Positions 1 through 64,000 of a stretch of DNA of 64,000 nucleotides are shown here, one piece after another. The notes below the pieces were generated by a model. It saw nothing but the letters and a program-made list of their open reading frames with translations, did not search any database and was not told the DNA's origin. The stretch's first letter is position 1, and every line of letters begins with the position of its first letter. This DNA is from Daejeonella sp. (GTDB taxonomy: Bacteria; Bacteroidota; Bacteroidia; Sphingobacteriales; Sphingobacteriaceae): positions 1 through 64,000 of the forward strand of contig NZ_JAUYSS010000056.1 of NCBI RefSeq assembly GCF_030695525.1, in the 5' to 3' direction. Made by a program: the position numbers and the translations under genes.

Positions 1-87
1 GCCAAAGCATTAACTTTAATAGCATCAGGTGCAGCGGCGGCATTTTGCTACTTTTCTGCTGCAGGAAAAGTAGAGAGAAAATTATGA
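1..87 (+). CDS. 3' end of an unknown gene, cut by the window start
   Basis: Frame 1 is open from the first base and ends at TGA at 85-87, giving 28 residues that begin AKALTLIASGAAAAFCYFSA and end in a charged tail (GKVERKL). The Ala-rich hydrophobic run followed by Lys/Arg looks like the last membrane helix and cytoplasmic tail of a membrane protein. The gene points toward pyc and would be convergent with it, about 50 nt apart. The family cannot be recognised from this fragment, and chance openness over 28 codons is possible. Confidence 0.4.
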   Translation, partial: AKALTLIASGAAAAFCYFSAAGKVERKL

Positions 88-133
88 GATTTGATTTTTA
101 ATCTTACGATTTCAATTTCCCCGGACACTAGTG

Positions 134-160
134 ATTCTCAACTCTCCATTCTCAATTCTA
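134..160 (+). repeat. 7-nt tandem array, cTCAACT type, over the pyc stop codon
   Basis: Four 7-nt units start with C at 137, 144, 151 and 158 (cTCAACT, cTCCATT, cTCAATT, then a decayed unit). The array overlaps the pyc stop codon (complement of 138-140). The same template with A or G at the first position recurs at 11826-11850 and 18897-18924, also at stop codons. Confidence 0.7.
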
Positions 161-3100
161 TCTCAAGCACCAAATCATCCGTATTAACCAATGTACCGGG
201 CGTTAAAATAATATCCCCAACAATACCATCATTATTTGCGGCAATATTGGTTTCCATTTTCATGGCTTCGACCATAAACAAAGGCTGATTTTTCTTCACT
301 TCATCACCTTTTTTAACAAAAACTTTGGAAAGCATCCCCTGTAAAGGTGAGGCAACATGACGTTCATTATCTTTTTCAGCCTTTCTGTTCTCCTGGCGGA
401 TTACCTTAATTGACCTATCCTGCACTTCAATATTTCTTGTCTGCCCATTTAATTTAAAGAATGCTGTACGCATTCCTTTATCATCCGCAGGGCCAATAGA
501 CTGCAGTCGGACGAGTAAGGTTTTACCCGGAGCAATTTGCACCGTTGTTTCCTCACCTGGCTTCATCCCATACAGAAAATATTTGGTCGGAACCACATCA
601 ACGTCACCATATTTCCTGAACATGAGCAGGTAATCTTCAGTTACTTTAGGATAGAACTTATAAGACAGGTAAGTGGTATAGGGAAGATCTTCACCGAATT
701 TCTTCTTAAATTCCTTAAAATCATGATCCAGATTCAATGCAGGGATATGTTTACCTGCACGATCTGTAAGAGGCACTTTACCTTTCAGAATAATCCGCTG
801 GAGCTCCTGAGGGAATCCCCCTTCAGGTTGTCCAAGCTCTCCCATAAAATAAGAAACAACAGATTCTGGAAAAGAGATCTGATCTCCCTTTGTGAAGATA
901 TCTTCCTTGCTGATATTGTTTGCAACCATATATTGTGCAAGATCACCAACTACCTTTGAGCTTGGTGTAACTTTAACAATATCCCCAAACATCTCATTAA
1001 CATCGGCATAACGCTCCTTAATCTCTTCAAATTTATCACCCAGACCCAGGGCAATTGCCTGAGGCTTCAGATTAGAATACTGACCACCCGGAATCTCATG
1101 CTGGAATACTTCAGCTGAACTGGATTTCATGCCCGATTCAAAGGGATGATAATAATCACGAACAGCTTCCCAGTAATTACTGAACTGATTGAGTGATTTA
1201 ATATCGTAGGGGTTCTCACGCTCATGAAAGCGCATCATTTCAACTATGGAATTGAAATTAGGCTGAGAGGTCATTCCGGATAGTGCTCCCAATGCACAAT
1301 CAACTACATCCACCCCTGCATCAATAGCCTGCATATAAGTAGCCGACTGCAGAGAGGAGGTATCATGAGTATGCAGGTGAATAGGGATCTTTATTGTATC
1401 CTTTAATGCCTCAATTAATATTTTGGCTGCGTATGGTTTAAGTAAACCCGACATGTCTTTAACACCCAGAATATGCGATCCTGCATTCTCCAGATCTTTG
1501 GCCAGTCGTAAATAATATTCAAGATTATACTTAGTACGTTTGGGATCCAGAATATCTCCGGTATAACATAATGCACCTTCAGCAATTCCGCCTGTTTTTC
1601 GCACCATATCGATACATGGAGCGATATTTTCCATCCAGTTCAGGGAATCGAAAATCCGGAATACATCTACCCCATTCTCCCAGCTTTTCTGAACAAAGGA
1701 TTCAACCAGATTATCCGGATAAGCAGAATATCCAACACCATTACATCCTCTGATCAGCATTTGAATCAGGATATTGGGCATTGCTGCTCTTAGCTTCTGT
1801 AGTCTGATCCATGGGTCTTCGTGCAGGAACCTCAGACAAACGTCAAAAGTAGCACCGCCCCAGGCCTCCATACTAAAGGTTTGGGGATGATCTTTGGCAT
1901 AGGCTTCGGCAACCTTCAGCATATCATAGGTGCGCATGCGGGTAGCCAGTAAGGACTGATGGCCATCACGGAAAGTTGTATCGGTATAATAGATCTTCTT
2001 TTCGTTCTTCAGCCAGGTACAAAATCCTTCGGCACCCAATTCAGTAAGCATGTCTTTGGTACCCTTAGGATAAGGAGCCATATGGTCAAACTCCGGAATA
2101 GGTGGTTTTTCAAGACGTACTTTTGGATCAAAGTTTTTTACATCTGGGTTTCCGTTTAGGGAAATATCACCAAGGAAGGACAAAACTCGTGTTCCACGGT
2201 CAAGCCCCGTTGTGATGGCAAATAATTCAGGATACTCCTGTATAAAATTAACGGTTGCTTTGCCTTCAACAAAAACGGGATGATTGATCAGATTCTCAAG
2301 GAACTGAATATTATTTTTTACACCTCTGATCCTGAATTCACGCAATGCACGGTTCATTTTACGGGCTGCATCAACTAAAGTCGCACCCTGGGTGCTTACT
2401 TTAACCAGCATGGAATCAAAAAAGGGACTGATCTTCATACCCGGGTAGGTACTTCCCTCATCCAATCGCACACCGAAACCGGTTGCGTTACGGTAGGTGA
2501 TCAGTGTTCCATAATCCGGCTTAAATCCGTTTGATGGGTCCTCGGTCGTGATACGGCATTGCATTGCAAAACCATTCTTCATGACCAGAGCCTGATCAGG
2601 AAGTCCGATTTCCGGATCTGACAGTTTATAACCATCGGCAATATAAATCTGGGTTTTGATCAGATCTATACCGGTGATCATTTCTGTAACAGTATGTTCT
2701 ACCTGTATCCTTGGATTAACCTCAATGAAATAGATGCGCTCATCCGAATCTACCAGAAACTCAACCGTTCCAACATTATTGTAGTTAACAGCTTTCGCGA
2801 TGCTTACAGCATAATGATACAATTTCCCGCGGGTTTCATCCTTTAAATTCAATGAAGGTGCTACTTCAACAACCTTCTGGAAACGCCTTTGAACAGAACA
2901 ATCACGCTCATACAGGTGCATCACATTCTTATAATTATCAGCAACAATCTGAACTTCTATATGACGTGGACGCTCGATGAACTTCTCAAGAAATACGGTA
3001 TCATCACCAAAGGCATTTTTTGCTTCACTTTTAGCTTCCGGGAATGCTTTTTTAAGCTCTTCTTCGGTTCTTACAACCCGCATTCCACGTCCACCACCAC

Positions 3101-3590
3101 CTGAAGCTGCCTTTAAAATCATCGGAAAACCGATGCGCTCAGCTTCAGAAAGTGCAATATCAAGACTGTTCAGGTCGGGTTCATTGCTTTCTATGATCGG
3201 GATTTGGGCATTTTTAGCAACAGTTTTTGCAGTAATTTTATCTCCCAAAGCGATCATTACATCGGGTCTTGGCCCGATAAAAATAATTCCATTTTCTGCA
3301 CACTGACGGGCAAACTCTGGATTTTCTGACAAAAAGCCGTATCCGGGGTGGATAGCATCTGCTTTGCAGTATTTGGCCATCTCAATAATGGCCTGAATAT
3401 CAAGATAAGGCTTTAAAGGATCGTTATCTTCCCCAATCTGATAGGCCTCATCTGCCTTGTAACGGTGAAGCGAATAACGATCTTCGTAAGTATAAATAGC
3501 CGCGGTCTGTATGTTCAATTCATTGCAGGCGCGACTAATCCTGATGGCAATTTCTCCCCTATTCGCTATCAGTATTTTCTTAATATTCAT
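138..3590 (-). CDS. pyc: Pyruvate carboxylase
   Basis: Full-length single-chain pyruvate carboxylase of 1150 residues, the usual length for the homotetrameric enzyme. It carboxylates pyruvate to oxaloacetate with ATP and bicarbonate, refilling the TCA cycle and feeding gluconeogenesis. Order seen: biotin carboxylase with ATP-grasp (roughly 1-450; glycine-rich loop KAASGGGGRGMR near 160-172), carboxyltransferase TIM barrel (roughly 530-800; TTFRDGHQSLLATRMR), linker, and a C-terminal biotinyl domain with the AMKM motif, biotin-accepting Lys about residue 1111. The start MNIKKILIANRGEIAIR is typical for the family. The last residues (LRMES) are encoded by the 7-nt repeat array and are probably an addition to an ancestral end near LEIE. 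Monocistronic, divergent from the DUF4112 gene. Confidence 0.97.
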   Translation of the reverse strand: MNIKKILIANRGEIAIRISRACNELNIQTAAIYTYEDRYSLHRYKADEAYQIGEDNDPLKPYLDIQAIIEMAKYCKADAIHPGYGFLSENPEFARQCAENGIIFIGPRPDVMIALGDKITAKTVAKNAQIPIIESNEPDLNSLDIALSEAERIGFPMILKAASGGGGRGMRVVRTEEELKKAFPEAKSEAKNAFGDDTVFLEKFIERPRHIEVQIVADNYKNVMHLYERDCSVQRRFQKVVEVAPSLNLKDETRGKLYHYAVSIAKAVNYNNVGTVEFLVDSDERIYFIEVNPRIQVEHTVTEMITGIDLIKTQIYIADGYKLSDPEIGLPDQALVMKNGFAMQCRITTEDPSNGFKPDYGTLITYRNATGFGVRLDEGSTYPGMKISPFFDSMLVKVSTQGATLVDAARKMNRALREFRIRGVKNNIQFLENLINHPVFVEGKATVNFIQEYPELFAITTGLDRGTRVLSFLGDISLNGNPDVKNFDPKVRLEKPPIPEFDHMAPYPKGTKDMLTELGAEGFCTWLKNEKKIYYTDTTFRDGHQSLLATRMRTYDMLKVAEAYAKDHPQTFSMEAWGGATFDVCLRFLHEDPWIRLQKLRAAMPNILIQMLIRGCNGVGYSAYPDNLVESFVQKSWENGVDVFRIFDSLNWMENIAPCIDMVRKTGGIAEGALCYTGDILDPKRTKYNLEYYLRLAKDLENAGSHILGVKDMSGLLKPYAAKILIEALKDTIKIPIHLHTHDTSSLQSATYMQAIDAGVDVVDCALGALSGMTSQPNFNSIVEMMRFHERENPYDIKSLNQFSNYWEAVRDYYHPFESGMKSSSAEVFQHEIPGGQYSNLKPQAIALGLGDKFEEIKERYADVNEMFGDIVKVTPSSKVVGDLAQYMVANNISKEDIFTKGDQISFPESVVSYFMGELGQPEGGFPQELQRIILKGKVPLTDRAGKHIPALNLDHDFKEFKKKFGEDLPYTTYLSYKFYPKVTEDYLLMFRKYGDVDVVPTKYFLYGMKPGEETTVQIAPGKTLLVRLQSIGPADDKGMRTAFFKLNGQTRNIEVQDRSIKVIRQENRKAEKDNERHVASPLQGMLSKVFVKKGDEVKKNQPLFMVEAMKMETNIAANNDGIVGDIILTPGTLVNTDDLVLEIELRMES

Positions 3591-3731
3591 AAATAACCTA
3601 ATTTGTCCCTAAGGTAAATAATAAAAAACCTGATACCAAATAAGATTTGGGTTCAAAACCCTATTCCAATTGATCTAAATGGCATAAATTTTGCATAAAT
3701 TATCAAGAGTAGTAAAATAATCAAATTTTAT

Positions 3732-4193
3732 ATGCAAAAAAAGCTGAGTCCAAAATTGAACTGGGCAGAACGTGTTTCCTACCTTATGGACGAAAAATTT
3801 CGTGTACCGGGAACAAATTTCAGGTTTGGCATTGACCCGCTGTTAAATTTAATCCCGGTACTTGGCGGAGTATCGGGTTTTGTAGTTTCCTTTGTGCTGG
3901 TCCTTACCTTGGCACGATATGGCCTGAGCCGCAAAGTTCTGATTTTAATGCTTCTGAACATCATTCTGGACTCAACTATTGGCGCTATTCCTATTGTCGG
4001 ACAAATATTTGACTTTGCCTATAAATCAAATTCAAGAAACATCCGTCTTATGAAAGAATATTACGAAGAAGGCAAGCATCAGGGCAGTGGTACGGGAACG
4101 CTGATTTGGATCATAGCCATCCTGACTATCTGTATTCTGATTTTTGTCTGGGTGATGTGGAAAATTCTGGAATTGATAATAGATCTGTTTTAA
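3732..4193 (+). CDS. DUF4112 family membrane protein
   Basis: Small integral membrane protein of 153 residues that fits the DUF4112 family, whose function is unknown. The N-terminal part (about 1-35) carries the family-like stretch DEKFRVPGT followed by GIDPLLNLIPVLGG. Hydrophobic segments lie at about 40-60, 68-90 and 120-145; the middle one holds the second conserved-looking motif GAIPIVGQIFDFAYKSN. It stands alone, divergent from pyc with a 141-nt shared upstream region in which I could not find a clear promoter. The function cannot be inferred from context. Confidence 0.85.
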   Translation: MQKKLSPKLNWAERVSYLMDEKFRVPGTNFRFGIDPLLNLIPVLGGVSGFVVSFVLVLTLARYGLSRKVLILMLLNIILDSTIGAIPIVGQIFDFAYKSNSRNIRLMKEYYEEGKHQGSGTGTLIWIIAILTICILIFVWVMWKILELIIDLF

Positions 4194-4269
4194 ATTAAAG
4201 TGAGTTTGGGATAAAATCTTGCCGGGTATTATACTATCCATTTTCCTCTTGTACTTCTCAAAATTCACT

Positions 4270-4357
4270 CTCGCAAAGACGCTAAGACGCAATGTCCGCA
4301 TATTATTTAAAACAACTATTTTAGATGATATTTTTCGCGTCTCTGCGTCTCTGCGAG
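4270..4357. repeat. Imperfect inverted repeat of the CGCAAAGACGC kind
   Basis: The arm CTCGCAAAGACGCTAAGACGC (4270-4290) pairs with GCGTCTCTGCGTCTCTGCGAG (4337-4357); 18 of 21 positions are complementary, with a 46-nt loop. Each arm is itself a short near-tandem repeat of about 9 nt. Similar words are common between genes in many environmental bacterial genomes. It lies about 75 nt after the DUF4112 stop; it has no U-tract, so it is not a classical terminator. Confidence 0.65.
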
Positions 4358-4780
4358 ATCCTTTTTTTCACTTTCCTTTCCCTCTGGTTGGTGCTCTCAC
4401 TGTTCCAAACACATTCTCACATCCCCTGATCAGTGAAAACAATCATAGGTGTGGAAACCCATAATACCGCAATCCTAACCTCATTATTGCCGGTTATTCT
4501 TTCTAAAAAATGTTTCCAATTTAGATCCTTGCAATTACAAAGCCCCTTAAATAATGACATTCTGCGCGCACCAACAACTCCGGGCTGCCCGGTCCTATGA
4601 AAAACATCTCCGGGTAAAATAAACCTTGCCGGAGGAGGTATCTTCCGGCTATTTGTAATTTGAAATGGAACGCGATTTCTTGCCGGAAATACTCCGGAGG
4701 AAAGGGCTGAACCTGCCTATAACACACAGGTATTGGTTTCAAAAATCAAACTATTTGGCTCCAGAGTCTTATTTCCCTGT

Positions 4781-4840
4781 GGTAGGTGTTATCACCGACC
4801 AATGATATGATCGTGCTTGGTACGGTGAGAACACCGACCA
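4781..4840. repeat. Two tandem REP-like hairpins downstream of serS
   Basis: Hairpin 1 (4781-4800) is GGT-a-GGTG, loop ttat, CACC-g-ACC. Hairpin 2 (4818-4840) is TGGT, a bulged A, CGGTG, loop agaa, CACCG, ACCA. Both share the core GGTG-NNNN-CACCGACC and are separated by 17 nt. They lie 27 nt beyond the serS stop in the direction of serS transcription, so they may stabilise or end that transcript, or be copies of a mobile REP-like element. Confidence 0.55.
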
Positions 4841-4866
4841 GAGGGGAACATATTCTATTAAAAAGC

Positions 4867-6138
4867 CTAACTGATATATTCAAATCCTGTATATGGCACC
4901 AGCGCAGCCGGAATTTTTATACCCTTGTCATCCTGATTATTTTCCAATAAAGAGGCCACAATACGCGGCAATGCCAATGCACTTCCATTTAAGGTATGAG
5001 CCAGCTGAGGCTTTCCATCCCCGCTCTTATAACGCAACTTAAGGCGATTAGTCTGGTATGTTTCAAAATTGGAAACTGAAGAAACCTCCAGCCAGCGTGC
5101 CTGGGCAGCACACCAGACTTCCATATCATATGTTTTTGCTGATGTGAAACCCATATCTCCACCACATAAACTGAGTACACGGTAAGGCAATTCAAGTTTT
5201 TGCAATAAGGACTGAACATAATTGCTCATATTCTCCAAAACTTCATAAGAGTGATCAGGATGCACAACCTGCACAATCTCAACCTTGTCGAACTGATGTA
5301 AACGGTTCAAACCACGTACATGAGCTCCATAGGATCCTGCTTCACGGCGGAAACAGGGCGTATATGCGCAATTTTTTATGGGTAATTCTTCGGCTTTCAA
5401 AATCACATCACGGTATAAATTTGTGACCGGAACCTCAGCAGTAGGAATCAGATAAAGATTATCTCCGGTAATATGATACATCTGACCTTCTTTATCCGGA
5501 AGTTGCCCGGTACCAAAACCTGAGGCCTCATTCACAACAATTGGCGGCTGCATCTCGCGGTAACCTGCTGCCTCTGCATTGTCCAGAAAGAAATTGATCA
5601 GTGCACGCTGTAGTTTAGCCCCCTTGCCTTTATAAACCGGAAAACCGGCACCCGCAATTTTGTTGCCTAATTCAAAATCTATGATGTCATATTTTGCAGC
5701 GAGTTCCCAATGAGGTAAGGCAGCCGCCATAAGCTGTGGAATCACACCATGTTCAAAAGCAACCTGATTATCATCGGCTCCAATACCTTTCGGGACAGAA
5801 TGATGTGGCAAATTAGGTAAAAGCACCAACTCAGCCTGCAAGAGGATCTCGATAGCAGAAAGTTTATCTCCGATTGTTCGTGTTTGCTCTTTGAATGAAG
5901 TAGTCTTCGCCTTTATTGCTTCGGCCTCTTCCTTTAATCCCTGACGCATTAGTTCGCCAACCTTTTTTGCAGCTGCATTAGCCTCGGCAGCAATGGAATC
6001 CAAAAGGGTTTGAGTCTGACGACGGTCATCATCAAGCTTTATGATCTGATCAACCAGCTCAGGATTTTTAAAATTCCTGACAGATAAACGATTTAAAACT
6101 TCCTCCCTATTTTCGCGGATATAACTAACTTGCAGCAT
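4867..6138 (-). CDS. serS: Seryl-tRNA synthetase
   Basis: Cytoplasmic class II aminoacyl-tRNA synthetase that charges tRNA-Ser (and tRNA-Sec where present) with serine. Length 423 matches the family. The first ~110 residues are the charged, helical coiled-coil arm that grips the long variable loop of tRNA-Ser. The catalytic core follows, with motif 2 seen as FRREAGSYGAHVRGL and motif 3 near the C-terminus as NGSALALPRIVASLLEN; the serine/ATP pocket stretch LIPTAEVPVTN is also present. The start MLQVSYIRENREEVLNRL is typical. It is transcribed alone, divergent from rsmI; a TATCTTTG -7 box lies on its strand at 6162-6155, without a clear -33 partner. Confidence 0.97.
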   Translation of the reverse strand: MLQVSYIRENREEVLNRLSVRNFKNPELVDQIIKLDDDRRQTQTLLDSIAAEANAAAKKVGELMRQGLKEEAEAIKAKTTSFKEQTRTIGDKLSAIEILLQAELVLLPNLPHHSVPKGIGADDNQVAFEHGVIPQLMAAALPHWELAAKYDIIDFELGNKIAGAGFPVYKGKGAKLQRALINFFLDNAEAAGYREMQPPIVVNEASGFGTGQLPDKEGQMYHITGDNLYLIPTAEVPVTNLYRDVILKAEELPIKNCAYTPCFRREAGSYGAHVRGLNRLHQFDKVEIVQVVHPDHSYEVLENMSNYVQSLLQKLELPYRVLSLCGGDMGFTSAKTYDMEVWCAAQARWLEVSSVSNFETYQTNRLKLRYKSGDGKPQLAHTLNGSALALPRIVASLLENNQDDKGIKIPAALVPYTGFEYIS

Positions 6139-6169
6139 CTTTAATAATTTTAGACAAAGATATAAACAG

Positions 6170-6197
6170 TTTGGAGTTTGGGCTTTGATTTTGGAGT
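6170..6197 (+). repeat. 7-nt repeat array between serS and rsmI
   Basis: Imperfect 7-nt units TTTGGAG, TTTGGGC, TTTGATT and TTGGAGT fill the middle of the 95-nt divergent gap. The other strand reads as CCAAACT-type units. The layout resembles the arrays at the pyc, nadE and atpF stop codons but uses a different unit, and it sits between two start codons. Confidence 0.5.
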
Positions 6198-6233
6198 TTT
6201 TCCTGAATGAATACCTGAATAAGAATAGAAAAA

Positions 6234-6905
6234 ATGAGCGGCAAACTTTATCTTGTACCTACGCCGATTGGCAATCTGGAAGACATGAGCTTCCGGGCAG
6301 TCCGCATTCTCAAGGAAGTTGATCTGATTCTTGCAGAAGATACCCGCACCAGCGCTCCATTATTAAAACATTTTGGAATTGATAAGAAGTTATATTCCCA
6401 TCATCAGCATAATGAACACAAGTCTGTAACAGAAGTGATTCGTTTCCTTAAAGAGGGTAAACAAATCGCACTTATTTCTGATGCGGGTACACCGGCGATC
6501 TCTGATCCGGGTTTTTTGCTTGTTCGGGAAGCTATTCGTAATAATCTGCCGATAGATTGCCTTCCGGGCGCTACTGCTTTTGTTCCTGCCCTGGTTAATT
6601 CAGGTCTTGCTGCTGATCGTTTTACTTTTGAAGGCTTTCTGCCGGTTAAGAAAGGTCGGCAAACGAGGATGAAAGAACTCGTAAACGAAAACCGAACCAT
6701 GATATTTTATGAATCGCCGCATCGCCTGTTAAAAACCCTCGAAGAGTTTGCACAATACTTTGGAGCAGAGCGGCAGGCATCAGTTTCGAGAGAATTAACA
6801 AAACTATTTGAAGAAACTGTCAGAGGCAGTCTAAAGGAAATAAAAATACATTTTGAGACTCATACTTTAAAAGGTGAGATCGTCATTTGTGTAGCAGGCA
6901 AATAA
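6234..6905 (+). CDS. rsmI: 16S rRNA (cytidine(1402)-2'-O)-methyltransferase RsmI
   Basis: SAM-dependent ribose methyltransferase that modifies C1402 in the decoding centre of 16S rRNA. Family hallmarks are clear: the N-terminal GKLYLVPTPIGNLEDMSFRA, then AEDTRTS, ALISDAGTPAISDPGF and CLPGATAFVPAL, which form the SAM pocket of the tetrapyrrole-methylase fold. The 223 residues are slightly shorter than the roughly 280-residue E. coli enzyme, ending after the EIVICVAGK strand without the small C-terminal domain, as is common in Bacteroidota. The next gene, encoding a PH/SHOCT protein, follows after 26 nt and may be co-transcribed. Confidence 0.95.
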   Translation: MSGKLYLVPTPIGNLEDMSFRAVRILKEVDLILAEDTRTSAPLLKHFGIDKKLYSHHQHNEHKSVTEVIRFLKEGKQIALISDAGTPAISDPGFLLVREAIRNNLPIDCLPGATAFVPALVNSGLAADRFTFEGFLPVKKGRQTRMKELVNENRTMIFYESPHRLLKTLEEFAQYFGAERQASVSRELTKLFEETVRGSLKEIKIHFETHTLKGEIVICVAGK

Positions 6906-6931
6906 AATTTATAATTAATAAAAACTAGATT

Positions 6932-7558
6932 ATGTTAATTGAACAATATTTAACAGATGATCAGGATCCAAGAACTGCAGAAAAAGTTTTGGGGAAACTG
7001 CGGGATATGCTTACCTCTGGAGAGGCTGTAATCTATCTGGCAATACAAAAAAAACCTGCCGTAACCCTGATTCCAGATTGCATTGCAGTGACCAATAAAC
7101 GCATTGTATTTTGTATTCCGGAAAATCTGGGCCTTACCATGACGTATAAAACATTCCCATGGGCAGAAGTAAAGGAGGTTTCTTTCAAAGAAGAATTCTT
7201 TGGATCAAAATTTATTACCATCCCACAGAGAGGTGAAAACATTGCAATCGATTTTATTCCTAAAGTCCAGGCACGTAAACTCTATCAGTTCTGTAATGAA
7301 CAATTGGAAAAAGCAAAGACCTTACCGGGATTTGAGGGAAAAATTAGCGTGCTACAGAATGAGAACCTGGGGGATGATTACGCATCTTACATTGAAGTTG
7401 AGGAGCAAAGTACATCCGCAATTACAGAGCTAAATGTTACAGATGCAGAAGATGAAATAACCCAAAAGCTACAGAAATTAAAAATACTGTATGAGAAACA
7501 ATTAATCAGCCAGGAAGAGTATGAAAATAAAAAGGCAGAAATCCTAGCCCGACTTTGA
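6932..7558 (+). CDS. PH-like (bPH) and SHOCT domain protein
   Basis: A 208-residue protein with no signal peptide or membrane helix. Residues about 25-120 look like a bacterial PH domain (b-strands around ECS-type words such as CIAVTNKRIVFCIP and TFPWAEVKEVSFKEEF). The last 35 residues form a SHOCT helical motif (QKLKILYEKQLISQEEYENKKAEILARL region), a short oligomerisation motif often found at protein ends. Such proteins probably bind membranes or partners; the role is unknown. The stop overlaps the lnt start by one base (TGATG), so translation of the two is likely coupled. Confidence 0.85.
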   Translation: MLIEQYLTDDQDPRTAEKVLGKLRDMLTSGEAVIYLAIQKKPAVTLIPDCIAVTNKRIVFCIPENLGLTMTYKTFPWAEVKEVSFKEEFFGSKFITIPQRGENIAIDFIPKVQARKLYQFCNEQLEKAKTLPGFEGKISVLQNENLGDDYASYIEVEEQSTSAITELNVTDAEDEITQKLQKLKILYEKQLISQEEYENKKAEILARL

Positions 7559-9186
7559 TGAAAAGAAATTATCAGCTCGCACTTTTAAGTGCTTTCTTAC
7601 TTTGGTTTGCCTGGCCACCTATACCCTTTAGCTCCCCGATTCTTCTGATAGCACTTGTTCCTATATTACTGGCGACAGAAAACATTATTGGAACTCAGAT
7701 AAAAAACAGGGGGAAATTAATATTCCGGACTACATTTCTTTGTTTTTTTACCTGGAATACAGCAAGTATCTACTGGGTTTTCAATTCCCTGAACTCGGCA
7801 ATGCCTACCTGGGTGGCGGCCATTATTTCACTGATTCCCTTTGGTTTGGGAGCAGTTTTAATGACCCTTGCATTCTGGTTATACTATAGACTGAGATTAA
7901 TCACTTCAAAGGTTTGGGCTTATGCCGGCCTCATTTGTTTCTGGATTGGCTATGAATACCTGCATCAGAGCTGGGACCTCGCATTCCCATGGATGAATCT
8001 TGGAAATGGATTCGCTACATCTCATCAGCTGATACAATGGTATGAATACACTGGTGTTTACGGAGGCACGCTTTGGATTCTACTTTCTAATATTTTATTT
8101 TTTGAGATCTGGTTAACACTTAAGACAGGTACACTTAAAATGAATAAAAATCGCTTGATTATACCCGTAACAATTCTGGTAACTCTACCCCTGCTCATCT
8201 CATTATTCATTTATCACAACCATACTGAAAAAGCAAATCCGGCCAATATTGTTGTCGTACAACCTAATATTGATCCCTATCAAAAATTCGGAACCATGCC
8301 ACCTTCTGAACAAATTACCCGTTTGATTCATCTTTCAGATTCATTAGGGCAAGCCAATACCGAATATTTTATCTGGCCGGAAACTGCAATATCACAGGGT
8401 ACAGAGGAGAAAACATTCAGAGGGGAAGAGAGCTTTAAAACAATTCAGAATTTTTTAACCAGATACAAAAATTCAAATTTGATATCCGGAATTGAGAGTT
8501 TTGCCATATATGATTCGGCAGAAACAGCAACTGCACGATACAACCAAAACAGTGGTATCTATTTTGATGTATTCAATGCTGCTGTATCTGTAGAGAATTC
8601 AGGCACCCTGCAATTCTATCATAAGTCGAAACTGGTCCCGGGAGTCGAACAAACCCCCTTTTCAAACGCATTATCATTTTTAAAGCCTGCCTTTGCCGCA
8701 TTTGGAGGAGCTACAGGGAGCTATGGAAAACAGGATGAACCTTCGGTATTCTATTCCCAAAGCGGAATCGGTTCTGCTCCCGTAATTTGTTATGAATCCA
8801 TCTGGGGCGAATATGTTGCAGACTATATTAAAAAGGATGCACAATTCATTGCAATCATTACCAATGATGGTTGGTGGGGAAACACCTCAGGTAAAGATCA
8901 GCATCTGGACTATGCAAAACTCAGGGCTATTGAAACCAGAAGATGGGTGGCAAGGTCGGCAAATACCGGAATTTCTGCTTTCATCAATCAGCGTGGTGAT
9001 ATTGTTCAGCGTACCAAATGGTGGGTTCAGGAAGCCCTTAAACAAGATATTAACCTGAATGAGGAATTAAGTTTTTATGTCAGGTATGGTGATTATATAG
9101 CCAGAGCCGGATCAATAGGGAGTGGAGTATTTGCCTTAATCTTAGTACTGACGAAATTAAAGAAACGAAAATCTAATGCATTATAA
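7558..9186 (+). CDS. lnt: Apolipoprotein N-acyltransferase
   Basis: Inner-membrane enzyme that adds the third acyl chain to the N-terminal Cys of lipoproteins, letting them be sorted to the outer membrane. The first ~220 residues contain about six to seven membrane helices; the rest is a periplasmic nitrilase-fold domain. Counting from the ATG at 7558 the catalytic residues are Glu275 (FIWPETA), Lys356 (FYHKSKLVPG) and Cys411 (VICYESIWG). A TTG three bases earlier is also possible, but the ATG overlapping the upstream stop is preferred. The many lipoproteins in this window (GldB, GldK, PorW, the Lys/Asp-repeat proteins) are likely substrates. A C-terminal helix is followed by KKRKSNAL. Confidence 0.95.
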   Translation: MKRNYQLALLSAFLLWFAWPPIPFSSPILLIALVPILLATENIIGTQIKNRGKLIFRTTFLCFFTWNTASIYWVFNSLNSAMPTWVAAIISLIPFGLGAVLMTLAFWLYYRLRLITSKVWAYAGLICFWIGYEYLHQSWDLAFPWMNLGNGFATSHQLIQWYEYTGVYGGTLWILLSNILFFEIWLTLKTGTLKMNKNRLIIPVTILVTLPLLISLFIYHNHTEKANPANIVVVQPNIDPYQKFGTMPPSEQITRLIHLSDSLGQANTEYFIWPETAISQGTEEKTFRGEESFKTIQNFLTRYKNSNLISGIESFAIYDSAETATARYNQNSGIYFDVFNAAVSVENSGTLQFYHKSKLVPGVEQTPFSNALSFLKPAFAAFGGATGSYGKQDEPSVFYSQSGIGSAPVICYESIWGEYVADYIKKDAQFIAIITNDGWWGNTSGKDQHLDYAKLRAIETRRWVARSANTGISAFINQRGDIVQRTKWWVQEALKQDINLNEELSFYVRYGDYIARAGSIGSGVFALILVLTKLKKRKSNAL

Positions 9187-9510
9187 AAAGAAAGATCCGC
9201 TCTTTTCAGAACGGATCTCACTAAACTAAAACTAAACTAAAAACCAGATTTTATTCGGGTTCGGGCTATATTATACGGACACAGAACCTTTATAATGTAT
9301 TAATTCACTAAACAAAGAAACACAATTTAAAGTACAACACATTCAGTTTTCAGGTTTGTTACAAGTATCTGACGGTTCTATGATAATTGATTATTTCTCA
9401 AGCATTTTGAACATGATTTGCACATTGAAGTTGGAATATTATCACACTTTAATTTTCACGATAATTTTATTTAATGTAAATTCAAAATTCACCAATCTAA
9501 AATAATTTAC
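9187..9510. other. 324-nt intergenic stretch after lnt
   Basis: No gene is seen. It begins with a hairpin (9193-9218), followed by an ACTAAACTAAA-type simple repeat (about 9219-9244). The remainder is AT-rich and presumably carries the promoter of the downstream exported isomerase-like gene; I could not identify a convincing -33/-7 pair. Confidence 0.5.
9193..9218 (+). terminator. Hairpin after lnt, possible terminator
   Basis: AGATCCG (9193-9199) pairs with CGGATCT (9212-9218) across a 12-nt loop, 7 nt after the lnt stop. There is no U-tract downstream on the plus strand, where CTAAACTAAAACTAAAC follows. The minus strand has TTTCTTTTTATA after the stem. The position suits the end of the rsmI-lnt transcript, but it is a weak terminator by sequence. 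Confidence 0.5.
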
Positions 9511-10476
9511 ATGTCCAACCACCGCCGTAAATTCATAAAACAGGTCACAGGCCTTGCAGGAATTGCAATTTTACCATCCGCATTTTATTCATGTGCCGGA
9601 AAAATGCACCAGAGTAATAATCCAAATGCTGCCGATATAAAAAACTCATTTTTCGAAATCTCTCTGGCTCAATGGTCTTTACATAGGTCACTCCGGAGCA
9701 AAAAAATTGACAATCTGGATTTTCCGGTGATAACCAAAAAAGAATTTGGTATCAGTGCTGTGGAATATGTAAATACCTTTTTCAAGGATAAAGCAAAAGA
9801 CACCAGCTATCTGAATGAATTGCTAAAACGATGCTCTGATAACGGCGTAAAGAATCACCTGATTATGTGTGATGGAGAAGGGAATCTAGGAGAGCTCGAT
9901 ACTGCTAAACGAGTTCAGGCAGTAGACAACCATAAAAAGTGGGTAGAGGCTGCCAAATACCTTGGCTGCAGTTCGATCCGGGTGAATGCGTATGGTGTGG
10001 GAAGCGCAGATGAGGTACAAAAAGCAGCAATTGAAGGTCTCAGGCTTTTAGGTGAATATGCAGTAAAAGAAAATATCAATGTCATCGTTGAAAACCATGG
10101 AGGATATAGCTCGAATGGGTACTGGCTTTCGACTGTGATGAAGAATGTTGGCATGAAAAATGTAGGTACCCTACCAGACTTTAATAATTTTTGCCTTACG
10201 CGTGATAGTAAGAATAAATGCATTGAAGAGTATGATAAATATAAAGGCACTTATGAAATGATGGCTTACGCCAAAGCAGTAAGTGCTAAATCTATGGACT
10301 TTGATGCACAAGGTAATTGCATTGAAACCGATTATAACAGAATGCTTAAGATAGTTAAGGATTCAGGATTTAAAGGCTATGTGGGGATTGAATACGAAGG
10401 GGAGCAATTGGGAGAATATGAAGGTATCCTTAAAACCAAAGCCCTGCTTGAACGTGTACGTGCAACGATGATATAG
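9511..10476 (+). CDS. Exported sugar phosphate isomerase/epimerase-like (AP endonuclease 2 fold) protein
   Basis: A 321-residue TIM-barrel protein of the xylose-isomerase-like/AP-endonuclease-2 superfamily. The N-terminus carries a twin-arginine motif (NHRRKFIKQ) and a hydrophobic stretch ending in YSC, so Tat export and possibly lipidation at that Cys are predicted. The barrel shows metal-site words: VIVENHGGYSS near 195, GTLPDFNNF near 220 and VGIEYEGEQLGEYEG near 293. Homologues are annotated as sugar phosphate isomerases, xylose isomerases or hydroxypyruvate isomerases, but the substrate is unknown, and with no phosphorylated sugars expected in the periplasm the label is only a fold name. 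Monocistronic by spacing. Confidence 0.85.
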   Translation: MSNHRRKFIKQVTGLAGIAILPSAFYSCAGKMHQSNNPNAADIKNSFFEISLAQWSLHRSLRSKKIDNLDFPVITKKEFGISAVEYVNTFFKDKAKDTSYLNELLKRCSDNGVKNHLIMCDGEGNLGELDTAKRVQAVDNHKKWVEAAKYLGCSSIRVNAYGVGSADEVQKAAIEGLRLLGEYAVKENINVIVENHGGYSSNGYWLSTVMKNVGMKNVGTLPDFNNFCLTRDSKNKCIEEYDKYKGTYEMMAYAKAVSAKSMDFDAQGNCIETDYNRMLKIVKDSGFKGYVGIEYEGEQLGEYEGILKTKALLERVRATMI

Positions 10477-10499
10477 GCATTTTTAATAATGGGAATAGG

Positions 10500-10526
10500 G
10501 AATGGGAAATATGAAATTTTCCATTC
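10500..10526 (+). repeat. Hairpin formed by GGGAAT-type repeats after the isomerase-like gene
   Basis: GAATGGGAAAT (10500-10510) can pair with ATTTTCCATTC (10516-10526) with one mismatch. The left arm belongs to a short run of GGGAATA/GGGAATG units starting near 10490. It lies 24 nt after the stop of the upstream gene and has no U-tract. Confidence 0.45.
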
Positions 10527-10610
10527 TCAAACTTCAGTCTGAATTCTTAATTACCCGGTTTTATTTTTAAAACTTTTACCAGATTGATTTTAACCCATTA
10601 TTAACCAAAA

Positions 10611-11141
10611 ATGACTATGAACACTTCTTTTAAATTAATGAGCGCAGTATCCTTACTGGCTCTCGCATCCTGTAACAGTGGAAGCAAAGTTGAACCCGGA
10701 ACTTATGTAGATCTCAATACCGGAGAGTCAATTACGGTTATTGCCGATCCGGAAACCGGGTATGCCATCAACAGTGAAACCAGGAAACCGGTCTATCTTT
10801 ACGTCAATAGTCAAAAGGACACCATCTTCACAACCGGTATCGTTGTGAACGATAAGCTCATTGCTACTGAAGCTGGATACTATGAAGTTGATGACACCAA
10901 GGTAAAAGTTGATGATGATGAAATAAAAATCAAATATGACGATTACAAGAAAAAGGTTGATGGTGATGACTATAAAATTAAAGATGGCGATTACAAGCTG
11001 AAAGTTGATGGAGATGGCGATATAAAGATCAAAGACGGGGATTATAAAAAGAAAATAGATGCAGATGGTGATGTAAAGATCAAAGACGGGGATTCAAAAA
11101 CAAAAATTGAAGACGGAGTTGTAACAAAACAAAAAAATTAA
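10611..11141 (+). CDS. Lipoprotein with C-terminal Lys/Asp 16-17-residue repeats (copy A)
   Basis: A 176-residue predicted lipoprotein; the lipobox LASC puts the lipidated Cys at residue 21. A short conserved region (about 27-100: VEPGTYVDLNTGESITV through KPVYLYV and DTIFTTGIVVN) is shared with the next gene. Residues 101-166 are four tandem repeats of 16, 16, 17 and 17 residues with the pattern D-G-D-x-x-K-I-K-x-D-G-D-x-K-x-K-[VI]; acidic turns alternate with Lys/hydrophobic strands, suggesting a beta-rich rod with one very basic face. No known family is recognised. A second ATG two codons later is an alternative start. It is followed after 11 nt by its paralogue. Confidence 0.8.
   Translation: MTMNTSFKLMSAVSLLALASCNSGSKVEPGTYVDLNTGESITVIADPETGYAINSETRKPVYLYVNSQKDTIFTTGIVVNDKLIATEAGYYEVDDTKVKVDDDEIKIKYDDYKKKVDGDDYKIKDGDYKLKVDGDGDIKIKDGDYKKKIDADGDVKIKDGDSKTKIEDGVVTKQKN
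10911..11108 (+). repeat. Tandem 48-51-nt coding repeats in lipoprotein A
   Basis: Four in-frame repeats encode residues 101-116, 117-132, 133-149 and 150-166. Units 3 and 4 share an exact 20-nt word (AAAGATCAAAGACGGGGATT) 51 nt apart, so the newest duplication is recent or kept uniform by conversion. Confidence 0.8.
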
Positions 11142-11152
11142 ACTAAAAAAAA

Positions 11153-11647
11153 ATGAAAAACATTAAATCAATTCTATTTGCTGTAGTTATAGGTTCAGCA
11201 TTTATAGGATGTAACAGTAATCAGAAAAATGATATGGATGGTGATACAACTATGACTTCTGAGGAGTCTGAGTATTATGAGCCTGAAGCCAGAGTTGAAC
11301 CCGGTAATTATACCAATCTAAGTACCGGCAAAACAGTTTATATCATTATGGATCCACAAACAGGATGGGCTATCGACAGTATTGAAAGAGTTCCGGTAGA
11401 ATTCTACACCAACAATGCGGGTGATACTTTGTTTCAAACAGGTGTGGTTGTAAATCATGTGCTCAGGCAGGCAGATGGTAAATGGATGCTTGATGAAACT
11501 AAAGTAAAACGTGATGGTGATAAGCTCAAAATTAAATATCCTGATGGTTCTAAACTCAAAATTGACGGAGACGAGATGAAGATGAAAGATGAAGATGGTA
11601 AAATCAAGATCGATGGTGATAGTATAAAGGTGAAACCTAATAATTAA
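11153..11647 (+). CDS. Lipoprotein with C-terminal Lys/Asp repeats (copy B)
   Basis: A 164-residue paralogue of the preceding protein: lipobox FIGC with Cys20, an extra acidic linker (about 24-45, many Asp/Glu/Thr/Ser), then the same core (VEPGNYTNLSTGKTVYI, PVEFYTNNAGDTLFQTGVVVN). Three C-terminal repeats lie at 121-137, 138-153 and 154-164 (the last incomplete), with pattern DGDxxKIKxxDGxxKxKI. The two genes form an operon with an 11-nt spacer and end at a strong terminator (11675-11702). The pair suggests tandem duplication with later change in repeat number. Function unknown; outer-membrane or surface anchoring is likely but unproven. Confidence 0.8.
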   Translation: MKNIKSILFAVVIGSAFIGCNSNQKNDMDGDTTMTSEESEYYEPEARVEPGNYTNLSTGKTVYIIMDPQTGWAIDSIERVPVEFYTNNAGDTLFQTGVVVNHVLRQADGKWMLDETKVKRDGDKLKIKYPDGSKLKIDGDEMKMKDEDGKIKIDGDSIKVKPNN

Positions 11648-11674
11648 TAAAAGGTAAACCATATTTTTACAAAT

Positions 11675-11702
11675 AAAAAAACCTCCTTCGGGAGGTTTTT
11701 TT
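11675..11702 (+). terminator. Strong bidirectional rho-independent terminator
   Basis: The arm AAAAAAACCTCC (11675-11686), a TTCG tetraloop (11687-11690) and the arm GGAGGTTTTTTT (11691-11702) form a perfect stem with A and U runs on both sides. It ends the two-lipoprotein operon on the plus strand and could also stop nadE transcription coming from the other side. Confidence 0.95.
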
Positions 11703-11793
11703 ATTTAATAAAGCCTTGAAATCATAAATTCATCAGCTCCTCTGAATGACATGCTCTGTTTAAGCTTATGTTTTCCTATCGAGCTCACTATCA

Positions 11794-11850
11794 ACCCGAT
11801 AGCTACAGGGTTTCCACTTTCAATTATCAACTATCCATTATCAACTAACT
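11794..11850. repeat. Degenerate CCCGATAGC palindrome plus 7-nt array, aTCAACT type, at the nadE stop
   Basis: ACCCGATAGCTACAGGGTT (11794-11812) is a decayed form of the perfect palindrome CCCGATAGCTATCGGG found at 18835-18850. It is followed by 7-nt units whose first base is A at 11826, 11833, 11840 and 11847 (aTCAACT, aTCCATT, aTCAACT, aACTAAG). The nadE stop codon (complement of 11845-11847) lies inside the array. Confidence 0.65.
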
Positions 11851-13485
11851 AAGGTATTTCCCAACAATTGGCAGTCTCCTCCCCATTCCAAAGGCCTTGG
11901 GAGACACCCTTAAGATTGGAGGTGCCTGGTTTCGCTTAAATTCGGCGACATTAACCATTCGGAGAACCCTTTTTACAAGGGATTCATCAAATCCTTGTTC
12001 GATTATTGCTGATGAACTCTTCCTAAGTTCAATATATTGAAATAATATTGTATCCAGAATATCATATTCAGGTAGGGAATCTGAATCTTTTTGTCCGGGG
12101 CGCAGTTCAGCTGATGGAGGTTTTACAATACTGTTCATTGGAATAATTTCCCTTTCTCGGTTAATATAATGTGACAATTTATAGACCTGTGTTTTATAAA
12201 CATCCCCAATTACCGCAATAGCTCCCGCCATATCACCATATAGGGTGCCATAGCCTACAGCACATTCGCTCTTATTTGAAGTATTTAGCAAAATGTAACC
12301 AAACTTATTGGACATCGCCATAACTATTATTGCCCTGCTCCTTGCCTGAATATTCTCCTCAGCAACACTAAAGGGGAGATCCTTGAAAACCGGCTTCATT
12401 ATATTTTCGAATGCTGAAGCAGCTTCCCTGATGGGTATAATTTCATGCTTACAACCCAGATTTTTAACCAGATCCAATGCATCCTGCACAGAATGGTCAC
12501 TGGAAAACTCTGATGGCATTAGTACTGCCATCACATTTTCAGGACCAAGAGCTTTGGAAGCCAAAGCACAAACAAGAGCAGAATCTATCCCTCCTGATAG
12601 TCCGAGAATGGCTTTGCTGAATCCGGATTTCTCGAAATAATCCCTAATCCCAAGAATCAAAGCATCATGAACCTGTTGAATATCATTTTGGGCATCGTGA
12701 CCTTTAGGTTCGTAGCCTTTAACCTTCTTTTCTTCAAATTCATAAATTTTGATGTCTTCAGAGAAATAAGCCATTTCATCGAGAAGCATTCCGGTATCAT
12801 CAAAAACCAATGAACCACCATCGAAAATAATTTCAGTCTGTGCGCCAACCTGATTCAAATAGAAAAGCGGCAGTTTATATTTCCTGCAATTATCTCCGAG
12901 TATTTTTACCCTTTCCTCATCATGATTATATGCAAAAGGCGATGCAGCAATATTAATCATCAGATCAGGTTTCTCCCTGATCAGTTCATCCATAGGACAA
13001 ATAGTATACATTGGATTATCATTGATATTCCACAGATCTTCACAGATTGTCAGGGCAATTTTATGCCCCATAAAATCAATACAGCTGAAATCTACCGAAG
13101 GTTCGAAATAACGATACTCATCAAAAACATCATAATTGGGCAATAATGCCTTATTTACAACAGCCTTGATCAGCGTATTTTCAATAAACCAGGCTGAATT
13201 GTAAAGATCCTTCCCCTCGATTTTTGGGTTTGGAGTTGGTAAACCCAGAATGCAGGCAATATCAGTACAGGCAGCGGCTATTTTCTTTGCTGATTGTTCA
13301 GAAAGTTCAACAAACTCAGAAAATTCAAGAAAATCTCTGGGCGAATATCCACAGACAGATAATTCTGCGAAAACTACCAAATCAGCACCCTTATTCCGTG
13401 CATCCTGAATGGTCTTTATTATTTTCTGAGTATTATGTTCAAAGTCGCCAATAATATAATTTAGCTGGGCAAGCGCAATCTTCAT
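11845..13485 (-). CDS. nadE: Glutamine-dependent NAD+ synthetase
   Basis: Cytoplasmic enzyme for the last NAD+ step: amidation of nicotinic acid adenine dinucleotide using ATP and ammonia taken from glutamine. It has 546 residues in two domains. The N-terminal glutaminase (nitrilase fold) shows Glu in FAELSVCGYSPRDFLE, Lys in NKALLPNYDVFDEYRYF and Cys in LTICEDLWN. The C-terminal synthetase has the ATP pyrophosphatase P-loop LGLSGGIDSALVCALA and the downstream LLNTSNKSECAVGYGTLYGD. Its stop codon lies in a 7-nt repeat array. It is divergent from gldB with only 36 nt between the start codons, so the two promoters must overlap or one is leaderless; this nadE-gldB adjacency also occurs in Flavobacterium. 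Confidence 0.97.
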   Translation of the reverse strand: MKIALAQLNYIIGDFEHNTQKIIKTIQDARNKGADLVVFAELSVCGYSPRDFLEFSEFVELSEQSAKKIAAACTDIACILGLPTPNPKIEGKDLYNSAWFIENTLIKAVVNKALLPNYDVFDEYRYFEPSVDFSCIDFMGHKIALTICEDLWNINDNPMYTICPMDELIREKPDLMINIAASPFAYNHDEERVKILGDNCRKYKLPLFYLNQVGAQTEIIFDGGSLVFDDTGMLLDEMAYFSEDIKIYEFEEKKVKGYEPKGHDAQNDIQQVHDALILGIRDYFEKSGFSKAILGLSGGIDSALVCALASKALGPENVMAVLMPSEFSSDHSVQDALDLVKNLGCKHEIIPIREAASAFENIMKPVFKDLPFSVAEENIQARSRAIIVMAMSNKFGYILLNTSNKSECAVGYGTLYGDMAGAIAVIGDVYKTQVYKLSHYINREREIIPMNSIVKPPSAELRPGQKDSDSLPEYDILDTILFQYIELRKSSSAIIEQGFDESLVKRVLRMVNVAEFKRNQAPPILRVSPKAFGMGRRLPIVGKYLS

Positions 13486-13521
13486 GCAGTATTTTTATAA
13501 TTTAGCAGATAATCTGTATCC

Positions 13522-14550
13522 ATGAGACACCTTCAAATTTACCTGTTTTTTTTTATATGCCTTACAGCTCTTTCCTGCAATAACAAAAAGTCGCCGGATA
13601 TCAGCAAGATCAAATTAAATATTCCAATCGAGCGATTTGATCAGGATCTGAACAAGGTTAATCCAGATTCTATCTCAACAGAAGTTCCTGTTCTAAGAAG
13701 AAAATACACCTGGTTCTACGATGATTATATGGAAAAGATCATCAGCGCAGGATATACCAGGGACACCGCCTATTACACCAATCTCCGCACCATACTAGGA
13801 AACAAGGATTACCTCGAACTTAAGTCAACGGTAGCCCAAACATTCCCGGATTTAAATAAACAGAAGTTCGAACTGGACCAGGCATTCAGGTATATACGCT
13901 ATTACTACCCAAAGCAGAAATTTCCGCGCCTCATCAGCTTTATATCGGGATTTGCAGTACAAACACCTATTGGAAATGATTATATCGGAATTGGTCTCGA
14001 CATGTTCCTGGGAAAGAATGGTGATCGGTTCTATCCGGCATTGAGACAGAGCATTCCACAATACATTTCCAGAAGATTCAGTCCTGAGAATATTAGTCCC
14101 CGTGTAGTTGAAGCTTTCATCCGAGAAGAAATGTTCCCTGAAAATGATGCGGATCGAAATCTGCTTTCAAAAATGGTCTATAATGGCAAAATTCTATATT
14201 TTATGGATGCTGTCTTACCCGAAGTTCCAGATGTTCTGAAAATAGGTTATACCACTGATCAGCTCCAATGGTGTAAGGATTATGAAGCAGGAATTTGGGC
14301 ATATTTTCTGGAAAATGAGCTTTTATTTGAAAGCGATTATCTTAAAATTCAGAGGTATCTTGCAGAAGCGCCATTTACACCCGGGATTGGAGAAAACTCT
14401 TCATCAGCTCCCAAACTGGGAGTCTGGGCAGGGTGGCAAATCGTCAGGCATTACATGGAAAAGAATCCTGATATTAGTCTACAGCACCTAATGATTGAAA
14501 AGGATTCGCAAAAAATTCTTGCCGGATCCAAATATAAACCAAGAGATTAA
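13522..14550 (+). CDS. gldB: Gliding motility lipoprotein GldB
   Basis: A 342-residue lipoprotein (lipobox ALSC, Cys19) of the GldB family, needed for gliding in Flavobacterium johnsoniae but also present in non-gliding Bacteroidota. Family-like words include PIERFDQDLNKV, YPKQKFPRLISFISGFAVQ, DYIGIGLDMFLG and KLGVWAGWQIVRHYMEKNPD. The overall layout (a zinc-protease-like alpha/beta fold without an obvious HExxH) fits. gldC, which often follows gldB, is not here; a patatin gene follows after 11 nt instead, probably in the same transcript. Its exact role in secretion or motility is not known. Confidence 0.92.
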   Translation: MRHLQIYLFFFICLTALSCNNKKSPDISKIKLNIPIERFDQDLNKVNPDSISTEVPVLRRKYTWFYDDYMEKIISAGYTRDTAYYTNLRTILGNKDYLELKSTVAQTFPDLNKQKFELDQAFRYIRYYYPKQKFPRLISFISGFAVQTPIGNDYIGIGLDMFLGKNGDRFYPALRQSIPQYISRRFSPENISPRVVEAFIREEMFPENDADRNLLSKMVYNGKILYFMDAVLPEVPDVLKIGYTTDQLQWCKDYEAGIWAYFLENELLFESDYLKIQRYLAEAPFTPGIGENSSSAPKLGVWAGWQIVRHYMEKNPDISLQHLMIEKDSQKILAGSKYKPRD

Positions 14551-14561
14551 TGGAATAAGAA

Positions 14562-15332
14562 ATGAGAATTGGCTTAGTACTATCTGGAGGAGGAATACGC
14601 GGAGTTGCACATTTAGGTGTCCTTCAGGCCCTTACGGAAGCAGGGATAAAGTTTGACATGATTAGCGGAACCAGTGCTGGTTCTATTGTTGGTGCACTTT
14701 TCGCACAGGGTATTGAACCTGCAGAAATTCTTAAGGTTTTTATGAAGACCCACCTTTACAAGTACATCAGACCTGCTTTCGGAGCAAAAGGGCTGATGTC
14801 CCTTGATAATATCAGAACTCTATTACTTGAATTTCTTCCCCACGATTCTTTTGAAGGCCTAAAGATTCCTACGGTTATTACCGCAACGAATTTCAATGAG
14901 TGTAAAGTAGCTTATTTCCGTTCCGGTGAACTGATCAACCCCATATTAGCTTCCAGCGCTATACCTGTCTTTTTTAAACCGATTCATATCGGAGGGAAAA
15001 TTTATATAGATGGTGGCATTTTAAACAACTTTCCGGTTGAGCCAATAAAATCAGAATGTGATTTTATCATCGGTTCATCCTGTAACCATCTCCCTGAGGC
15101 TGATAAAATTGAAAGCTATCGCAGGCTGGTTGAACGATCCATAATCATGTCGATCAATTCAGATATGGCTACTAAAGCAGGGTATTGCGACGTCATAATT
15201 GAGCCCCGAGGTATGGGGGCCACCAGCGTATTTGATGTAAGAAAAACCGAAGAGATTTACTGGTTGGCCTATGAAGCGGCCTTAAGAAAACTGAAAACAG
15301 ACTCTAAACTTAAAAGTCTGCTTAGTTCATAA
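14562..15332 (+). CDS. Patatin-like phospholipase
   Basis: A 256-residue protein of the RssA/patatin family of serine lipid hydrolases. It shows the oxyanion-hole loop SGGGIRG (about 8-14), the nucleophile elbow GTSAGS (Ser near 39) and the partner Asp in YIDGGILNNFP (about 149-159), so the Ser-Asp dyad is complete. No signal peptide is evident, so it probably acts in the cytoplasm or on the inner membrane surface. It follows gldB by 11 nt. Substrate unknown. Confidence 0.92.
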   Translation: MRIGLVLSGGGIRGVAHLGVLQALTEAGIKFDMISGTSAGSIVGALFAQGIEPAEILKVFMKTHLYKYIRPAFGAKGLMSLDNIRTLLLEFLPHDSFEGLKIPTVITATNFNECKVAYFRSGELINPILASSAIPVFFKPIHIGGKIYIDGGILNNFPVEPIKSECDFIIGSSCNHLPEADKIESYRRLVERSIIMSINSDMATKAGYCDVIIEPRGMGATSVFDVRKTEEIYWLAYEAALRKLKTDSKLKSLLSS

Positions 15333-15335
15333 AAA

Positions 15336-15363
15336 AGGCTCATAACCGCTTGGATATGAGCCT
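15336..15363 (-). terminator. Rho-independent terminator of the 69-residue membrane protein gene
   Basis: On the minus strand AGGCTCATA pairs with TATGAGCCT across a 10-nt loop and is followed by six Ts (complement of 15331-15336). It lies 18 nt after the stop of the minus-strand gene at 15382-15591. It can also form on the patatin transcript but lacks a U-tract in that direction. Confidence 0.85.
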
Positions 15364-15381
15364 CTCACCTTAAGACAATAA

Positions 15382-15591
15382 TTATTTTAATATTCTTAAA
15401 ACTGATCTTAAGCAGATTACAATTCCAACGACCCAAATAATGTTTGACACCATGTCAATCATAGGCCATGTACCGGTAAAACGTAAAAATATACCGATAA
15501 GACCGATTACTATACCTACCGTAATAGTAGTATAATGTGAAGGATCGTTAGCTTCAGTGGTAGAGTTATTGTTGTTTGATGTGTCTTCCAT
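15382..15591 (-). CDS. Small two-helix membrane protein, unknown
   Basis: Predicted 69-residue protein with a hydrophilic Asn/Thr/Ser-rich start (MEDTSNNNNSTTEAND) and two hydrophobic segments (about 21-42 and 46-66) ending in RVLRILK-type basic residues. I do not recognise a family. It lies 67 nt downstream of atpG on the same strand and ends in its own good terminator, so it is probably a real gene read through from, or just after, the atp operon. Its own promoter cannot be excluded. Confidence 0.65.
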   Translation of the reverse strand: MEDTSNNNNSTTEANDPSHYTTITVGIVIGLIGIFLRFTGTWPMIDMVSNIIWVVGIVICLRSVLRILK

Positions 15592-15658
15592 TTCCTTTTA
15601 TTGAGAAAGTATAAATTTACAAATCTATTTTACAGTTCAAAACTGAATCTGCTAAATG

Positions 15659-16540
15659 TTAACCGTTAGATAAAGCCGCTGCACCACTTACGATCTCAGT
15701 CAACTCAGTTGTAATAGCAGCTTGTCTTGCCTGATTGTAAGAAAGTTTTAATGCCTTCAATAAGTCGCCGGCATTTTCTGTTGCCTTATCCATTGCTGTC
15801 ATACGTGCACCATGCTCAGAAGCATGCGAATCAAGAACAGCTTTATAAACCTGAGTTTTGATTGATTTAGGGATCAGTTGTTCAACAATCTCCTCTTGTG
15901 AAGGTTCAAGTATATAATCAACCTGAGTTGTGTTTACTGTAAGTTTATTGGACTTTGGAACGGGCAATAATTGCTCTGTTGTAAGAATTTGAACAGCGGC
16001 ATTTCTGAATTGGTTATACACCAGTTCCACTCTGTCATAATCACCTTTAGCAAAAGCAGCCATCACAGATTCAGTGATCTTTGAAGTATTTTCGAAACTC
16101 AGATCAGTAAATAACTCATTGTTATTCCCTATGACCGTATATTTCCGCTTCTCATAAAAATCCTGAACTTTTTTACCAATAGCAACAATATGAACATTTC
16201 CTTTACGGAGTTGATCAGAATATTTTTCTGAGATCAGGTTATTTGTCGTCTTGATCACATTCATATTGAATGCTCCTGCAAGACCACGGTTAGATGAAAT
16301 ACTGATAATCAATACTTTATTCGGCTCACGCTCCTGAGTATATGGAGAATTGGAACCGTCCATGCTTGCTGAAAGATTTGACAGAATGTCTTTCATCTTA
16401 TTTGCATAGGGACGCAGCTGAATAATCGCACCGGTTGCCCGTTTCAACTTTGCCGCAGAAACCATTTTCATGGCCTTGGTTATCTGCTGAGTCGAGCTGA
16501 CAGATGCTATACGATTTCTTACTTCTTTTAAATTAGCCAT
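15659..16540 (-). CDS. atpG: F1F0 ATP synthase subunit gamma
   Basis: Central rotor shaft of F1 (293 residues), whose two terminal helices form the coiled coil inside the alpha3beta3 ring. Both ends fit: N-terminal MANLKEVRNRIASVSSTQQITKAMKMVSAAKL and C-terminal ALKLSYNQARQAAITTELTEIVSGAAAL. Last gene of the operon as seen here; atpD and atpC (beta, epsilon) are not in the window, as expected for Bacteroidota where they sit elsewhere. It is separated from atpA by 78 nt that form a long stem (16562-16603). As one gamma is needed per three alpha, that stem may tune output. Confidence 0.97.
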   Translation of the reverse strand: MANLKEVRNRIASVSSTQQITKAMKMVSAAKLKRATGAIIQLRPYANKMKDILSNLSASMDGSNSPYTQEREPNKVLIISISSNRGLAGAFNMNVIKTTNNLISEKYSDQLRKGNVHIVAIGKKVQDFYEKRKYTVIGNNNELFTDLSFENTSKITESVMAAFAKGDYDRVELVYNQFRNAAVQILTTEQLLPVPKSNKLTVNTTQVDYILEPSQEEIVEQLIPKSIKTQVYKAVLDSHASEHGARMTAMDKATENAGDLLKALKLSYNQARQAAITTELTEIVSGAAALSNG

Positions 16541-16561
16541 TTTAAGGAGTACAAAGTATAG

Positions 16562-16603
16562 AGTACTGAGTATTGAGATGTGTGTTTCTCAATACTCAAT
16601 ACT
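16562..16603 (-). repeat. 17-bp intercistronic stem made of 7-nt repeats between atpA and atpG
   Basis: AGTACTGAGTATTGAGA (16562-16578) and TCTCAATACTCAATACT (16587-16603) are inverted repeats with an 8-nt loop. The one mismatch becomes a G-U pair in the atp mRNA, so the transcribed strand can form a 17-bp stem. The right arm is a run of cTCAATA 7-nt units. There is no U-tract, so it is more likely an RNA-stability or translation element than a terminator. Confidence 0.7.
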
Positions 16604-16618
16604 CAATACTAATATCTT

Positions 16619-18193
16619 TTAATATTTATCACTTAGCTCTTTCGCTACTGTTTCCAAAGCACTTGTAATCGCATCATCAAGTTTACCGGCTTTCAAACCC
16701 TGTAGAGCTTCCGGATGACGTTGTTCAAGTTGTTGAATAAATTCCGCTTCAAAAGCTTTCACCTTATTAACCGGAACATTTCTCATCAGGTTCTTGGTAC
16801 CTATGTAAAGAATTGCAACCTGCTTTTCAACTGTCTCTGGAGAGAACTGTGCCTGCTTTAACAATTCCACGTTACGTGCACCTTTATCCAAGACAGATTT
16901 AGTAGCCGCATCAAGGTCAGAACCAAATTTTGAGAAGGCTTCTAATTCACGATACTGGGCCTGATCAAGTTTCAAGGTACCTGCAACTTTCTTCATCGAC
17001 TTAATCTGCGCATTACCACCTACACGTGATACCGAAATACCTACGTTAATTGCCGGACGAACACCTGCGTTGAATAAGTTAGACTCAAGGAATATCTGAC
17101 CATCTGTAATCGAAATTACGTTGGTTGGGATGTATGCAGAAACGTCACCTGCCTGAGTTTCAATAATCGGCAATGCAGTTAAGGAGCCTCCACCTTTAAC
17201 GATATGTTTAATTGATTCAGGAAGATCATTCATTGATTGTGCAATAGAGTCGTTCTGGTTGATCTTAGCTGCACGTTCAAGTAAACGGCTATGCAGGTAG
17301 AATACGTCACCAGGATAAGCCTCACGGCCCGGAGGACGACGTAATAAAAGGGAAACCTCACGATAGGAAACAGCCTGCTTTGAAAGATCATCATACACAA
17401 TCAATGCCGGTCTGCCGGTATCACGGAAGAACTCACCAATTGCAGCACCTGCGAAAGGAGCGTAGAACTGCATAGGAGCAGGATCAGCAGCAGAAGCCGC
17501 AACAATCACTGTATATGGCAATGCACCATTTTCTTCCAATACTTTTAAGATCTGGGCTACAGTAGAGTTTTTCTGACCGATAGCCACATATATACAGAAT
17601 ACAGGCTTACCTGCTTCATAAAATTCTTTTTGGTTGATAATAGTATCAATACAAACCGCAGTTTTTCCGGTTTGACGATCACCAATCACAAGCTCACGCT
17701 GCCCACGACCAATTGGTATCATCGCATCAATTGCTTTGATACCTGTCTGTAAAGGCTCAGTAACCGGCTGACGATAGATTACACCCGGTGCTTTACGCTC
17801 CAAAGGCATCTCATAAGTTTCACCCAGAATTGGACCTTTACCATCAATTGGAAGACCGAGTGTGTTAACTACACGGCCAAGCATTCCTTCACCAACTTTG
17901 ATGGAAGCAATTTTATTGGTGCGTTTTACTGTTGCACCTTCTTTGATTTCATCAAAAGCACCAAGTAACACGACACCTACGTTATCTTCTTCAAGATTTA
18001 ATACGATGCCTTGTAAACCGCTATCAAATTCTACCAGTTCACCTGATTGAACCTTAGTTAAACCGTATACACGCGCGATACCATCACCCACCTGCAATAC
18101 GGTGCCAACCTCTTCGAGTTCAGCCTCCGACTTAAAGCCGGAAAGTTGTTGTCTTAAAATCGCCGAAACTTCATCTGGTCTTACCTCTACCAT
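16619..18193 (-). CDS. atpA: F1F0 ATP synthase subunit alpha
   Basis: Non-catalytic nucleotide-binding subunit of F1. I chose the ATG at 18193, giving 524 residues beginning [17 protein letters not shown], because this matches the usual alpha start; the longer frame to 18253 adds a low-complexity stretch from the intergenic region. The P-loop GDRQTGKTA (about 170-178), the QKNSTVAQI stretch, and the arginine-finger region [18 protein letters not shown] are present. It lies between atpH (87-nt gap upstream) and atpG. Confidence 0.97.
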
Positions 18194-18280
18194 AGTAGTA
18201 TTTTTTGTTTTTATATTGTAAATCTTATGCCCCCTACCCCTATCAGGAAGCAAAAAAGCCCTTTGTGTATTTGGGGTTAT

Positions 18281-18820
18281 TTAGTTAAGTTCAAATTCTT
18301 TTTTCAGTTTATTCAGCTTACTGGATAAACTGGTATCAAACTGCTTATCGCCAACTTTCAGAATAAATCCTCCGATCAGATCAGGGTCAACCTGAGCTGA
18401 AAGAATAACCTCTCCTTTTGTTGCGTTCTTCACCACTTCTTCTATCTGAGCCAAATTTTCTTTACTTAGTGGAGAAGCTGAGGTTACGGTAGCCTTTACA
18501 ACATTTTTAATAATGTTGTACTGATTGATAAATTCCTTGGCTGTTGCATATAAAATTTCTGAACGGCCCTTCCTGATTACGATATGAAAAAAGGAAAGAA
18601 TCATTTTATGCAACTTATCCCCAAATAAGCCATCCAGAATATTTGCCTTTTTTTCAAGACTTATAATCGGATTCTTAAGAATAGCCTGCAAAGCTGGATT
18701 AGCCCTGCATGTTCCCAGAAACAATTCAATATCCTTCTTCACCAGTTCAAGAGCATTCTGCTCAACAGACAGGTCAATGATAGATTTTGCGTAACGCGAT
18801 GCAACTTGTATTTCTGACAT
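18281..18820 (-). CDS. atpH: F1F0 ATP synthase subunit delta (OSCP)
   Basis: Peripheral-stalk subunit of 179 residues that ties F1 to the b subunits. The sequence starts MSEIQVASRYAKSIIDLSVE and has the late conserved glycine-rich strand PDLIGGFILKVGDKQFD and a final helix SSKLNKLKKEFELN. Identity is supported by position between atpF and atpA. The gap to atpF is unusually long (103 nt) and full of repeats, whereas these genes usually sit close together. Confidence 0.95.
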   Translation of the reverse strand: MSEIQVASRYAKSIIDLSVEQNALELVKKDIELFLGTCRANPALQAILKNPIISLEKKANILDGLFGDKLHKMILSFFHIVIRKGRSEILYATAKEFINQYNIIKNVVKATVTSASPLSKENLAQIEEVVKNATKGEVILSAQVDPDLIGGFILKVGDKQFDTSLSSKLNKLKKEFELN

Positions 18821-18833
18821 AGTATTAGTTGTT

Positions 18834-18851
18834 ACCCGATAGCTATCGGGT
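18834..18851. repeat. Perfect palindrome CCCGATAGCTATCGGG between atpF and atpH
   Basis: The 16-nt perfect palindrome at 18835-18850 extends by one more pair (A/T) on each side. It lies 14 nt upstream of the atpH start. A decayed copy lies at 11794-11812, also beside a 7-nt array. The word is familiar from intergenic regions of Bacteroidota; its role is unknown. Confidence 0.75.
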
Positions 18852-18924
18852 TGTTAGTTGTTAGTTACTAGTTATTTGAATTTCTTCTTTCAAACTGTCA
18901 ACTGTCAACTGTCAATTGTCAACT
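18850..18924 (+). repeat. Two 7-nt arrays between atpF and atpH
   Basis: Array 1 (18850-18877) is gTTGTTA, gTTGTTA, gTTACTA, gTTATTT-like. Array 2 (18897-18924) is gTCAACT, gTCAACT, gTCAATT, gTCAACT; its last base is the first of the complemented atpF stop codon. On the coding strand the atpF TAA is thus immediately followed by GTTGACAATTGACAGTTGAC. Confidence 0.75.
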
Positions 18925-19436
18925 TAGTTAAGTTTTACTTCTTTCAACAGGTCATTAACAAGAGCCTGTTGCTTATCCTGATCCTCCAGTTGCTTGCGCA
19001 ATACTTTTTCAGCAATAGCTAATGACAAGCTTGAAACCTGGTTCTTGATCTCTGCCATAGCAGCAAGCTTTTGGTTCGTGATCTCGTCCTTTGCCTTTTC
19101 GATCAATTTAGTTCCTTCAGTCTTAGCCTGATCTTTTGCATCATTGATGATCTGATCTTTAATTTCTTTGGCTTCTTTAAGAATATTGTCCCGCTCTAAA
19201 CGCGCTTCTTTTAAAAGATCTTCATTTTCACTAATTAGCTTAGCCATTTCAGCTTTAGCCATTTCGGCTTTGGATAAAGCATCCTCAATTGAACGCTCAC
19301 GCTCATCAAGTGCCTTTACGATAGGCTTCCATGCAAATTTGCTTAAAAGGAAGAACAGTATTAAAAAAGCTACTGTTGACCAGATAAATAAACCCGGATC
19401 CGGAGAAACTAATGGATTTAATGCCAGTAATGTCAT
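18924..19436 (-). CDS. atpF: F1F0 ATP synthase subunit b
   Basis: Peripheral stalk subunit of 170 residues: one N-terminal membrane helix (about 12-32, [20 protein letters not shown]) followed by a long charged, Ala/Lys/Glu-rich helix (about 40-150) that forms the coiled coil reaching F1. Length and layout match the family. It sits between atpE and atpH. It lies 72 nt downstream of atpE. Confidence 0.96.
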
Positions 19437-19508
19437 TTTGTTATATTATTTAATAATCAATCAAAACAATAAAATAAGGCTGGTGCCAATCGCACAAGCC
19501 TTACTTTT

Positions 19509-19751
<243 letters not shown>

Positions 19752-19773
19752 TTAAACAAAAAATAAATTCATA

Positions 19774-20919
19774 TTAATGCTCAGCATGTTTTTCTTCAAT
19801 TGCCATGCCTATAAATAAGGCCGACAAAATGGTGAAAATGAATGCCTGAATAAAACCTACCACGAGCTCGATTACACTGATAAAAAGAACAAACGGAACC
19901 GCTATACCGGCTACAAGGACCGATTTTAAGATAAAGATCAGAGAGATCAAACTTAAAATAAGGATGTGACCTGCAGTAATGTTTGCGAATAAACGAATCA
20001 TCAGGGCAATTGGCTTGGTAAACAAACCTATGATCTCAACAGGGATCATTAATGGATATAACCACCATGGAACATGAGGGGTAAATACGTGTCCCCAATA
20101 ATTCTTGTTACCATTTACAGTTGTCAGAATAAAGGTACATAGTGCTAACATCATAGTCACTGCTATATTTCCAGTTAAGTTTGCACCTCCCGGGAAAAAA
20201 GGAATCAAGCCCATCAGGTTATTTAACCACACAAAGAAAAATACCGTTAATAAATAGGGCATAAAGCCTCTGTATTTATGACCCAATTGCGGCTTGGCAA
20301 TATCGTCGCGAACAAAGATGATAATAGGCTCCAGAATAGACTGCAAACCTTTCGGGGCTTTACCTTCACGCTTCTTATATGTATTGGCAATCCCGATAAA
20401 TACCACAAGTAAAATAGTTACTGAGATTAACAAAGAAACAACATTCTTAGTTATTGAAATATCAAGAGGCTTCATATTCATGATCTCTCCCTTATTGTTG
20501 TGTGCGATATAAGTTCCATCCGCACTTTTAACCGATTCAGGATAATAATACTTTCCGTGATAATAAACCAATTGGGTTCCGTTGGCATCCAATAATTCAG
20601 TGCCTTTATCGTTATGTCCGAACTTATTGGAAAGAAAACTAACCAATCCCTTATCAGTCCACAAAATAACGGGTAAAGGAAGTGCTACATGACCAAAAAA
20701 GTGCCACTCGTGGGAATCTGCAATATGATGCAGAATTATCTTGGAGATATCTTCATCTTTTTCCGGCTTAGCATCATGTGCATCTGCTACAGAAGCATGT
20801 GTTGTATCTGATGATACTTGCTCCTGGGAAAAAGAAGAAAAACTCAAAATCGAAAATAAAACTGCACAAATAGCTATGCTGAAGAATTTTTTTGAATTGA
20901 AAATATGGCTCAAATCCAT
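19774..20919 (-). CDS. atpB: F1F0 ATP synthase subunit a
   Basis: Stator channel subunit that passes protons to the c-ring. The 381 residues are about 110 longer than E. coli: an N-terminal signal-like helix (about 12-32) and a soluble segment of roughly 120 residues with many His/Asp precede the membrane part, as is typical of Bacteroidota. The essential Arg is Arg309 in ALMIRLFANITAGH. The C-terminal helices end at GMAIEEKHAEH. It lies 43 nt upstream of atpE. Confidence 0.96.
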   Translation of the reverse strand: MDLSHIFNSKKFFSIAICAVLFSILSFSSFSQEQVSSDTTHASVADAHDAKPEKDEDISKIILHHIADSHEWHFFGHVALPLPVILWTDKGLVSFLSNKFGHNDKGTELLDANGTQLVYYHGKYYYPESVKSADGTYIAHNNKGEIMNMKPLDISITKNVVSLLISVTILLVVFIGIANTYKKREGKAPKGLQSILEPIIIFVRDDIAKPQLGHKYRGFMPYLLTVFFFVWLNNLMGLIPFFPGGANLTGNIAVTMMLALCTFILTTVNGNKNYWGHVFTPHVPWWLYPLMIPVEIIGLFTKPIALMIRLFANITAGHILILSLISLIFILKSVLVAGIAVPFVLFISVIELVVGFIQAFIFTILSALFIGMAIEEKHAEH

Positions 20920-20933
20920 TTATTATAAGGAAT

Positions 20934-21323
20934 TTACTTAAATTTTTGGTTGCGCAAGTTACATAACAAACAATATATTTCAAACACTGTATGAAAGAAA
21001 TATAGATAAAAAAAATTGATGATAAATTTAAGGGGATCAACCGGGTTTGCGTTGATGTAAACAAAGGCTATTATCATGCAAAAAAGTAGCTTTATTGTAA
21101 CACTTCCGAGCAATGCCTGACCTGAAGCCCTATCACTGATTCTCATCCTCCAGGAAGCAATAAGATAGATACTGAGGGTTAAAATTTCAAATACCCAGAA
21201 CAATGCCCAAAACTTTGGGATTAAAAATTGTATTTCTGGAAAAAATAGCTCAAAAACCAGGGGTCCACTAGCCAAAAGAATTGTAAACAGAATAAAATAA
21301 ATGAAAAAACGATAAATACTCAT
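20934..21323 (-). CDS. AtpI-like four-helix membrane protein of the atp operon
   Basis: A 129-residue protein with four predicted membrane helices (about 5-25, 38-58, 72-92, 98-120). The start at 21323 is chosen because its ATG overlaps the stop of atpZ (ATGA); the longer open frame to 21395 runs through atpZ in another frame. Position between atpZ and atpB and the four-helix layout match subunit I (AtpI), which helps c-ring assembly or Mg2+ handling, but sequence similarity cannot be verified by eye. Gap to atpB is 14 nt. Confidence 0.75.
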   Translation of the reverse strand: MSIYRFFIYFILFTILLASGPLVFELFFPEIQFLIPKFWALFWVFEILTLSIYLIASWRMRISDRASGQALLGSVTIKLLFCMIIAFVYINANPVDPLKFIINFFYLYFFHTVFEIYCLLCNLRNQKFK

Positions 21324-21583
21324 GGTTTTAACTGTCTGATGGTCTGGTAAATTGATAAGATAACGCCTAAAACACATGCAAGCGCCGTTACCCATTGAGT
21401 CTTATGATCATAATATTCATCAGTCTTATAACCAATATATGCTGAAAGTCCGATTATTGCCATCATTTGAAAAGCCACACCGGTATATTTAGCATAAGTG
21501 TTCAGCGACTGCTTTTCAGCTTTTAGCCCATCAGTTTTGCTTTTCACTTTTTGATTTTCATCCTGATGGTTCATTTCTCTCAT
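21320..21583 (-). CDS. atpZ: AtpZ/AtpI family small membrane protein
   Basis: First gene of the ATP synthase operon. The likely start is the ATG at 21583 (MREMNHQDENQ) or 21574 (MNHQDENQ); the open frame to 21646 includes intergenic sequence. The product of about 85-88 residues has a charged N-terminus and two membrane helices (roughly 33-52 and 62-82) with the family-like word LSAYIGYKTDEYYDHKTQW between them. AtpZ-type proteins accompany F-ATPase operons and may form an ion channel with AtpI. The stop overlaps the next start by ATGA, so translation is coupled. Confidence 0.8.
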   Translation of the reverse strand: MREMNHQDENQKVKSKTDGLKAEKQSLNTYAKYTGVAFQMMAIIGLSAYIGYKTDEYYDHKTQWVTALACVLGVILSIYQTIRQLKP

Positions 21584-21720
21584 TTTACAGCGTAAAATTA
21601 TCAAAATATTAAAGTATTCAGCGGAATAAATAAAAGCCGAATACATTTAGCTCAGGCAATTGAAACAGTTTTCTGACAGAAAGAGTTTATATTTATCAGG
21701 ACAAATCCGTTATGATAAAA

Positions 21721-21728
21721 TAACTTTG
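21721..21728 (+). promoter_or_regulatory. Candidate -7 box (TAACTTTG) for porW
   Basis: TAACTTTG matches the Bacteroidota -7 consensus TAnnTTTG exactly and lies 35 nt before the porW start. A -33 TTTG at the usual 19-nt spacing is not evident, so support is moderate. Confidence 0.5.
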
Positions 21729-21763
21729 CAAAGATTCTGTTATATATTTCAAGCAAAATTAAA

Positions 21764-24478
21764 TTGAATTCAAATATCCTGATTGCATTTCGTTTTATAT
21801 CATTAAGCTGCTTTTTTTGCTTTTGTCTTCTTTCATGCAGCTCACAGAAAGAAACTGTGGCTAGCAGAGGTATGCAGAACTTAACGGCTCATTATAATAT
21901 ACTCTACAATGCTAAAGAACTTGTTAATATAAGTGAAAAAAACATCCAGTTATCTTACGCTGATAATTACGATCGGCTGATTACTGTTTATAAAGAGCCA
22001 AATGAAAGTCTATCCCAATCAGAGTTAAAAAATCTGGATGATGCAATCTTAAAGGCAAATACAATTGCCAATGAAAAATCATTAAGTAAATATGTAGATG
22101 ATGCCTATTTTCTTATCGGTAAAGCAAACCATTTGAAGTCAAATTTTTTCAATGCTGTTGAATTTTTCAACTACGTTTATATCAACTATCCTAAAGAGAA
22201 AGAAATCAGGCAGGCGGCCCTTGCCTGGAAGGCAAGATCCTTGATTGCTTCCGACCGTATGGAAGAGGCTGAAAGTACACTGGACACAGCTCTCAGCAAT
22301 ATTGATTCAGAAAAAAAATCTGTTGCCGATATTTATGCAAGCCGTGCACAACTTTACATCTATGCAAAGGACGATGCACAAGCCATAAACTTGCTGGAAA
22401 AGGCGATAAAAACAGTCAAAAATAAGCAGAAGAAGATCCGCTGGACCTATCTAGCTGCTCAGCTATATGAAATTACTGATAATCCTCAGAATGCCTTAGC
22501 GAATTATACGAAGGTGATAAAAAGCAATGCCCCATTCGATATGGCATTTAACGCAAACCTTAGTCGGATTAATCTTAAAACCGAACTTAGCGGCGATACT
22601 TCAGGAAGAACCAGAGAAATTATGGCCCTGCTAAAGGATGACAAGAACAGGGAACTGCTTGATCAGGTCTATTTTCAGATAGCTAATAGCTATGCGCAGG
22701 CAGATAATCTTGAAAAAGCAATCGAAAATTACAATCTGGCTATTTCAAAAAGCACAAAAAATACAAACCTGAAAGGGCTGGCCTATCTTGAGCTTGCCGA
22801 GATTCACTTCAATCAGTCAGATTTCTTAATGGCTAAGGCATATTATGACAGTACACTAACCAGTCTGACCAATAATTATCCTGATTACCTGCAAATAAAA
22901 AGGAAGGCGGATAATTTGGAATTGCTGGCAAAGGGTTTAAATACCATTGCCAGAGAGGACACGCTGCAAATGCTGGCCACATTACCTGATCCTGAGCGCA
23001 GAGAAAGAATCAGTAACCTAGTCCTCGCACAAGCTGCAAAAGAACAGATCAGATCAAATTCAGCCGATGCAGGAAATCCATTTATGGCTGTTGGCCAAAT
23101 ACCTGCAGGTTCGCGTGATACAAGATTCTATTTTAATAATTCAGTGGCATTAAGCCAGGGTCTCGCCGAATTCAAAAACCGTTGGGGTACCAGAAAACTG
23201 GAAGATAACTGGAGGCGAAGCCAGAGAACAGCTTCTGAAATGCCTGCTTCGATTCTCCCTGACCCTGGCATTGTTTCAGGGAACTTTCTTCCGATACCGG
23301 AAATAAAAACTGAGGTCGATACGGAAGCACAGATAAAGGAATTTCTCATGTCGGTTCCAATAAGTCCTGAGCAAATGCTTGAATCAAACCAGAAAATAGC
23401 ATCAGCACTATACGATATCGCCAATTATTATCGTGACATCTCAGCTGATACTGCTGAAGCGGTAAAAATCTATGAGCAATTATTAAATAGATTTCCTGAA
23501 AATCATAACAATCTGGCAGTTTATTATAATTTGTACAGACTATACAGTACTGCCGATAAGAAACGTTCTGACGAGTATAAAAACATTCTTCTGAGCAAAT
23601 TCCCTGATTCCCCATTTGCAAAAATAATTTTAGACCCCGAATTCAATAATAAACTGGATGAGCAGGAGGCCGCCTTCAATCGCCTATACAATGACATTTA
23701 CGACCTTTATGTTAACAAGAATTATACAGAAATACTTAATTCAATTGAAAAGTACAGACTAGTTTCCGGCATTCAAAAAGTGCCTGCACAATTGGCTTAT
23801 TTAAATTCACTGGCCATTGGACATACGCAAAAACTTCCCGGACTGGAAAATGCTTTCAAAGAGATAGTTAGTAATTTTCCCGAAGAAAAACTCATTGTTC
23901 CTCTCATCAAGCAACATCTTGCATTCATCGATACGAACAGAGCTGCAATGGCAGATCGCAGTGTTGCCTTAAGCAACCTGGATTTCAATAACAGATTTTT
24001 TCAGGAACCAGAGCCTCTTATATTGGTCCAGCAACCTGAAATAAAAAGTAATCTTAGTGAAGATCATAAGGATAAACCTAATGCCCTTAAATCAGACATT
24101 GGGACAGAAACCGGTCCTTTCAGGAAGGAAGACTCAGCTGAGCATTATTTTGTTGTGAATATTTCTGACCCTTCAGTTAATTTGAATTCCTCCAGATTTG
24201 GGATCGGACAATTTAACAGAGCCAATTTACCAGGATCAGCAATAAAACATCAATTAAAATCAGTTGCTAACCAAAATCAATTGATATTTGTAGGTCCGTT
24301 TGCAGATAAGGAGGCGGCTACAACTTATTTTACTAATATCAGCCCACTGATGAGGACAATTATGAAGATACCTGTAGACAGATACAATAGTTTCATAATT
24401 AATTCCCAGAATCTTGAAAAAATAATTGATAAAGAAACACTCGACCTTTATGTCGAGTATTTTAAAAAGAACTATTAA
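21764..24478 (+). CDS. porW: Type IX secretion/gliding TPR lipoprotein PorW/SprE
   Basis: A 904-residue lipoprotein (lipobox LLSC, Cys25) rich in tetratricopeptide-like helical repeats. The segment right after the lipobox, RGMQNLTAHYNILYNAKEL, is the signature start of PorW/SprE, a periplasmic lipoprotein that links the T9SS core to its outer-membrane parts. A glutamine-rich, low-complexity stretch lies near 760-800, and the end resembles an SPOR-like domain. The start is TTG at 21764: no ATG exists between it and the lipobox. pbp1A follows after 11 nt, so the two are probably one transcript. Symbol porW/sprE is by family recognition. Confidence 0.88.
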   Translation: MNSNILIAFRFISLSCFFCFCLLSCSSQKETVASRGMQNLTAHYNILYNAKELVNISEKNIQLSYADNYDRLITVYKEPNESLSQSELKNLDDAILKANTIANEKSLSKYVDDAYFLIGKANHLKSNFFNAVEFFNYVYINYPKEKEIRQAALAWKARSLIASDRMEEAESTLDTALSNIDSEKKSVADIYASRAQLYIYAKDDAQAINLLEKAIKTVKNKQKKIRWTYLAAQLYEITDNPQNALANYTKVIKSNAPFDMAFNANLSRINLKTELSGDTSGRTREIMALLKDDKNRELLDQVYFQIANSYAQADNLEKAIENYNLAISKSTKNTNLKGLAYLELAEIHFNQSDFLMAKAYYDSTLTSLTNNYPDYLQIKRKADNLELLAKGLNTIAREDTLQMLATLPDPERRERISNLVLAQAAKEQIRSNSADAGNPFMAVGQIPAGSRDTRFYFNNSVALSQGLAEFKNRWGTRKLEDNWRRSQRTASEMPASILPDPGIVSGNFLPIPEIKTEVDTEAQIKEFLMSVPISPEQMLESNQKIASALYDIANYYRDISADTAEAVKIYEQLLNRFPENHNNLAVYYNLYRLYSTADKKRSDEYKNILLSKFPDSPFAKIILDPEFNNKLDEQEAAFNRLYNDIYDLYVNKNYTEILNSIEKYRLVSGIQKVPAQLAYLNSLAIGHTQKLPGLENAFKEIVSNFPEEKLIVPLIKQHLAFIDTNRAAMADRSVALSNLDFNNRFFQEPEPLILVQQPEIKSNLSEDHKDKPNALKSDIGTETGPFRKEDSAEHYFVVNISDPSVNLNSSRFGIGQFNRANLPGSAIKHQLKSVANQNQLIFVGPFADKEAATTYFTNISPLMRTIMKIPVDRYNSFIINSQNLEKIIDKETLDLYVEYFKKNY

Positions 24479-24489
24479 TATATCCCGAT

Positions 24490-26727
24490 ATGAATAACAA
24501 GCTGACTCAGCATGACTTAAATCGCTATACTATCCTCTTTTGGAAATGGATCCTGGGGTTAATTGCATTTGGAGCTTTACTGATCTTCAGCATCGGCCTT
24601 GGATTGTTTGGACAACTCCCTGACCTTCGCACGCTCGAAAACCCTAAGAGTTATCAGGCATCAGAGGTTATTTCGAGTGATGACATTGTTTTAGGCACCT
24701 ATTATGTTCAAAACCGCTCCAATGTTCGTTACGATGAAATTTCTCCTAATGTGATTAATGCCCTGATTGCAACTGAAGATATCCGATTTTACAGTCACTC
24801 CGGAATTGATTTCAAACGTACCTTTACCGTTATCTTCTATAATCTGATAGGAAAGCGACAGGGAGCAAGTACAATTACCCAACAATTAGCTTTAAACCTA
24901 TTCTCAAAGGAAGGAAGGTCCAGAAACTTTAGCAAGCGACTGATACAGAAATCACAAGAGCTCATTGTTGCCGTAAAACTGGAACGACAGTACACCAAAG
25001 AGGAAATTCTAACGATGTACCTCAATACTGTAGATTTCGGTTCATACAATACCTTCGGAATTAAATCAGCAGCCAGAACTTACTTCAGTACAACACCTGA
25101 TAAACTAAAACCAGAAGAGGCAGCAATCCTTATCGGGATGCTTAAGGGCCCTTCGCTTTATAACCCTCACCGTAATCCTGAAAGAGCTTTAAGACGCAGA
25201 AATACGGTCCTGGAAAACATGCATGGTGCAAATTATATCAGTGATGCTGAGGTAGAACTGCTGAAGAATAGCCCGATAAAACTGGCATTCAACCCTTCTG
25301 ATCATAATGAGGGATCGGCACCCTATTTCAGGGCAGTACTCAAAAAAGATATTCAACAAACACTCGAAGAAAACTCGATTTATAAAGCTGATGGAACCCC
25401 TTATGATTTGGATAGGGATGGCCTCAAGATCTATACAACAATCAATTCGCGGATGCAAAAATATGCGGAAGATGCGCAACAGGAATATTTGAAAACCCTG
25501 CAGGTCAGTTTTAACAATTCCTGGGAAGGTCGAAACCCTTTCGATTTTAAAGAGGCCAAGGGCCTAATCGATCAAGGCATGCGCCGTTCAGACCGCTATC
25601 AGCAACTAAAATCTGAAGGAAAGACAGAAGAAGAAATCATTCAAAACTTTAGGACACCTGCTCAGATGACCATTTTTAGCTGGAAAGGAGAAATCGATAC
25701 ACTGATGCGGCCTATTGATTCTATCAAATATTATAAATTACTCCTGCGTAACGCAGTTATGTCAATGGAACCCCAAACCGGATATGTACGCGCCTGGGTG
25801 GGAGGTATAAATTTTAGCCATTTCAAATATGATCAGGTGAAAATCGGGACAAGGCAAGTCGGATCTACTTCTAAGCCATTTACATATGCCGTTGCAATTG
25901 GGAATGGCGGTTATTCTCCATGCTTTATGGTTGACAATTTACCGGTAAGTATTGATGCAGGCGATGGTACAAGCTATAATCCAAGAGCCTATAAACCAAT
26001 ACCTGGCCCTATCACTCTGAAAACAGCTTTAGCCCGTTCCCAAAACAATGCAACCATGTACTTGATGAAACAGGTGGGGGCCACTGCTGTATCGACACTG
26101 GCTAAAAACATGGGTATCACTAGCCCTGTACCAGCCTTCCCATCCATTGCTTTAGGATCTTTTGAAGCTTCGGTATATGACATGGTTGGTGCCTACTCTG
26201 TTTTCGTAAATCATGGAATCTGGACTGAACCTATATACCTCTTGAGAATTGCAGACAAGAATGGCAATGTCATTTATGAACGGAAGCCCCGTATCAAAGT
26301 AGTTCTGGATGAACAGACGGCTTATGTGATGACTGACATGTTAAAAGGCGTTGTCAAGGAGGGTACCGGTGTAAGATTAGGATGGAAATACAAACTCACC
26401 AATCCAATAGGGGGTAAAACCGGTACAACCAATAATAACTCTGATGGTTGGTTTATTGGTATTACTCCGGAACTAGTTACTGGTGTGTGGACCGGCGCAG
26501 AAGACAGAGCGATCCATTTTACTTCTACCAATTTCGGGGAAGGAGCTAATACTGCCCTACCTATTTTTGGACTATATATGCAAAAGGTATACGCAGATCC
26601 CGCATTGAAATATAGCAAAGGTGATTTCCCTCCTCCAAAAGGTGGGATTACAACAGTTATTGATTGTGCTGAATATACAAAACATCAGTCCGGAGTTAGC
26701 GAACTTGATAAAAAGCTGGGATTCTGA
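24490..26727 (+). CDS. Class A penicillin-binding protein 1A
   Basis: Bifunctional peptidoglycan polymerase of 745 residues. One N-terminal membrane helix (about 17-39) is followed by the GT51 glycosyltransferase (catalytic Glu96 in ATEDIRFYSHSG; QGASTITQQLALNLF) and the transpeptidase: Ser459 with Lys462 (STSK), SQN near 518 and the KTG triad at Lys643 (GGKTGTTNN). It extends glycan chains and crosslinks them in the periplasm. It sits between porW and uvrC, 11 nt after porW. Confidence 0.95.
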   Translation: MNNKLTQHDLNRYTILFWKWILGLIAFGALLIFSIGLGLFGQLPDLRTLENPKSYQASEVISSDDIVLGTYYVQNRSNVRYDEISPNVINALIATEDIRFYSHSGIDFKRTFTVIFYNLIGKRQGASTITQQLALNLFSKEGRSRNFSKRLIQKSQELIVAVKLERQYTKEEILTMYLNTVDFGSYNTFGIKSAARTYFSTTPDKLKPEEAAILIGMLKGPSLYNPHRNPERALRRRNTVLENMHGANYISDAEVELLKNSPIKLAFNPSDHNEGSAPYFRAVLKKDIQQTLEENSIYKADGTPYDLDRDGLKIYTTINSRMQKYAEDAQQEYLKTLQVSFNNSWEGRNPFDFKEAKGLIDQGMRRSDRYQQLKSEGKTEEEIIQNFRTPAQMTIFSWKGEIDTLMRPIDSIKYYKLLLRNAVMSMEPQTGYVRAWVGGINFSHFKYDQVKIGTRQVGSTSKPFTYAVAIGNGGYSPCFMVDNLPVSIDAGDGTSYNPRAYKPIPGPITLKTALARSQNNATMYLMKQVGATAVSTLAKNMGITSPVPAFPSIALGSFEASVYDMVGAYSVFVNHGIWTEPIYLLRIADKNGNVIYERKPRIKVVLDEQTAYVMTDMLKGVVKEGTGVRLGWKYKLTNPIGGKTGTTNNNSDGWFIGITPELVTGVWTGAEDRAIHFTSTNFGEGANTALPIFGLYMQKVYADPALKYSKGDFPPPKGGITTVIDCAEYTKHQSGVSELDKKLGF

Positions 26728-26797
26728 TAAAATATGTATTCCTGCCCTTTCGATTTGAATAGATATAAACCCGGGCTAGCGCCGCTTTTATTCTGAT

Positions 26798-28600
26798 ATG
26801 AAAGAATTTGATCCCCGACCCGAATTAAAGAATATACCGCCTAAACCCGGCATCTACCAATTTTGGTCAGATACGGATGAGCTGATCTATATCGGTAAAG
26901 CCAAAAATCTGAAAAGCAGGGTTTCATCCTATTTCAATAAAGATAATTTTCGGGTAAATGCTAAAACCCGAATTCTGGTCAGCAAGATCAGGAAAATTAC
27001 CTTCACCATTGTTGATACCGAAATTGATGCCTGGTTACTTGAAAATAGCCTGATCAAGAAACATCAGCCAAGGTATAATGTAATGCTGAAAGATGATAAG
27101 ACCTATCCCTGGATCATAATCAAAAACGAAAAATTTCCACGCATTTTCTGGACAAGAAGGATTATCAGGGATGGTTCAACTTATTTTGGTCCTTATGCAT
27201 CTGTAGGGATGATGCATACAATTTTAGGGATGATCAAAGAAATCTATCCTTTAAGAACCTGTACTTTGCCCCTGACCCCTGAGAATATTCATTCAGGAAA
27301 GTTCAGGGTTTGTCTTGAATATCAGATCGGCAATTGCAAAGGACCTTGCCAGGCCTACCAATCAGAAGATGATTACGATCAGAGCATTTCGGAGATAAAA
27401 GAAATATTGAACGGGAAAACAGGTTCAGTGATCAGACGTCTTAAAAGTCAACTAGAAGAATCAGTAAACGGACTCAACTTCGAGCTTGCACACCACCTGA
27501 AGCAAAAGCTTGAGCTGCTGGATAATTATCAAAGTAAATCAACCATTGTGAATTCATCTATAACAGATGTGGATGTTTTCAGCATCGCGACAGATGAGAA
27601 ACATGCTTTTGTGAATTTCCTGAAAGTAATGAACGGTACGGTTATTCAAACCCAGACCCTGGAAATCAAAAAGCGACTTGATGAATCTGATGAAGAGTTG
27701 TTAAGTATAGCAATTACCGAATTCAGATCAAGGTTTGACAGCAATTCTAAAGAGATTATTATACCCTTTGAACTTGAAATTCCAGACTCGGGGATAAAAT
27801 TCACTGTCCCAAAGCTGGGAGAGAAAAAGAAGTTGCTGGAACTTTCACAAAAGAATGTAGCTTATTTTAAGAGAGAAAAATTAGATCAATACGAAAAACT
27901 TAATCCGGAATTAAGAACAGACAGGCTTTTGGCTCAAATGATGAAGGATCTGCGTTTAAATCAATTGCCAATACATATTGAATGTTTCGACAACTCGAAT
28001 TTTCAGGGAAAATTTCCGGTATCGGCAGTTGTAGTTTTTAAGAACGCAAAGCCGTCAAAAAAGGATTACAGGCATTTTAATGTCAAAACAGTTGAAGGTC
28101 CTGATGATTTTGCTACTATGGAGGAAGCCGTTTTCAGAAGGTACAGAAGGTTGCTTGATGAAGATCAAAGTCTGCCACAACTCATCGTGATTGATGGGGG
28201 CAAAGGCCAGCTGTCATCGGCAATAAAAAGCTTAAAATTATTAGGCATTGATAAACAGGTCACTATTATAGGCATCGCCAAACGACTTGAAGAAATCTAT
28301 TATCCTGGTGATCAGTACCCATTATACCTTGATAAAAAGTCTGAAACATTAAAAATTATACAGCAGTTAAGGGATGAAGCGCACCGTTTCGGAATTACTT
28401 TTCATAGAAAAAAACGAAATAATGCAACCCTTGCAAGTGAACTTGAAAGTATTCCAGGAGTTGGTAAAGCCTCTGCTGAAAAATTACTGAGACATTTCAG
28501 ATCAGTAAAAAAGATTAAAGAAGCTTCAAAAGTTGAACTCCTTGAGGTATTAAATAAAAGCCAGACCGATGCTGTACTAGAATTTTTTAAATCTGATTAA
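26798..28600 (+). CDS. uvrC: Excinuclease ABC subunit C
   Basis: Nucleotide-excision-repair endonuclease that cuts on both sides of a lesion. The 600 residues are full length: N-terminal GIY-YIG nuclease (about 15-90, PPKPGIYQFWSDTDELIYIG), a Cys-rich segment near 167-188, UVR helical motif (about 205-240), RNase H-like C-nuclease (about 385-500; IECFDNSNFQG, LIVIDGGKGQL) and the C-terminal helix-hairpin-helix (SIPGVGKASAEKLLRHF). Its stop codon TAA shares bases with the gldN stop on the other strand, leaving no room for a terminator between the two genes. Confidence 0.97.
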   Translation: MKEFDPRPELKNIPPKPGIYQFWSDTDELIYIGKAKNLKSRVSSYFNKDNFRVNAKTRILVSKIRKITFTIVDTEIDAWLLENSLIKKHQPRYNVMLKDDKTYPWIIIKNEKFPRIFWTRRIIRDGSTYFGPYASVGMMHTILGMIKEIYPLRTCTLPLTPENIHSGKFRVCLEYQIGNCKGPCQAYQSEDDYDQSISEIKEILNGKTGSVIRRLKSQLEESVNGLNFELAHHLKQKLELLDNYQSKSTIVNSSITDVDVFSIATDEKHAFVNFLKVMNGTVIQTQTLEIKKRLDESDEELLSIAITEFRSRFDSNSKEIIIPFELEIPDSGIKFTVPKLGEKKKLLELSQKNVAYFKREKLDQYEKLNPELRTDRLLAQMMKDLRLNQLPIHIECFDNSNFQGKFPVSAVVVFKNAKPSKKDYRHFNVKTVEGPDDFATMEEAVFRRYRRLLDEDQSLPQLIVIDGGKGQLSSAIKSLKLLGIDKQVTIIGIAKRLEEIYYPGDQYPLYLDKKSETLKIIQQLRDEAHRFGITFHRKKRNNATLASELESIPGVGKASAEKLLRHFRSVKKIKEASKVELLEVLNKSQTDAVLEFFKSD

Positions 28601-29463
28601 TATGACCAAAGATCATGTTCAAAATCCATCAGGGCTTTCTTCACCCGCTCAGATTCATAAAGCTTATCGATTCCAATTGCATAATCCTTAATACGAAGAT
28701 CTTCGGGATTAGATTCCTTTACAATATAACTCGCAAATATCCTCTTCATAAATAAATCATCAAAGCTCAGCCCGGTGGCATCATTATTCCGGTTAACTGC
28801 GGGCTTGGTAACCAGCAAATGACGAACTTCAGGAAAGTAGATCCAAAATGCAGGTTGCTCATCAAAAGACTGACCCGCTGCTGAAATACGGATCATTGGT
28901 GCAATTCCGATGATACGCGGTTCAAAAACTGAGCGTTGCTTATCGAATATCCAATCTTCCTTGATACGGAATTTTAAAATACTATCAGGATTAAATTCTC
29001 CAGCCTTAACTACCGTCCCGGTTTGGTTACCGTCTGTATCAAAAATCGGAACTAAAACACTGTCAGCAAACTTAGCCATTGCCTGTTCAGGCTTCAGAAT
29101 CACGTTAAACTCATCTCCATTAACATCATCTTTAGTGCTGCTTGCATCGTATGCAGTGAGCTCACCAGCCATAATTGCATCGGTTAAAATAGTGATAAGA
29201 CGAGCCTTAGGTGATGCAAAAATCATATTCACCTTGTCGCGGACATCAATTTCCCTCCATACACGCTTGCTGAACATCACATCCGATTCTCTCAGATTAG
29301 CATATGGAGCAACCGTTGCACTAATAATATTGGTCTTTTTATAATATCCATCCAGAGGCTTTTCTGCCGGTTTAGGTTTGGTATCATTCGTTAAATTAGG
29401 TGCCTGAGCACTCAATTGAAGAGCACCAGCAACCAAAATGAGGACAAAAAATATCTTTTTCAT
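28597..29463 (-). CDS. gldN: Gliding motility/T9SS protein GldN (PorN)
   Basis: Periplasmic T9SS core protein of 288 residues with a signal peptide (MKKIFFVLILVAGALQLSAQA). Family-like words are VWREIDVRDKVNMIF, ILTDAIMAGELTAYD, RIKEDWIFDKQRSVFEPRI and PAFWIYFPEVRHLL. GldN forms the ring with GldK below the outer membrane. Last gene of gldKLMN, 5 nt after gldM. Its end overlaps the uvrC end by 4 nt. Confidence 0.96.
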   Translation of the reverse strand: MKKIFFVLILVAGALQLSAQAPNLTNDTKPKPAEKPLDGYYKKTNIISATVAPYANLRESDVMFSKRVWREIDVRDKVNMIFASPKARLITILTDAIMAGELTAYDASSTKDDVNGDEFNVILKPEQAMAKFADSVLVPIFDTDGNQTGTVVKAGEFNPDSILKFRIKEDWIFDKQRSVFEPRIIGIAPMIRISAAGQSFDEQPAFWIYFPEVRHLLVTKPAVNRNNDATGLSFDDLFMKRIFASYIVKESNPEDLRIKDYAIGIDKLYESERVKKALMDFEHDLWSY

Positions 29464-29468
29464 AGCAC

Positions 29469-31007
29469 TTAATTTGCTCTAAAAGCCATTGGATCAAGTT
29501 GCCTTTGGGTTCCATCAGGACCAACCGCAACAATATCGTCAAATATAACTCTTGTACCTGGCGTTATTGCGGCCACAGCTGCGCTCATTTGAGCACTGAA
29601 TGAATTTCCATTGGCTTGTAATACAACAACATCTGCACGAGGTCTGGCAATCACCAGACTAAATCTCGTAACATTAAATTTAGCATCAAAATCAAAACCT
29701 TCAAGTATGGCAAAAATTGAATTTTGCGACTTTATAACTACTGAACTTAAAGCCCCTCCGGTTTTACCTGCAAATTTTGCTTTAGGATCCGGAATCCGCT
29801 TTACTCTGAAATCACTTGAACCAATATTCTGAACCTTACCGCTGACATTAGCAGCAACATTGACTTTAGCAGTCGTTCCGGGTGAACTTACAGTCACTGT
29901 ATATTTGCCATTGGAACCTGTGATTGTACCTCCGCTGATAGTAACTACCAAACTCTCTTTGGGAATACCGGGAGCGGATACCGAAACCGGATTGGGAACA
30001 CCCACATAAAATACATTCATTTTATCAGGAGAAACAACTGCCGAAGGGCGGGATACCTGATATTTTTGTTCCGAAGTAGTATATGTTTTTATCGTTCCAT
30101 CAGTTTGCTTAACACGAACAGTACCGGTCCAGCTGAATATTCCTTCCCTGGAAGTATTGACTGTATACATTCCTTTACCATCCTTAACCTGCAGTCGTGA
30201 ACCACTAACAGATATTTCGGGGCTAGATTTAGAATCTGACGCGGTTAAAAACACTTCTGCTGTATAAGGCTGACCTGCAATAAGATAAGAAGTTGGAGCA
30301 ACAGCTACTGCAGAAAACTGATCCAGATTCACTACTGCCTGATCCATTTTGCCAAGAATTCTTTTCACAACTTCAGACTCAGCATTCTTTGTATCGGCCT
30401 GGATTTTAGCCAAAGCTGTTAGGGCTGCAGTCAGAGGAATACCATCCCCAAAATTAGATTGCTCCCAGCTTCTACTCACCCCGCCGCGATTTGGCGGATC
30501 CAGGGCTTCAAGAGAAAAATTGATCCCGGAACGTTCTTTTTCATCGAGCAAGGCAAGTAACTTGGTCCGCGTATCGTTAATCTTATTCTTTAGTGCAGTT
30601 GCACGGGGATCTTTCCCATTAATCATTAAGCGTGGAGATATATCGAGGTTATCTCTTTTACTAATATCCCCTGTCGATTCATTATATCCTCCGCCTTCAG
30701 TTTCTAATAATTTTTTTATATCAGCCACATATGCCTCAAGCTCTGCAGTATAAGAACTTGCCTTTTTAGCTTTGTCGTAGATCGGGCGAGCTCTGACAGG
30801 CTCATCCTTCAACTTTGTTGCTTCAAAAGAAGTATAAGTTGCATCTACCCCACTTTGAACATTTGCTGTTGAAGCATTTAAACTATCCGTTAAATTTTTG
30901 AAGGCTTCTAAAATTGAATCACTGACATTCAGTGCTACTAAACCTAATAAAACCAGGTAAAGTATTCCAATCATTTTCTGCCTTGGGGTTTCTTTACCTC
31001 CAGCCAT
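29469..31007 (-). CDS. gldM: Gliding motility/T9SS protein GldM (PorM)
   Basis: Rotor-side partner of GldL in the T9SS motor (512 residues). The start MAGGKETPRQKMIGILYLVLLGLVALNVSDS gives the short cytoplasmic tail and the single membrane helix (about 11-31) that sits inside the GldL pentamer; the rest spans the periplasm as helical and beta domains reaching the GldK/N ring. Lies 44 nt after gldL and 5 nt before gldN. Confidence 0.97.
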   Translation of the reverse strand: MAGGKETPRQKMIGILYLVLLGLVALNVSDSILEAFKNLTDSLNASTANVQSGVDATYTSFEATKLKDEPVRARPIYDKAKKASSYTAELEAYVADIKKLLETEGGGYNESTGDISKRDNLDISPRLMINGKDPRATALKNKINDTRTKLLALLDEKERSGINFSLEALDPPNRGGVSRSWEQSNFGDGIPLTAALTALAKIQADTKNAESEVVKRILGKMDQAVVNLDQFSAVAVAPTSYLIAGQPYTAEVFLTASDSKSSPEISVSGSRLQVKDGKGMYTVNTSREGIFSWTGTVRVKQTDGTIKTYTTSEQKYQVSRPSAVVSPDKMNVFYVGVPNPVSVSAPGIPKESLVVTISGGTITGSNGKYTVTVSSPGTTAKVNVAANVSGKVQNIGSSDFRVKRIPDPKAKFAGKTGGALSSVVIKSQNSIFAILEGFDFDAKFNVTRFSLVIARPRADVVVLQANGNSFSAQMSAAVAAITPGTRVIFDDIVAVGPDGTQRQLDPMAFRAN

Positions 31008-31051
31008 GCAATTTTATTTAAAAAATTAATAATCTATAATTCGTGTACCAA

Positions 31052-31846
31052 TTATCCCCGATTAGGTTGATTCATAGCAGAAAGCATATTCCCATAAATA
31101 GAATTTAGGGATGATAAGTTCTTTGCCAGTTTGCCAACTTCCTCTTTGAATTGTTTGGAATCTTCCATTGACTCATTAAAATTTTGCATGGTCAGAGAAA
31201 GATTCTGGTAGAATTTATTCATTGATTTTAAATGTGCACTTGAATCCTGTAATTCCAGTTCATAAACTGCATTTAGTGCTGAAATATTTTTTGCAAGGTT
31301 ATTTACCTGCTCATGGTATGATTTGGAGTCAATATTTGTATCAGCCATCTCCCTAAGGCTGACCGTTGCCTTTTCGAAGGCATTATTAAGATTATCAAAA
31401 CTACCTGAAGCAGTTCTGACTTTGGAAGTCAGTTCAGTAGTTGCGCTTGCAGTATCAGCCATGCCGGAAATTGCAGAAACCTTATCTCCAAATGTTCTTA
31501 AACCGGTGCCCAGACTTTCAATCAGTTCAGGCCCGATCTTAGCATCAGACATCATTTTATCCAATGCGGCAGTTGAAGACCCTGTTCCTGATAATGCCGG
31601 CCGGGATAACTCACCCTTAAATTCTTCATCAAGTTCCGGATATACCCTGGTCCAGTCGGGCTCAGAAGATTCAGCTTTAAAGCCCAATGCAAAAAACAAT
31701 ATGGCTTCAGTGATTAGTCCAACAGCTATCATGATCTCGCCACCCTTCCAGTGAAGGATTTTAAACATCAGACCAACAATAACTACGGAGGCACCCCATG
31801 AAATTAAGGTATTAATACCCAGTTTAAACTTTTTCTTTTGAGCCAT
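31052..31846 (-). CDS. gldL: Gliding motility/T9SS motor protein GldL (PorL)
   Basis: Inner-membrane motor subunit of 264 residues with two N-terminal membrane helices (about 12-30 and 36-56) and a long cytoplasmic helical tail. The second helix carries Glu47 (GLITEAILFF) and the first Lys29 (LMFKILHWKG), which correspond to charged residues required for proton-driven motion in Flavobacterium (family knowledge; numbering not aligned here). The tail is Ser/Asn/Leu-rich with coiled-coil character. 43 nt after gldK, 44 nt before gldM. Confidence 0.97.
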   Translation of the reverse strand: MAQKKKFKLGINTLISWGASVVIVGLMFKILHWKGGEIMIAVGLITEAILFFALGFKAESSEPDWTRVYPELDEEFKGELSRPALSGTGSSTAALDKMMSDAKIGPELIESLGTGLRTFGDKVSAISGMADTASATTELTSKVRTASGSFDNLNNAFEKATVSLREMADTNIDSKSYHEQVNNLAKNISALNAVYELELQDSSAHLKSMNKFYQNLSLTMQNFNESMEDSKQFKEEVGKLAKNLSSLNSIYGNMLSAMNQPNRG

Positions 31847-31889
31847 AATATGTACGCTTTTTAATATTAGAGAGGATTGTAATTTAAAT

Positions 31890-33209
31890 TTAGAGCCTGT
31901 CTTTAATATCCCGACCCTGATACTTGGTTATGCAACGAAAACCAATGTATGATTTTGCAGTATCCTGATATTCAAATGTGCTAGCTGAATTTTGAAGGAA
32001 ATAACCTATATCTTTCCAGGATCCCCCACGAACAACCTTCCGCTTCATAACTTCTGGATCCTCCGGGCGGGCCTCATAACTGAAGGTAGGGTTCATATCA
32101 TGGGTGAAGGTAGATGAGGATTCATCAAATGCCGAAGAAGTCCATTCAGAAACGTTCCCTGCCATATTATACAATCCATAATCATTTGGATAATAAGCCT
32201 TTACATTTACTGTAAATGGCCCACCATCATCAATGTAATTACCTCTTCCTGGTTTGAAATTGGCCATCAGACAGCCTTTTGCATTCCTGATATATGGGCC
32301 TCCCCAAGGATAACTGGTCCCAACCCGACCACCACGTGCAGCATACTCAAACTCTGCTTCGGTTGGAAGATCATAATCTGCACGCTTAGGAAGGCGGCGA
32401 CTATCTTTATAGGCTTCGTTGAAACGGGTTCTCCAAACTGTAAAGGCACGAGCCTGACGCCAGTTTACACCAACTACAGGATAATTTGAGAAAGCCGGAT
32501 GTGAGAAATATCCCTTAACCATAGGCTCATTCTGAGCGTAGGCAAAGTCAGATAGCCATACCAGAGTATCAGGGTATACACCAACTGTATCCCTAAGTAT
32601 AAAATCAGAACGTTTTGCTTCTTTATTATTACGATTATTTGCTGCTTCCCTTAACTTCATTACCGCGAAATTATATTTCAGCAACCTAACATCAATTTCA
32701 TTACGGTCGAATACCCTATCTTCACCCTGATAATACATGGCTTGCAATTTAGGGCGATTTGCAGCTGATCCTTTTTTCCCTCCCCATATGGCACTGCCAT
32801 TTCCTACCTTTTTCCAGTTGATGTATTTTTTACCGGCATCATTAGGATCTACCTGTCCTTTAGGCTTGATATAATACTGCTCATCCTGCAAATAATCAGA
32901 TATTGCGATAGAATCGCGCACCCAATTCACAAACTGACGGTATTCACTATTGGTAATCTCTGTTTCATCCATGTAAAATGCCTGAACAGTTACCTGTTTA
33001 TTCTGAGATATCTGAGCAAAAGTAATATCCTGGTCGGTTTGACCCATAATAAAAGTTCCGGCGGGGATGTAAACCATACCGTAGGGCACCTGATTGTTTT
33101 TAAACTTTTTAGTTGCAACTCCAATCAACTCACCATTTGTACCACCTTTACCACAGCTAACGCTTAAAACACTAATAGCTGCAAGAACGATAAAGTATAT
33201 TTTTCTCAT
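31890..33209 (-). CDS. gldK: Gliding motility/T9SS lipoprotein GldK (PorK)
   Basis: First gene of the T9SS core operon. A 439-residue outer-membrane-anchored lipoprotein (lipobox SVSC, Cys19) with a formylglycine-generating-enzyme/sulfatase-modifying fold: GMVYIPAGTFIMGQTDQD near the start, MDETEITNSEYRQFVNW, DLPTEAEFEYAARGG, NMAGNVSEWTSSAF and VVRGGSWKDIG. The catalytic Cys pair of true formylglycine enzymes is not evident, fitting a structural role in the ring with GldN. A promoter candidate lies at 33283-33313. Confidence 0.97.
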   Translation of the reverse strand: MRKIYFIVLAAISVLSVSCGKGGTNGELIGVATKKFKNNQVPYGMVYIPAGTFIMGQTDQDITFAQISQNKQVTVQAFYMDETEITNSEYRQFVNWVRDSIAISDYLQDEQYYIKPKGQVDPNDAGKKYINWKKVGNGSAIWGGKKGSAANRPKLQAMYYQGEDRVFDRNEIDVRLLKYNFAVMKLREAANNRNNKEAKRSDFILRDTVGVYPDTLVWLSDFAYAQNEPMVKGYFSHPAFSNYPVVGVNWRQARAFTVWRTRFNEAYKDSRRLPKRADYDLPTEAEFEYAARGGRVGTSYPWGGPYIRNAKGCLMANFKPGRGNYIDDGGPFTVNVKAYYPNDYGLYNMAGNVSEWTSSAFDESSSTFTHDMNPTFSYEARPEDPEVMKRKVVRGGSWKDIGYFLQNSASTFEYQDTAKSYIGFRCITKYQGRDIKDRL

Positions 33210-33282
33210 TTTATATGATTCCAGTTTACATTGCTCAACAAAATAATTTCGAATATAATAAAAAAGGATATAATATATACGA

Positions 33283-33313
33283 CAAAACTAATCTATCTGC
33301 GTTGAAATTCAAC
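33283..33313 (-). promoter_or_regulatory. Candidate gldKLMN promoter with a palindrome at the -33 box
   Basis: On the minus strand TAGTTTTG (33290-33283) matches the -7 consensus TAnnTTTG, and GTTG (33313-33310) lies exactly 19 nt upstream as a -33 element. Transcription would start near 33276, giving a leader of about 65 nt. The perfect palindrome GTTGAAATTCAAC (33301-33313) covers the -33 box and could be an operator. Confidence 0.6.
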
Positions 33314-33462
33314 ATTTCATATTTAAATTATAAAAAAATCAGGACTAATTAACATGCAAAAATATCGCCAGATATTTATATATCTAAGATATTTTACTAA
33401 TACGTGTAAATTAAGGTCAAGGTTTAACTATTTAAAAAAAAATATTTCCTATTTGTCAAAGT

Positions 33463-34233
33463 TTACTTATTGACTTGCTTAATGTACTGCTCCAATGCCA
33501 TTGTCATACTGGGAGCTTCCGGAGTAGGTGCGGGGATATTAAGAACCAGTTCATGCTCAAGAACGGCCTTATGAGTACTAACCCCAAAGGCAGCAATACG
33601 GGTATAATTCTGTTTAAAATCAGGGAAGTTAATGAAAAGGGAATGAATGCTGCTCGGACTAAAAAATGCAATAACATCATAAAAAACCTCTGCAAGGTCA
33701 GAAAGGTCACTGCATACTGTATGAAATAAAACTGCAGGCTTAAAATCATAGCCATTTGCGGAAAGGAATTTCTGAGTTTCTTCGGCTGCCACATCAGAAC
33801 AGGGATATAAAAACTTCTCGGATATATGCTTTTTCAAAAGTTCTGCAAGATCGGCCGCAGTCTGCTTTCCAAAGAATATTTTTCGCTTTCTGTATTGTAT
33901 ATATTTCTGGAGATAGAGGGCAATTGTTTCCGATATACAAAAGTACTTCATATCTGAAGGAACATCATATCGCATTTCTTCACATATCCTATAAAAATGG
34001 TCGACTGCATTCCTACTGGTGAATATTACTGCGGTAAAATCAGCTAAATTTATTTTCTCCTTGCGAAATTCTTTTGCAGGAACACCCTCTACATGGATAA
34101 AAGATCTGAAATCGATTTTCAGATTATATTTTTTTGCTAAATCAAAATAAGGCGACTTATCCGTATCTGGTTTTGGCAAAGTAACGAGGATACTCTTCAC
34201 TTTCCTTGGTTTTTCAATTGGACTTACTTGCAT
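33463..34233 (-). CDS. hemD: Uroporphyrinogen-III synthase
   Basis: A 256-residue protein of the HemD family, which cyclises hydroxymethylbilane to uroporphyrinogen III in heme synthesis. It shows the two-lobed layout and the weakly conserved words ILVTLPKPDT, AVIFTSRNAVDHF, FLYPCSDVAAEE and VIAFFSPSSIHSLF (the typical TSxNxV and FTSxxxV positions). HemD is poorly conserved in general, so the call is by family pattern. It follows the DUF4271 gene by 14 nt, a pairing common in Bacteroidota. The downstream gap to gldK is 253 nt and carries the gldK promoter. Confidence 0.88.
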   Translation of the reverse strand: MQVSPIEKPRKVKSILVTLPKPDTDKSPYFDLAKKYNLKIDFRSFIHVEGVPAKEFRKEKINLADFTAVIFTSRNAVDHFYRICEEMRYDVPSDMKYFCISETIALYLQKYIQYRKRKIFFGKQTAADLAELLKKHISEKFLYPCSDVAAEETQKFLSANGYDFKPAVLFHTVCSDLSDLAEVFYDVIAFFSPSSIHSLFINFPDFKQNYTRIAAFGVSTHKAVLEHELVLNIPAPTPEAPSMTMALEQYIKQVNK

Positions 34234-34247
34234 ATATCTTAAAAAGG

Positions 34248-35228
34248 CTAATACCCGAGTGCTTTAAAAAGGATAATTAAAGGACAAAATTCGAGGGCAC
34301 AAAGGTAAATAATTAAATAAACTTTTGGAAACTTGTAATTTGATAAAATATTTGACCCTGCTCTGAGAAATTGAACAACGAAAATTCCGAAAAGCATTAC
34401 AATCCCAATATAACTGAAAATTCCTGCATAACGACTGGAAGTGAGACTAAAGGCAATAACTATAGGCAGAAATAAAATTGCGGCATTGAAATAGCTAAGG
34501 TATAATACTGATACATACTCTCTTACAAGTCTCTTGGCATCAAATAAAAATCCCACTATCCGAAGTATTATTATTTTAAAAGTGAACAGTCCAATGACAA
34601 GGACACTAAGAAGCAGGAAAAGTTCAAAGCCATCAAATGGATAACTTAATTGCATATACTTTCCTGACAAATACAAATAAAGGCCAATAATAAGTCCAAA
34701 TAGCAAATAGAAAAAAACGAATGGCCAGGAATTAAACAGACTATCTTCTTTGTTGATTCTGGTTAGAATCTGATTACTGTAAAAGGCCATAATTATACTG
34801 TTCAACTCTGCGGGAAAGAAAAACCTGATGAACGAAAAAAATATTACCAGAAAAAAAATAACAATTATAATCCATGTTTCCCCTCGTGGTTTAAGTATTC
34901 CTTCATTATCGTGATTATTCTTCTTCGGAAATTTTGCTGCCCATGAAGAAAAATCCAAATTCTCTACCTTATACAGATTGATGAGACTGTCCAGAAATGG
35001 ATTGGTGCGACCTGGATCAGGTGCTTTAATCCAGACAAGCGACAATGAATCCCTTATAGCCTTTATAGAATCTCTATAGGCAACCCTTGCTGCCCGGCCA
35101 GCCGAATCATACTTCTGATAAACTGGGGTAATGGAATTTAGTCTGAGACTGTCCGTTTGAGCGAAAGCAAATGAGTTAATCAAAAATAATATAAAAAGAA
35201 TACTGTATAAATGTTTAATCATCCCCAT
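34248..35228 (-). CDS. DUF4271 domain membrane protein
   Basis: A 326-residue protein with a signal peptide-like first helix (about 7-23), an extracytoplasmic region of about 90 residues, and some seven hydrophobic segments in 115-325. The extended membrane part fits DUF4271, a family of unknown function seen in Bacteroidota beside hemD, sometimes with T9SS or envelope genes. First gene of a two-gene operon with hemD (14-nt gap). Confidence 0.75.
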   Translation of the reverse strand: MGMIKHLYSILFILFLINSFAFAQTDSLRLNSITPVYQKYDSAGRAARVAYRDSIKAIRDSLSLVWIKAPDPGRTNPFLDSLINLYKVENLDFSSWAAKFPKKNNHDNEGILKPRGETWIIIVIFFLVIFFSFIRFFFPAELNSIIMAFYSNQILTRINKEDSLFNSWPFVFFYLLFGLIIGLYLYLSGKYMQLSYPFDGFELFLLLSVLVIGLFTFKIIILRIVGFLFDAKRLVREYVSVLYLSYFNAAILFLPIVIAFSLTSSRYAGIFSYIGIVMLFGIFVVQFLRAGSNILSNYKFPKVYLIIYLCALEFCPLIILFKALGY

Positions 35229-35420
35229 TAATTACACCATCAAATATTTTCCAGTATCTCAAATTTCCACTTTTTTATGTTCGTTTCCTAAATATCTTTC
35301 AGATTAAGGTTAAAGAACCTGTTTCTCTGAACAGTAACCCGTCAGAATCTAATTCTGAAAATTTCATAGCAATGAGTTTTTTAACAAAAAACAGAATTTT
35401 ATTCATTTAAGTGTTAAATA

Positions 35421-35452
35421 TTTTGAATTTTATTCCGAATAAAATAATTTTG
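35421..35452 (+). promoter_or_regulatory. Promoter and putative operator of the Lrp-family gene
   Basis: TTTTG (35421-35425) and TAATTTTG (35445-35452) lie 19 nt apart, an excellent match to the Bacteroidota TTTG-N19-TAnnTTTG promoter. The spacer is a 19-nt palindrome, ATTTTATTC-C-GAATAAAAT (35427-35445), which could bind a dimeric regulator and block the promoter; autoregulation by the Lrp-type product is the simplest idea. The start codon is only 8 nt after the -7 box, so the mRNA is predicted to have almost no leader. Confidence 0.72.
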
Positions 35453-35459
35453 CCGAATA

Positions 35460-35945
35460 ATGCAACAAAAAGCACATCAATTGGATCAGATAGACCAGGA
35501 AATCCTTGTCATGTTACAGGAAAATGCCCGGATCTCAAATGCTGATATCGCAAGGGAATTGAACATGGCTCCATCTGCTGTGCTGGAAAGAGTGAAAAAA
35601 CTGGAGCAAAAAAAAACAATTCTTCAATATACCACCCGTTTAAATCCTTCGGCTTTACATCAAAACTTACTTGCCTACGTTTTTATCAAAGCCTCTGATG
35701 GGATTGCATGTAATGACACGGCCTCTGCACTTGCCGCAATACCTGAAGTACAAGAAGTTCATCATGTTGCGGGCGATGATTGTTATCTGGTGAAAGTTCG
35801 CACTATTGATTCAGCCACCCTTATGGAGATAATGAGAAACTCAATCGGCAAAATCCCTAATATTCTATCTACCCGAACAACTATTGTTCTTGAAACGGTC
35901 AAAGAACAGCAGCACTTGGTTATCCCTGTAAATAAACATGCCTAG
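35460..35945 (+). CDS. Lrp/AsnC family transcriptional regulator
   Basis: A 161-residue feast/famine regulator: N-terminal winged helix-turn-helix (about 8-65; DQEILVMLQENARISNADIARELNMAPSAV region) and C-terminal RAM/ligand-binding domain (about 75-150, with GDDCYLVKVRTID). These proteins bind an amino acid or other small effector and often control an adjacent transporter. It overlaps the downstream DMT transporter gene by 8 nt, so the pair is co-translated and the effector may be that transporter's substrate (inference). Confidence 0.93.
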   Translation: MQQKAHQLDQIDQEILVMLQENARISNADIARELNMAPSAVLERVKKLEQKKTILQYTTRLNPSALHQNLLAYVFIKASDGIACNDTASALAAIPEVQEVHHVAGDDCYLVKVRTIDSATLMEIMRNSIGKIPNILSTRTTIVLETVKEQQHLVIPVNKHA

Positions 35946-36903
35946 TTCTACTAATAAACCCGCATCTCTATTAATGATTGTCCTTGCATTTGCAATAGTT
36001 TATATTGTTTGGGGTTCAACTTACTTTTTTATTCAGATTGCTGTTAAGGATTTCCCCCCCTTTATTTTAGGAGCCTTGCGATTTATCATTGCCGGAGTGC
36101 TGATGGCGGCCTGGTGCTTCTATAAGGGTGAGAATATCTTTGCAGCAAAAGGAATAAAACATGCTGCTATCAGTGGAATATTATTGCTTTTTTGCGGAAA
36201 CGGAATAATCATTTGGGTTGAAAGAAGTATGCCAAGTGGAATGGTCGCTATCATGGTGTCATCAGCTCCATTATGGTTTGTATTACTCGACAAACCAAAA
36301 TGGTCTGAAAACTTAAGAAGCAAATCAATCATTGCAGGCCTTCTGATCGGGCTTGCCGGCGTGATCTTACTTTTTAGCGAACAGGTTTCTGAGGTTCTGT
36401 CCCTTCAGGGGAACGAATCTGTAAAACTGAGCAGTATGGTTCTGCTGGTTCTGGCAGCAATAACCTGGGCAGGGGGATCACTCTACTCTAAATACAAATC
36501 TTCAGAAGACCCAATCATCGTAACAAGCACCTGGCAGATGATAGCTGCAGGAATAGCTTTCCTCCCTGGGATTTTAATTCGTGATGAATTTCATGGCTTT
36601 CAATGGAAGGCAGTATCGGGGGATGCCTGGCTGTCTGTGTTATACCTTGTTGTGATGGGTTCCATTGTGGGTTTCAGTGCTTATGTATGGTTATTAAAGG
36701 AAAGACCTGCAATGCAGGTCAGTACATATGCCTATGTTAACCCCGTTGTGGCGGTTCTTTTGGGAGTATTTTTTGCCAATGAGAATATCTCCTCTATACA
36801 AATAATCGGACTGATTATTATCCTGGGCAGTGTTTTCATGATCAATATGGCCAAATACAGAAGGGAAAAACTGGCAGAAAGAAACATTGTAGGGGCAGAT
36901 TAA
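35938..36903 (+). CDS. EamA/DMT-family exporter
   Basis: A 321-residue inner-membrane transporter of the drug/metabolite superfamily with ten predicted helices in two EamA halves (about 10-145 and 165-305). Typical words are IVYIVWGSTYFFIQIAV in helix 1 and RPAMQVSTYAYVNPVVAVLLGV late in the second half. Members export amino acids and other metabolites; coupling with an Lrp-type regulator makes amino-acid export a reasonable guess. Its ATG lies inside the last codons of the regulator gene. Confidence 0.92.
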   Translation: MPSSTNKPASLLMIVLAFAIVYIVWGSTYFFIQIAVKDFPPFILGALRFIIAGVLMAAWCFYKGENIFAAKGIKHAAISGILLLFCGNGIIIWVERSMPSGMVAIMVSSAPLWFVLLDKPKWSENLRSKSIIAGLLIGLAGVILLFSEQVSEVLSLQGNESVKLSSMVLLVLAAITWAGGSLYSKYKSSEDPIIVTSTWQMIAAGIAFLPGILIRDEFHGFQWKAVSGDAWLSVLYLVVMGSIVGFSAYVWLLKERPAMQVSTYAYVNPVVAVLLGVFFANENISSIQIIGLIIILGSVFMINMAKYRREKLAERNIVGAD

Positions 36904-36952
36904 GTATTTTTTAAATAGGGATTCATAAAAACAAAGGATTACACTATTGTTG

Positions 36953-36960
36953 TAGATTTG
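36953..36960 (+). promoter_or_regulatory. Candidate -7 box (TAGATTTG) for hemW
   Basis: TAGATTTG matches TAnnTTTG and ends only 4 nt before the hemW ATG at 36965. If used, the transcript would start at or next to the start codon. A -33 TTTG at 19 nt is not seen. Confidence 0.45.
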
Positions 36961-36964
36961 TACA

Positions 36965-38098
36965 ATGGCCGGAATCTATATTCATATCCCCTTCTGCAAA
37001 AAAGCCTGTCACTATTGCGATTTTCATTTCAGTACTTCTCCTCAGTACAAGGATCAGATGCTCAATGCATTGAGATCTGAAATCATCCTTCGAAAGAACT
37101 ACCTGGGTAAAGAAAAAATTGAAACAATCTATTTTGGTGGAGGTACTCCTTCGCTACTAAGTGCCGATGAATTGCAAACCCTGCTTGGTCAGATCACCGA
37201 TCAGTTCGAAGTCTCATCAAATGCAGAAATAACTCTCGAAGCTAATCCCGACGATCTGAATCCACAGTTTGTCAGGGAAATAAAATATACCCTTATCAAT
37301 CGCTTCAGCGTTGGGGTGCAATCATTTTATGAGGAAGATTTGAGATGGATGAACCGTGCACATACGGCAAGTGAAGCTCTAAGTGCAATAAAAAGAGTTC
37401 AGGATGCAGGTTTTGAAAATATTACTGCTGACCTTATTTACGGATTCCCGCTTCTGAGTAATGAAAAATGGGAATTCAATATTCAACAGCTGGTAGAAAA
37501 TCATGTTCCTCATGTATCTTCTTATTCCATCACAGTAGAACCCAAAACCGCATTGGCAGCATTCATCAAAAAAGGCAAACAATCCATTATGGATGAAGGC
37601 CAGGGTGCATCACAGTTCCTGATGCTTATTGACTATTTGTCAGAAGCTGGTTTTGAGCATTATGAGATCTCAAACTTTGCCAAACCGGGCATGCATTCCC
37701 GGCATAATTCAAATTACTGGGATGGTGTGAATTATCTTGGTATCGGGCCTTCTGCTCATTCTTTTAATGGCGAAAGCAGACAATGGAATATTTCGAATAA
37801 TTCAAAATACATCAATGAGATTCAATTAAAAAATATTCCTGCAGAGACTGAACTATTGAGTACCGAAAATAAGATCAATGAATATATAATGACCTCCATG
37901 CGTACAAGCAAAGGCATGAACCTGCAATCTATTTCTGAGAAATTCGGATCCGACTATTCCAATGAAATTTACAATGGCCTGGAACCTTTTATCGGGAAAG
38001 AATGGATCAAACTTAATGAACAATTGGTTACCTTAACAAGGGAAGGGAAACTTTTCGCAGACCATATTGCCTCAGAATTATTCCTTAGCACACATTAG
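36965..38098 (+). CDS. hemW: Radical SAM heme chaperone HemW
   Basis: A 377-residue radical SAM protein of the HemW (formerly oxygen-independent coproporphyrinogen III oxidase-like) group. The FeS-cluster Cys are Cys11, Cys15 and Cys18 in PFCKKACHYCDFHF. Other family words are TIYFGGGTPSLL, EANPDDL, NRFSVGVQSF and the C-terminal HemN domain with NYWDGVNYLGIGPSAHS. HemW binds heme and delivers it to respiratory enzymes; true HemN has a different N-terminal extension. The SDR gene follows after 11 nt. Confidence 0.93.
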   Translation: MAGIYIHIPFCKKACHYCDFHFSTSPQYKDQMLNALRSEIILRKNYLGKEKIETIYFGGGTPSLLSADELQTLLGQITDQFEVSSNAEITLEANPDDLNPQFVREIKYTLINRFSVGVQSFYEEDLRWMNRAHTASEALSAIKRVQDAGFENITADLIYGFPLLSNEKWEFNIQQLVENHVPHVSSYSITVEPKTALAAFIKKGKQSIMDEGQGASQFLMLIDYLSEAGFEHYEISNFAKPGMHSRHNSNYWDGVNYLGIGPSAHSFNGESRQWNISNNSKYINEIQLKNIPAETELLSTENKINEYIMTSMRTSKGMNLQSISEKFGSDYSNEIYNGLEPFIGKEWIKLNEQLVTLTREGKLFADHIASELFLSTH

Positions 38099-38109
38099 GT
38101 TTAAATTTT

Positions 38110-38901
38110 ATGGAAGTAAAGAATAAAATAGTCTGGATTACCGGCGCATCAAGTGGAATTGGTGAAGCTCTTTGCTATAAACTGAATCAAGCCGGGGCCA
38201 AACTGATCATTTCATCAAGAAGTACAGAAGGCCTTTACCTTGTAAAGACCAAATGCACGAAGAATCAACTGGACGTACACGTGCTTCCTCTAGATCTTGA
38301 AAATACCCCTGAGTTGGAAGATAAAGCAAAGGCAGCACTTAATATTTTTGGAAGGGTTGATATCATTATTCATTCTGGAGGTGTGAGTCAGCGTTCTCTT
38401 GCAATGGATACGGGCATTGATGTGGCTCAAAAAATCATGAATATCAATTTCTGGGGTGCGGTTGCCCTGACTAAGGCGCTTATCCCATCGATGATATCTC
38501 ATCAATCGGGGCATATTGTAATTATCAGTAGTCTGGTTGGAAAGTTCGGCACCAAATTCCGCTCGGCATATTCGGCTTCCAAGCATGCATTGCATGGTTA
38601 TTTCGACTCCTTGCGTTCAGAAATTGATCCAAAAATCAAAATCAGCATCATTTGCCCCGGATTTATTAAAACCAATGTTACGATTAATGCATTAACTGCA
38701 GACGGAACCAGGCAAAACACAATGGATGATGCCCAGGCAAATGGAATGTCGGCTGATGAATGTGCAGTAGAGATCATAAAAGCGATAAAATCCGGAAAAG
38801 AAGAGGTTTATATCGGCGGAAAAGAGAAATATGCCGTTCTGTTAAAAAGATTACTACCCGGACTATTTTCAAAGATTGTAAGAAAAGCCAAAGTTACTTG
38901 A
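38110..38901 (+). CDS. Short-chain dehydrogenase/reductase
   Basis: A 263-residue classical SDR enzyme with Rossmann fold: cofactor motif TGASSGIG (11-18), active-site Ser in ISSLVG near 140, and Tyr154/Lys158 (YSASK). The Arg-rich position after strand 2 (SSRSTEG) suggests NADP(H) use (inference). The C-terminal part resembles the DHRS7-like group. Substrate unknown. Second gene after hemW (11-nt gap), but no functional link is evident. Confidence 0.92.
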   Translation: MEVKNKIVWITGASSGIGEALCYKLNQAGAKLIISSRSTEGLYLVKTKCTKNQLDVHVLPLDLENTPELEDKAKAALNIFGRVDIIIHSGGVSQRSLAMDTGIDVAQKIMNINFWGAVALTKALIPSMISHQSGHIVIISSLVGKFGTKFRSAYSASKHALHGYFDSLRSEIDPKIKISIICPGFIKTNVTINALTADGTRQNTMDDAQANGMSADECAVEIIKAIKSGKEEVYIGGKEKYAVLLKRLLPGLFSKIVRKAKVT

Positions 38902-38984
38902 GTTATAAGTATTTGAAGACAAAGGCTATTGTGTGAATACAGCAGTCTTTACTCAATTCTTTTTTTTCAAAATCAAGAAATATT

Positions 38985-38992
38985 TATTTTTG
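38985..38992 (+). promoter_or_regulatory. Candidate -7 box (TATTTTTG) for the cupin-like gene
   Basis: TATTTTTG fits TAnnTTTG and lies 56 nt before the start codon. A T-rich run (38961-38967) is at the position expected for the -33 element but lacks the G of TTTG. Confidence 0.4.
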
Positions 38993-39048
38993 CAGAAGTA
39001 TTTATTAAAGACAGCGATATTCTGTTTTAGAAAATATCTATTCCTGAT

Positions 39049-39930
39049 ATGGGTTTTATATTAAGACCGGTTGATACTGTCGAAACCATCACACCGGAAG
39101 ATTTCAGATCTGATTATTTGATTCCGCGTAAACCACTCGTTATTAAAGGTCTTACAAAAACTTGGCCTGCAAGGGAAAAATGGACAATTGATTATTTTAA
39201 GGAGGTAGCCGGAGAACTAAATGTCCCGCTTTACGATAACTCTAAGGCAGATCCTTCAAAACCAATAAACTCAGCTGCAGCCAAAATGAAAATGGCTGAT
39301 TATCTGGACCTGATACGTTCTGAACCTACTGAACTCCGTATATTTCTATTCAATATTTTTAAGCATGTTCCCGAACTTTTGAACGATATAAAATTACCAA
39401 GGGAATTAATGGGAGGTTTTATTGAGAGCATGCCGGCAATGTTTTTTGGAGGAAGTAATTCTGTCACATTTCTGCATTATGACATAGACAAACCCCATTT
39501 ATTCCACACTCATTTCGGAGGACGGAAACAGATCATTCTCTTCGATTATAAATGGAAACGTCGTTTATATTGCATCCCGAACGCAACCTATGCTCTTGAA
39601 GATTATGATGTGCTTAACCCGGATTTTGAAAAATTTCCGGCCCTTAAAGGTGTTGAAGGATATGAACTTTTTCTGGAGCATGGAGATACATTGTTCATGC
39701 CCGGGTCAATGTGGCATTGGATGAAATATCTGGAAGGTTCGTTTTCATTAAGTCTGAGAGCCTGGGATGAATCTTTTCTTCAAAAAGCAGAGAGCCTGTA
39801 CAGTGTTGTGACCAGAGGAGGAATCGACAGCATTTTAAAAATGATATTGAAATCAACTTATGCACAATTCAGAGAAAAATTAGCTATTAAGCGGGCTGAA
39901 AGGGCATTGGCAAAAGGGGAACCAAAGTAA
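39049..39930 (+). CDS. Cupin-8/JmjC-like Fe(II)/2-oxoglutarate oxygenase
   Basis: A 293-residue protein of the cupin_8 (JmjC-like) family. The iron-binding facial triad is visible: His143 and Asp145 (FLHYDIDKPHLFHTH) and distal His223 (MPGSMWHWMKYL). The 2-oxoglutarate-binding Lys is probably in GGRKQIILFDY. N-terminal PRKPLVIKGLTKTWPA is the typical family opening. Members hydroxylate protein side chains or small molecules; the target is unknown. It stands alone between the SDR gene and a convergent NTF2-like gene 31 nt away. Confidence 0.88.
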   Translation: MGFILRPVDTVETITPEDFRSDYLIPRKPLVIKGLTKTWPAREKWTIDYFKEVAGELNVPLYDNSKADPSKPINSAAAKMKMADYLDLIRSEPTELRIFLFNIFKHVPELLNDIKLPRELMGGFIESMPAMFFGGSNSVTFLHYDIDKPHLFHTHFGGRKQIILFDYKWKRRLYCIPNATYALEDYDVLNPDFEKFPALKGVEGYELFLEHGDTLFMPGSMWHWMKYLEGSFSLSLRAWDESFLQKAESLYSVVTRGGIDSILKMILKSTYAQFREKLAIKRAERALAKGEPK

Positions 39931-39961
39931 GCTAAGGTCCTTGAATGGCACAGAATCTACC

Positions 39962-40387
39962 CTAGCTCGAATGATCGGCAATTACCTTCCATTCACCATT
40001 AATTTTCTTTAAAATAAGAGTAAAAAAACCCTTTAGTTCGTCCTTTTCACGCTTTAAATGCCAGGCACCTGATACAAATGCATGATCAGCAGAAATCAAT
40101 CTAACTTCTTTAATGTCAAAACTTAAAAAGCCCATTGCCTTCTGATCAGGATAACTTTTTTTGTAATTCGTGAGTGTAGTATCCCAGCCATATTTCGGTC
40201 CGTTTTTACCAACAAAGAGCAATGAATCAGATTTCAAATACCCCTGCATAAATTCCATTATATTTCCCTTGTTCCATGCCTGCCGCTGATCCTCAAGCAG
40301 ATTAAGGATTAAAATCTTATCATCATTCTGAGCTGACGCCCGCATAGCCCCTATAAAAAGCAGGAACATGATCATAATTTTCTTCAT
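39962..40387 (-). CDS. Exported SnoaL/NTF2-like (DUF4440) protein
   Basis: A 141-residue secreted protein starting at the ATG 40387 (MKKIMIMFLLFIGAMRASAQ signal peptide); the longer frame to 40459 would hide that signal behind an unsupported 24-residue extension. The mature part of about 120 residues has the cone-shaped NTF2 fold pattern (DQRQAWNKGNIMEFMQGYL, LISADHAFVSGAWHL, FTLILKKINGEWKVIADHSS). Such proteins are small enzymes or binding proteins; no specific activity is visible. Monocistronic. Confidence 0.82.
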   Translation of the reverse strand: MKKIMIMFLLFIGAMRASAQNDDKILILNLLEDQRQAWNKGNIMEFMQGYLKSDSLLFVGKNGPKYGWDTTLTNYKKSYPDQKAMGFLSFDIKEVRLISADHAFVSGAWHLKREKDELKGFFTLILKKINGEWKVIADHSS

Positions 40388-40466
40388 AACTAAAAGTAAG
40401 AATATTAAATAATCAGGCCTTCCCTTTATTTGACATGTCGATAACATATTTAGATTCATAAACCTT

Positions 40467-40474
40467 TAACTTCG
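40467..40474 (+). promoter_or_regulatory. Candidate -7 box (TAACTTCG) for the VWA/AAA+ operon
   Basis: TAACTTCG differs from TAnnTTTG at one base and lies 29 nt before the start of the VWA gene. No clear -33 element. It would be the promoter of the five-gene operon from 40504 to 45955. Confidence 0.4.
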
Positions 40475-40503
40475 TTTTTTCGTAAATCATTTAAAATCAA
40501 ATC

Positions 40504-41604
40504 ATGCGGGGACATGCATTCTCGAAATTTATTCCAAATGAACTTCCCAAAGGAGGTTTCGAAGAGCTTTTGAAGTTATTTCTTGAGCTGCTGAATTATA
40601 CCTCCGGGGATGCGAATGAGGCTTTAGACTGGATGAATGAGTTGGATAAGCAATATAAACTTACCAGCGATGATTATGGCATGGGTGATTTCATTGAAGA
40701 TCTGAAAAAGAAAGGGTATCTGGGAGATGATGATCAAAATCCCAAAGGTTTTAAAATCACTTCAAAAACCGAACAAAGTATCAGGCAATCGGCACTGGAA
40801 GAGATCTTTGGGAAGCTTAAAAAATCCGGGAGAGGCGGTCATAATACCAATATTTCAGGTCTCGGAGAAGAGAAAAACGCAGATCGTAGAGAATATCAGT
40901 TTGGCGACAGTCTGGATCAGATCGACATGACTGCATCTATCCACAATGCTCAGGTTAGTCATGGCATTGGCGATTTCTCAATGACCGAAAGAGATCTGGA
41001 AGTTGAAGAAAAGGACTACAAAACCATTACTTCGACAGTGCTCATGATCGATATTTCTCATTCCATGATACTCTATGGGGAAGATCGCATCACACCTGCA
41101 AAAAAAGTAGCAATGGCTCTCGCCGAGTTAATTAGAACTAAATATCCGAAAGATACCCTTGATATCGTTGTATTTGGAAATGATGCCTGGCCCATTACCT
41201 TAAAAGAACTTCCCTATCTTCAGGTAGGACCATACCATACCAATACTTATGCCGGTTTGGAACTTGCGGTAGACATGCTCAGAAGGCGAAAAACCCATAA
41301 CAAACAGATCTTTATGATCACTGACGGGAAGCCTACCTGTTTAAAGGAGGGTACCAAGTACTACAAAAACAGTATCGGCCTGGATAGAAAGGTAGTTAAT
41401 AAAACCCTCGGAATGGCCGCACAGTGTAAACGGCTTGGAATACCGATAACCACATTTATGATTGCCAGAGATCCATACCTTCAACAATTTGTCAGGCAAT
41501 TTACCGAGATAAACGGAGGCAAAGCATTTTACAGTTCACTAAAAGGACTTGGGGAATACATTTTTGAGGATTATATAAAGAACAGAAGAAGAACGATTAG
41601 ATAG
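40504..41604 (+). CDS. VWA-domain protein, partner of the downstream AAA+ ATPase
   Basis: A 366-residue soluble protein without a signal peptide. The N-terminal ~160 residues are charged and helical. The C-terminal half (about 175-350) is a von Willebrand factor A domain with an intact MIDAS: Asp183, Ser185 and Ser187 (DISHS), Thr in the later HTNTYAGLELA stretch, and Asp in FMITDGKP. The gene is followed after 15 nt by an AAA+ ATPase, the classic layout of MoxR/VWA and chelatase-like I/D pairs, in which the VWA protein bridges ATPase and client. The client is unknown. Confidence 0.85.
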   Translation: MRGHAFSKFIPNELPKGGFEELLKLFLELLNYTSGDANEALDWMNELDKQYKLTSDDYGMGDFIEDLKKKGYLGDDDQNPKGFKITSKTEQSIRQSALEEIFGKLKKSGRGGHNTNISGLGEEKNADRREYQFGDSLDQIDMTASIHNAQVSHGIGDFSMTERDLEVEEKDYKTITSTVLMIDISHSMILYGEDRITPAKKVAMALAELIRTKYPKDTLDIVVFGNDAWPITLKELPYLQVGPYHTNTYAGLELAVDMLRRRKTHNKQIFMITDGKPTCLKEGTKYYKNSIGLDRKVVNKTLGMAAQCKRLGIPITTFMIARDPYLQQFVRQFTEINGGKAFYSSLKGLGEYIFEDYIKNRRRTIR

Positions 41605-41619
41605 AAATTAGACAGATAT

Positions 41620-43119
41620 ATGCTGCATATTAAAACACTGAAAGCACTAAAAGATTCGGGTTATGTTTCCCGCTCAGTAAAGGAAGAACTTCGTGAAAAT
41701 CTCATCCGCGAACTAAAGAACAAAAACACAGTTTTAGAAGGGATTATTGGATATGAAGATACCGTTATTCCAGACCTGCAGACTGCCATTTTATCTCAGC
41801 ATAACATTCTGCTCTTAGGCTTGCGAGGGCAGGCAAAAACGCGAATTGCCCGTTTGATGATTAACCTTCTCGATGAATATGTTCCCTACATTGAAGGTTC
41901 TGAACTATTTGAAGACCCATTAAATCCAATTTCATGGTTTGGGCATCATACCCTTGAAATTAAAGGTGAAACTACACCGATCGCCTGGCTGCACCGTTCG
42001 GATCGATATACTGAGAAGCTGGCTACCCCGGATGTTACAGTTGCCGATCTTATCGGAGATGTAGATCCCATTAAAGCAGCGACATTAAAATTAACCTATT
42101 CAGATGAACGGGTAATCCATTTCGGATTAATCCCGCGTGCACACCGTGGTATTTTTGTAATCAATGAACTCCCCGATCTGCAGGCCCGGATTCAGGTTGC
42201 CCTATTCAATATTTTGCAGGAAAAAGATATACAGATTAGGGGGTTTAAACTACGTCTGCCATTGGATATTCAGTTTGTATTTACTGCTAATCCGGAAGAC
42301 TATACCAATCGTGGGGCAATTGTAACCCCTCTAAAAGACAGGATTGAAAGTCAGATTTTAACACATTACCCAAAAAGCATTGAGATTTCCCGAAAGATTA
42401 CACAGCAGGAAGCCCGGATATCCCCTTCTCAAAGAAACACTATCGAGGCTGACGGATTAGTAAAAGATCTTGTTGAGCAGATTGCTTTTGAAGCTCGTGA
42501 ATCAGAATATATTGATAAAAAATCGGGAGTTTCAGCCCGTCTGACCATCTCAGCATACGAGAATCTGATCAGTAATGCTGAACGGAGAATGCTGATTAAT
42601 GGTGAAAACAACACTTTTGTACGGATCTCTGATTTTCTCGGCGTAATTCCTGCAATCACAGGTAAGATCGAACTTGTTTATGAAGGTGAACTGGAAGGCC
42701 CGGGAAAAGTTGCAAACATACTCCTTGGAAAGGCTATTAAGACCCTGATGCTCAATTACTTTCCAGATCCAGAGAAACTAAAGAAAGCAAAAGCAACAAA
42801 CCCATATGCAGATATTATTAACTGGTTTGCGACAGGTAATACGATTAGTCTGGTTGATGACCTGTCACTCGAAGAATATATTTCAGCTTTGGAATCAGTA
42901 CCCGGACTCAAAACTGTAATAAAACAATTCCATAAGACTCTAAGTAAAAACCAGCAGATTCTTTTAATGGAGTTCTTATTGCATGGTCTGTCTGAATTTT
43001 CATTGATTAATAAATCCTTCCTGGATAAAGGTTTTGGCTTTAATGATATGTTTAACAGCCTTTTCAATACCGAGTTTGAGGATGATGATGAATATAACGA
43101 AGACCGGGATCAATTTTAA
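41620..43119 (+). CDS. AAA+ ATPase of the magnesium-chelatase/MoxR type
   Basis: A 499-residue AAA+ protein resembling ChlI/BchI and MoxR ATPases. The Walker A loop is GLRGQAKT (67-74), with Ala where Gly is usual at the sixth position. Walker B is FVINELPDLQ, sensor-1-like FTANPEDYTNRG, and LKDRIESQI holds the arginine-finger region. A helical C-terminal extension (about 340-499) ends in an acidic tail (EFEDDDEYNEDRDQF). With the preceding VWA protein it probably forms a metal-insertion or chaperone machine. True magnesium chelatase is unlikely as no chlorophyll genes are nearby. Confidence 0.85.
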   Translation: MLHIKTLKALKDSGYVSRSVKEELRENLIRELKNKNTVLEGIIGYEDTVIPDLQTAILSQHNILLLGLRGQAKTRIARLMINLLDEYVPYIEGSELFEDPLNPISWFGHHTLEIKGETTPIAWLHRSDRYTEKLATPDVTVADLIGDVDPIKAATLKLTYSDERVIHFGLIPRAHRGIFVINELPDLQARIQVALFNILQEKDIQIRGFKLRLPLDIQFVFTANPEDYTNRGAIVTPLKDRIESQILTHYPKSIEISRKITQQEARISPSQRNTIEADGLVKDLVEQIAFEARESEYIDKKSGVSARLTISAYENLISNAERRMLINGENNTFVRISDFLGVIPAITGKIELVYEGELEGPGKVANILLGKAIKTLMLNYFPDPEKLKKAKATNPYADIINWFATGNTISLVDDLSLEEYISALESVPGLKTVIKQFHKTLSKNQQILLMEFLLHGLSEFSLINKSFLDKGFGFNDMFNSLFNTEFEDDDEYNEDRDQF

Positions 43120-43147
43120 ATCTTGTTCTGAAAGCTAAAAAGAAATA

Positions 43148-44401
43148 ATGGCTAACCGCATTTTAGGATTAATAATCATTAGTATCCTGCTGATTCTTAT
43201 TGATATTTATATCTACCGGGCAATCCGATCCGTCAGCTGGAAATGGAAAGGACAAAAGCATCTTTCATTCACCTATATCTGGTGGGGATATACTTTTCTG
43301 CTGATTACCGGAGTTTTTATAAGTATATTTTTCAATATTAAATTCCTGCTTCGTTCGGTCATTCTGGTTATTTTCTTTCTGACTTTTGTTTCCAAAATAT
43401 TTATTCTGCCTTTTCTTGTCGCTGATGATTTGCGCAGGGCAATGATTTGGATTAGCAGGAAACTAAAAAGAAAAGAAAGCACGGAGCAAAATAAAACCGG
43501 AGTTATACCCCGTTCTGAATTCCTGATCAAAGCCGGAACTCTGGTTGCTGCAATTCCATTAGCATCCCTGACCTACGGTGTTGTTTCAAGTGCATATGAT
43601 TATCGTGTAAAGCGCAAAACACTCTATCTGCAAAACCTGCCTAAAGCCTTTGATGGTATAAAACTCGGACAGCTTTCAGATATTCACTCCGGGAGCTTCT
43701 ATGATCGCAAGGCAGTAATTGGTGGCGTTGATATGATCCTTAAAGAAAAGCCTGACTTGGTATTTTTTACCGGGGATCTGGTGAATAATATAGCCTCAGA
43801 AATGTATGAATACCAGGATATTTTCTCCAAAGTGAAGGCCCCACTGGGTGTTTTTTCTGTACTCGGAAATCATGATTACGGCGATTATCACTATGGTCAG
43901 GGAAGTTCAGCCGCAAAAGTTAAGAATTTGGCAGATATTAAGCAGACCCATAAGAATATGGGCTGGAACCTTCTTCTTAATGAAAATCGGAAATTGAAGA
44001 TTGATGGCGATGAAATTGCCATCTTAGGTATAGAAAATTGGGGAGTTGGTCGTTTTGCAAAGTATGGTCGTCTGGATCTTGCGTTAAAAGATACAGATGA
44101 TGCTCCGGTAAAGCTATTATTATCCCACGATCCCTCTCACTGGAGGGCGCAGGTTTTGCCGGAATATCCTCAGATTGATGCGATGTTCAGTGGCCATACA
44201 CATGGTATGCAGTTTGGCCTTGTAACTGAAAAATTTCAGTGGAGCCCTTCACAATATGTTTATAAAGAGTGGGCAGGGCTCTATAAAGAAGGATTACAGC
44301 AACTTTATGTGAATGTGGGATATGGCTTTTTAGGTTATCCGGGGCGGGTTGGAATTCTACCTGAAATTACGATCTTTGAGTTACGCCGGGGCGATTCCTG
44401 A
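43148..44401 (+). CDS. Membrane-anchored metallophosphoesterase
   Basis: A 417-residue protein: three N-terminal membrane helices (about 4-24, 42-62, 68-90), a linker helix, then an extracytoplasmic calcineurin-like phosphoesterase domain (about 170-410). All metal-binding motifs are present: QLSDIHSG, FTGDLVNN, LGNHDYGDY, LLSHDPSHW and FSGHTHGMQFG. It resembles the YaeI/YkuE-like group that includes UDP-2,3-diacylglucosamine pyrophosphatase analogues; substrate unknown. Lies 28 nt after the AAA+ gene in the same operon. Confidence 0.9.
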   Translation: MANRILGLIIISILLILIDIYIYRAIRSVSWKWKGQKHLSFTYIWWGYTFLLITGVFISIFFNIKFLLRSVILVIFFLTFVSKIFILPFLVADDLRRAMIWISRKLKRKESTEQNKTGVIPRSEFLIKAGTLVAAIPLASLTYGVVSSAYDYRVKRKTLYLQNLPKAFDGIKLGQLSDIHSGSFYDRKAVIGGVDMILKEKPDLVFFTGDLVNNIASEMYEYQDIFSKVKAPLGVFSVLGNHDYGDYHYGQGSSAAKVKNLADIKQTHKNMGWNLLLNENRKLKIDGDEIAILGIENWGVGRFAKYGRLDLALKDTDDAPVKLLLSHDPSHWRAQVLPEYPQIDAMFSGHTHGMQFGLVTEKFQWSPSQYVYKEWAGLYKEGLQQLYVNVGYGFLGYPGRVGILPEITIFELRRGDS

Positions 44402-44420
44402 ACAGATCCGGGTTCTATCT

Positions 44421-45299
44421 ATGAACAAATACCTTAGGCAGATCATCGATTTTCTATTGTTCAGCAATATTTTTATTGCTCTTTGTGCGGTTGCACAGGG
44501 TTTGGTGACTTATCAACTTTTGAAAGTCAAAGCCGATATGTATGTTTTAGGACTTCTTTTCACTTCAACATTAGCCCTATATAATTTCAGCATCGTTCTA
44601 TCCAAACCCAAAAAACCTGAAAATTCAACCTCAGCGAGAGTCCGATGGATATTTTCCCATTATCGGCTGATGATCACAATCAGCATTATTTCAGTCTTCT
44701 CAATAATCCCCCTGAGTTTGTTTCTGAGTACTTCGTCCAAAATTTTGCTGATTTCCCTTGCGCTGATATCTGTATTTTATAATCTTCCGGTATTTACCTT
44801 CCAGGATAAAAAATTCGGATTGAGAAATATACCAGGTATCAAATTATTCCTTATTGCATTGGTCTGGGCCTTGAGTTGTGTTTTACTGCCGATCCTTGAA
44901 ATGGAAAATAACCGGACGATTACCGTCACACTGAATGATACCATGTTATTAATCGCTAAACGCTTCCTTTTTATTGCAGCGATAACGGTACCCTTCGACA
45001 TTCGTGATCTTTATCAGGACAGGTTTTATGAATTGAAAACCATACCTGTACTATTTGGGGAAAGATGGGCATGGCTAATCTGCCAGGGATTGCTCGGAAC
45101 CTATCTAATTTTACTGTTTCTTTTCACAGATCAATTCGACAGCCATTTTTTCGGATTAACACTAACAATTATCCTAACAGGTTGGTTAATTTTCAAGTCC
45201 AACTGGAAGAAAAATGAATATTATTACTTCCTGTATTTGGATGGAACTATGATCCTGCAATTTTTGATGCTACTTCTTTGTGGCTCAATTAGCTTATGA
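44421..45299 (+). CDS. UbiA-like polytopic membrane protein lacking the first Asp-rich motif
   Basis: A 292-residue membrane protein from the ATG at 44421 (MNKYLRQIIDFLLF); a longer frame begins inside the preceding gene. Eight to nine hydrophobic segments and the late motif PFDIRDLYQDR resemble the second Asp-rich motif of UbiA prenyltransferases. The first motif (NDxxDxxxD) is missing; the matching loop reads SIVLSKPKKPENSTSARVRW. It is thus either a divergent or catalytically dead member or a different family with a similar fold. The 3' end overlaps the MOSC gene by ATGA. Confidence 0.6.
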   Translation: MNKYLRQIIDFLLFSNIFIALCAVAQGLVTYQLLKVKADMYVLGLLFTSTLALYNFSIVLSKPKKPENSTSARVRWIFSHYRLMITISIISVFSIIPLSLFLSTSSKILLISLALISVFYNLPVFTFQDKKFGLRNIPGIKLFLIALVWALSCVLLPILEMENNRTITVTLNDTMLLIAKRFLFIAAITVPFDIRDLYQDRFYELKTIPVLFGERWAWLICQGLLGTYLILLFLFTDQFDSHFFGLTLTIILTGWLIFKSNWKKNEYYYFLYLDGTMILQFLMLLLCGSISL

Positions 45300-45955
45300 A
45301 AGATATCCATATTTTATCGATCAATGTCCTTGGCCATGCCGAATTATTAGTTTCGGACCATCAGAAAGCTCATTCGGCATACCGAAAGCAAGCCATTTCA
45401 GCTCATACTATAGAATTGGGTATGACTGGTTTTGCTGGTGATATCATCGTCGATACAAAACATCATGGTGGAAATGATAAAGCAGTATGCTGTTATAATT
45501 CAGATCATTTTAAAAAATGGAAGACAGAACTTGGTTTTAATCTAGAATCTGCCGCTTTTGGAGAAAACCTGACATTAACTGGGGCAAACGCAAATGAAGA
45601 TCACATATTTATCGGTGACCGATATCAATTGGGTGATGCAATTGTGGAAGTTTCAGAACCCCGCGGCCCTTGTTATATGATCGGAATCAGGTATAATTAC
45701 AAGCAGTTCCCGGTTCATTTACAGCAAAGCGGGCTTACAGGATACTACTTCAGGACAATTAAACCAGGGCTGGTAAAAAAGACAGACAAGCTGATCCATA
45801 TTAGCTCACATCCCGAAAAAATCTCAGTAATGGATGTCAATTTTGTAAGATATCATGACCCTGAAAATAAAGAATGGCTTCAGCGGCTGGTTGATCTAAA
45901 AGAACTGACCTTAGAATGGAGAGAGCGGTTTGAAAAAATGCTGAAGAAATTATAA
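45296..45955 (+). CDS. MOSC-domain protein (YiiM-like)
   Basis: A 219-residue protein of the MOSC family that includes E. coli YiiM. Family words seen are GFAGDIIVDTKHHGGNDKAV, FGENLTLTGAN, IGDRYQLGDAIVEVSEPRGPC (the conserved molybdenum-ligating Cys) and GLTGYYFRTIKPG. YiiM-type proteins act in molybdenum-cofactor-dependent detoxification of N-hydroxylated bases; other roles are possible. Last gene of the five-gene operon, overlapping the UbiA-like gene by four bases, which is the only sign of a shared job. Confidence 0.9.
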   Translation: MKDIHILSINVLGHAELLVSDHQKAHSAYRKQAISAHTIELGMTGFAGDIIVDTKHHGGNDKAVCCYNSDHFKKWKTELGFNLESAAFGENLTLTGANANEDHIFIGDRYQLGDAIVEVSEPRGPCYMIGIRYNYKQFPVHLQQSGLTGYYFRTIKPGLVKKTDKLIHISSHPEKISVMDVNFVRYHDPENKEWLQRLVDLKELTLEWRERFEKMLKKL

Positions 45956-45982
45956 TTTCTTCATGTAGTCATACCGAAAAAT

Positions 45983-46672
45983 TTATTCAATTATAAACTT
46001 ATACCCCACTCCACGGACAGTTTGCATAAAATGTGGCCTGTCGGGATTGCTCTCTATCTTTTTCCGTAAACGAACGATATGCATATCAAGCGTTCGTGTA
46101 TTGACATCAGAATTATAGCCCCAAACCACCATCATTAGCTCATCACGGTTGATAACGGTATTTGCATTTTTTAAAAAATAAAGAAGAATCCTGTTCTCAA
46201 GTATGGTAAGTTCAATTTTCTTGCCCTCGCGCATCAGGGAATGTGTATTTGGATGATGCTCCATGTTTCCGAATTTATATATTTCTGTCTTCTCATTATT
46301 GATGAAAAACTTAACCTTGTTTTCAATCAATGCAACAAGTACATCCATATTAAAAGGCTTGGTCACATAATCAGAAACGCCAAAATTATAAGCATCAATT
46401 TTATCAATATCCTGTGCCTTAGCAGTCATCATAATAATCAGATTATCAAACCCAAGTTTACGCACATTCTGACAGACTTCTGAGCCCTGTTTCGATGGCA
46501 ACATCCAGTCTAGCAGAACAATATCAGGCTGCTCATTCATTATCAGTTCTTCTGCAATTTGGCCGTCAGCAGCTTCCACAACTTTATATCCTTCGGTTTG
46601 AAGACGATGTACAACCAAAAACCGAAGATTCTCATCATCTTCAATAACTGCAACCTTGATTTCTTTTCCCAT
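45983..46672 (-). CDS. OmpR/PhoB-family response regulator
   Basis: A 229-residue two-component regulator: receiver domain (1-120) with acidic pocket Glu11-Asp12-Asp13, phosphoryl-acceptor Asp55 (LLDWMLPSKQG) and Lys in DYVTKPF near 105, and a C-terminal winged-helix DNA-binding domain (about 132-228; DELMMVVWGYNSDVNTRTLDMHI, RGVGYKFI). It lies 2 nt after its cognate kinase gene and 27 nt from the convergent MOSC gene. It probably controls envelope or peptide-stress genes, but the regulon cannot be read here. Confidence 0.95.
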   Translation of the reverse strand: MGKEIKVAVIEDDENLRFLVVHRLQTEGYKVVEAADGQIAEELIMNEQPDIVLLDWMLPSKQGSEVCQNVRKLGFDNLIIMMTAKAQDIDKIDAYNFGVSDYVTKPFNMDVLVALIENKVKFFINNEKTEIYKFGNMEHHPNTHSLMREGKKIELTILENRILLYFLKNANTVINRDELMMVVWGYNSDVNTRTLDMHIVRLRKKIESNPDRPHFMQTVRGVGYKFIIE

Positions 46673-46674
46673 GT

Positions 46675-48348
46675 TTATATTTCGTAAGGCAATTCAATTC
46701 TAAACTCTGTCCCCTTCCCTTCTATACTTTTTACAGTAATTGTTCCGTTCATAAATTTAATCAGTTCTGCACAGAATGCCAAACCTAAACCAACACTCCC
46801 TTGCTGATTATATTGATTTTGTACCCTGTAAAACTTCTTAAAGATATTCTTGATATCTTTTTCCGGAATTCCAATCCCCTGATCTGTAAATATAAAAATA
46901 ATCCGATTTCTGACCTTTTGAATATTGATTCTTACTATTCTCTTGTCAGGATTAGAGTACTTATAGGCATTATCAATCAGATTCTGAAAGATACTTCCCA
47001 AAAGTACAGGATCAGAATTAAAATACACAAGGCCATCAATCTCACATTCTATATCGAAACCCGGATACTTTAACTGATAGCTATCAACCATATTCTGGCA
47101 GAATATTTCGAGATTAATACTCTCGGGCTTCAATTTGATCGCCTTATTCTCGATCTGGGCAAAAGACAATAATCTGTTCATCAGATCATTAAGTTTATCT
47201 GCTTCTTCATCAAGAATCTTACCATAATGCAGGCGTTCACGATCTGACAGATTGGAAGAACTCCTGATATTATTTCCTGCAATTTTTATAACGCTAACAG
47301 GAGTTTTAAATTCATGAGTTAGGTTATTTATAAAATCATATTGCAGTTTAAATAGCTTACTGTTAATATTCAGGTTTCTGAAGATCAGATAACCAATAAG
47401 CACCAGAACAAAATAGATGATAAATAAGCCTGCAGCGATAGGCATGAAACGGGAATTTACTTCCTTTCTTAAAAAATCCTTACCTGAACTGAAGTATAAT
47501 TTATAATCTGAAAAGGGACCGGATAAGGGAAGGTCATTCTCCATAATACCTGAATCATTATCAAGCGATTCGTAAACCAGGGGCTTAATACTGATATGCT
47601 GATATAACTGGGGATGTGAATTAATTATCTCCAGCTTCAGTGGATTTAAGTAAAATGTAAGCATATCCATTTCATAGACTGGAGAACTTGGCTTCTTTTG
47701 ATACATCAAATCCTTATAAATCTTTATTTCCTCACGCCTTGGAATATTCATAAAAGTGATCCTGTTCGACCTGATACTATAAAAAACATTAAATCGATCA
47801 TCATCACTCAATGCTTTAGCAGTATCAGCTAACTCAATAAAGCCACTGAACTTAATTGCCATTTTATTGAACTCATCACCGGTTTTTATTATAAATAAGG
47901 TGTCAGGGTGAATGCTTTCATAAAGTAAAATCGAATCTTTGGGCATGTCCCTGCCAAACTGGTATACCGACTTTGGCCCCATTGAAAAATTCTTCAGCCT
48001 GATGCCATGCGGAATTATATGATTACTTATTTCAGTATCATAAAATATTACACGTTCAACAAATTGAAATTTTCTGAAAACAGTATCTATATATTTGGAG
48101 GTCTGTGCAGAATCTAAATAACCCTGATAAAAAGATATTTCAGGGATTTTATTTTGAAAGAAATCATTATAAGGTTTCACTGTTTCTTCGAGCACATCAA
48201 TCTTCTGAGAAGCAAATTCATTTTCAACATATTTAGACGTCAGATTATAGGCAAGATAAAAAGCACCTGCCATGGCAGAGGTAATGAGGAACAAGAAGAT
48301 AATAACCAGAGTGAAATTTTTGCGGTATATATATTGATACTCCTGCAT
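46675..48348 (-). CDS. Sensor histidine kinase
   Basis: A 557-residue inner-membrane kinase. Two membrane helices (about 12-34 and 297-318) enclose a large periplasmic sensor domain of about 260 residues with no domain I can name. No clear HAMP domain follows; a short linker leads to the dimerisation domain with phospho-acceptor His345 (FINNLTHEFKTPVS) and the ATPase domain with N-box (QNLIDNAYKYSNPD), DQGIGIPEKD and GLGLAFC. The partner response regulator is 2 nt downstream. The S9 peptidase gene is 4 nt upstream. Confidence 0.93.
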   Translation of the reverse strand: MQEYQYIYRKNFTLVIIFLFLITSAMAGAFYLAYNLTSKYVENEFASQKIDVLEETVKPYNDFFQNKIPEISFYQGYLDSAQTSKYIDTVFRKFQFVERVIFYDTEISNHIIPHGIRLKNFSMGPKSVYQFGRDMPKDSILLYESIHPDTLFIIKTGDEFNKMAIKFSGFIELADTAKALSDDDRFNVFYSIRSNRITFMNIPRREEIKIYKDLMYQKKPSSPVYEMDMLTFYLNPLKLEIINSHPQLYQHISIKPLVYESLDNDSGIMENDLPLSGPFSDYKLYFSSGKDFLRKEVNSRFMPIAAGLFIIYFVLVLIGYLIFRNLNINSKLFKLQYDFINNLTHEFKTPVSVIKIAGNNIRSSSNLSDRERLHYGKILDEEADKLNDLMNRLLSFAQIENKAIKLKPESINLEIFCQNMVDSYQLKYPGFDIECEIDGLVYFNSDPVLLGSIFQNLIDNAYKYSNPDKRIVRINIQKVRNRIIFIFTDQGIGIPEKDIKNIFKKFYRVQNQYNQQGSVGLGLAFCAELIKFMNGTITVKSIEGKGTEFRIELPYEI

Positions 48349-48352
48349 CCGC

Positions 48353-50239
48353 TTATTCCTTGCTTAGATTCTGATCTAGGAATACTTCAAGGTTCTTGTA
48401 AAATTCAAGTCGATTTTCATTGCTTCTAAAAACATGCCCCTCTCCTTCCTTAAAAATATATGTAACCGGTACTTTCTTCTTTTTTAATTCCTTGACAAAC
48501 TGATGGGTTTCGTTCATATTAACTCTGGGATCTCTTGCACCCTGAGCTATTAAAACAGGCACTTTGATTTTATCAGTATGAAAAACAGGGGATACGGCTC
48601 TGAAATAATCAGCATCAGATTCAGGATTACCCACAGTTTCATAATACATCTGCAGATAAGGCCTGAAATAGGGTGGTATGTCCTTAAAATACGTGAATAA
48701 ATTGGTGAAACCAGAATAAGAAGCACCGCACCTGTAAAGTTCAGGATTAGACATTAGGCCGTGAAGTGCAGAGAAACCGCCAAAACTGAAGCCATAAATT
48801 CCAATCCGGGATGGATCTGCAATCTTTTGGGCAATCAGCCAATGAACACCATCGGTTATATCATCCTGCATCTTAGCTCCCCATTCCTTAAATCCTGCAA
48901 TCCAGAAATCTTTTCCATAGCCTTTGGATCCTCTGAAATTAACCTGAAATACAGCATAACCCCGGCTTGCGAGAAATTGAACTTCAGAATTATAGCCCCA
49001 GCTATTCCTAGAATCGGGTCCACCATGAGGCATTACAACTACCGGGAGATTTTTTGATGGCATACCTATTGGAAGGGTTAAATACCCATATACAGTCAGA
49101 CCATCTCTGGTAGTATAGCTGATAGGTTTCATTTCTGCCATATTTTCTACCTTCAGGGATGAGTTCACATCACTCAGCTTAACCAGCTTATTATCATCTA
49201 ATGTAAATAAATAGAATGATCCCGGATTACGATCTGTATAGGTTCTGACAATAAATTTCTTTTCTAAAGAGTCTGAACTGGCAATCACAATTTCAGTGTT
49301 AGGCAGCAATTCTTCGAGTTTTTTAAAGGTAGCTTTAAAAGTATCATCAAGATAATGACGCTCCTTTTTCCAGGTTTCAAAGCCTGCATAGATTAACTTT
49401 TTCTTGTTGACAGAGTAAATTGCTTCTGAGACATCAACCTGAGGATTACTATAAATAACGCGGTGCTCTTTCCCTGTCACACAATCCAATTCAACCAATG
49501 CCATTTTATCCCGATTTTTATTCGACAATGCATAAATACAACTATTGTCAGCACTGAAACTGACAGGGGAAATACTAGTCTTGAAATTATTCGTTAAAAC
49601 ACTCCTGAAGTTCTGGCTCTCTTTATCACGGTACAACAAAGTTTCATTGACTCCATCACTTGAAATAGCCATTCTTAACTTTCCTGCAGGATCAGAATAC
49701 CATTTTGTAATGTTCCCGGGGTTCTGAAATAACATTGCCAGCTTTCCGGTCTGAATATTTAATCGGTAGGCATCAAAAACCGTAGAGTCACGTTTGTTCA
49801 GAGAAACCAAAACCTGGCCGTCACTTACAGGGCCTGAAGAAATTAGTCTGATTTTTGTATTAGGGAATGAGAGTAACTCCCGCTTATTATTTCCATAAAT
49901 GTCGACTGCAAAAAGACCTGGATCCAGATTTTCGGTGGCACCTTTTAAATATAGAATCTCATTATTACTAGCCCAGAAATAATTGGAGATACTCCGGTTA
50001 GAATCACAGGTTAACTGTGTAGTAGTTTTCCCATCAAGGGTTTCAACATAAATATGAATTCTGTTATTATCTGGTTTTAGGTAGGAAATATATTTACCAT
50101 CGGGTGAAACCAGATAAGACGTATTAATGGGGACATTGAAAAAATTTTCTATGGGTATCCGTTTCGTTGCTTTTTCCATTGTACACGACACCAACGTGGC
50201 TAGAATAAAACAGAATAAATAAATTTTTGATACCAGCAT
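48353..50239 (-). CDS. S9-family prolyl-oligopeptidase-like lipoprotein peptidase
   Basis: A 628-residue lipoprotein (lipobox LVSC, Cys19) with an N-terminal beta-propeller (about 35-350, repeated YLxP-type blades) and an alpha/beta hydrolase domain. The catalytic triad is Ser485 (GFSFGGFS), Asp570 (GARDPRVN) and His602 (EGEGHVF). It is predicted to cleave short peptides at the envelope. It is the first gene of an operon with a histidine kinase (4-nt gap) and a response regulator, so the kinase may sense peptides that the enzyme makes or removes. Confidence 0.92.
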   Translation of the reverse strand: MLVSKIYLFCFILATLVSCTMEKATKRIPIENFFNVPINTSYLVSPDGKYISYLKPDNNRIHIYVETLDGKTTTQLTCDSNRSISNYFWASNNEILYLKGATENLDPGLFAVDIYGNNKRELLSFPNTKIRLISSGPVSDGQVLVSLNKRDSTVFDAYRLNIQTGKLAMLFQNPGNITKWYSDPAGKLRMAISSDGVNETLLYRDKESQNFRSVLTNNFKTSISPVSFSADNSCIYALSNKNRDKMALVELDCVTGKEHRVIYSNPQVDVSEAIYSVNKKKLIYAGFETWKKERHYLDDTFKATFKKLEELLPNTEIVIASSDSLEKKFIVRTYTDRNPGSFYLFTLDDNKLVKLSDVNSSLKVENMAEMKPISYTTRDGLTVYGYLTLPIGMPSKNLPVVVMPHGGPDSRNSWGYNSEVQFLASRGYAVFQVNFRGSKGYGKDFWIAGFKEWGAKMQDDITDGVHWLIAQKIADPSRIGIYGFSFGGFSALHGLMSNPELYRCGASYSGFTNLFTYFKDIPPYFRPYLQMYYETVGNPESDADYFRAVSPVFHTDKIKVPVLIAQGARDPRVNMNETHQFVKELKKKKVPVTYIFKEGEGHVFRSNENRLEFYKNLEVFLDQNLSKE

Positions 50240-50532
50240 TCTTTATTAAAATTAAAATCAAATTATGTTGCACACACTTTAAATAGGCAACAAAACAAAC
50301 AAAATAAAGGATATTAATACCTTCAACTAACAAATAGACATATTGCTAAACTAAACACTCAAGTTAATAAATACATTTTTAAGTAGTTGAATGGATTCGT
50401 AACATTTAAACTACAAGTGTTTTTTTTCCTGAAATGAAACATGAATAAAGCGAACTTTATTATATACAACAAATGGTATCCTTTCAAATGATTATATTGA
50501 AAGTGTACAAAGATTGTTAACAAACCGGTCAG

Positions 50533-52338
50533 ATGAAAAAAATCCTGCTTTTGCTATTGATTATATCTGTCACTTCAGAACTGAAAGCACAGTTAAATTC
50601 TGAGGAAGCTATGGCTGTACAGTATTTCCAGTCTGGTGACTATGAAAAAGCAGCTTTGCTTTATGAAAAGTTATTCAACAGAACCAAAAATGCAAGTTAT
50701 TACGATCCATATTTCAGTTGTCTGCTCCGCTTAAAAAAGTTTGACGAAGCAGAAAAACTGGCCAGGACCCTTCAAAAGAACAATCCTGAAAATTTTAACT
50801 ATCCGGTTGATCTTGGAAGGATTTTGCAGGAACGCGGTGAACAGGAAAAATCAATTGCATTATATAATAATCTGATTAAAAACCTGCCTGCCAATGAATT
50901 TGCAATAAAAGATCTGGCAATAACCTTTTACAGGGCAGAAGCATACGATTTCTCGATCAAAACCTTTTTAACTGGCCGAAAAATACTTAAGGATGAAAAA
51001 TCATTTATCTATGATCTCCTAAGTTTATATCGTTACCGTAAGGATAAAGTAATGCTAATTGAAGAATACTTATTGCTTTTAAGCATAAATCCTGAAGCAT
51101 TACAACAAGCGCAAAGCGTTTTGGGGAATATCCTTGAGGATAAAGATGACTTTAATCTTCTAAAAAGTGCAATCTTACGCCGCTTACAGAAAGATGCTCA
51201 AAATGTTGTGTTAACAGAGTTCCTTGCCTGGCAGTACGTCCAGCAAAAAGATTTTGACATGGCATTGAGGCAAACCCTCGCGCTCGATCGCAGATTAAAA
51301 GAAGAAGGAGGCAGGGTATTTGAGCTGTCGAGAGTATTCATTTCAAATCAAGCATATGATCAGGGAGTGGAAGCCCTGAAATATCTGGTGTCTAAAGGGG
51401 AGAAAAGCAGGTATTATATTCCGGCAAAAATCGATCTCCTGAATGTTAAAACTAAACAATTGACTACGGGCAAGTTCGATAAATCAGATTTACTGACACT
51501 GGAGAGCGATTTCGAATCATTATTAAAGGAATTCGGACGAAATTCAGGTACTGCCTTTGCAATCCGGCAGCTTGCCAATTTACAGGCATTTTATCTGAAA
51601 AAGCCTGCAGAATCGGCCTCACAGCTTCAACAACTGCTAGAATTACCCGGCATAACGCCAATTATAATAGCACAAACGAAGTTAGAGCTTGGGGATATCT
51701 ATACCTTATCAGGAGAAGTTTGGGAAGCAGCCCTGATTTTTGGGCAGGTCGAGAAGTCATTCCCCAACGAAGTTTACGGACAGGAAGCCAGATATAAAAA
51801 TGCCAGGTTAGCATATTTTCAGGGGGACTTTTTATGGGCAAAGGCGCAGCTTGATGTACTGAAAAGTTCAACATCCCAATTAATTGCAAATGATGCACTC
51901 AATTTAAGTTTGCTCATTTCTGATAACTTGCTAAATGAGAGTGATACCGCGGCACTGAAAAGATATTCGGATGCAGAACTCAGCGTATTTAAAAATCAGC
52001 CGGAAAAAGCTTTGGGTATTTTAGATAGTATAAACATTCTTTACCCTGCAAATTCGCTTGCTGACGATATTTTAATGGCAAAATCCAAAATATTTATAAG
52101 TTCAAGTGAGTTTGAACAGGCGGTTATTCAACTACAAAAAATAATAGACAATTTCAGCTCAGATCTTTGGGGCGATGATGCTATTTTCATGCTGGCCGAT
52201 ATTTATGAAACAAAGCTGAACCAACCTGAAAAAGCAATCGAACTATATCAAAAAATAATAAATGATTATTCAGGCAGTTTGTACATCATCGAAGCAAGAA
52301 AACGCTTCCGTCAGCTTAGAGGAGATAAACTGGGTTGA
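50533..52338 (+). CDS. Exported TPR-repeat protein
   Basis: A 601-residue protein with a cleavable signal peptide (MKKILLLLLIISVTSELKAQ) followed almost entirely by tetratricopeptide-like repeats, e.g. QYFQSGDYEKAALLYEKLF, LKKFDEAEKLA, RGEQEKSIALYNNL and the C-terminal SEFEQAVIQLQKIIDNF and NQPEKAIELYQKIINDYSG. It is likely a periplasmic scaffold. Similar proteins accompany envelope and secretion machinery in Bacteroidota, but no specific partner is visible. The upstream 293-nt gap carries no recognisable gene and no clear promoter. Confidence 0.85.
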   Translation: MKKILLLLLIISVTSELKAQLNSEEAMAVQYFQSGDYEKAALLYEKLFNRTKNASYYDPYFSCLLRLKKFDEAEKLARTLQKNNPENFNYPVDLGRILQERGEQEKSIALYNNLIKNLPANEFAIKDLAITFYRAEAYDFSIKTFLTGRKILKDEKSFIYDLLSLYRYRKDKVMLIEEYLLLLSINPEALQQAQSVLGNILEDKDDFNLLKSAILRRLQKDAQNVVLTEFLAWQYVQQKDFDMALRQTLALDRRLKEEGGRVFELSRVFISNQAYDQGVEALKYLVSKGEKSRYYIPAKIDLLNVKTKQLTTGKFDKSDLLTLESDFESLLKEFGRNSGTAFAIRQLANLQAFYLKKPAESASQLQQLLELPGITPIIIAQTKLELGDIYTLSGEVWEAALIFGQVEKSFPNEVYGQEARYKNARLAYFQGDFLWAKAQLDVLKSSTSQLIANDALNLSLLISDNLLNESDTAALKRYSDAELSVFKNQPEKALGILDSINILYPANSLADDILMAKSKIFISSSEFEQAVIQLQKIIDNFSSDLWGDDAIFMLADIYETKLNQPEKAIELYQKIINDYSGSLYIIEARKRFRQLRGDKLG

Positions 52339-52371
52339 GTTTTCGGACTGAAATATTAAAATTCCTATTCC

Positions 52372-52379
52372 TATCTTCG
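52372..52379 (+). promoter_or_regulatory. Candidate -7 box (TATCTTCG) for the DUF4286 gene
   Basis: TATCTTCG matches TAnnTTTG at all but one base and ends 4 nt before the ATG at 52384. No -33 partner at the usual spacing. Use of this box would again give a leaderless mRNA. Confidence 0.4.
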
Positions 52380-52383
52380 CAGC

Positions 52384-52692
52384 ATGATCTTATACAATGT
52401 CACTATTATTCTGGATGAGGAAATTCATGATAACTGGCTCAAATGGCTCAAGTTTGAATATTTGAAAGAAATGATGAGTACCGGCCATTTTATTTCTTAC
52501 AGCGTCCTGAAAGTGCTAGACTCACCAAATGAAGGTATTACCTACTGTATCCAATACATTGCCAGCTCAATTGTAAAATACAATGAATACATGCAAACAT
52601 CACCAAATCATCTGCAGAGCAATGTTCCGGCAGAATTCCTGAACAAATTTGTCTTTTTTAGTACATTAATGGAATTTATTGAGGCTGAATGA
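52384..52692 (+). CDS. DUF4286 family protein
   Basis: A 102-residue soluble protein with an antiparallel alpha/beta pattern typical of the ferredoxin-like DUF4286 family (MILYNVTIILDEEIHDNWLKW, YCIQYIASSIVKYNEYM, FVFFSTLMEFIEAE). The function is unknown. Its stop overlaps the rfbC start by four bases (ATGA), so the two are co-translated. In Bacteroidota it is usually a stand-alone gene. Confidence 0.85.
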   Translation: MILYNVTIILDEEIHDNWLKWLKFEYLKEMMSTGHFISYSVLKVLDSPNEGITYCIQYIASSIVKYNEYMQTSPNHLQSNVPAEFLNKFVFFSTLMEFIEAE

Positions 52693-53237
52693 ACTTTATA
52701 AAAACAAAAATCAAGGATCTTCTTATCATAGAACCAAAGATCTGGAAGGATGACCGGGGATATTTTTACGAAAGCTATAATAAGCGAAATTTCGATGAGG
52801 CTGGTATTACTGCCAATTTTTTACAGGACAATCAATCCATGTCGCAAAAGGGAACTTTAAGGGGCTTGCATGCCCAATCCAATCCCAATGCGCAGGGGAA
52901 ACTGGTAAGGGTCATTAAGGGCAGGGTCATTGATGTTGCCGTAGATATACGTAAAGAATCAGAGACCTACGGGCAGCATGTTGCCCTTGAACTAAATGAT
53001 GACAATCACCTTATGCTCTGGGTACCGCCCGGATTTTTGCATGGCTTTGTTACACTCGAAGATGATACCATCTTTACTTATAAAGTAACAAGTCTCTATA
53101 ATAGGGATTCAGAATTTGGTGTTTTATGGAATGACCCGGAACTCAACATTGACTGGGGCATTGCCCCGGAAGAAATCATACTTTCTGAAAAAGACAAAGT
53201 ACTACCTTTGTTTAAAAATCTAATTAGTCCTTTTTAA
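52689..53237 (+). CDS. rfbC: dTDP-4-dehydrorhamnose 3,5-epimerase
   Basis: Third enzyme of dTDP-L-rhamnose synthesis (182 residues, usual length). Cupin barrel with catalytic His61 (RGLHAQSNP) and Tyr131 (FTYKVTSLYN); other conserved words are DDRGYFYES, FLQDNQSMS, KGRVIDVAVDIRK and WVPPGFLHGF. The other rfb genes (rfbA, B, D) are not in the window, so it is an isolated member. It ends 9 nt before a perfect 30-nt terminator palindrome. Confidence 0.95.
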   Translation: MNFIKTKIKDLLIIEPKIWKDDRGYFYESYNKRNFDEAGITANFLQDNQSMSQKGTLRGLHAQSNPNAQGKLVRVIKGRVIDVAVDIRKESETYGQHVALELNDDNHLMLWVPPGFLHGFVTLEDDTIFTYKVTSLYNRDSEFGVLWNDPELNIDWGIAPEEIILSEKDKVLPLFKNLISPF

Positions 53238-53246
53238 GTACTGACA

Positions 53247-53276
53247 TAAGCCGGATTTTTGCAAAAATCCGGCTTA
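53247..53276. terminator. Perfect 30-nt palindromic bidirectional terminator
   Basis: TAAGCCGGATTTTT (53247-53260), GC, AAAAATCCGGCTTA (53263-53276) is fully self-complementary. It lies between the convergent rfbC and OmpA-like genes and can serve both. The U-tract is inside the stem rather than after it. Confidence 0.85.
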
Positions 53277-53295
53277 CCAACTTATCATATTTTAA

Positions 53296-54162
53296 TCATT
53301 CTTTAATCAGATTGTATAATTCATCTAATTTAGGTGAGAGGACTATCTCTATTCGTCTGTTCCTGCTTCTGATTTCCGGACTTGAACCTGCCTCAATTGG
53401 CTGGTATTCCCCCTTCCCCGTTGCAGTTATCCTACCGTTCTCAATTTTCTCTGTTTCAGTCAGAAACCTCACCACGGAAGTAGCCCGCAGTACACTCAGA
53501 TCCCAGTTATCCTTTATCTGCCCAAGATTTACTACCCGCTGATTATCAGTATGGCCTTCCACAGAAATATTAATCTCGGGTTGGGTTTTAAGGACATTTG
53601 CAAGCTCCCTTAAGGCAAGCTTTCCTTTATCGTCAATAATAATACTGCCACTGCCAAACAATAATTTGTCGGTTAGTGAAACATAGACCTTCCCGTTACG
53701 GATATCAACCGTTAAACCACTTTGTTGAAAGCCTAATAAAGCCTTTTGCAATTTATTTTTAAGTGCGTTGGTGGCTTCATCCCTTTTACGTAATATATCT
53801 TCGACTTCCCTCAATCTGAGTTCCCGTTTTTGCAAATCAGCTTCCAGCTTTTTAAGATTTTCTTCCAGCTTTTTTATTTCTGAAGATGAATTTGAACGCA
53901 ATGAAATAAGGCTGTTATCCATCCCTTTAATTATAACCTGGAGATCTGAAATTTTGGCTTGCAGAATTGAACTATCTGATTTTAATCCTGAGATAATCCC
54001 CTCAAGTGAGGCGATTTTAATTCTTGCATTTTCCCATCCAAGAGAAAGTGAATCCTTCTGAGCGATTAATGTGTTATACTTTTTCGGCGACATGACAACA
54101 CATGAAGTGATTAATCCGACAAATAAAATCAGCGCAATAGCAGAATAAACTGAGTTCCTCAT
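53296..54162 (-). CDS. OmpA-like peptidoglycan-binding lipoprotein
   Basis: A 288-residue lipoprotein (lipobox ITSC, Cys21). A long coiled-coil region (about 30-140) leads to a C-terminal OmpA-like domain (about 165-285) with EGHTDNQRV, LSVLRATSVVRFL and RSRNRRIEIVLSP, which binds diaminopimelate in peptidoglycan. It thus anchors the outer membrane to the wall, in the manner of MotB/Pal-like proteins. DUF2461 gene lies 12 nt upstream, but no functional link is evident. Confidence 0.92.
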   Translation of the reverse strand: MRNSVYSAIALILFVGLITSCVVMSPKKYNTLIAQKDSLSLGWENARIKIASLEGIISGLKSDSSILQAKISDLQVIIKGMDNSLISLRSNSSSEIKKLEENLKKLEADLQKRELRLREVEDILRKRDEATNALKNKLQKALLGFQQSGLTVDIRNGKVYVSLTDKLLFGSGSIIIDDKGKLALRELANVLKTQPEINISVEGHTDNQRVVNLGQIKDNWDLSVLRATSVVRFLTETEKIENGRITATGKGEYQPIEAGSSPEIRSRNRRIEIVLSPKLDELYNLIKE

Positions 54163-54174
54163 TTAAAAATAATT

Positions 54175-54837
54175 TTATGATGCTGCATTTCTCAGAAAAG
54201 CAACAAAGGGGTACAATTGTTTAAATCCATCGGAAACCAAATCAATAGCGTTAGGGCCAGTAAGTTCTGTTTTGGTCAATGGATGACTAAATGTAAAACT
54301 TTTAAGCTTTAAATATTCAATATCCGGGTGACCAGGAAGATATCCTTTGGGAAGAGTCTTTAATTTATACTCAGTATCCGGTTTAGCAAAGTATTGCTTA
54401 AATAATTTATTATCAACAATTTGATGGAAAGCACTTCCGTTATAATCGATTTCCTGACGGATCGCCTTAAGTATATCCGCTTCCGGCATCCAGCATCCCC
54501 CGGCCAGGAAGGAATGCTCAGGATGAATATGCAGGTAATATCCTGCTCCCTTAAAATTCTTGCCATTCTCAGAAAATCCCGCACCGAAATTGGTTTTATA
54601 AGGTGTTTTATCCTTACTAAAACGAACATCGCGATAAATTCGCATCACACAACTCTTCGATTCAAGGTCCGGTGATACAGAAGGATCAATTTTTGAAAGC
54701 TTTGCGATCAGCTCATCTGCAAATTCAAGTACATTATTTCTGGCTACATCATGCCTTAATTTATTCGCCTGAAACCAGTCCCGATTATTATTTGCAGCCA
54801 GATCTTTTAAAAAATCAAATGTTGCTGAGTTTATCAT
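54175..54837 (-). CDS. DUF2461 family protein
   Basis: A 220-residue soluble protein of DUF2461 (TIGR02453). Typical words are FLKDLAANNNRDWFQANKL, RIYRDVRFSKDKTPYKTNFGAGF, GAGYYLHIHPEHSFLAGGCW and GYLPGHPDIEYLKLKSFT. Function unknown. Its start overlaps the end of the DUF983 gene by 23 nt in a different frame, so the two are coupled, and the OmpA-like gene follows after 12 nt; these probably form one transcript. Confidence 0.93.
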   Translation of the reverse strand: MINSATFDFLKDLAANNNRDWFQANKLRHDVARNNVLEFADELIAKLSKIDPSVSPDLESKSCVMRIYRDVRFSKDKTPYKTNFGAGFSENGKNFKGAGYYLHIHPEHSFLAGGCWMPEADILKAIRQEIDYNGSAFHQIVDNKLFKQYFAKPDTEYKLKTLPKGYLPGHPDIEYLKLKSFTFSHPLTKTELTGPNAIDLVSDGFKQLYPFVAFLRNAAS

Positions 54838-55222
54838 TAGTATCGTAATCAGGGTAATACTTAATTTTAGGGGTCAGGAAATGAAGCAGGAATATTCTGG
54901 AGTAACGATAGTTAATTGGTGTGAGTAATAATATTGCCCCAATGATTGTTGAAATATATAACCATGGAGAGCTATCATTTCCTGTAATCAGGTAGGTAAG
55001 GAGCCCTACATTAAGCATCTCAGCTACTACAAATGCATAGCTGACATACATCGCACCATAAAAATAACCTGGCTCTATCTCAAACTTCATTCCGCAATGT
55101 GAACATTTTTCATTGGTTTCCTGAAAATTGATACCATATAAAGTCCCGGAAAAAACATCCCCCCTTCTGCATTTAGGACATTTAGCAGTCGCTATCGCTA
55201 TAAATTTAGAAGTCTTTGCCAT
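54815..55222 (-). CDS. DUF983 zinc-ribbon membrane protein
   Basis: A 135-residue protein with a zinc-ribbon (Cys15/Cys18, CPKCRRGD; Cys40/Cys43, CSHCGMKFE) followed by two membrane helices (about 55-78 and 83-107). DUF983 proteins occur beside cytochrome oxidase assembly genes in several phyla, which fits its place just downstream of this cluster, but no activity is established. Gap to the CSMC protein is 54 nt. It overlaps the DUF2461 start. Confidence 0.9.
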   Translation of the reverse strand: MAKTSKFIAIATAKCPKCRRGDVFSGTLYGINFQETNEKCSHCGMKFEIEPGYFYGAMYVSYAFVVAEMLNVGLLTYLITGNDSSPWLYISTIIGAILLLTPINYRYSRIFLLHFLTPKIKYYPDYDTNDKLSNI

Positions 55223-55276
55223 AAGAGAAACCTGGGATTAAAAGAGATCAGAACATTAACAGAAATCAAGCGGGGC

Positions 55277-55552
55277 TCAATTAAGATTAATCTTACTATC
55301 CTTAATATTTAAATTGACATTTTTGCGTCTGTACTTCTTGTACCACAGAAATCCTACACCTGCAATTGCCAGGTATGGAGCAGCTAATAGATATAAGATA
55401 CCATTATTAAGGCCTTTACCTTCGGTATTCCCATTCTTAACAGAATTTTCGGCATTTAAGGTACACATTGAGCACTGAGCTGAAACTTCAGAAAAATCCG
55501 GAAGTGAGAATATCAGAATGAAACTTATAAGTGCTATTCTAAGCGATTTCAT
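55277..55552 (-). CDS. Small exported membrane protein with a CSMC motif
   Basis: A 91-residue protein starting at ATG 55552 (MKSLRIALISFILIFSLPDF). It has a signal peptide ending near residue 25, a Cys27-Ser-Met-Cys30 pair right after the predicted cleavage site, a short soluble loop and one membrane helix (about 52-72) with a basic end (WYKKYRRKN). The periplasmic CxxC with a Met between suggests copper or heme handling or a disulfide. Neighbouring SCO1, DUF420 and DUF983 genes support a role in oxidase assembly (inference). The frame continues six codons upstream, but that start is less likely. Confidence 0.75.
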   Translation of the reverse strand: MKSLRIALISFILIFSLPDFSEVSAQCSMCTLNAENSVKNGNTEGKGLNNGILYLLAAPYLAIAGVGFLWYKKYRRKNVNLNIKDSKINLN

Positions 55553-55654
55553 AAGGTAAAGATACACCAAATGCGAGAATTAAAATAATGAAATAGCTTG
55601 ATTCAAAATAAGTTTACAGTATACTGATTTAAGCCCGATCCCGAAATGGGAGAT

Positions 55655-56194
55655 CTAAAAAGAATAATATGGCGAGATCATAAGATAGACGATCACCCCG
55701 CTGACTGTAACATATAACCAGATTGGATAAGTCCAGCGCACCAGTTTTTTATGTTGCTCAACCTTCATTTGCAAACCTTTTTGAAAACTAAATAATACCA
55801 GGGGTAACACAATAGCAGCCAGAATAATATGAGTAATTAAAATGATATAATAGAAAGTCCGGATTGCGCCTACTCCTCCATAAGTGGTTTTTATTCCGGT
55901 AGCATGAAATATGATATATGATACTAGAAAAAGGGAGGAAAGAATAAACGTGAGGATATTAACATTCTTGTGTGCCTTAATATTTTTTCTTTTTATGAAA
56001 TACAGGGACAGAACCAGTAGAATACTGCAGCTACCATTAATTATAGCATTAAACAGAGGAAGGGAAAATACCCAGGAGGGGATTGACTCCTTTTGAGGGA
56101 AAATATTTAAAAGCTTAGACTGCAAAATCACAACAACAATCAGAACAATAATTGATACTGCTGTAATAATTCTTGAAATCAGTTTATCACTCAT
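55655..56194 (-). CDS. DUF420 family membrane protein
   Basis: A 179-residue polytopic protein with five or so membrane helices (about 8-28, 42-64, 80-100, 113-137, 150-175). It matches DUF420 (YozB-like): HATGIKTTYGGVGAIRTFYY, ILITHIILAAIVLPLVL and HKKLVRWTYPIWLYVTVSGVIVYL. Histidines in helices 3-4 could bind heme or copper. DUF420 genes commonly lie in cytochrome c oxidase clusters. It is 31 nt after the SCO1 gene on the same strand. Confidence 0.92.
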   Translation of the reverse strand: MSDKLISRIITAVSIIVLIVVVILQSKLLNIFPQKESIPSWVFSLPLFNAIINGSCSILLVLSLYFIKRKNIKAHKNVNILTFILSSLFLVSYIIFHATGIKTTYGGVGAIRTFYYIILITHIILAAIVLPLVLFSFQKGLQMKVEQHKKLVRWTYPIWLYVTVSGVIVYLMISPYYSF

Positions 56195-56225
56195 AGTATA
56201 CTATTTAGAAAATATAGCAAATAGC

Positions 56226-56933
56226 TTAGCGTACTTTAATAGTTCTAAGCTCTTCTGTAATTAATAATTTAATTTCATCACTTAACAAGGTAATCTGCTC
56301 ATGTCCAAGGCTTGAATCATAATATCCTCTTATCCGCTTTTGGGGGTCGATCAGCATGAGCATAGGACTATGTATAATATTTGTTTTTGCGGTAGTATCT
56401 GCAATGGCATCTACCATGAAATCTTCCCTTGCAAGCAAATAAATCAGGTTCTTGTCACCGGTCAAAAAATCCCACTTTTTATTTTCTAAAGTATATGGCT
56501 TACTATATTCAGCAAGTACTGCCGGACTATCGTACTCGGGGTCTACAGTTATAGAAATAAATCGCATCAAACGATTGTTACTATACATTTTAGCCACCCT
56601 TGCTAAATCCGTATTCATATCACGGCATAAGAGTGGACAGCGGGTATAAAAAAAGTTAACTACCGTAATTTGATTACTGTCGGCAGGAAATTTAATGGTT
56701 TCCCCATTTTGGTTTAGGAGACTGAAATCCCGGATCACATGATAGATAGTATCCGGAATCTGCTTACCGCGTTTTGAATGAAATGTTGTTGCTACCTTTT
56801 TCTCCCCATATATGTTAAGGGGGCGATACCGGTTCTGCCCTTTCTCTTTTAACAGGTAATATAAAGTACCGGGTACTGCCAATAATATCAGCAGTATCAG
56901 AATTTTTTTTACAGGAAAAGAGGGTAAACTCAT
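56226..56933 (-). CDS. SCO1/SenC copper chaperone for cytochrome oxidase
   Basis: A 235-residue membrane-anchored thioredoxin-fold protein (one N-terminal helix, about 10-28) that loads copper into the CuA centre of subunit II. The copper ligands are Cys99 and Cys103 (TRCPLLCRDM) and His188 (NIIHSPML). Its stop-side neighbour is DUF420; its start touches the stop of the subunit IV gene (one shared base). Full-length compared with the family. Confidence 0.95.
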   Translation of the reverse strand: MSLPSFPVKKILILLILLAVPGTLYYLLKEKGQNRYRPLNIYGEKKVATTFHSKRGKQIPDTIYHVIRDFSLLNQNGETIKFPADSNQITVVNFFYTRCPLLCRDMNTDLARVAKMYSNNRLMRFISITVDPEYDSPAVLAEYSKPYTLENKKWDFLTGDKNLIYLLAREDFMVDAIADTTAKTNIIHSPMLMLIDPQKRIRGYYDSSLGHEQITLLSDEIKLLITEELRTIKVR

Positions 56934-57274
56934 TAATTCATGTGAATGAACTGGTAGTTCCCTTCAATAAGCATAAGTACAATGAAATAGACAATAAACA
57001 GTAAAGACAAGGTAATACCCGCTTTAAGTGCATATTTCTCGAATTTCAAGTGCATAAAATAGGCCACTATGTAAAAGGCTTTCACCAGTGTAAGGACTAT
57101 ATAAGCGAAATTACCAATACCGTGACCTACAATACCCTTAGGAATCAGGTATAGGGCGATAAAAAATTCTACGGCAGTAATACCTAACAGGTAAAAGAAA
57201 ACCTGCCAGATTTTTTTCTTGGTCATTCCTTCATGCTCAGAAGCATGTTCATCATGTGTGTGTTCTGCTGACAT
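56933..57274 (-). CDS. Cytochrome c oxidase subunit IV
   Basis: A 113-residue small subunit of the aa3-type oxidase with a His/Glu-rich N-terminus (MSAEHTHDEHASEHEG) and three membrane helices (about 25-45, 52-73, 82-105). It fits the bacterial cytochrome C oxidase subunit IV (prokaryotic COX4) family. Sits between subunit III and SCO1. Its role is in assembly or stability of the complex. Confidence 0.9.
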   Translation of the reverse strand: MSAEHTHDEHASEHEGMTKKKIWQVFFYLLGITAVEFFIALYLIPKGIVGHGIGNFAYIVLTLVKAFYIVAYFMHLKFEKYALKAGITLSLLFIVYFIVLMLIEGNYQFIHMN

Positions 57275-57295
57275 TTTATATGGATTATCAGGATT

Positions 57296-57985
57296 TTAAA
57301 CTAAATAGAAAAATGTAAAGACGAATACCCAAACAAGGTCTACAAAGTGCCAGTATAAACCAACCTTTTCTACCATCAGGTAGCTGCCGCTTTTCTGGAA
57401 AACATTTGCGATGACCATAAATAGAATTATAATATTTATTAATACACCGGTAAACACGTGGAAACCGTGGAAACCTGTAATCGTAAAGAACAAGTTGGAA
57501 AACTGAAGGGCCCCGACCGTGTCTACGCCGGTATATGATGCCGGGAAACTACCCCACCAGTAACCTTCATGATGTAAATGAGCCCATTCCAATGCCTGGC
57601 ATCCCAGGAACATCAAACCGCCAATAATCGTTGCAATCATCCACCAAACAACCTCTCTTTTAGCATTACGATGACCTGCTTCTACTGCAAGAACCATTGT
57701 TACAGAGCTCATGATCAAAATAAATGTCATAATACCCACAAACACCAGTGGATATCCATGATCAGCTAAACCGGGTATTGACTGAAACACCACATCAGGA
57801 TCAGGCCAGCTAATTTTACTGAAGCGCTGGGCTCCATAATAAATTAGAAATGCTGAAAATGTAAATGCATCTGACAAAAGGAAAAACCACATCATTAGTT
57901 TTCCGTATTCTACAGCAAAAGGTGACTTTCCGCCGCTCCAGGCGTCAGTTCTTATTTCATCTAATTTTGATACAGTAGTGTTCAT
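57296..57985 (-). CDS. Cytochrome c oxidase subunit III
   Basis: A 229-residue heme-copper oxidase subunit III with six to seven membrane helices. Family words are KLMMWFFLLSDAFTFSAFLIYYG near the start, AQALEWAHLHHEGYWW-like LGCQALEWAHLHHEG, TITGFHGFHVFTGVLINI and VEKVGLYWHFVDLVWVFVFTF. It is one of two adjacent subunit III-like genes; this one is the longer. 21 nt upstream of the subunit IV gene. Confidence 0.94.
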   Translation of the reverse strand: MNTTVSKLDEIRTDAWSGGKSPFAVEYGKLMMWFFLLSDAFTFSAFLIYYGAQRFSKISWPDPDVVFQSIPGLADHGYPLVFVGIMTFILIMSSVTMVLAVEAGHRNAKREVVWWMIATIIGGLMFLGCQALEWAHLHHEGYWWGSFPASYTGVDTVGALQFSNLFFTITGFHGFHVFTGVLINIIILFMVIANVFQKSGSYLMVEKVGLYWHFVDLVWVFVFTFFYLV

Positions 57986-58008
57986 TTAAACAATGGTATA
58001 TTGTGTTA

Positions 58009-58584
58009 TTATTGATTCAAAAGTAAGAAAACATATAGATAAATCCATAGGATATCAAGAAAATGCCAAAAAATTGAAGCAACTTCCATACGGAATACAT
58101 TCCGGACCTGAGGAATATTGCGAATTGCACCAATAAGGGCATAAATTAGAAAAAAAAGTCCGACGATCACGTGTATTAAATGAGCCCCGCTAAACACATA
58201 TATAAAGGACTGGGAAGCATTATAATTAACGAAATAGGCGCCTGAATTGTATAAGGCCTGCCATGCCTGAAACTGGCTGTAAAAAAATGCAATACCCAGC
58301 AAAATTGTCAAAAGAATATATAATTTTTGCTTGCCTAATTGCAAATTTTTGGCCGCCAGGTAGGCCATGTGAGCTGTAATACTACTCAGTATGATTATCA
58401 CAGAACTGTACATGAATGCTTTTGGAAGCAATACTTTTATTCCGCGTTCTGCATTTCCTTCAGTATAGACGATAAACCCACTGGTTAAAGCGGCAAACAT
58501 CATAAAAGAAGCTATAATAAAAAGCCACATTAAAAATTTCTTAGCTTTTAAATTTAATCTATCCTCAACTTGTAAATTTTCCAT
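58009..58584 (-). CDS. Second cytochrome c oxidase subunit III-like protein
   Basis: A 191-residue five-helix relative of subunit III. It retains FSGAHLIHVIVGLFFLIYAL and VASIFWHFLDILWIYLYVFLL, the helix pair with the conserved His, but is shorter than the downstream copy. Two subunit III genes in a row are usual in Bacteroidota ACIII-oxidase clusters; they may form a subunit III pair. It lies 11 nt after cyoE and 23 nt before the other copy. Confidence 0.92.
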   Translation of the reverse strand: MENLQVEDRLNLKAKKFLMWLFIIASFMMFAALTSGFIVYTEGNAERGIKVLLPKAFMYSSVIIILSSITAHMAYLAAKNLQLGKQKLYILLTILLGIAFFYSQFQAWQALYNSGAYFVNYNASQSFIYVFSGAHLIHVIVGLFFLIYALIGAIRNIPQVRNVFRMEVASIFWHFLDILWIYLYVFLLLNQ

Positions 58585-58595
58585 TTTGATAAATT

Positions 58596-59480
58596 TTATA
58601 CTACAAAGTCAAATAACAAAGTTAATTGCATTATAGGAAGATAAATAAATGAAATATACATCAGCTTTTTAGCAGATGCCACATCTCTTTTGTAATAAAG
58701 TTGAACCGCCTGCCAGACAAAAAACAGTCCAGCCAGGATTGCTACAACAGTGTAAATATTTCCGCCAAAAGGCTGACCCGAAGGCATTAAGTATACCGTA
58801 GGCATCATACTCACCGGAATCAGGATGATTGTGGAAGCAAGGGTGAACAAAGCGCTTGTTTTATCTTGTCTGGTACTGGGCAATAATCGAAATCCTGCCC
58901 TCTTATAGTCTTCGTCAAGAACCCAGGCGATGGCCCAAAAATGAGGGAATTGCCAGACAAACTGAATCAAAAATAAAATAATGGGAATCCAGGATATTTG
59001 GGGTTCATTAAAAGCTGCAAAATATCCAATCACTGGGGGAAAAGCTCCGGGGAATGCTCCTATAAACACGGCCACAGGGGATTTCCGTTTCATTGGAGTA
59101 TAGACAAATGCGTATAGAAATATAGAAAAAACCGCTAATACACCTGTAGGAAAATTAAGGCTTACTAACAGATAAGTTCCGGAAATTCCCATAATAAGGC
59201 TAAGAACAAGAGCCTGCCCTGTAGTCATTTTCCCGGACGGAATTGGTCTGTCCATAGTCCTTTTCATTAATTTATCCAGATCCTTTTCAATGATCTCATT
59301 AAATCCATTTGCAGCACCTGTAACCAGAAATCCTCCAAGGGTTAAAATAATCCAGTTAATCCAATTAATTTCTCCCTGAAATCTGCTACCCATTAAAAAA
59401 CAAACAGAAGCAGAAAAGACCACGGTAAGGGTCAGCCTTAGTTTAATTAATTTATTGAAGTCGGATATAAAATTCCTCAC
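58596..59480 (-). CDS. cyoE: Protoheme IX farnesyltransferase (heme O synthase)
   Basis: A 294-residue polytopic UbiA-family enzyme that farnesylates heme B to heme O, needed for the aa3 oxidase. About nine membrane helices. The first Asp-rich loop is NGFNEIIEKDLDKLMKRTMDRP and the second region is FPHFWAIAWVLDEDYKRAGFRLLP. The converting enzyme heme A synthase (ctaA) is not in the window. It begins the second half of the oxidase cluster, 225 nt after ctaD. Confidence 0.95.
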   Translation of the reverse strand: MRNFISDFNKLIKLRLTLTVVFSASVCFLMGSRFQGEINWINWIILTLGGFLVTGAANGFNEIIEKDLDKLMKRTMDRPIPSGKMTTGQALVLSLIMGISGTYLLVSLNFPTGVLAVFSIFLYAFVYTPMKRKSPVAVFIGAFPGAFPPVIGYFAAFNEPQISWIPIILFLIQFVWQFPHFWAIAWVLDEDYKRAGFRLLPSTRQDKTSALFTLASTIILIPVSMMPTVYLMPSGQPFGGNIYTVVAILAGLFFVWQAVQLYYKRDVASAKKLMYISFIYLPIMQLTLLFDFVV

Positions 59481-59658
59481 TATATTTTCTGGTTCACAGT
59501 TTTATATGAATTACCGACGGTGATTAAAATACAAGCCTCAGCTAAAAACAAATTTTGCATTTATGATAATTCTAACGACAGAAACCTCTTCCCGAAAAAG
59601 GATACATTCGCTTTAAAATTTCCTGCAGAATTGGCAGAAAGAATATTCCTTATAGTAA

Positions 59659-59684
59659 GCAGGCGATATCTTGATATCGCCTGC
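59659..59684 (-). terminator. Strong 12-bp hairpin downstream of ctaD
   Basis: GCAGGCGATATC (59659-59670) and GATATCGCCTGC (59673-59684) are perfectly complementary. The stem lies about 21 nt after the ctaD stop on the transcribed strand and splits the respiratory cluster into two parts. There is no U-tract, so termination may be partial, or it may protect the 3' end of the actF-coxB-ctaD mRNA. Confidence 0.6.
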
Positions 59685-59705
59685 TGAAACTATAGATTAA
59701 ATTTT

Positions 59706-61613
59706 TTAAACCTGTTCCGGATTATGCCGCTCGGAAGCATTCTGTCTATCCCATTCCTGTTGAATGTGCTCAGCTTCAGGGTTTCCTTCAAAATCATGGA
59801 GCAGGTTAGAACTCATTGTTTCTGAAAAAGGAGTGGTTTGTGGAATAAAGTCAGTATAGTGACCAGGTTTACTGTAATCATACGGCCAACGATATACTGA
59901 AGGTATTTCTCCCGGCCAGTTTCCGTGTAAATGTTTTACCGGGGCAGTCCATTCCAATGTATTTGAATCCCAAGGATTTTGTGGTGATTTTTTTCCGTAA
60001 AAAATAGAATAGAAGAAATTCCAAAGGAATGCTACCTGCGCAAGTGCAGAAATAATTGCAGCCCATGTTACAAACACATTCACTGTTAACCACTCTTGCA
60101 TAAATGCAAACTCAGTGAAAGCATAGTAACGACGAGGCACGCCATCAATACCCATAAAGTGCATTGGGAAGAATACAAGGTAGGCACCTATAAATGTTAA
60201 CCAAAAGTGAATATAGCCTAAACGCTCATCCATCAAACGACCAAACATTTTTGGATACCAGTGATATACACCGCAAAGCATACCAAAGATAGCAGCACAG
60301 CCCATCACAAGGTGAAAGTGAGCAACTACAAAATAAGTATCATGCAGATTGATATCCAAGGCTGCATTTCCTAAGAATAAACCTGTAAGTCCTCCAGAGA
60401 TGAAGAATGATACCAATCCGATAGCAAATAACATGGCTGGTGTGAAACGAAGGTTTCCACGCCAGATTGTTGCCAGATAATTAAAAGTTTTAACTGCTGA
60501 AGGAACTGCTATGATTAGAGTAGTGATCATGAAAACACCCCCAAGGAACGGATTCATACCCGTTACAAACATATGGTGACCCCAAACAATGAATGATAAT
60601 ACCGTAATACCAATTAGGGAATAAACCATCGCATGATAGCCAAAGATTGGCTTTCTGGAATTGGTAGCAATTACCTCTGAGGTGATACCCAATGCAGGCA
60701 TGATTACGATATATACCTCAGGGTGACCCAGGAACCAGAATAAGTGCTGCCATAAAACCGGGCTACCACCCTGATTAGGAAGTATTTGTCCGGCTACCAC
60801 AATGTCAGAAAGATAAAAACTGGTACCGAAGCTACGATCAAAAATCAGAAGTACGACTGCAGAAACCAATACAGGGAAAGATAATACACCTACAATTGCG
60901 GTTAGGAAGAAAGCCCAGATCGTCAATGGCATTTTCCACATATCCATACCTTTGGTACGCATATTCAGAATTGTTGAGATATAGTTTAATGCTCCAATCA
61001 GGGAAGATGCAACGAACAATACCATACTGATTAACCATAGTGTCATACCAGTACCTGATCCGCTAATGGCTTTCGGCAAGGCAGATAAGGGAGGATAAAC
61101 TGTCCATCCTGAACTTGCAGGTCCACTCTCTACGAAGAAAGAACACATCATGATCACACATGAAGTAAAAAACAACCAATAAGAGATCATATTAAGGAAT
61201 GGCGAAGCCATATCCCTTGCTCCTAATTGAAGCGGAATAAGAAGGTTACTGAAGGTCCCGCTCAAACCGGCGGTCAACACAAAGAATACCATCATGGTAC
61301 CGTGTATTGTTACAATCGCGAGATAAAAATCGGGTTTTATCCTTCCTCCTTCAGCCCATTTTTCACCAAGGAATGTCTCGAGCAATGGAAAACTCTCATC
61401 AGGCCATGCTAACTGCAACCTGAAAAGAATTGATAAAATCATAGCAACTACTGCCATTACAATACCTGTAATAAGGAATTGTTTGGCGATCATTTTATGA
61501 TCCTGGCTAAAGATATATTTAGTAATAAATGTTTCCTTATGATGTCCGTGATCATGACCGTGATCGTCGTGTTGGTGAAGTACGGCTGAATCGTGTATTG
61601 CAGTGCTTGCCAT
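59706..61613 (-). CDS. ctaD: Cytochrome c oxidase subunit I
   Basis: Catalytic subunit of the aa3-type oxidase: 635 residues, about twelve core helices, carrying heme A, heme A3 and CuB. The CuB site and cross-linked Tyr are His297 and Tyr301 in GHPEVYIVIMPALG, with Glu299 in the A1-type proton channel; the heme His region FVVAHFHLVMG and VWGHHMFVTGM are present. The N-terminus is His/Asp-rich. The protein is longer than the minimal ~530 residues because of terminal extensions. It is the gene right after coxB (2-nt gap). Confidence 0.97.
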   Translation of the reverse strand: MASTAIHDSAVLHQHDDHGHDHGHHKETFITKYIFSQDHKMIAKQFLITGIVMAVVAMILSILFRLQLAWPDESFPLLETFLGEKWAEGGRIKPDFYLAIVTIHGTMMVFFVLTAGLSGTFSNLLIPLQLGARDMASPFLNMISYWLFFTSCVIMMCSFFVESGPASSGWTVYPPLSALPKAISGSGTGMTLWLISMVLFVASSLIGALNYISTILNMRTKGMDMWKMPLTIWAFFLTAIVGVLSFPVLVSAVVLLIFDRSFGTSFYLSDIVVAGQILPNQGGSPVLWQHLFWFLGHPEVYIVIMPALGITSEVIATNSRKPIFGYHAMVYSLIGITVLSFIVWGHHMFVTGMNPFLGGVFMITTLIIAVPSAVKTFNYLATIWRGNLRFTPAMLFAIGLVSFFISGGLTGLFLGNAALDINLHDTYFVVAHFHLVMGCAAIFGMLCGVYHWYPKMFGRLMDERLGYIHFWLTFIGAYLVFFPMHFMGIDGVPRRYYAFTEFAFMQEWLTVNVFVTWAAIISALAQVAFLWNFFYSIFYGKKSPQNPWDSNTLEWTAPVKHLHGNWPGEIPSVYRWPYDYSKPGHYTDFIPQTTPFSETMSSNLLHDFEGNPEAEHIQQEWDRQNASERHNPEQV

Positions 61614-61615
61614 AA

Positions 61616-62944
61616 TTAGTTTTTAATAGTATTTGTATTTAAAGCTATTTTGTTAACTTCTTCAGTTTTGGCATTTTCAGCCATCTGAAGTTCTCTTTTC
61701 ACATCATCATTATAATATAAAGGTTGCTTTGCAAGCCATGCAGCATATTCAGCTTCCGAAACCACAGTAACCTTAGCTTGCATATTGTAATGGCCGGCTC
61801 CGCAGATCTTAGCACAAAGAAGCACATAATCATACTTTGGATTATTTCTCTTCTCTCTCATTTGAGCAGTGGTAAGGCGAGGTGTGAACTGAAATGAAGT
61901 TGGCATTCCGGGAACAGCATTCATCTGTACTCTGAAGTCGGGAAGATAGAAGCTATGTAATACATCTTTAGAATTAATGATTACCCGTACCGCCTTATTA
62001 ACAGGAATCACAATCTCGCTGGTCAATTTATCATCCCAACTCTTCTGATCTTTGAAATCAATGCCAAGGCCGTTAGTTGGAGTAGTCAATTTGTAATTAC
62101 GGCTTCCGATCTGATTATCAGCACCCGCATATCGAAGGCTCCATTTGAACTGTTCACCGGTAACCTCAATATTGATCGCTTTTTTCTGATCTTCCGGAGA
62201 TACATTGGTAATACCTCTCCAGGTAAAGAATCCCAGCAAAACAAGAACTGTTAAAACTATTGCAGGAATAATAGTCCAGATTCTCTCAAGTGCATTATTA
62301 TGCGGATAGAAATAGGCCTTCCTGTTTTCAGATCCTCTATACTTAAATGAGAATCCAAAAAGGGCAATATGAGTTAATATAAATACAACAGTAGTTAAAA
62401 TTAAGGTTGTATTAAACATGAAGTCTATATCAAGTCCATGTTCAGATGCTGACTCATGCATACTCATTGGCCCCTGCACCGCATAAGACCAATAAACACC
62501 ATATAAACCCAGAATCAAAAAGATTCCCAACAAAACACCCTGAATTCTCCGGGCATTGAAGCTGGATTTTACACCCTGCATCTCACGGCTAATTTCATAT
62601 ACCTTTAAAATTTTCCCAATGATCGCAATAAACACGCATAGCAGGAAAAACATCAGTACATAATAAGTAGCTGATCTGTAAGATTCGGAATAATCCTTTG
62701 TTTCAGCTATGGGTTGCATGTTCATATACCTTGCCACAGTATCAACAGCGGTACTGATCAAAGGAAGATTTGATGGCGAAAGCTCAGTTACAGCAGCTTT
62801 TGCGGCCGTGTCAATCGCAGCAGTCGTTGAACTGATTGTAGAATCCTGAACCCGCGCATAGGATGCACTGTTAGTTACAATAAGAGTGCATATAAGTAGT
62901 AATGCAGCTACAGTTCTGATATTAAAAATTTCTCTTAACCTCAT
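61616..62944 (-). CDS. coxB: Cytochrome c oxidase subunit II
   Basis: CuA-bearing electron entry subunit of 442 residues, longer than usual owing to an N-terminal region with a signal-like helix (about 12-30) and an extra membrane helix (about 85-110) before the standard two. The CuA ligands are His330 (VLHSFYLPDF), Cys377, Cys381, His385 and Met388 (CAKICGAGHYNM). It receives electrons from a c-type cytochrome or directly from ACIII. It lies 39 nt after actF and 2 nt before ctaD. Confidence 0.96.
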   Translation of the reverse strand: MRLREIFNIRTVAALLLICTLIVTNSASYARVQDSTISSTTAAIDTAAKAAVTELSPSNLPLISTAVDTVARYMNMQPIAETKDYSESYRSATYYVLMFFLLCVFIAIIGKILKVYEISREMQGVKSSFNARRIQGVLLGIFLILGLYGVYWSYAVQGPMSMHESASEHGLDIDFMFNTTLILTTVVFILTHIALFGFSFKYRGSENRKAYFYPHNNALERIWTIIPAIVLTVLVLLGFFTWRGITNVSPEDQKKAINIEVTGEQFKWSLRYAGADNQIGSRNYKLTTPTNGLGIDFKDQKSWDDKLTSEIVIPVNKAVRVIINSKDVLHSFYLPDFRVQMNAVPGMPTSFQFTPRLTTAQMREKRNNPKYDYVLLCAKICGAGHYNMQAKVTVVSEAEYAAWLAKQPLYYNDDVKRELQMAENAKTEEVNKIALNTNTIKN

Positions 62945-62983
62945 ATTATTCGTAAATTTTCTTTTAGCTATTAAGAACTGTGT

Positions 62984-64000
62984 TTAAATCTGGTGATTGA
63001 TACTCTCCTGAAGAAAAGGATGATTTGTTGTAACCAATGATTTCTTACTTAACTGATTAAGTGTAAGGAATGTAAAAAGTCCTACAAAACCAATGGCTAT
63101 TCCAATTTCAATTATGCCAAAGCCTCTGTGAGACTCAACGGTTCCAGGCATAATCATCATATAATAATCCAGCCAATGACCACACAAAAGCAAAATACAA
63201 ACAACCATTAATGTATTCATTTGACGCTTTGAATCTCTTGACATCAGGATAAGTAATGGTGCAAGAAAGTTAATAATTATATTCAACCAAAACCATGGAA
63301 GATACTCAGGTTCCCAGCGCTTGTAAAAATAAACGGTTTCCTCAGGCATGTTCGCATAATAGATGAGGACAAATTGAGAGAACCAGATATATGTCCAGAA
63401 AATTGAGAATGCAAATATAAATTTACCCAGATCATGTAAATGGTTTTCATTTATCCAGCTCAGATATCCTGCCTTCTTCATAAAAATTACTATCAGTGTA
63501 ATGACACAAAGTCCACTAACCCACATTGCTGCGAAGTTATACCAACCGAACATTGTTGAGAACCAGTGAGCCTCCAATGACATAATGGTATCAAATGCCC
63601 AGATAGGGGTAGTAAATCCAAAAACGATCAGGAAAATGGCCGACCATTTAAAATTTTTATCGTGATAAACAAGTCCGCCTTCTAACTCCTGTGCCTTGGT
63701 ATATTTTGCAAATAACCATGCAAAGAAGCTGTAAGCCGCAAGAAATACGGCCAGTCTGGTTAAAAAGAAAGGCACATTCAGAAAACTAGCTTTTCCGGCA
63801 ATCAGTTTATCATAATTAGGACTATTAGGATCAGTAAGACCTTCACCATTCCAGTGATGATATAAATTATGGGTTAATAAACCTGCAGCACACACTACAA
63901 ACAATATCACAGATGCAATAGGAAGCACCCTTGACATCGCCTGAGGTATTCTTAACAAACCTGTTGCCCAGCCTGCCTGCGCAACATACTGCACCGCAAG
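62984..64000 (-). CDS. actF: Alternative Complex III quinol-oxidising subunit ActF, N-terminal part cut off
   Basis: The open frame runs through the right edge of the window; at least 339 residues are visible and the real start lies outside, as a GTG at 63994 is only an internal Val codon. It is an all-membrane protein with about eight to nine helices here. Words such as FKWSAIFLIVFGFTTPIWAFD, SLEAHWFSTMFGWY, HDLGKFIFAFSIFWTYIWFSQF and YANMPEETVYFYKRW fit the ActF/NrfD-like membrane subunit of Alternative Complex III, which passes electrons from menaquinol toward coxB. Other act genes presumably continue beyond the window. Confidence 0.93.
   Translation of the reverse strand, partial: LAVQYVAQAGWATGLLRIPQAMSRVLPIASVILFVVCAAGLLTHNLYHHWNGEGLTDPNSPNYDKLIAGKASFLNVPFFLTRLAVFLAAYSFFAWLFAKYTKAQELEGGLVYHDKNFKWSAIFLIVFGFTTPIWAFDTIMSLEAHWFSTMFGWYNFAAMWVSGLCVITLIVIFMKKAGYLSWINENHLHDLGKFIFAFSIFWTYIWFSQFVLIYYANMPEETVYFYKRWEPEYLPWFWLNIIINFLAPLLILMSRDSKRQMNTLMVVCILLLCGHWLDYYMMIMPGTVESHRGFGIIEIGIAIGFVGLFTFLTLNQLSKKSLVTTNHPFLQESINHQI

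What the first reader, a model, noticed from the sequence alone, without database searches (positions are those of the whole stretch)
10611..11647. Paired lipoproteins with Lys/Asp beta-repeats
Two adjacent paralogues carry 4 and about 2.5 copies of a 16-17-residue repeat (DGDxxKIKxxDGDxKxK[VI]). Alternating Lys/hydrophobic strands and acidic Asp-Gly-Asp turns suggest a small beta-solenoid or rod with one very basic face and possible divalent-cation-binding turns. No known family is apparent. Units 3 and 4 of copy A share a 20-nt identical word, so repeat number is probably still changing.
Basis: partly seen in the sequence, partly recalled or inferred. Interest (0 to 1): 0.58.

Follow-up and report, generated by a model that had tools for sequence, protein, structure and literature searches.

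The report
Lysine-ladder beta-sheet lipoprotein pair
Two neighbouring bacterial genes encode membrane-anchored proteins from an unnamed family whose tails are predicted to fold into a thin, rod-like beta-sheet with rows of lysines along one face, a design rarely seen in nature, whose function is unknown but testable.

Summary
Two adjacent genes (10611-11141, 11153-11647; Daejeonella-like genome) encode lipoproteins with an unnamed ~70-residue N-domain and a KxK/DGD repeat tail. No Pfam or NCBIfam model reaches its cut-off on the pair. Relatives: 24 of 301 Sphingobacteriaceae genomes and 26 of 244 in a Chitinophagaceae sample. In 49 tails, 629 of 674 strand-core slots hold Lys (Arg 6), and spacing alternates 7 / 9-10 in 211 of 239 steps (shuffles at most 159). 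Lys-Lys lags 7 and 9 are enriched and 8 depleted: antiparallel hairpins, not a simple solenoid. AlphaFold2 (pLDDT 81) gives an open single-layer beta-meander, nearest to the CPAP G-box and OspA. The model implies two lysine ladders on one face, a mostly hydrophobic other face and Asp-Gly turns; tails are neutral overall (mean -0.7). Function is inferred: an envelope-anchored rod that probably binds anionic polymer or its partner.

The parts
10611..11141 (+). Gene A: lipoprotein, 176 aa, short membrane tether (8 residues between Cys21 and the N-domain)
10611..10673 (+). A: signal peptide to lipobox cysteine (LASC, residues 1-21)
   Evidence: sequence
10698..10907 (+). A: conserved N-domain, residues 30-99 (G.YvdL.TG...D..TG....S.T..PV..Y....DT...TG.VVN)
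10899..11138 (+). A: KxK/DGD repeat tail, residues 97-176, 9 strand cores; predicted single-layer antiparallel beta-meander
11023..11043 (+). first copy of the 21-nt identical word between units
11074..11094 (+). second copy of the 21-nt identical word
11153..11647 (+). Gene B: lipoprotein, 164 aa, long membrane tether
11153..11212 (+). B: signal peptide to lipobox cysteine (FIGC, residues 1-20)
   Evidence: sequence
11213..11302 (+). B: acidic Ser/Thr/Asp/Glu linker of 30 residues between Cys and N-domain
11303..11509 (+). B: conserved N-domain, residues 51-119
11510..11644 (+). B: KxK/DGD repeat tail, 5 strand cores
11671..11706 (+). hairpin with T-run after B, likely terminator of the A-B unit (16 bp, -19.5 kcal/mol, z -7.0); the simple scan did not list it
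   Evidence: negative

Best explanation
A and B belong to one unnamed family of Bacteroidota envelope lipoproteins, encoded together, probably as one transcript. Each has a lipid anchor, a tether (short in A, long in B), a conserved small beta-rich N-domain and a tail of tandem beta-hairpins. The tail forms an open, single-layer antiparallel beta-sheet: a stiff flat rod whose length is set by the number of hairpins. In the predicted register, lysines line up in two columns on one face, hydrophobic residues are mostly on the other, and Asp-Gly turns line both edges, so the rod is electrically neutral overall and can be held together by Lys-Asp salt bridges and hairpin hydrogen bonds without a large core. 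Most likely work (inferred): a membrane-anchored spacer or binding strip. The hydrophobic face pairs with a second copy or with the partner paralogue, and the lysine face holds an anionic polymer of the envelope or matrix (lipopolysaccharide, acidic polysaccharide or DNA). Shown here: gene pair, family, domain order, lysine rule, alternating spacing. Predicted: the fold and its faces. Inferred: salt bridges, pairing, ligand, location.
For: Family and architecture. The tail alone as query gives 31 matches in 151 genomes, 30 of them at family genes already found by earlier profile searches, and 1 in a 76-aa frame (G150:C255) also listed and not resolved. Lysine rule: 629 of 674 slots Lys, 6 Arg; 302 of 337 strand cores KxK (0.90) against 0.34 (max 0.40) in 200 shuffles. 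The slots were chosen by a score that favours K, so the controls that do not depend on it matter: K-K lags 2, 7, 9, 16 (z 17 to 20) and 18 (z 9) enriched, lag 8 depleted (z -5.9); tail K:R 735:48 against 283:114 in the N-domains and 6186:3558 in 239 background ORFs. Antiparallel hairpins: short and long spacings alternate in 211 of 239 steps (shuffles mean 136.5, max 159). Fold: pLDDT 81.2, pTM 0.57, tail blocks 76-93; VIA Z 10.3 to CPAP G-box 4lzf_A (77 residues, 2.2 A), Z 7.8 to OspA 3cka_A (83 residues, 1.7 A). Faces: the register taken from the model's DSSP pairs Lys with Lys across 8 of 9 turns. Pair conserved: A then B order in 5 Daejeonella genomes and short-then-long tether in 4 genomes of genus g19.
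Against: AlphaFold2 can produce confident sheets from repeats. pTM is only 0.57, and the first, shallower alignment gave five models spread from 37 to 71. Foldseek TM-scores are low (0.42 at best's first rows), and VIA Z of 7 to 10 may reflect a common arrangement. Phage and contractile-injection spikes match almost as well (Z 9.3, 8.2). The face opposite lysine is hydrophobic at its centre in only 242 of 337 cores, and in 36-67% of cores in many tails, so a buried pairing face is not universal. Tails are charge-balanced, which weakens strong polyanion binding. No ligand, partner or cell location was shown; the export-signal check was inconclusive. Codon bias does not show high expression for A (63rd percentile; B 93rd).
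Confidence: 0.5

Rival explanations
1. Zwitterionic spacer: the neutral K/D sheet binds nothing in particular. It is a soluble, non-sticky, stiff stalk that keeps water or distance at the envelope.
For: Tail net charge mean -0.7, sd 2.9 over 49 tails; Asp flanks the Lys slots; OspA, a comparable single-layer sheet, is rich in Lys and Glu (PMC12183334, passages).
Against: Random K and D/E placement would do for neutrality, yet Lys is held in exact slots and Arg is avoided (6 of 674).
Confidence: 0.25
2. Trimeric spike: three tails wind into a beta-prism like phage and VgrG-type spikes, with the hydrophobic face inside and lysines outside.
For: Structural matches 9cuy_Y (Z 9.3), 3pqh_A (Z 8.2), 7aef_q (Z 7.3); weak profile matches to VgrG model NF041249 in 6 of 32 members, best 8.4e-6, with 15 bits against a 100-bit cut-off for A; weak phmmer hits to phage spike proteins (E 0.07 to 1).
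Against: Spike repeats are recalled to be regular octads; here K-K lag 8 is depleted and 7 / 9-10 alternate. Several tails have few hydrophobics on the would-be inner face.
Confidence: 0.12
3. The tail is intrinsically disordered low-complexity sequence; the sheet is a modelling artefact.
For: Very high charge, low complexity; the shallow alignment gave discordant models.
Against: Fixed K spacing and alternating short/long turns in relatives from two bacterial families, with most length changes falling in turns; pLDDT 76-93 over the tail with 32 sequences.
Confidence: 0.13

Closest known systems
CPAP/SAS-4 TCP10 (G-box) domain
   Same: Open single-layer antiparallel beta-meander of tandem hairpins; turns often carry a PDG motif (PMC3776556, section 7 and discussion read); best VIA match Z 10.3, 77 residues, 2.2 A.
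   Different: Animal centriole protein; no lysine ladder is described in the sections read; binds a proline-rich peptide through residues along one edge; no CPAP chain in the PDB sequence searches.
OspA of Borrelia (central single-layer sheet)
   Same: Bacterial lipoprotein with a single-layer sheet, rich in Lys and charged residues (PMC12183334, passages); Z 7.8, 1.7 A over 83 residues.
   Different: OspA's sheet joins two globular regions; that it lacks 16-17-residue tandem units is recalled; no OspA chain in the sequence searches.
MORN repeat proteins
   Same: Tandem hairpins in an elongated sheet; likened to the CPAP G-box by Dali in PMC7725318 (passages).
   Different: 23-residue repeat with consensus YEGEWxNGKxHGYG; here 16-17 residues, and no MORN model listed.
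Phage/VgrG-type spikes (phi92, PhiTE, contractile injection systems)
   Same: Stacks of short strands; VIA Z 7 to 9.
   Different: Spacing rule differs from the recalled octad; lipid-anchored; the window's neighbours that were checked are not phage or secretion genes.

Membership tests
Single-layer beta-meander (CPAP G-box / OspA fold class) | Tandem beta-hairpins with short D/G turns | tested here: met
   Alternating 7 / 9-10 spacing in 211 of 239 steps; DSSP of the predicted model
Single-layer beta-meander (CPAP G-box / OspA fold class) | Open sheet, both faces exposed, no core | tested here: inconclusive
   Model and fold matches agree, but the centre of the non-Lys face is hydrophobic in 242 of 337 cores, so it may be covered by a partner
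OspA homologue | Sequence relation to OspA | tested here: not met
   No OspA chain among PDB sequence matches at E up to 10
MORN repeats | 23-residue MORN consensus | tested here: not met
   No MORN model in Pfam scans of the pair or of 32 members at the thresholds used; period 16-17
RTX calcium beta-roll | Nonapeptide GGxGxDxUx, period 9 (recalled) | tested here: not met
   Spacing 7 / 9-10, not 9/9; no RTX model listed
FapA beta-solenoid (PF03961) | Score above Pfam cut-off | tested here: not met
   17.9 bits against cut-off 31; 1 of 32 members at E up to 0.1
VgrG/gp5 spike | Octad repeat (recalled) | tested here: not met
   K-K lag 8 depleted, z -5.9
VgrG/gp5 spike | Trimer | not testable with these tools
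   no multimer prediction
Bacterial lipoprotein | Signal peptide with lipobox cysteine | tested here: met
   A LASC, B FIGC; pattern in 43 of 50 family proteins (A and B counted); of the other 7, 5 have a Cys after the hydrophobic stretch and 2 do not (by eye)
Surface-exported lipoprotein (LES of PMC5080379) | Acidic residues close to the Cys (about +3 to +6) | tested here: inconclusive
   First acid at +8 in both A and B; the 6 of 10 own-genome SusD-like proteins that could be read have theirs at +2 to +6; counts in +2..+13 overlap between short- and long-tether groups
Calcium-binding protein | Binds Ca2+ at DGD turns | not testable with these tools
   no assay

The most novel reading that the evidence does not exclude
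A family of bacterial lipoproteins carries a natural freestanding single-layer beta-sheet whose length is varied by adding hairpins (0 to 12 strand cores). It displays a near-crystalline two-column array of lysines (about 4.8 A between strands, by general beta geometry, recalled) that acts as a molecular ruler or strip for a linear anionic polymer, with the short- and long-tether paralogues working as a pair at two heights above the membrane.
Probability: 0.25. Interest if true: 0.7.

Novelty: new variant of a known kind. Interest (0 to 1): 0.45.

Why it matters
The authors of the CPAP structure called a freestanding meander sheet without a core unique among natural proteins to their knowledge (PMC3776556). 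A bacterial lipoprotein family that builds such sheets from tandem hairpins would give a simple, evolvable natural example, with many lengths to compare, and the strict choice of lysine over arginine makes a clear, testable prediction about ligand or salt-bridge use.

Tried and rejected
Solenoid: one strand per rung would give a constant lag, and the lag alternates; the fold matches are open sheets and spikes. A two-strand-per-rung roll is not strictly excluded by the spacing alone. RTX, MORN and FapA membership: see the membership table. Weak Pfam and NCBIfam matches scatter over unrelated families; the most frequent, PG1828_fam_lipo (15 of 32 members), matched residues 1-36 of B, the signal-peptide end, below its cut-off. 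High expression: codon adaptation is only average for A. Conserved operon as a clue to function: the window's neighbours (Lnt, TIM-barrel protein, NAD synthase, GldB) are shared only with the closest relative G015 among the stretches compared. Homologues outside the two families: the phylum sample added none beyond the genus (2 of 395); the class sample gave 4 weak partial matches inside frames of 565 to 2110 aa besides two Daejeonella-group genomes (6 of 395). These samples are thin, so absence elsewhere is not shown. Separate origin of the short-tether genes of g19: the tree puts them among the long-tether clade, but joining them with the other short-tether genes is not rejected (p-AU 0.49, 72 columns). 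Viral relatives: not searched, the call failed (74). Literature searches gave nothing of use.

Full report
What is there. The window lies in a Daejeonella-like genome (Sphingobacteriaceae): three of the four named loci that matched A are Daejeonella, at 64-90% identity, and G015 and L013 share contig length and position. Genes A (10611-11141) and B (11153-11647) are on the + strand, 11 nt apart, followed by a strong hairpin with a T-run at 11671-11706 (the simple terminator scan did not list it). Both encode a signal peptide with a lipobox cysteine, then a tether, a conserved domain of about 70 residues and a lysine/aspartate repeat tail. They are the only two matches in the genome at E up to 10.

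Is it a known family? No Pfam-A or NCBIfam model reaches its cut-off on the pair. Scans of 32 relatives gave only scattered weak matches. No PDB sequence matched better than E 0.07. One literature search for the genus name with 'lipoprotein' found no paper; the library is open-access only.

Relatives. Genus: 7 of 20 genomes. Family sample: 24 of 301. A family sample centred on the genome of the Chitinophagaceae MAG locus L016: 26 of 244. Phylum sample 2 of 395; class sample 6 of 395, of which 4 weak and partial. From 37 stretches I collected 50 family proteins. Every one matches the N-domain profile, because that is how they were picked. The independent test is the tail alone as query: 31 matches in 151 genomes, 30 at family genes already found by the earlier profile searches, 1 in a 76-aa frame not resolved. 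So the tail was not seen on other domains in that sample. One member (L099) has the N-domain and almost no tail (9 residues), so the N-domain can exist without repeats.

The repeat rule. In 49 tails (L099 left out) I placed strand cores by a dynamic-programming score favouring KxK at spacing 7 to 12. Of 337 cores 302 are KxK (0.90); the same scoring on 200 shuffled sets gives 0.34, at most 0.40. The slots hold K 629, T 19, E 12, R 6 of 674. Tests that do not depend on the scoring agree: K-K pairs are enriched at lags 2, 7, 9 and 16 (z 16.7, 20.5, 20.0, 19.5) and 18 (z 9.1), and depleted at 1, 3, 4, 6 and 8 (z -5.9 to -13.1). Tails hold 735 K and 48 R, N-domains 283 and 114, 239 background ORFs of the own genome 6186 and 3558. 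Rows are related, so these z-scores overstate independence, but both bacterial families show the bias (439:20 and 296:28). Short (7-8) and long (9-12) spacings alternate in 211 of 239 steps, against a mean of 136.5 and maximum of 159 when spacings are shuffled within each tail. That is what alternating tight and wide hairpin turns give in an antiparallel sheet.

Fold. AlphaFold2 on 13 sequences gave pLDDT 71 with discordant models; on 32 sequences 81.2, pTM 0.57, tail blocks 76 to 93. Both show a strand every 7-10 residues in the tail. Foldseek and VIA rank CPAP G-box structures, OspA, MORN proteins and phage spikes. Among the best are Z 10.3 over 77 residues at 2.2 A (CPAP 4lzf_A), Z 9.3 over 77 at 2.3 A (phage PhiTE 9cuy_Y) and Z 7.8 over 83 at 1.7 A (OspA 3cka_A). 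Using the turns of the model, neighbouring strands pair Lys with Lys across 8 of 9 turns, which puts lysines on one face and V/I/L/Y with a few K on the other. This is a derived register, not coordinates.

Charge and faces. Tails are nearly neutral (mean -0.7, sd 2.9, range -6 to 8): the lysine face is balanced by Asp at the turns. The opposite face is hydrophobic at its centre in 242 of 337 cores, from 36% to 100% by protein; B is 100%, A 56%. So B's sheet could bury that face against a partner; A's has K in 2 and T or Q in 2 of 9 central slots.

The pair. Tether lengths are bimodal: 2-8 residues in 18 proteins, 20-114 in 32 (two of the 32 lack a lipobox cysteine, so theirs are nominal). In five Daejeonella genomes and four g19 genomes the short-tether gene comes first and the long-tether gene second. 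The tree splits 14 short-tether proteins (from both bacterial families) from the rest with 99/99 support, so the split is old. The four g19 short-tether genes fall on the other side, but joining them to the 14 is not rejected (p-AU 0.49). With 72 columns this is weak.

Location in genomes. In 10 of the 18 Sphingobacteriaceae genomes with a wide stretch (six genus codes) the gene lies within four genes of rpsJ or rplC in the str-S10 ribosomal cluster, on the opposite strand (S10, L3, EF-G and S12 confirmed by Pfam in one of them). The window's own copy is elsewhere, and its rplC contig shows no family gene in the 3.2 kb upstream that the contig holds. This suggests the ancestral site, not a function.

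Repeat turnover. A has 9 strand cores in 5 of 5 Daejeonella A genes; B has 5 in four genomes and the B-like gene 7 in three. Against G015 each A unit is closest to its own counterpart (0.97, 0.92, 0.85, 0.82, 0.95). So the array is not turning over between these close relatives, despite the 21-nt word. Over the family it ranges from 0 to 12 cores.

Mechanism. I commit to an envelope-anchored, salt-bridge-stabilised single-layer rod with a lysine strip, likely working beside its paralogue, and probably binding anionic polymer. Family, architecture and lysine rule are shown; the fold is predicted; salt bridges, ligand, pairing and cell location are inference. The surface-export test was inconclusive: acidic residues begin at +8 in both A and B, later than in the six own-genome SusD-like proteins that could be read (6 of 10, acids at +2 to +6), and the published signal was defined in other Bacteroidetes (PMC5080379, passages).

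Noticed in passing
L085, L089, L091, L092, L099, L100, L101, L103 (and L086, L087 beside rpsJ): Family genes sit between or beside the str and S10 ribosomal protein clusters, antisense to them, in 10 of 18 Sphingobacteriaceae genomes examined.
   Followed up: partly
L085:8006-8620 and relatives; L121:18282-18836: A secreted unknown protein (cluster 15; no Pfam hit) accompanies the same site in 5 loci; a similar-looking protein lies upstream of rplC in the window's own genome (by eye).
   Followed up: no
L111:6523-7290 and L117:6320-7021: Chitinophagaceae-sample members whose linker is itself a long repeat of the type RRSDTSMRR (114 and 91 residues).
   Followed up: no
L103:6405-7052: A Gly/Ser-rich low-complexity insert inside the conserved N-domain.
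   Followed up: no
window 7555-9186 and 13522-14550: Apolipoprotein N-acyltransferase (Lnt) two genes upstream and a GldB gliding lipoprotein downstream; the arrangement is shared only with G015 among the stretches compared.
   Followed up: partly
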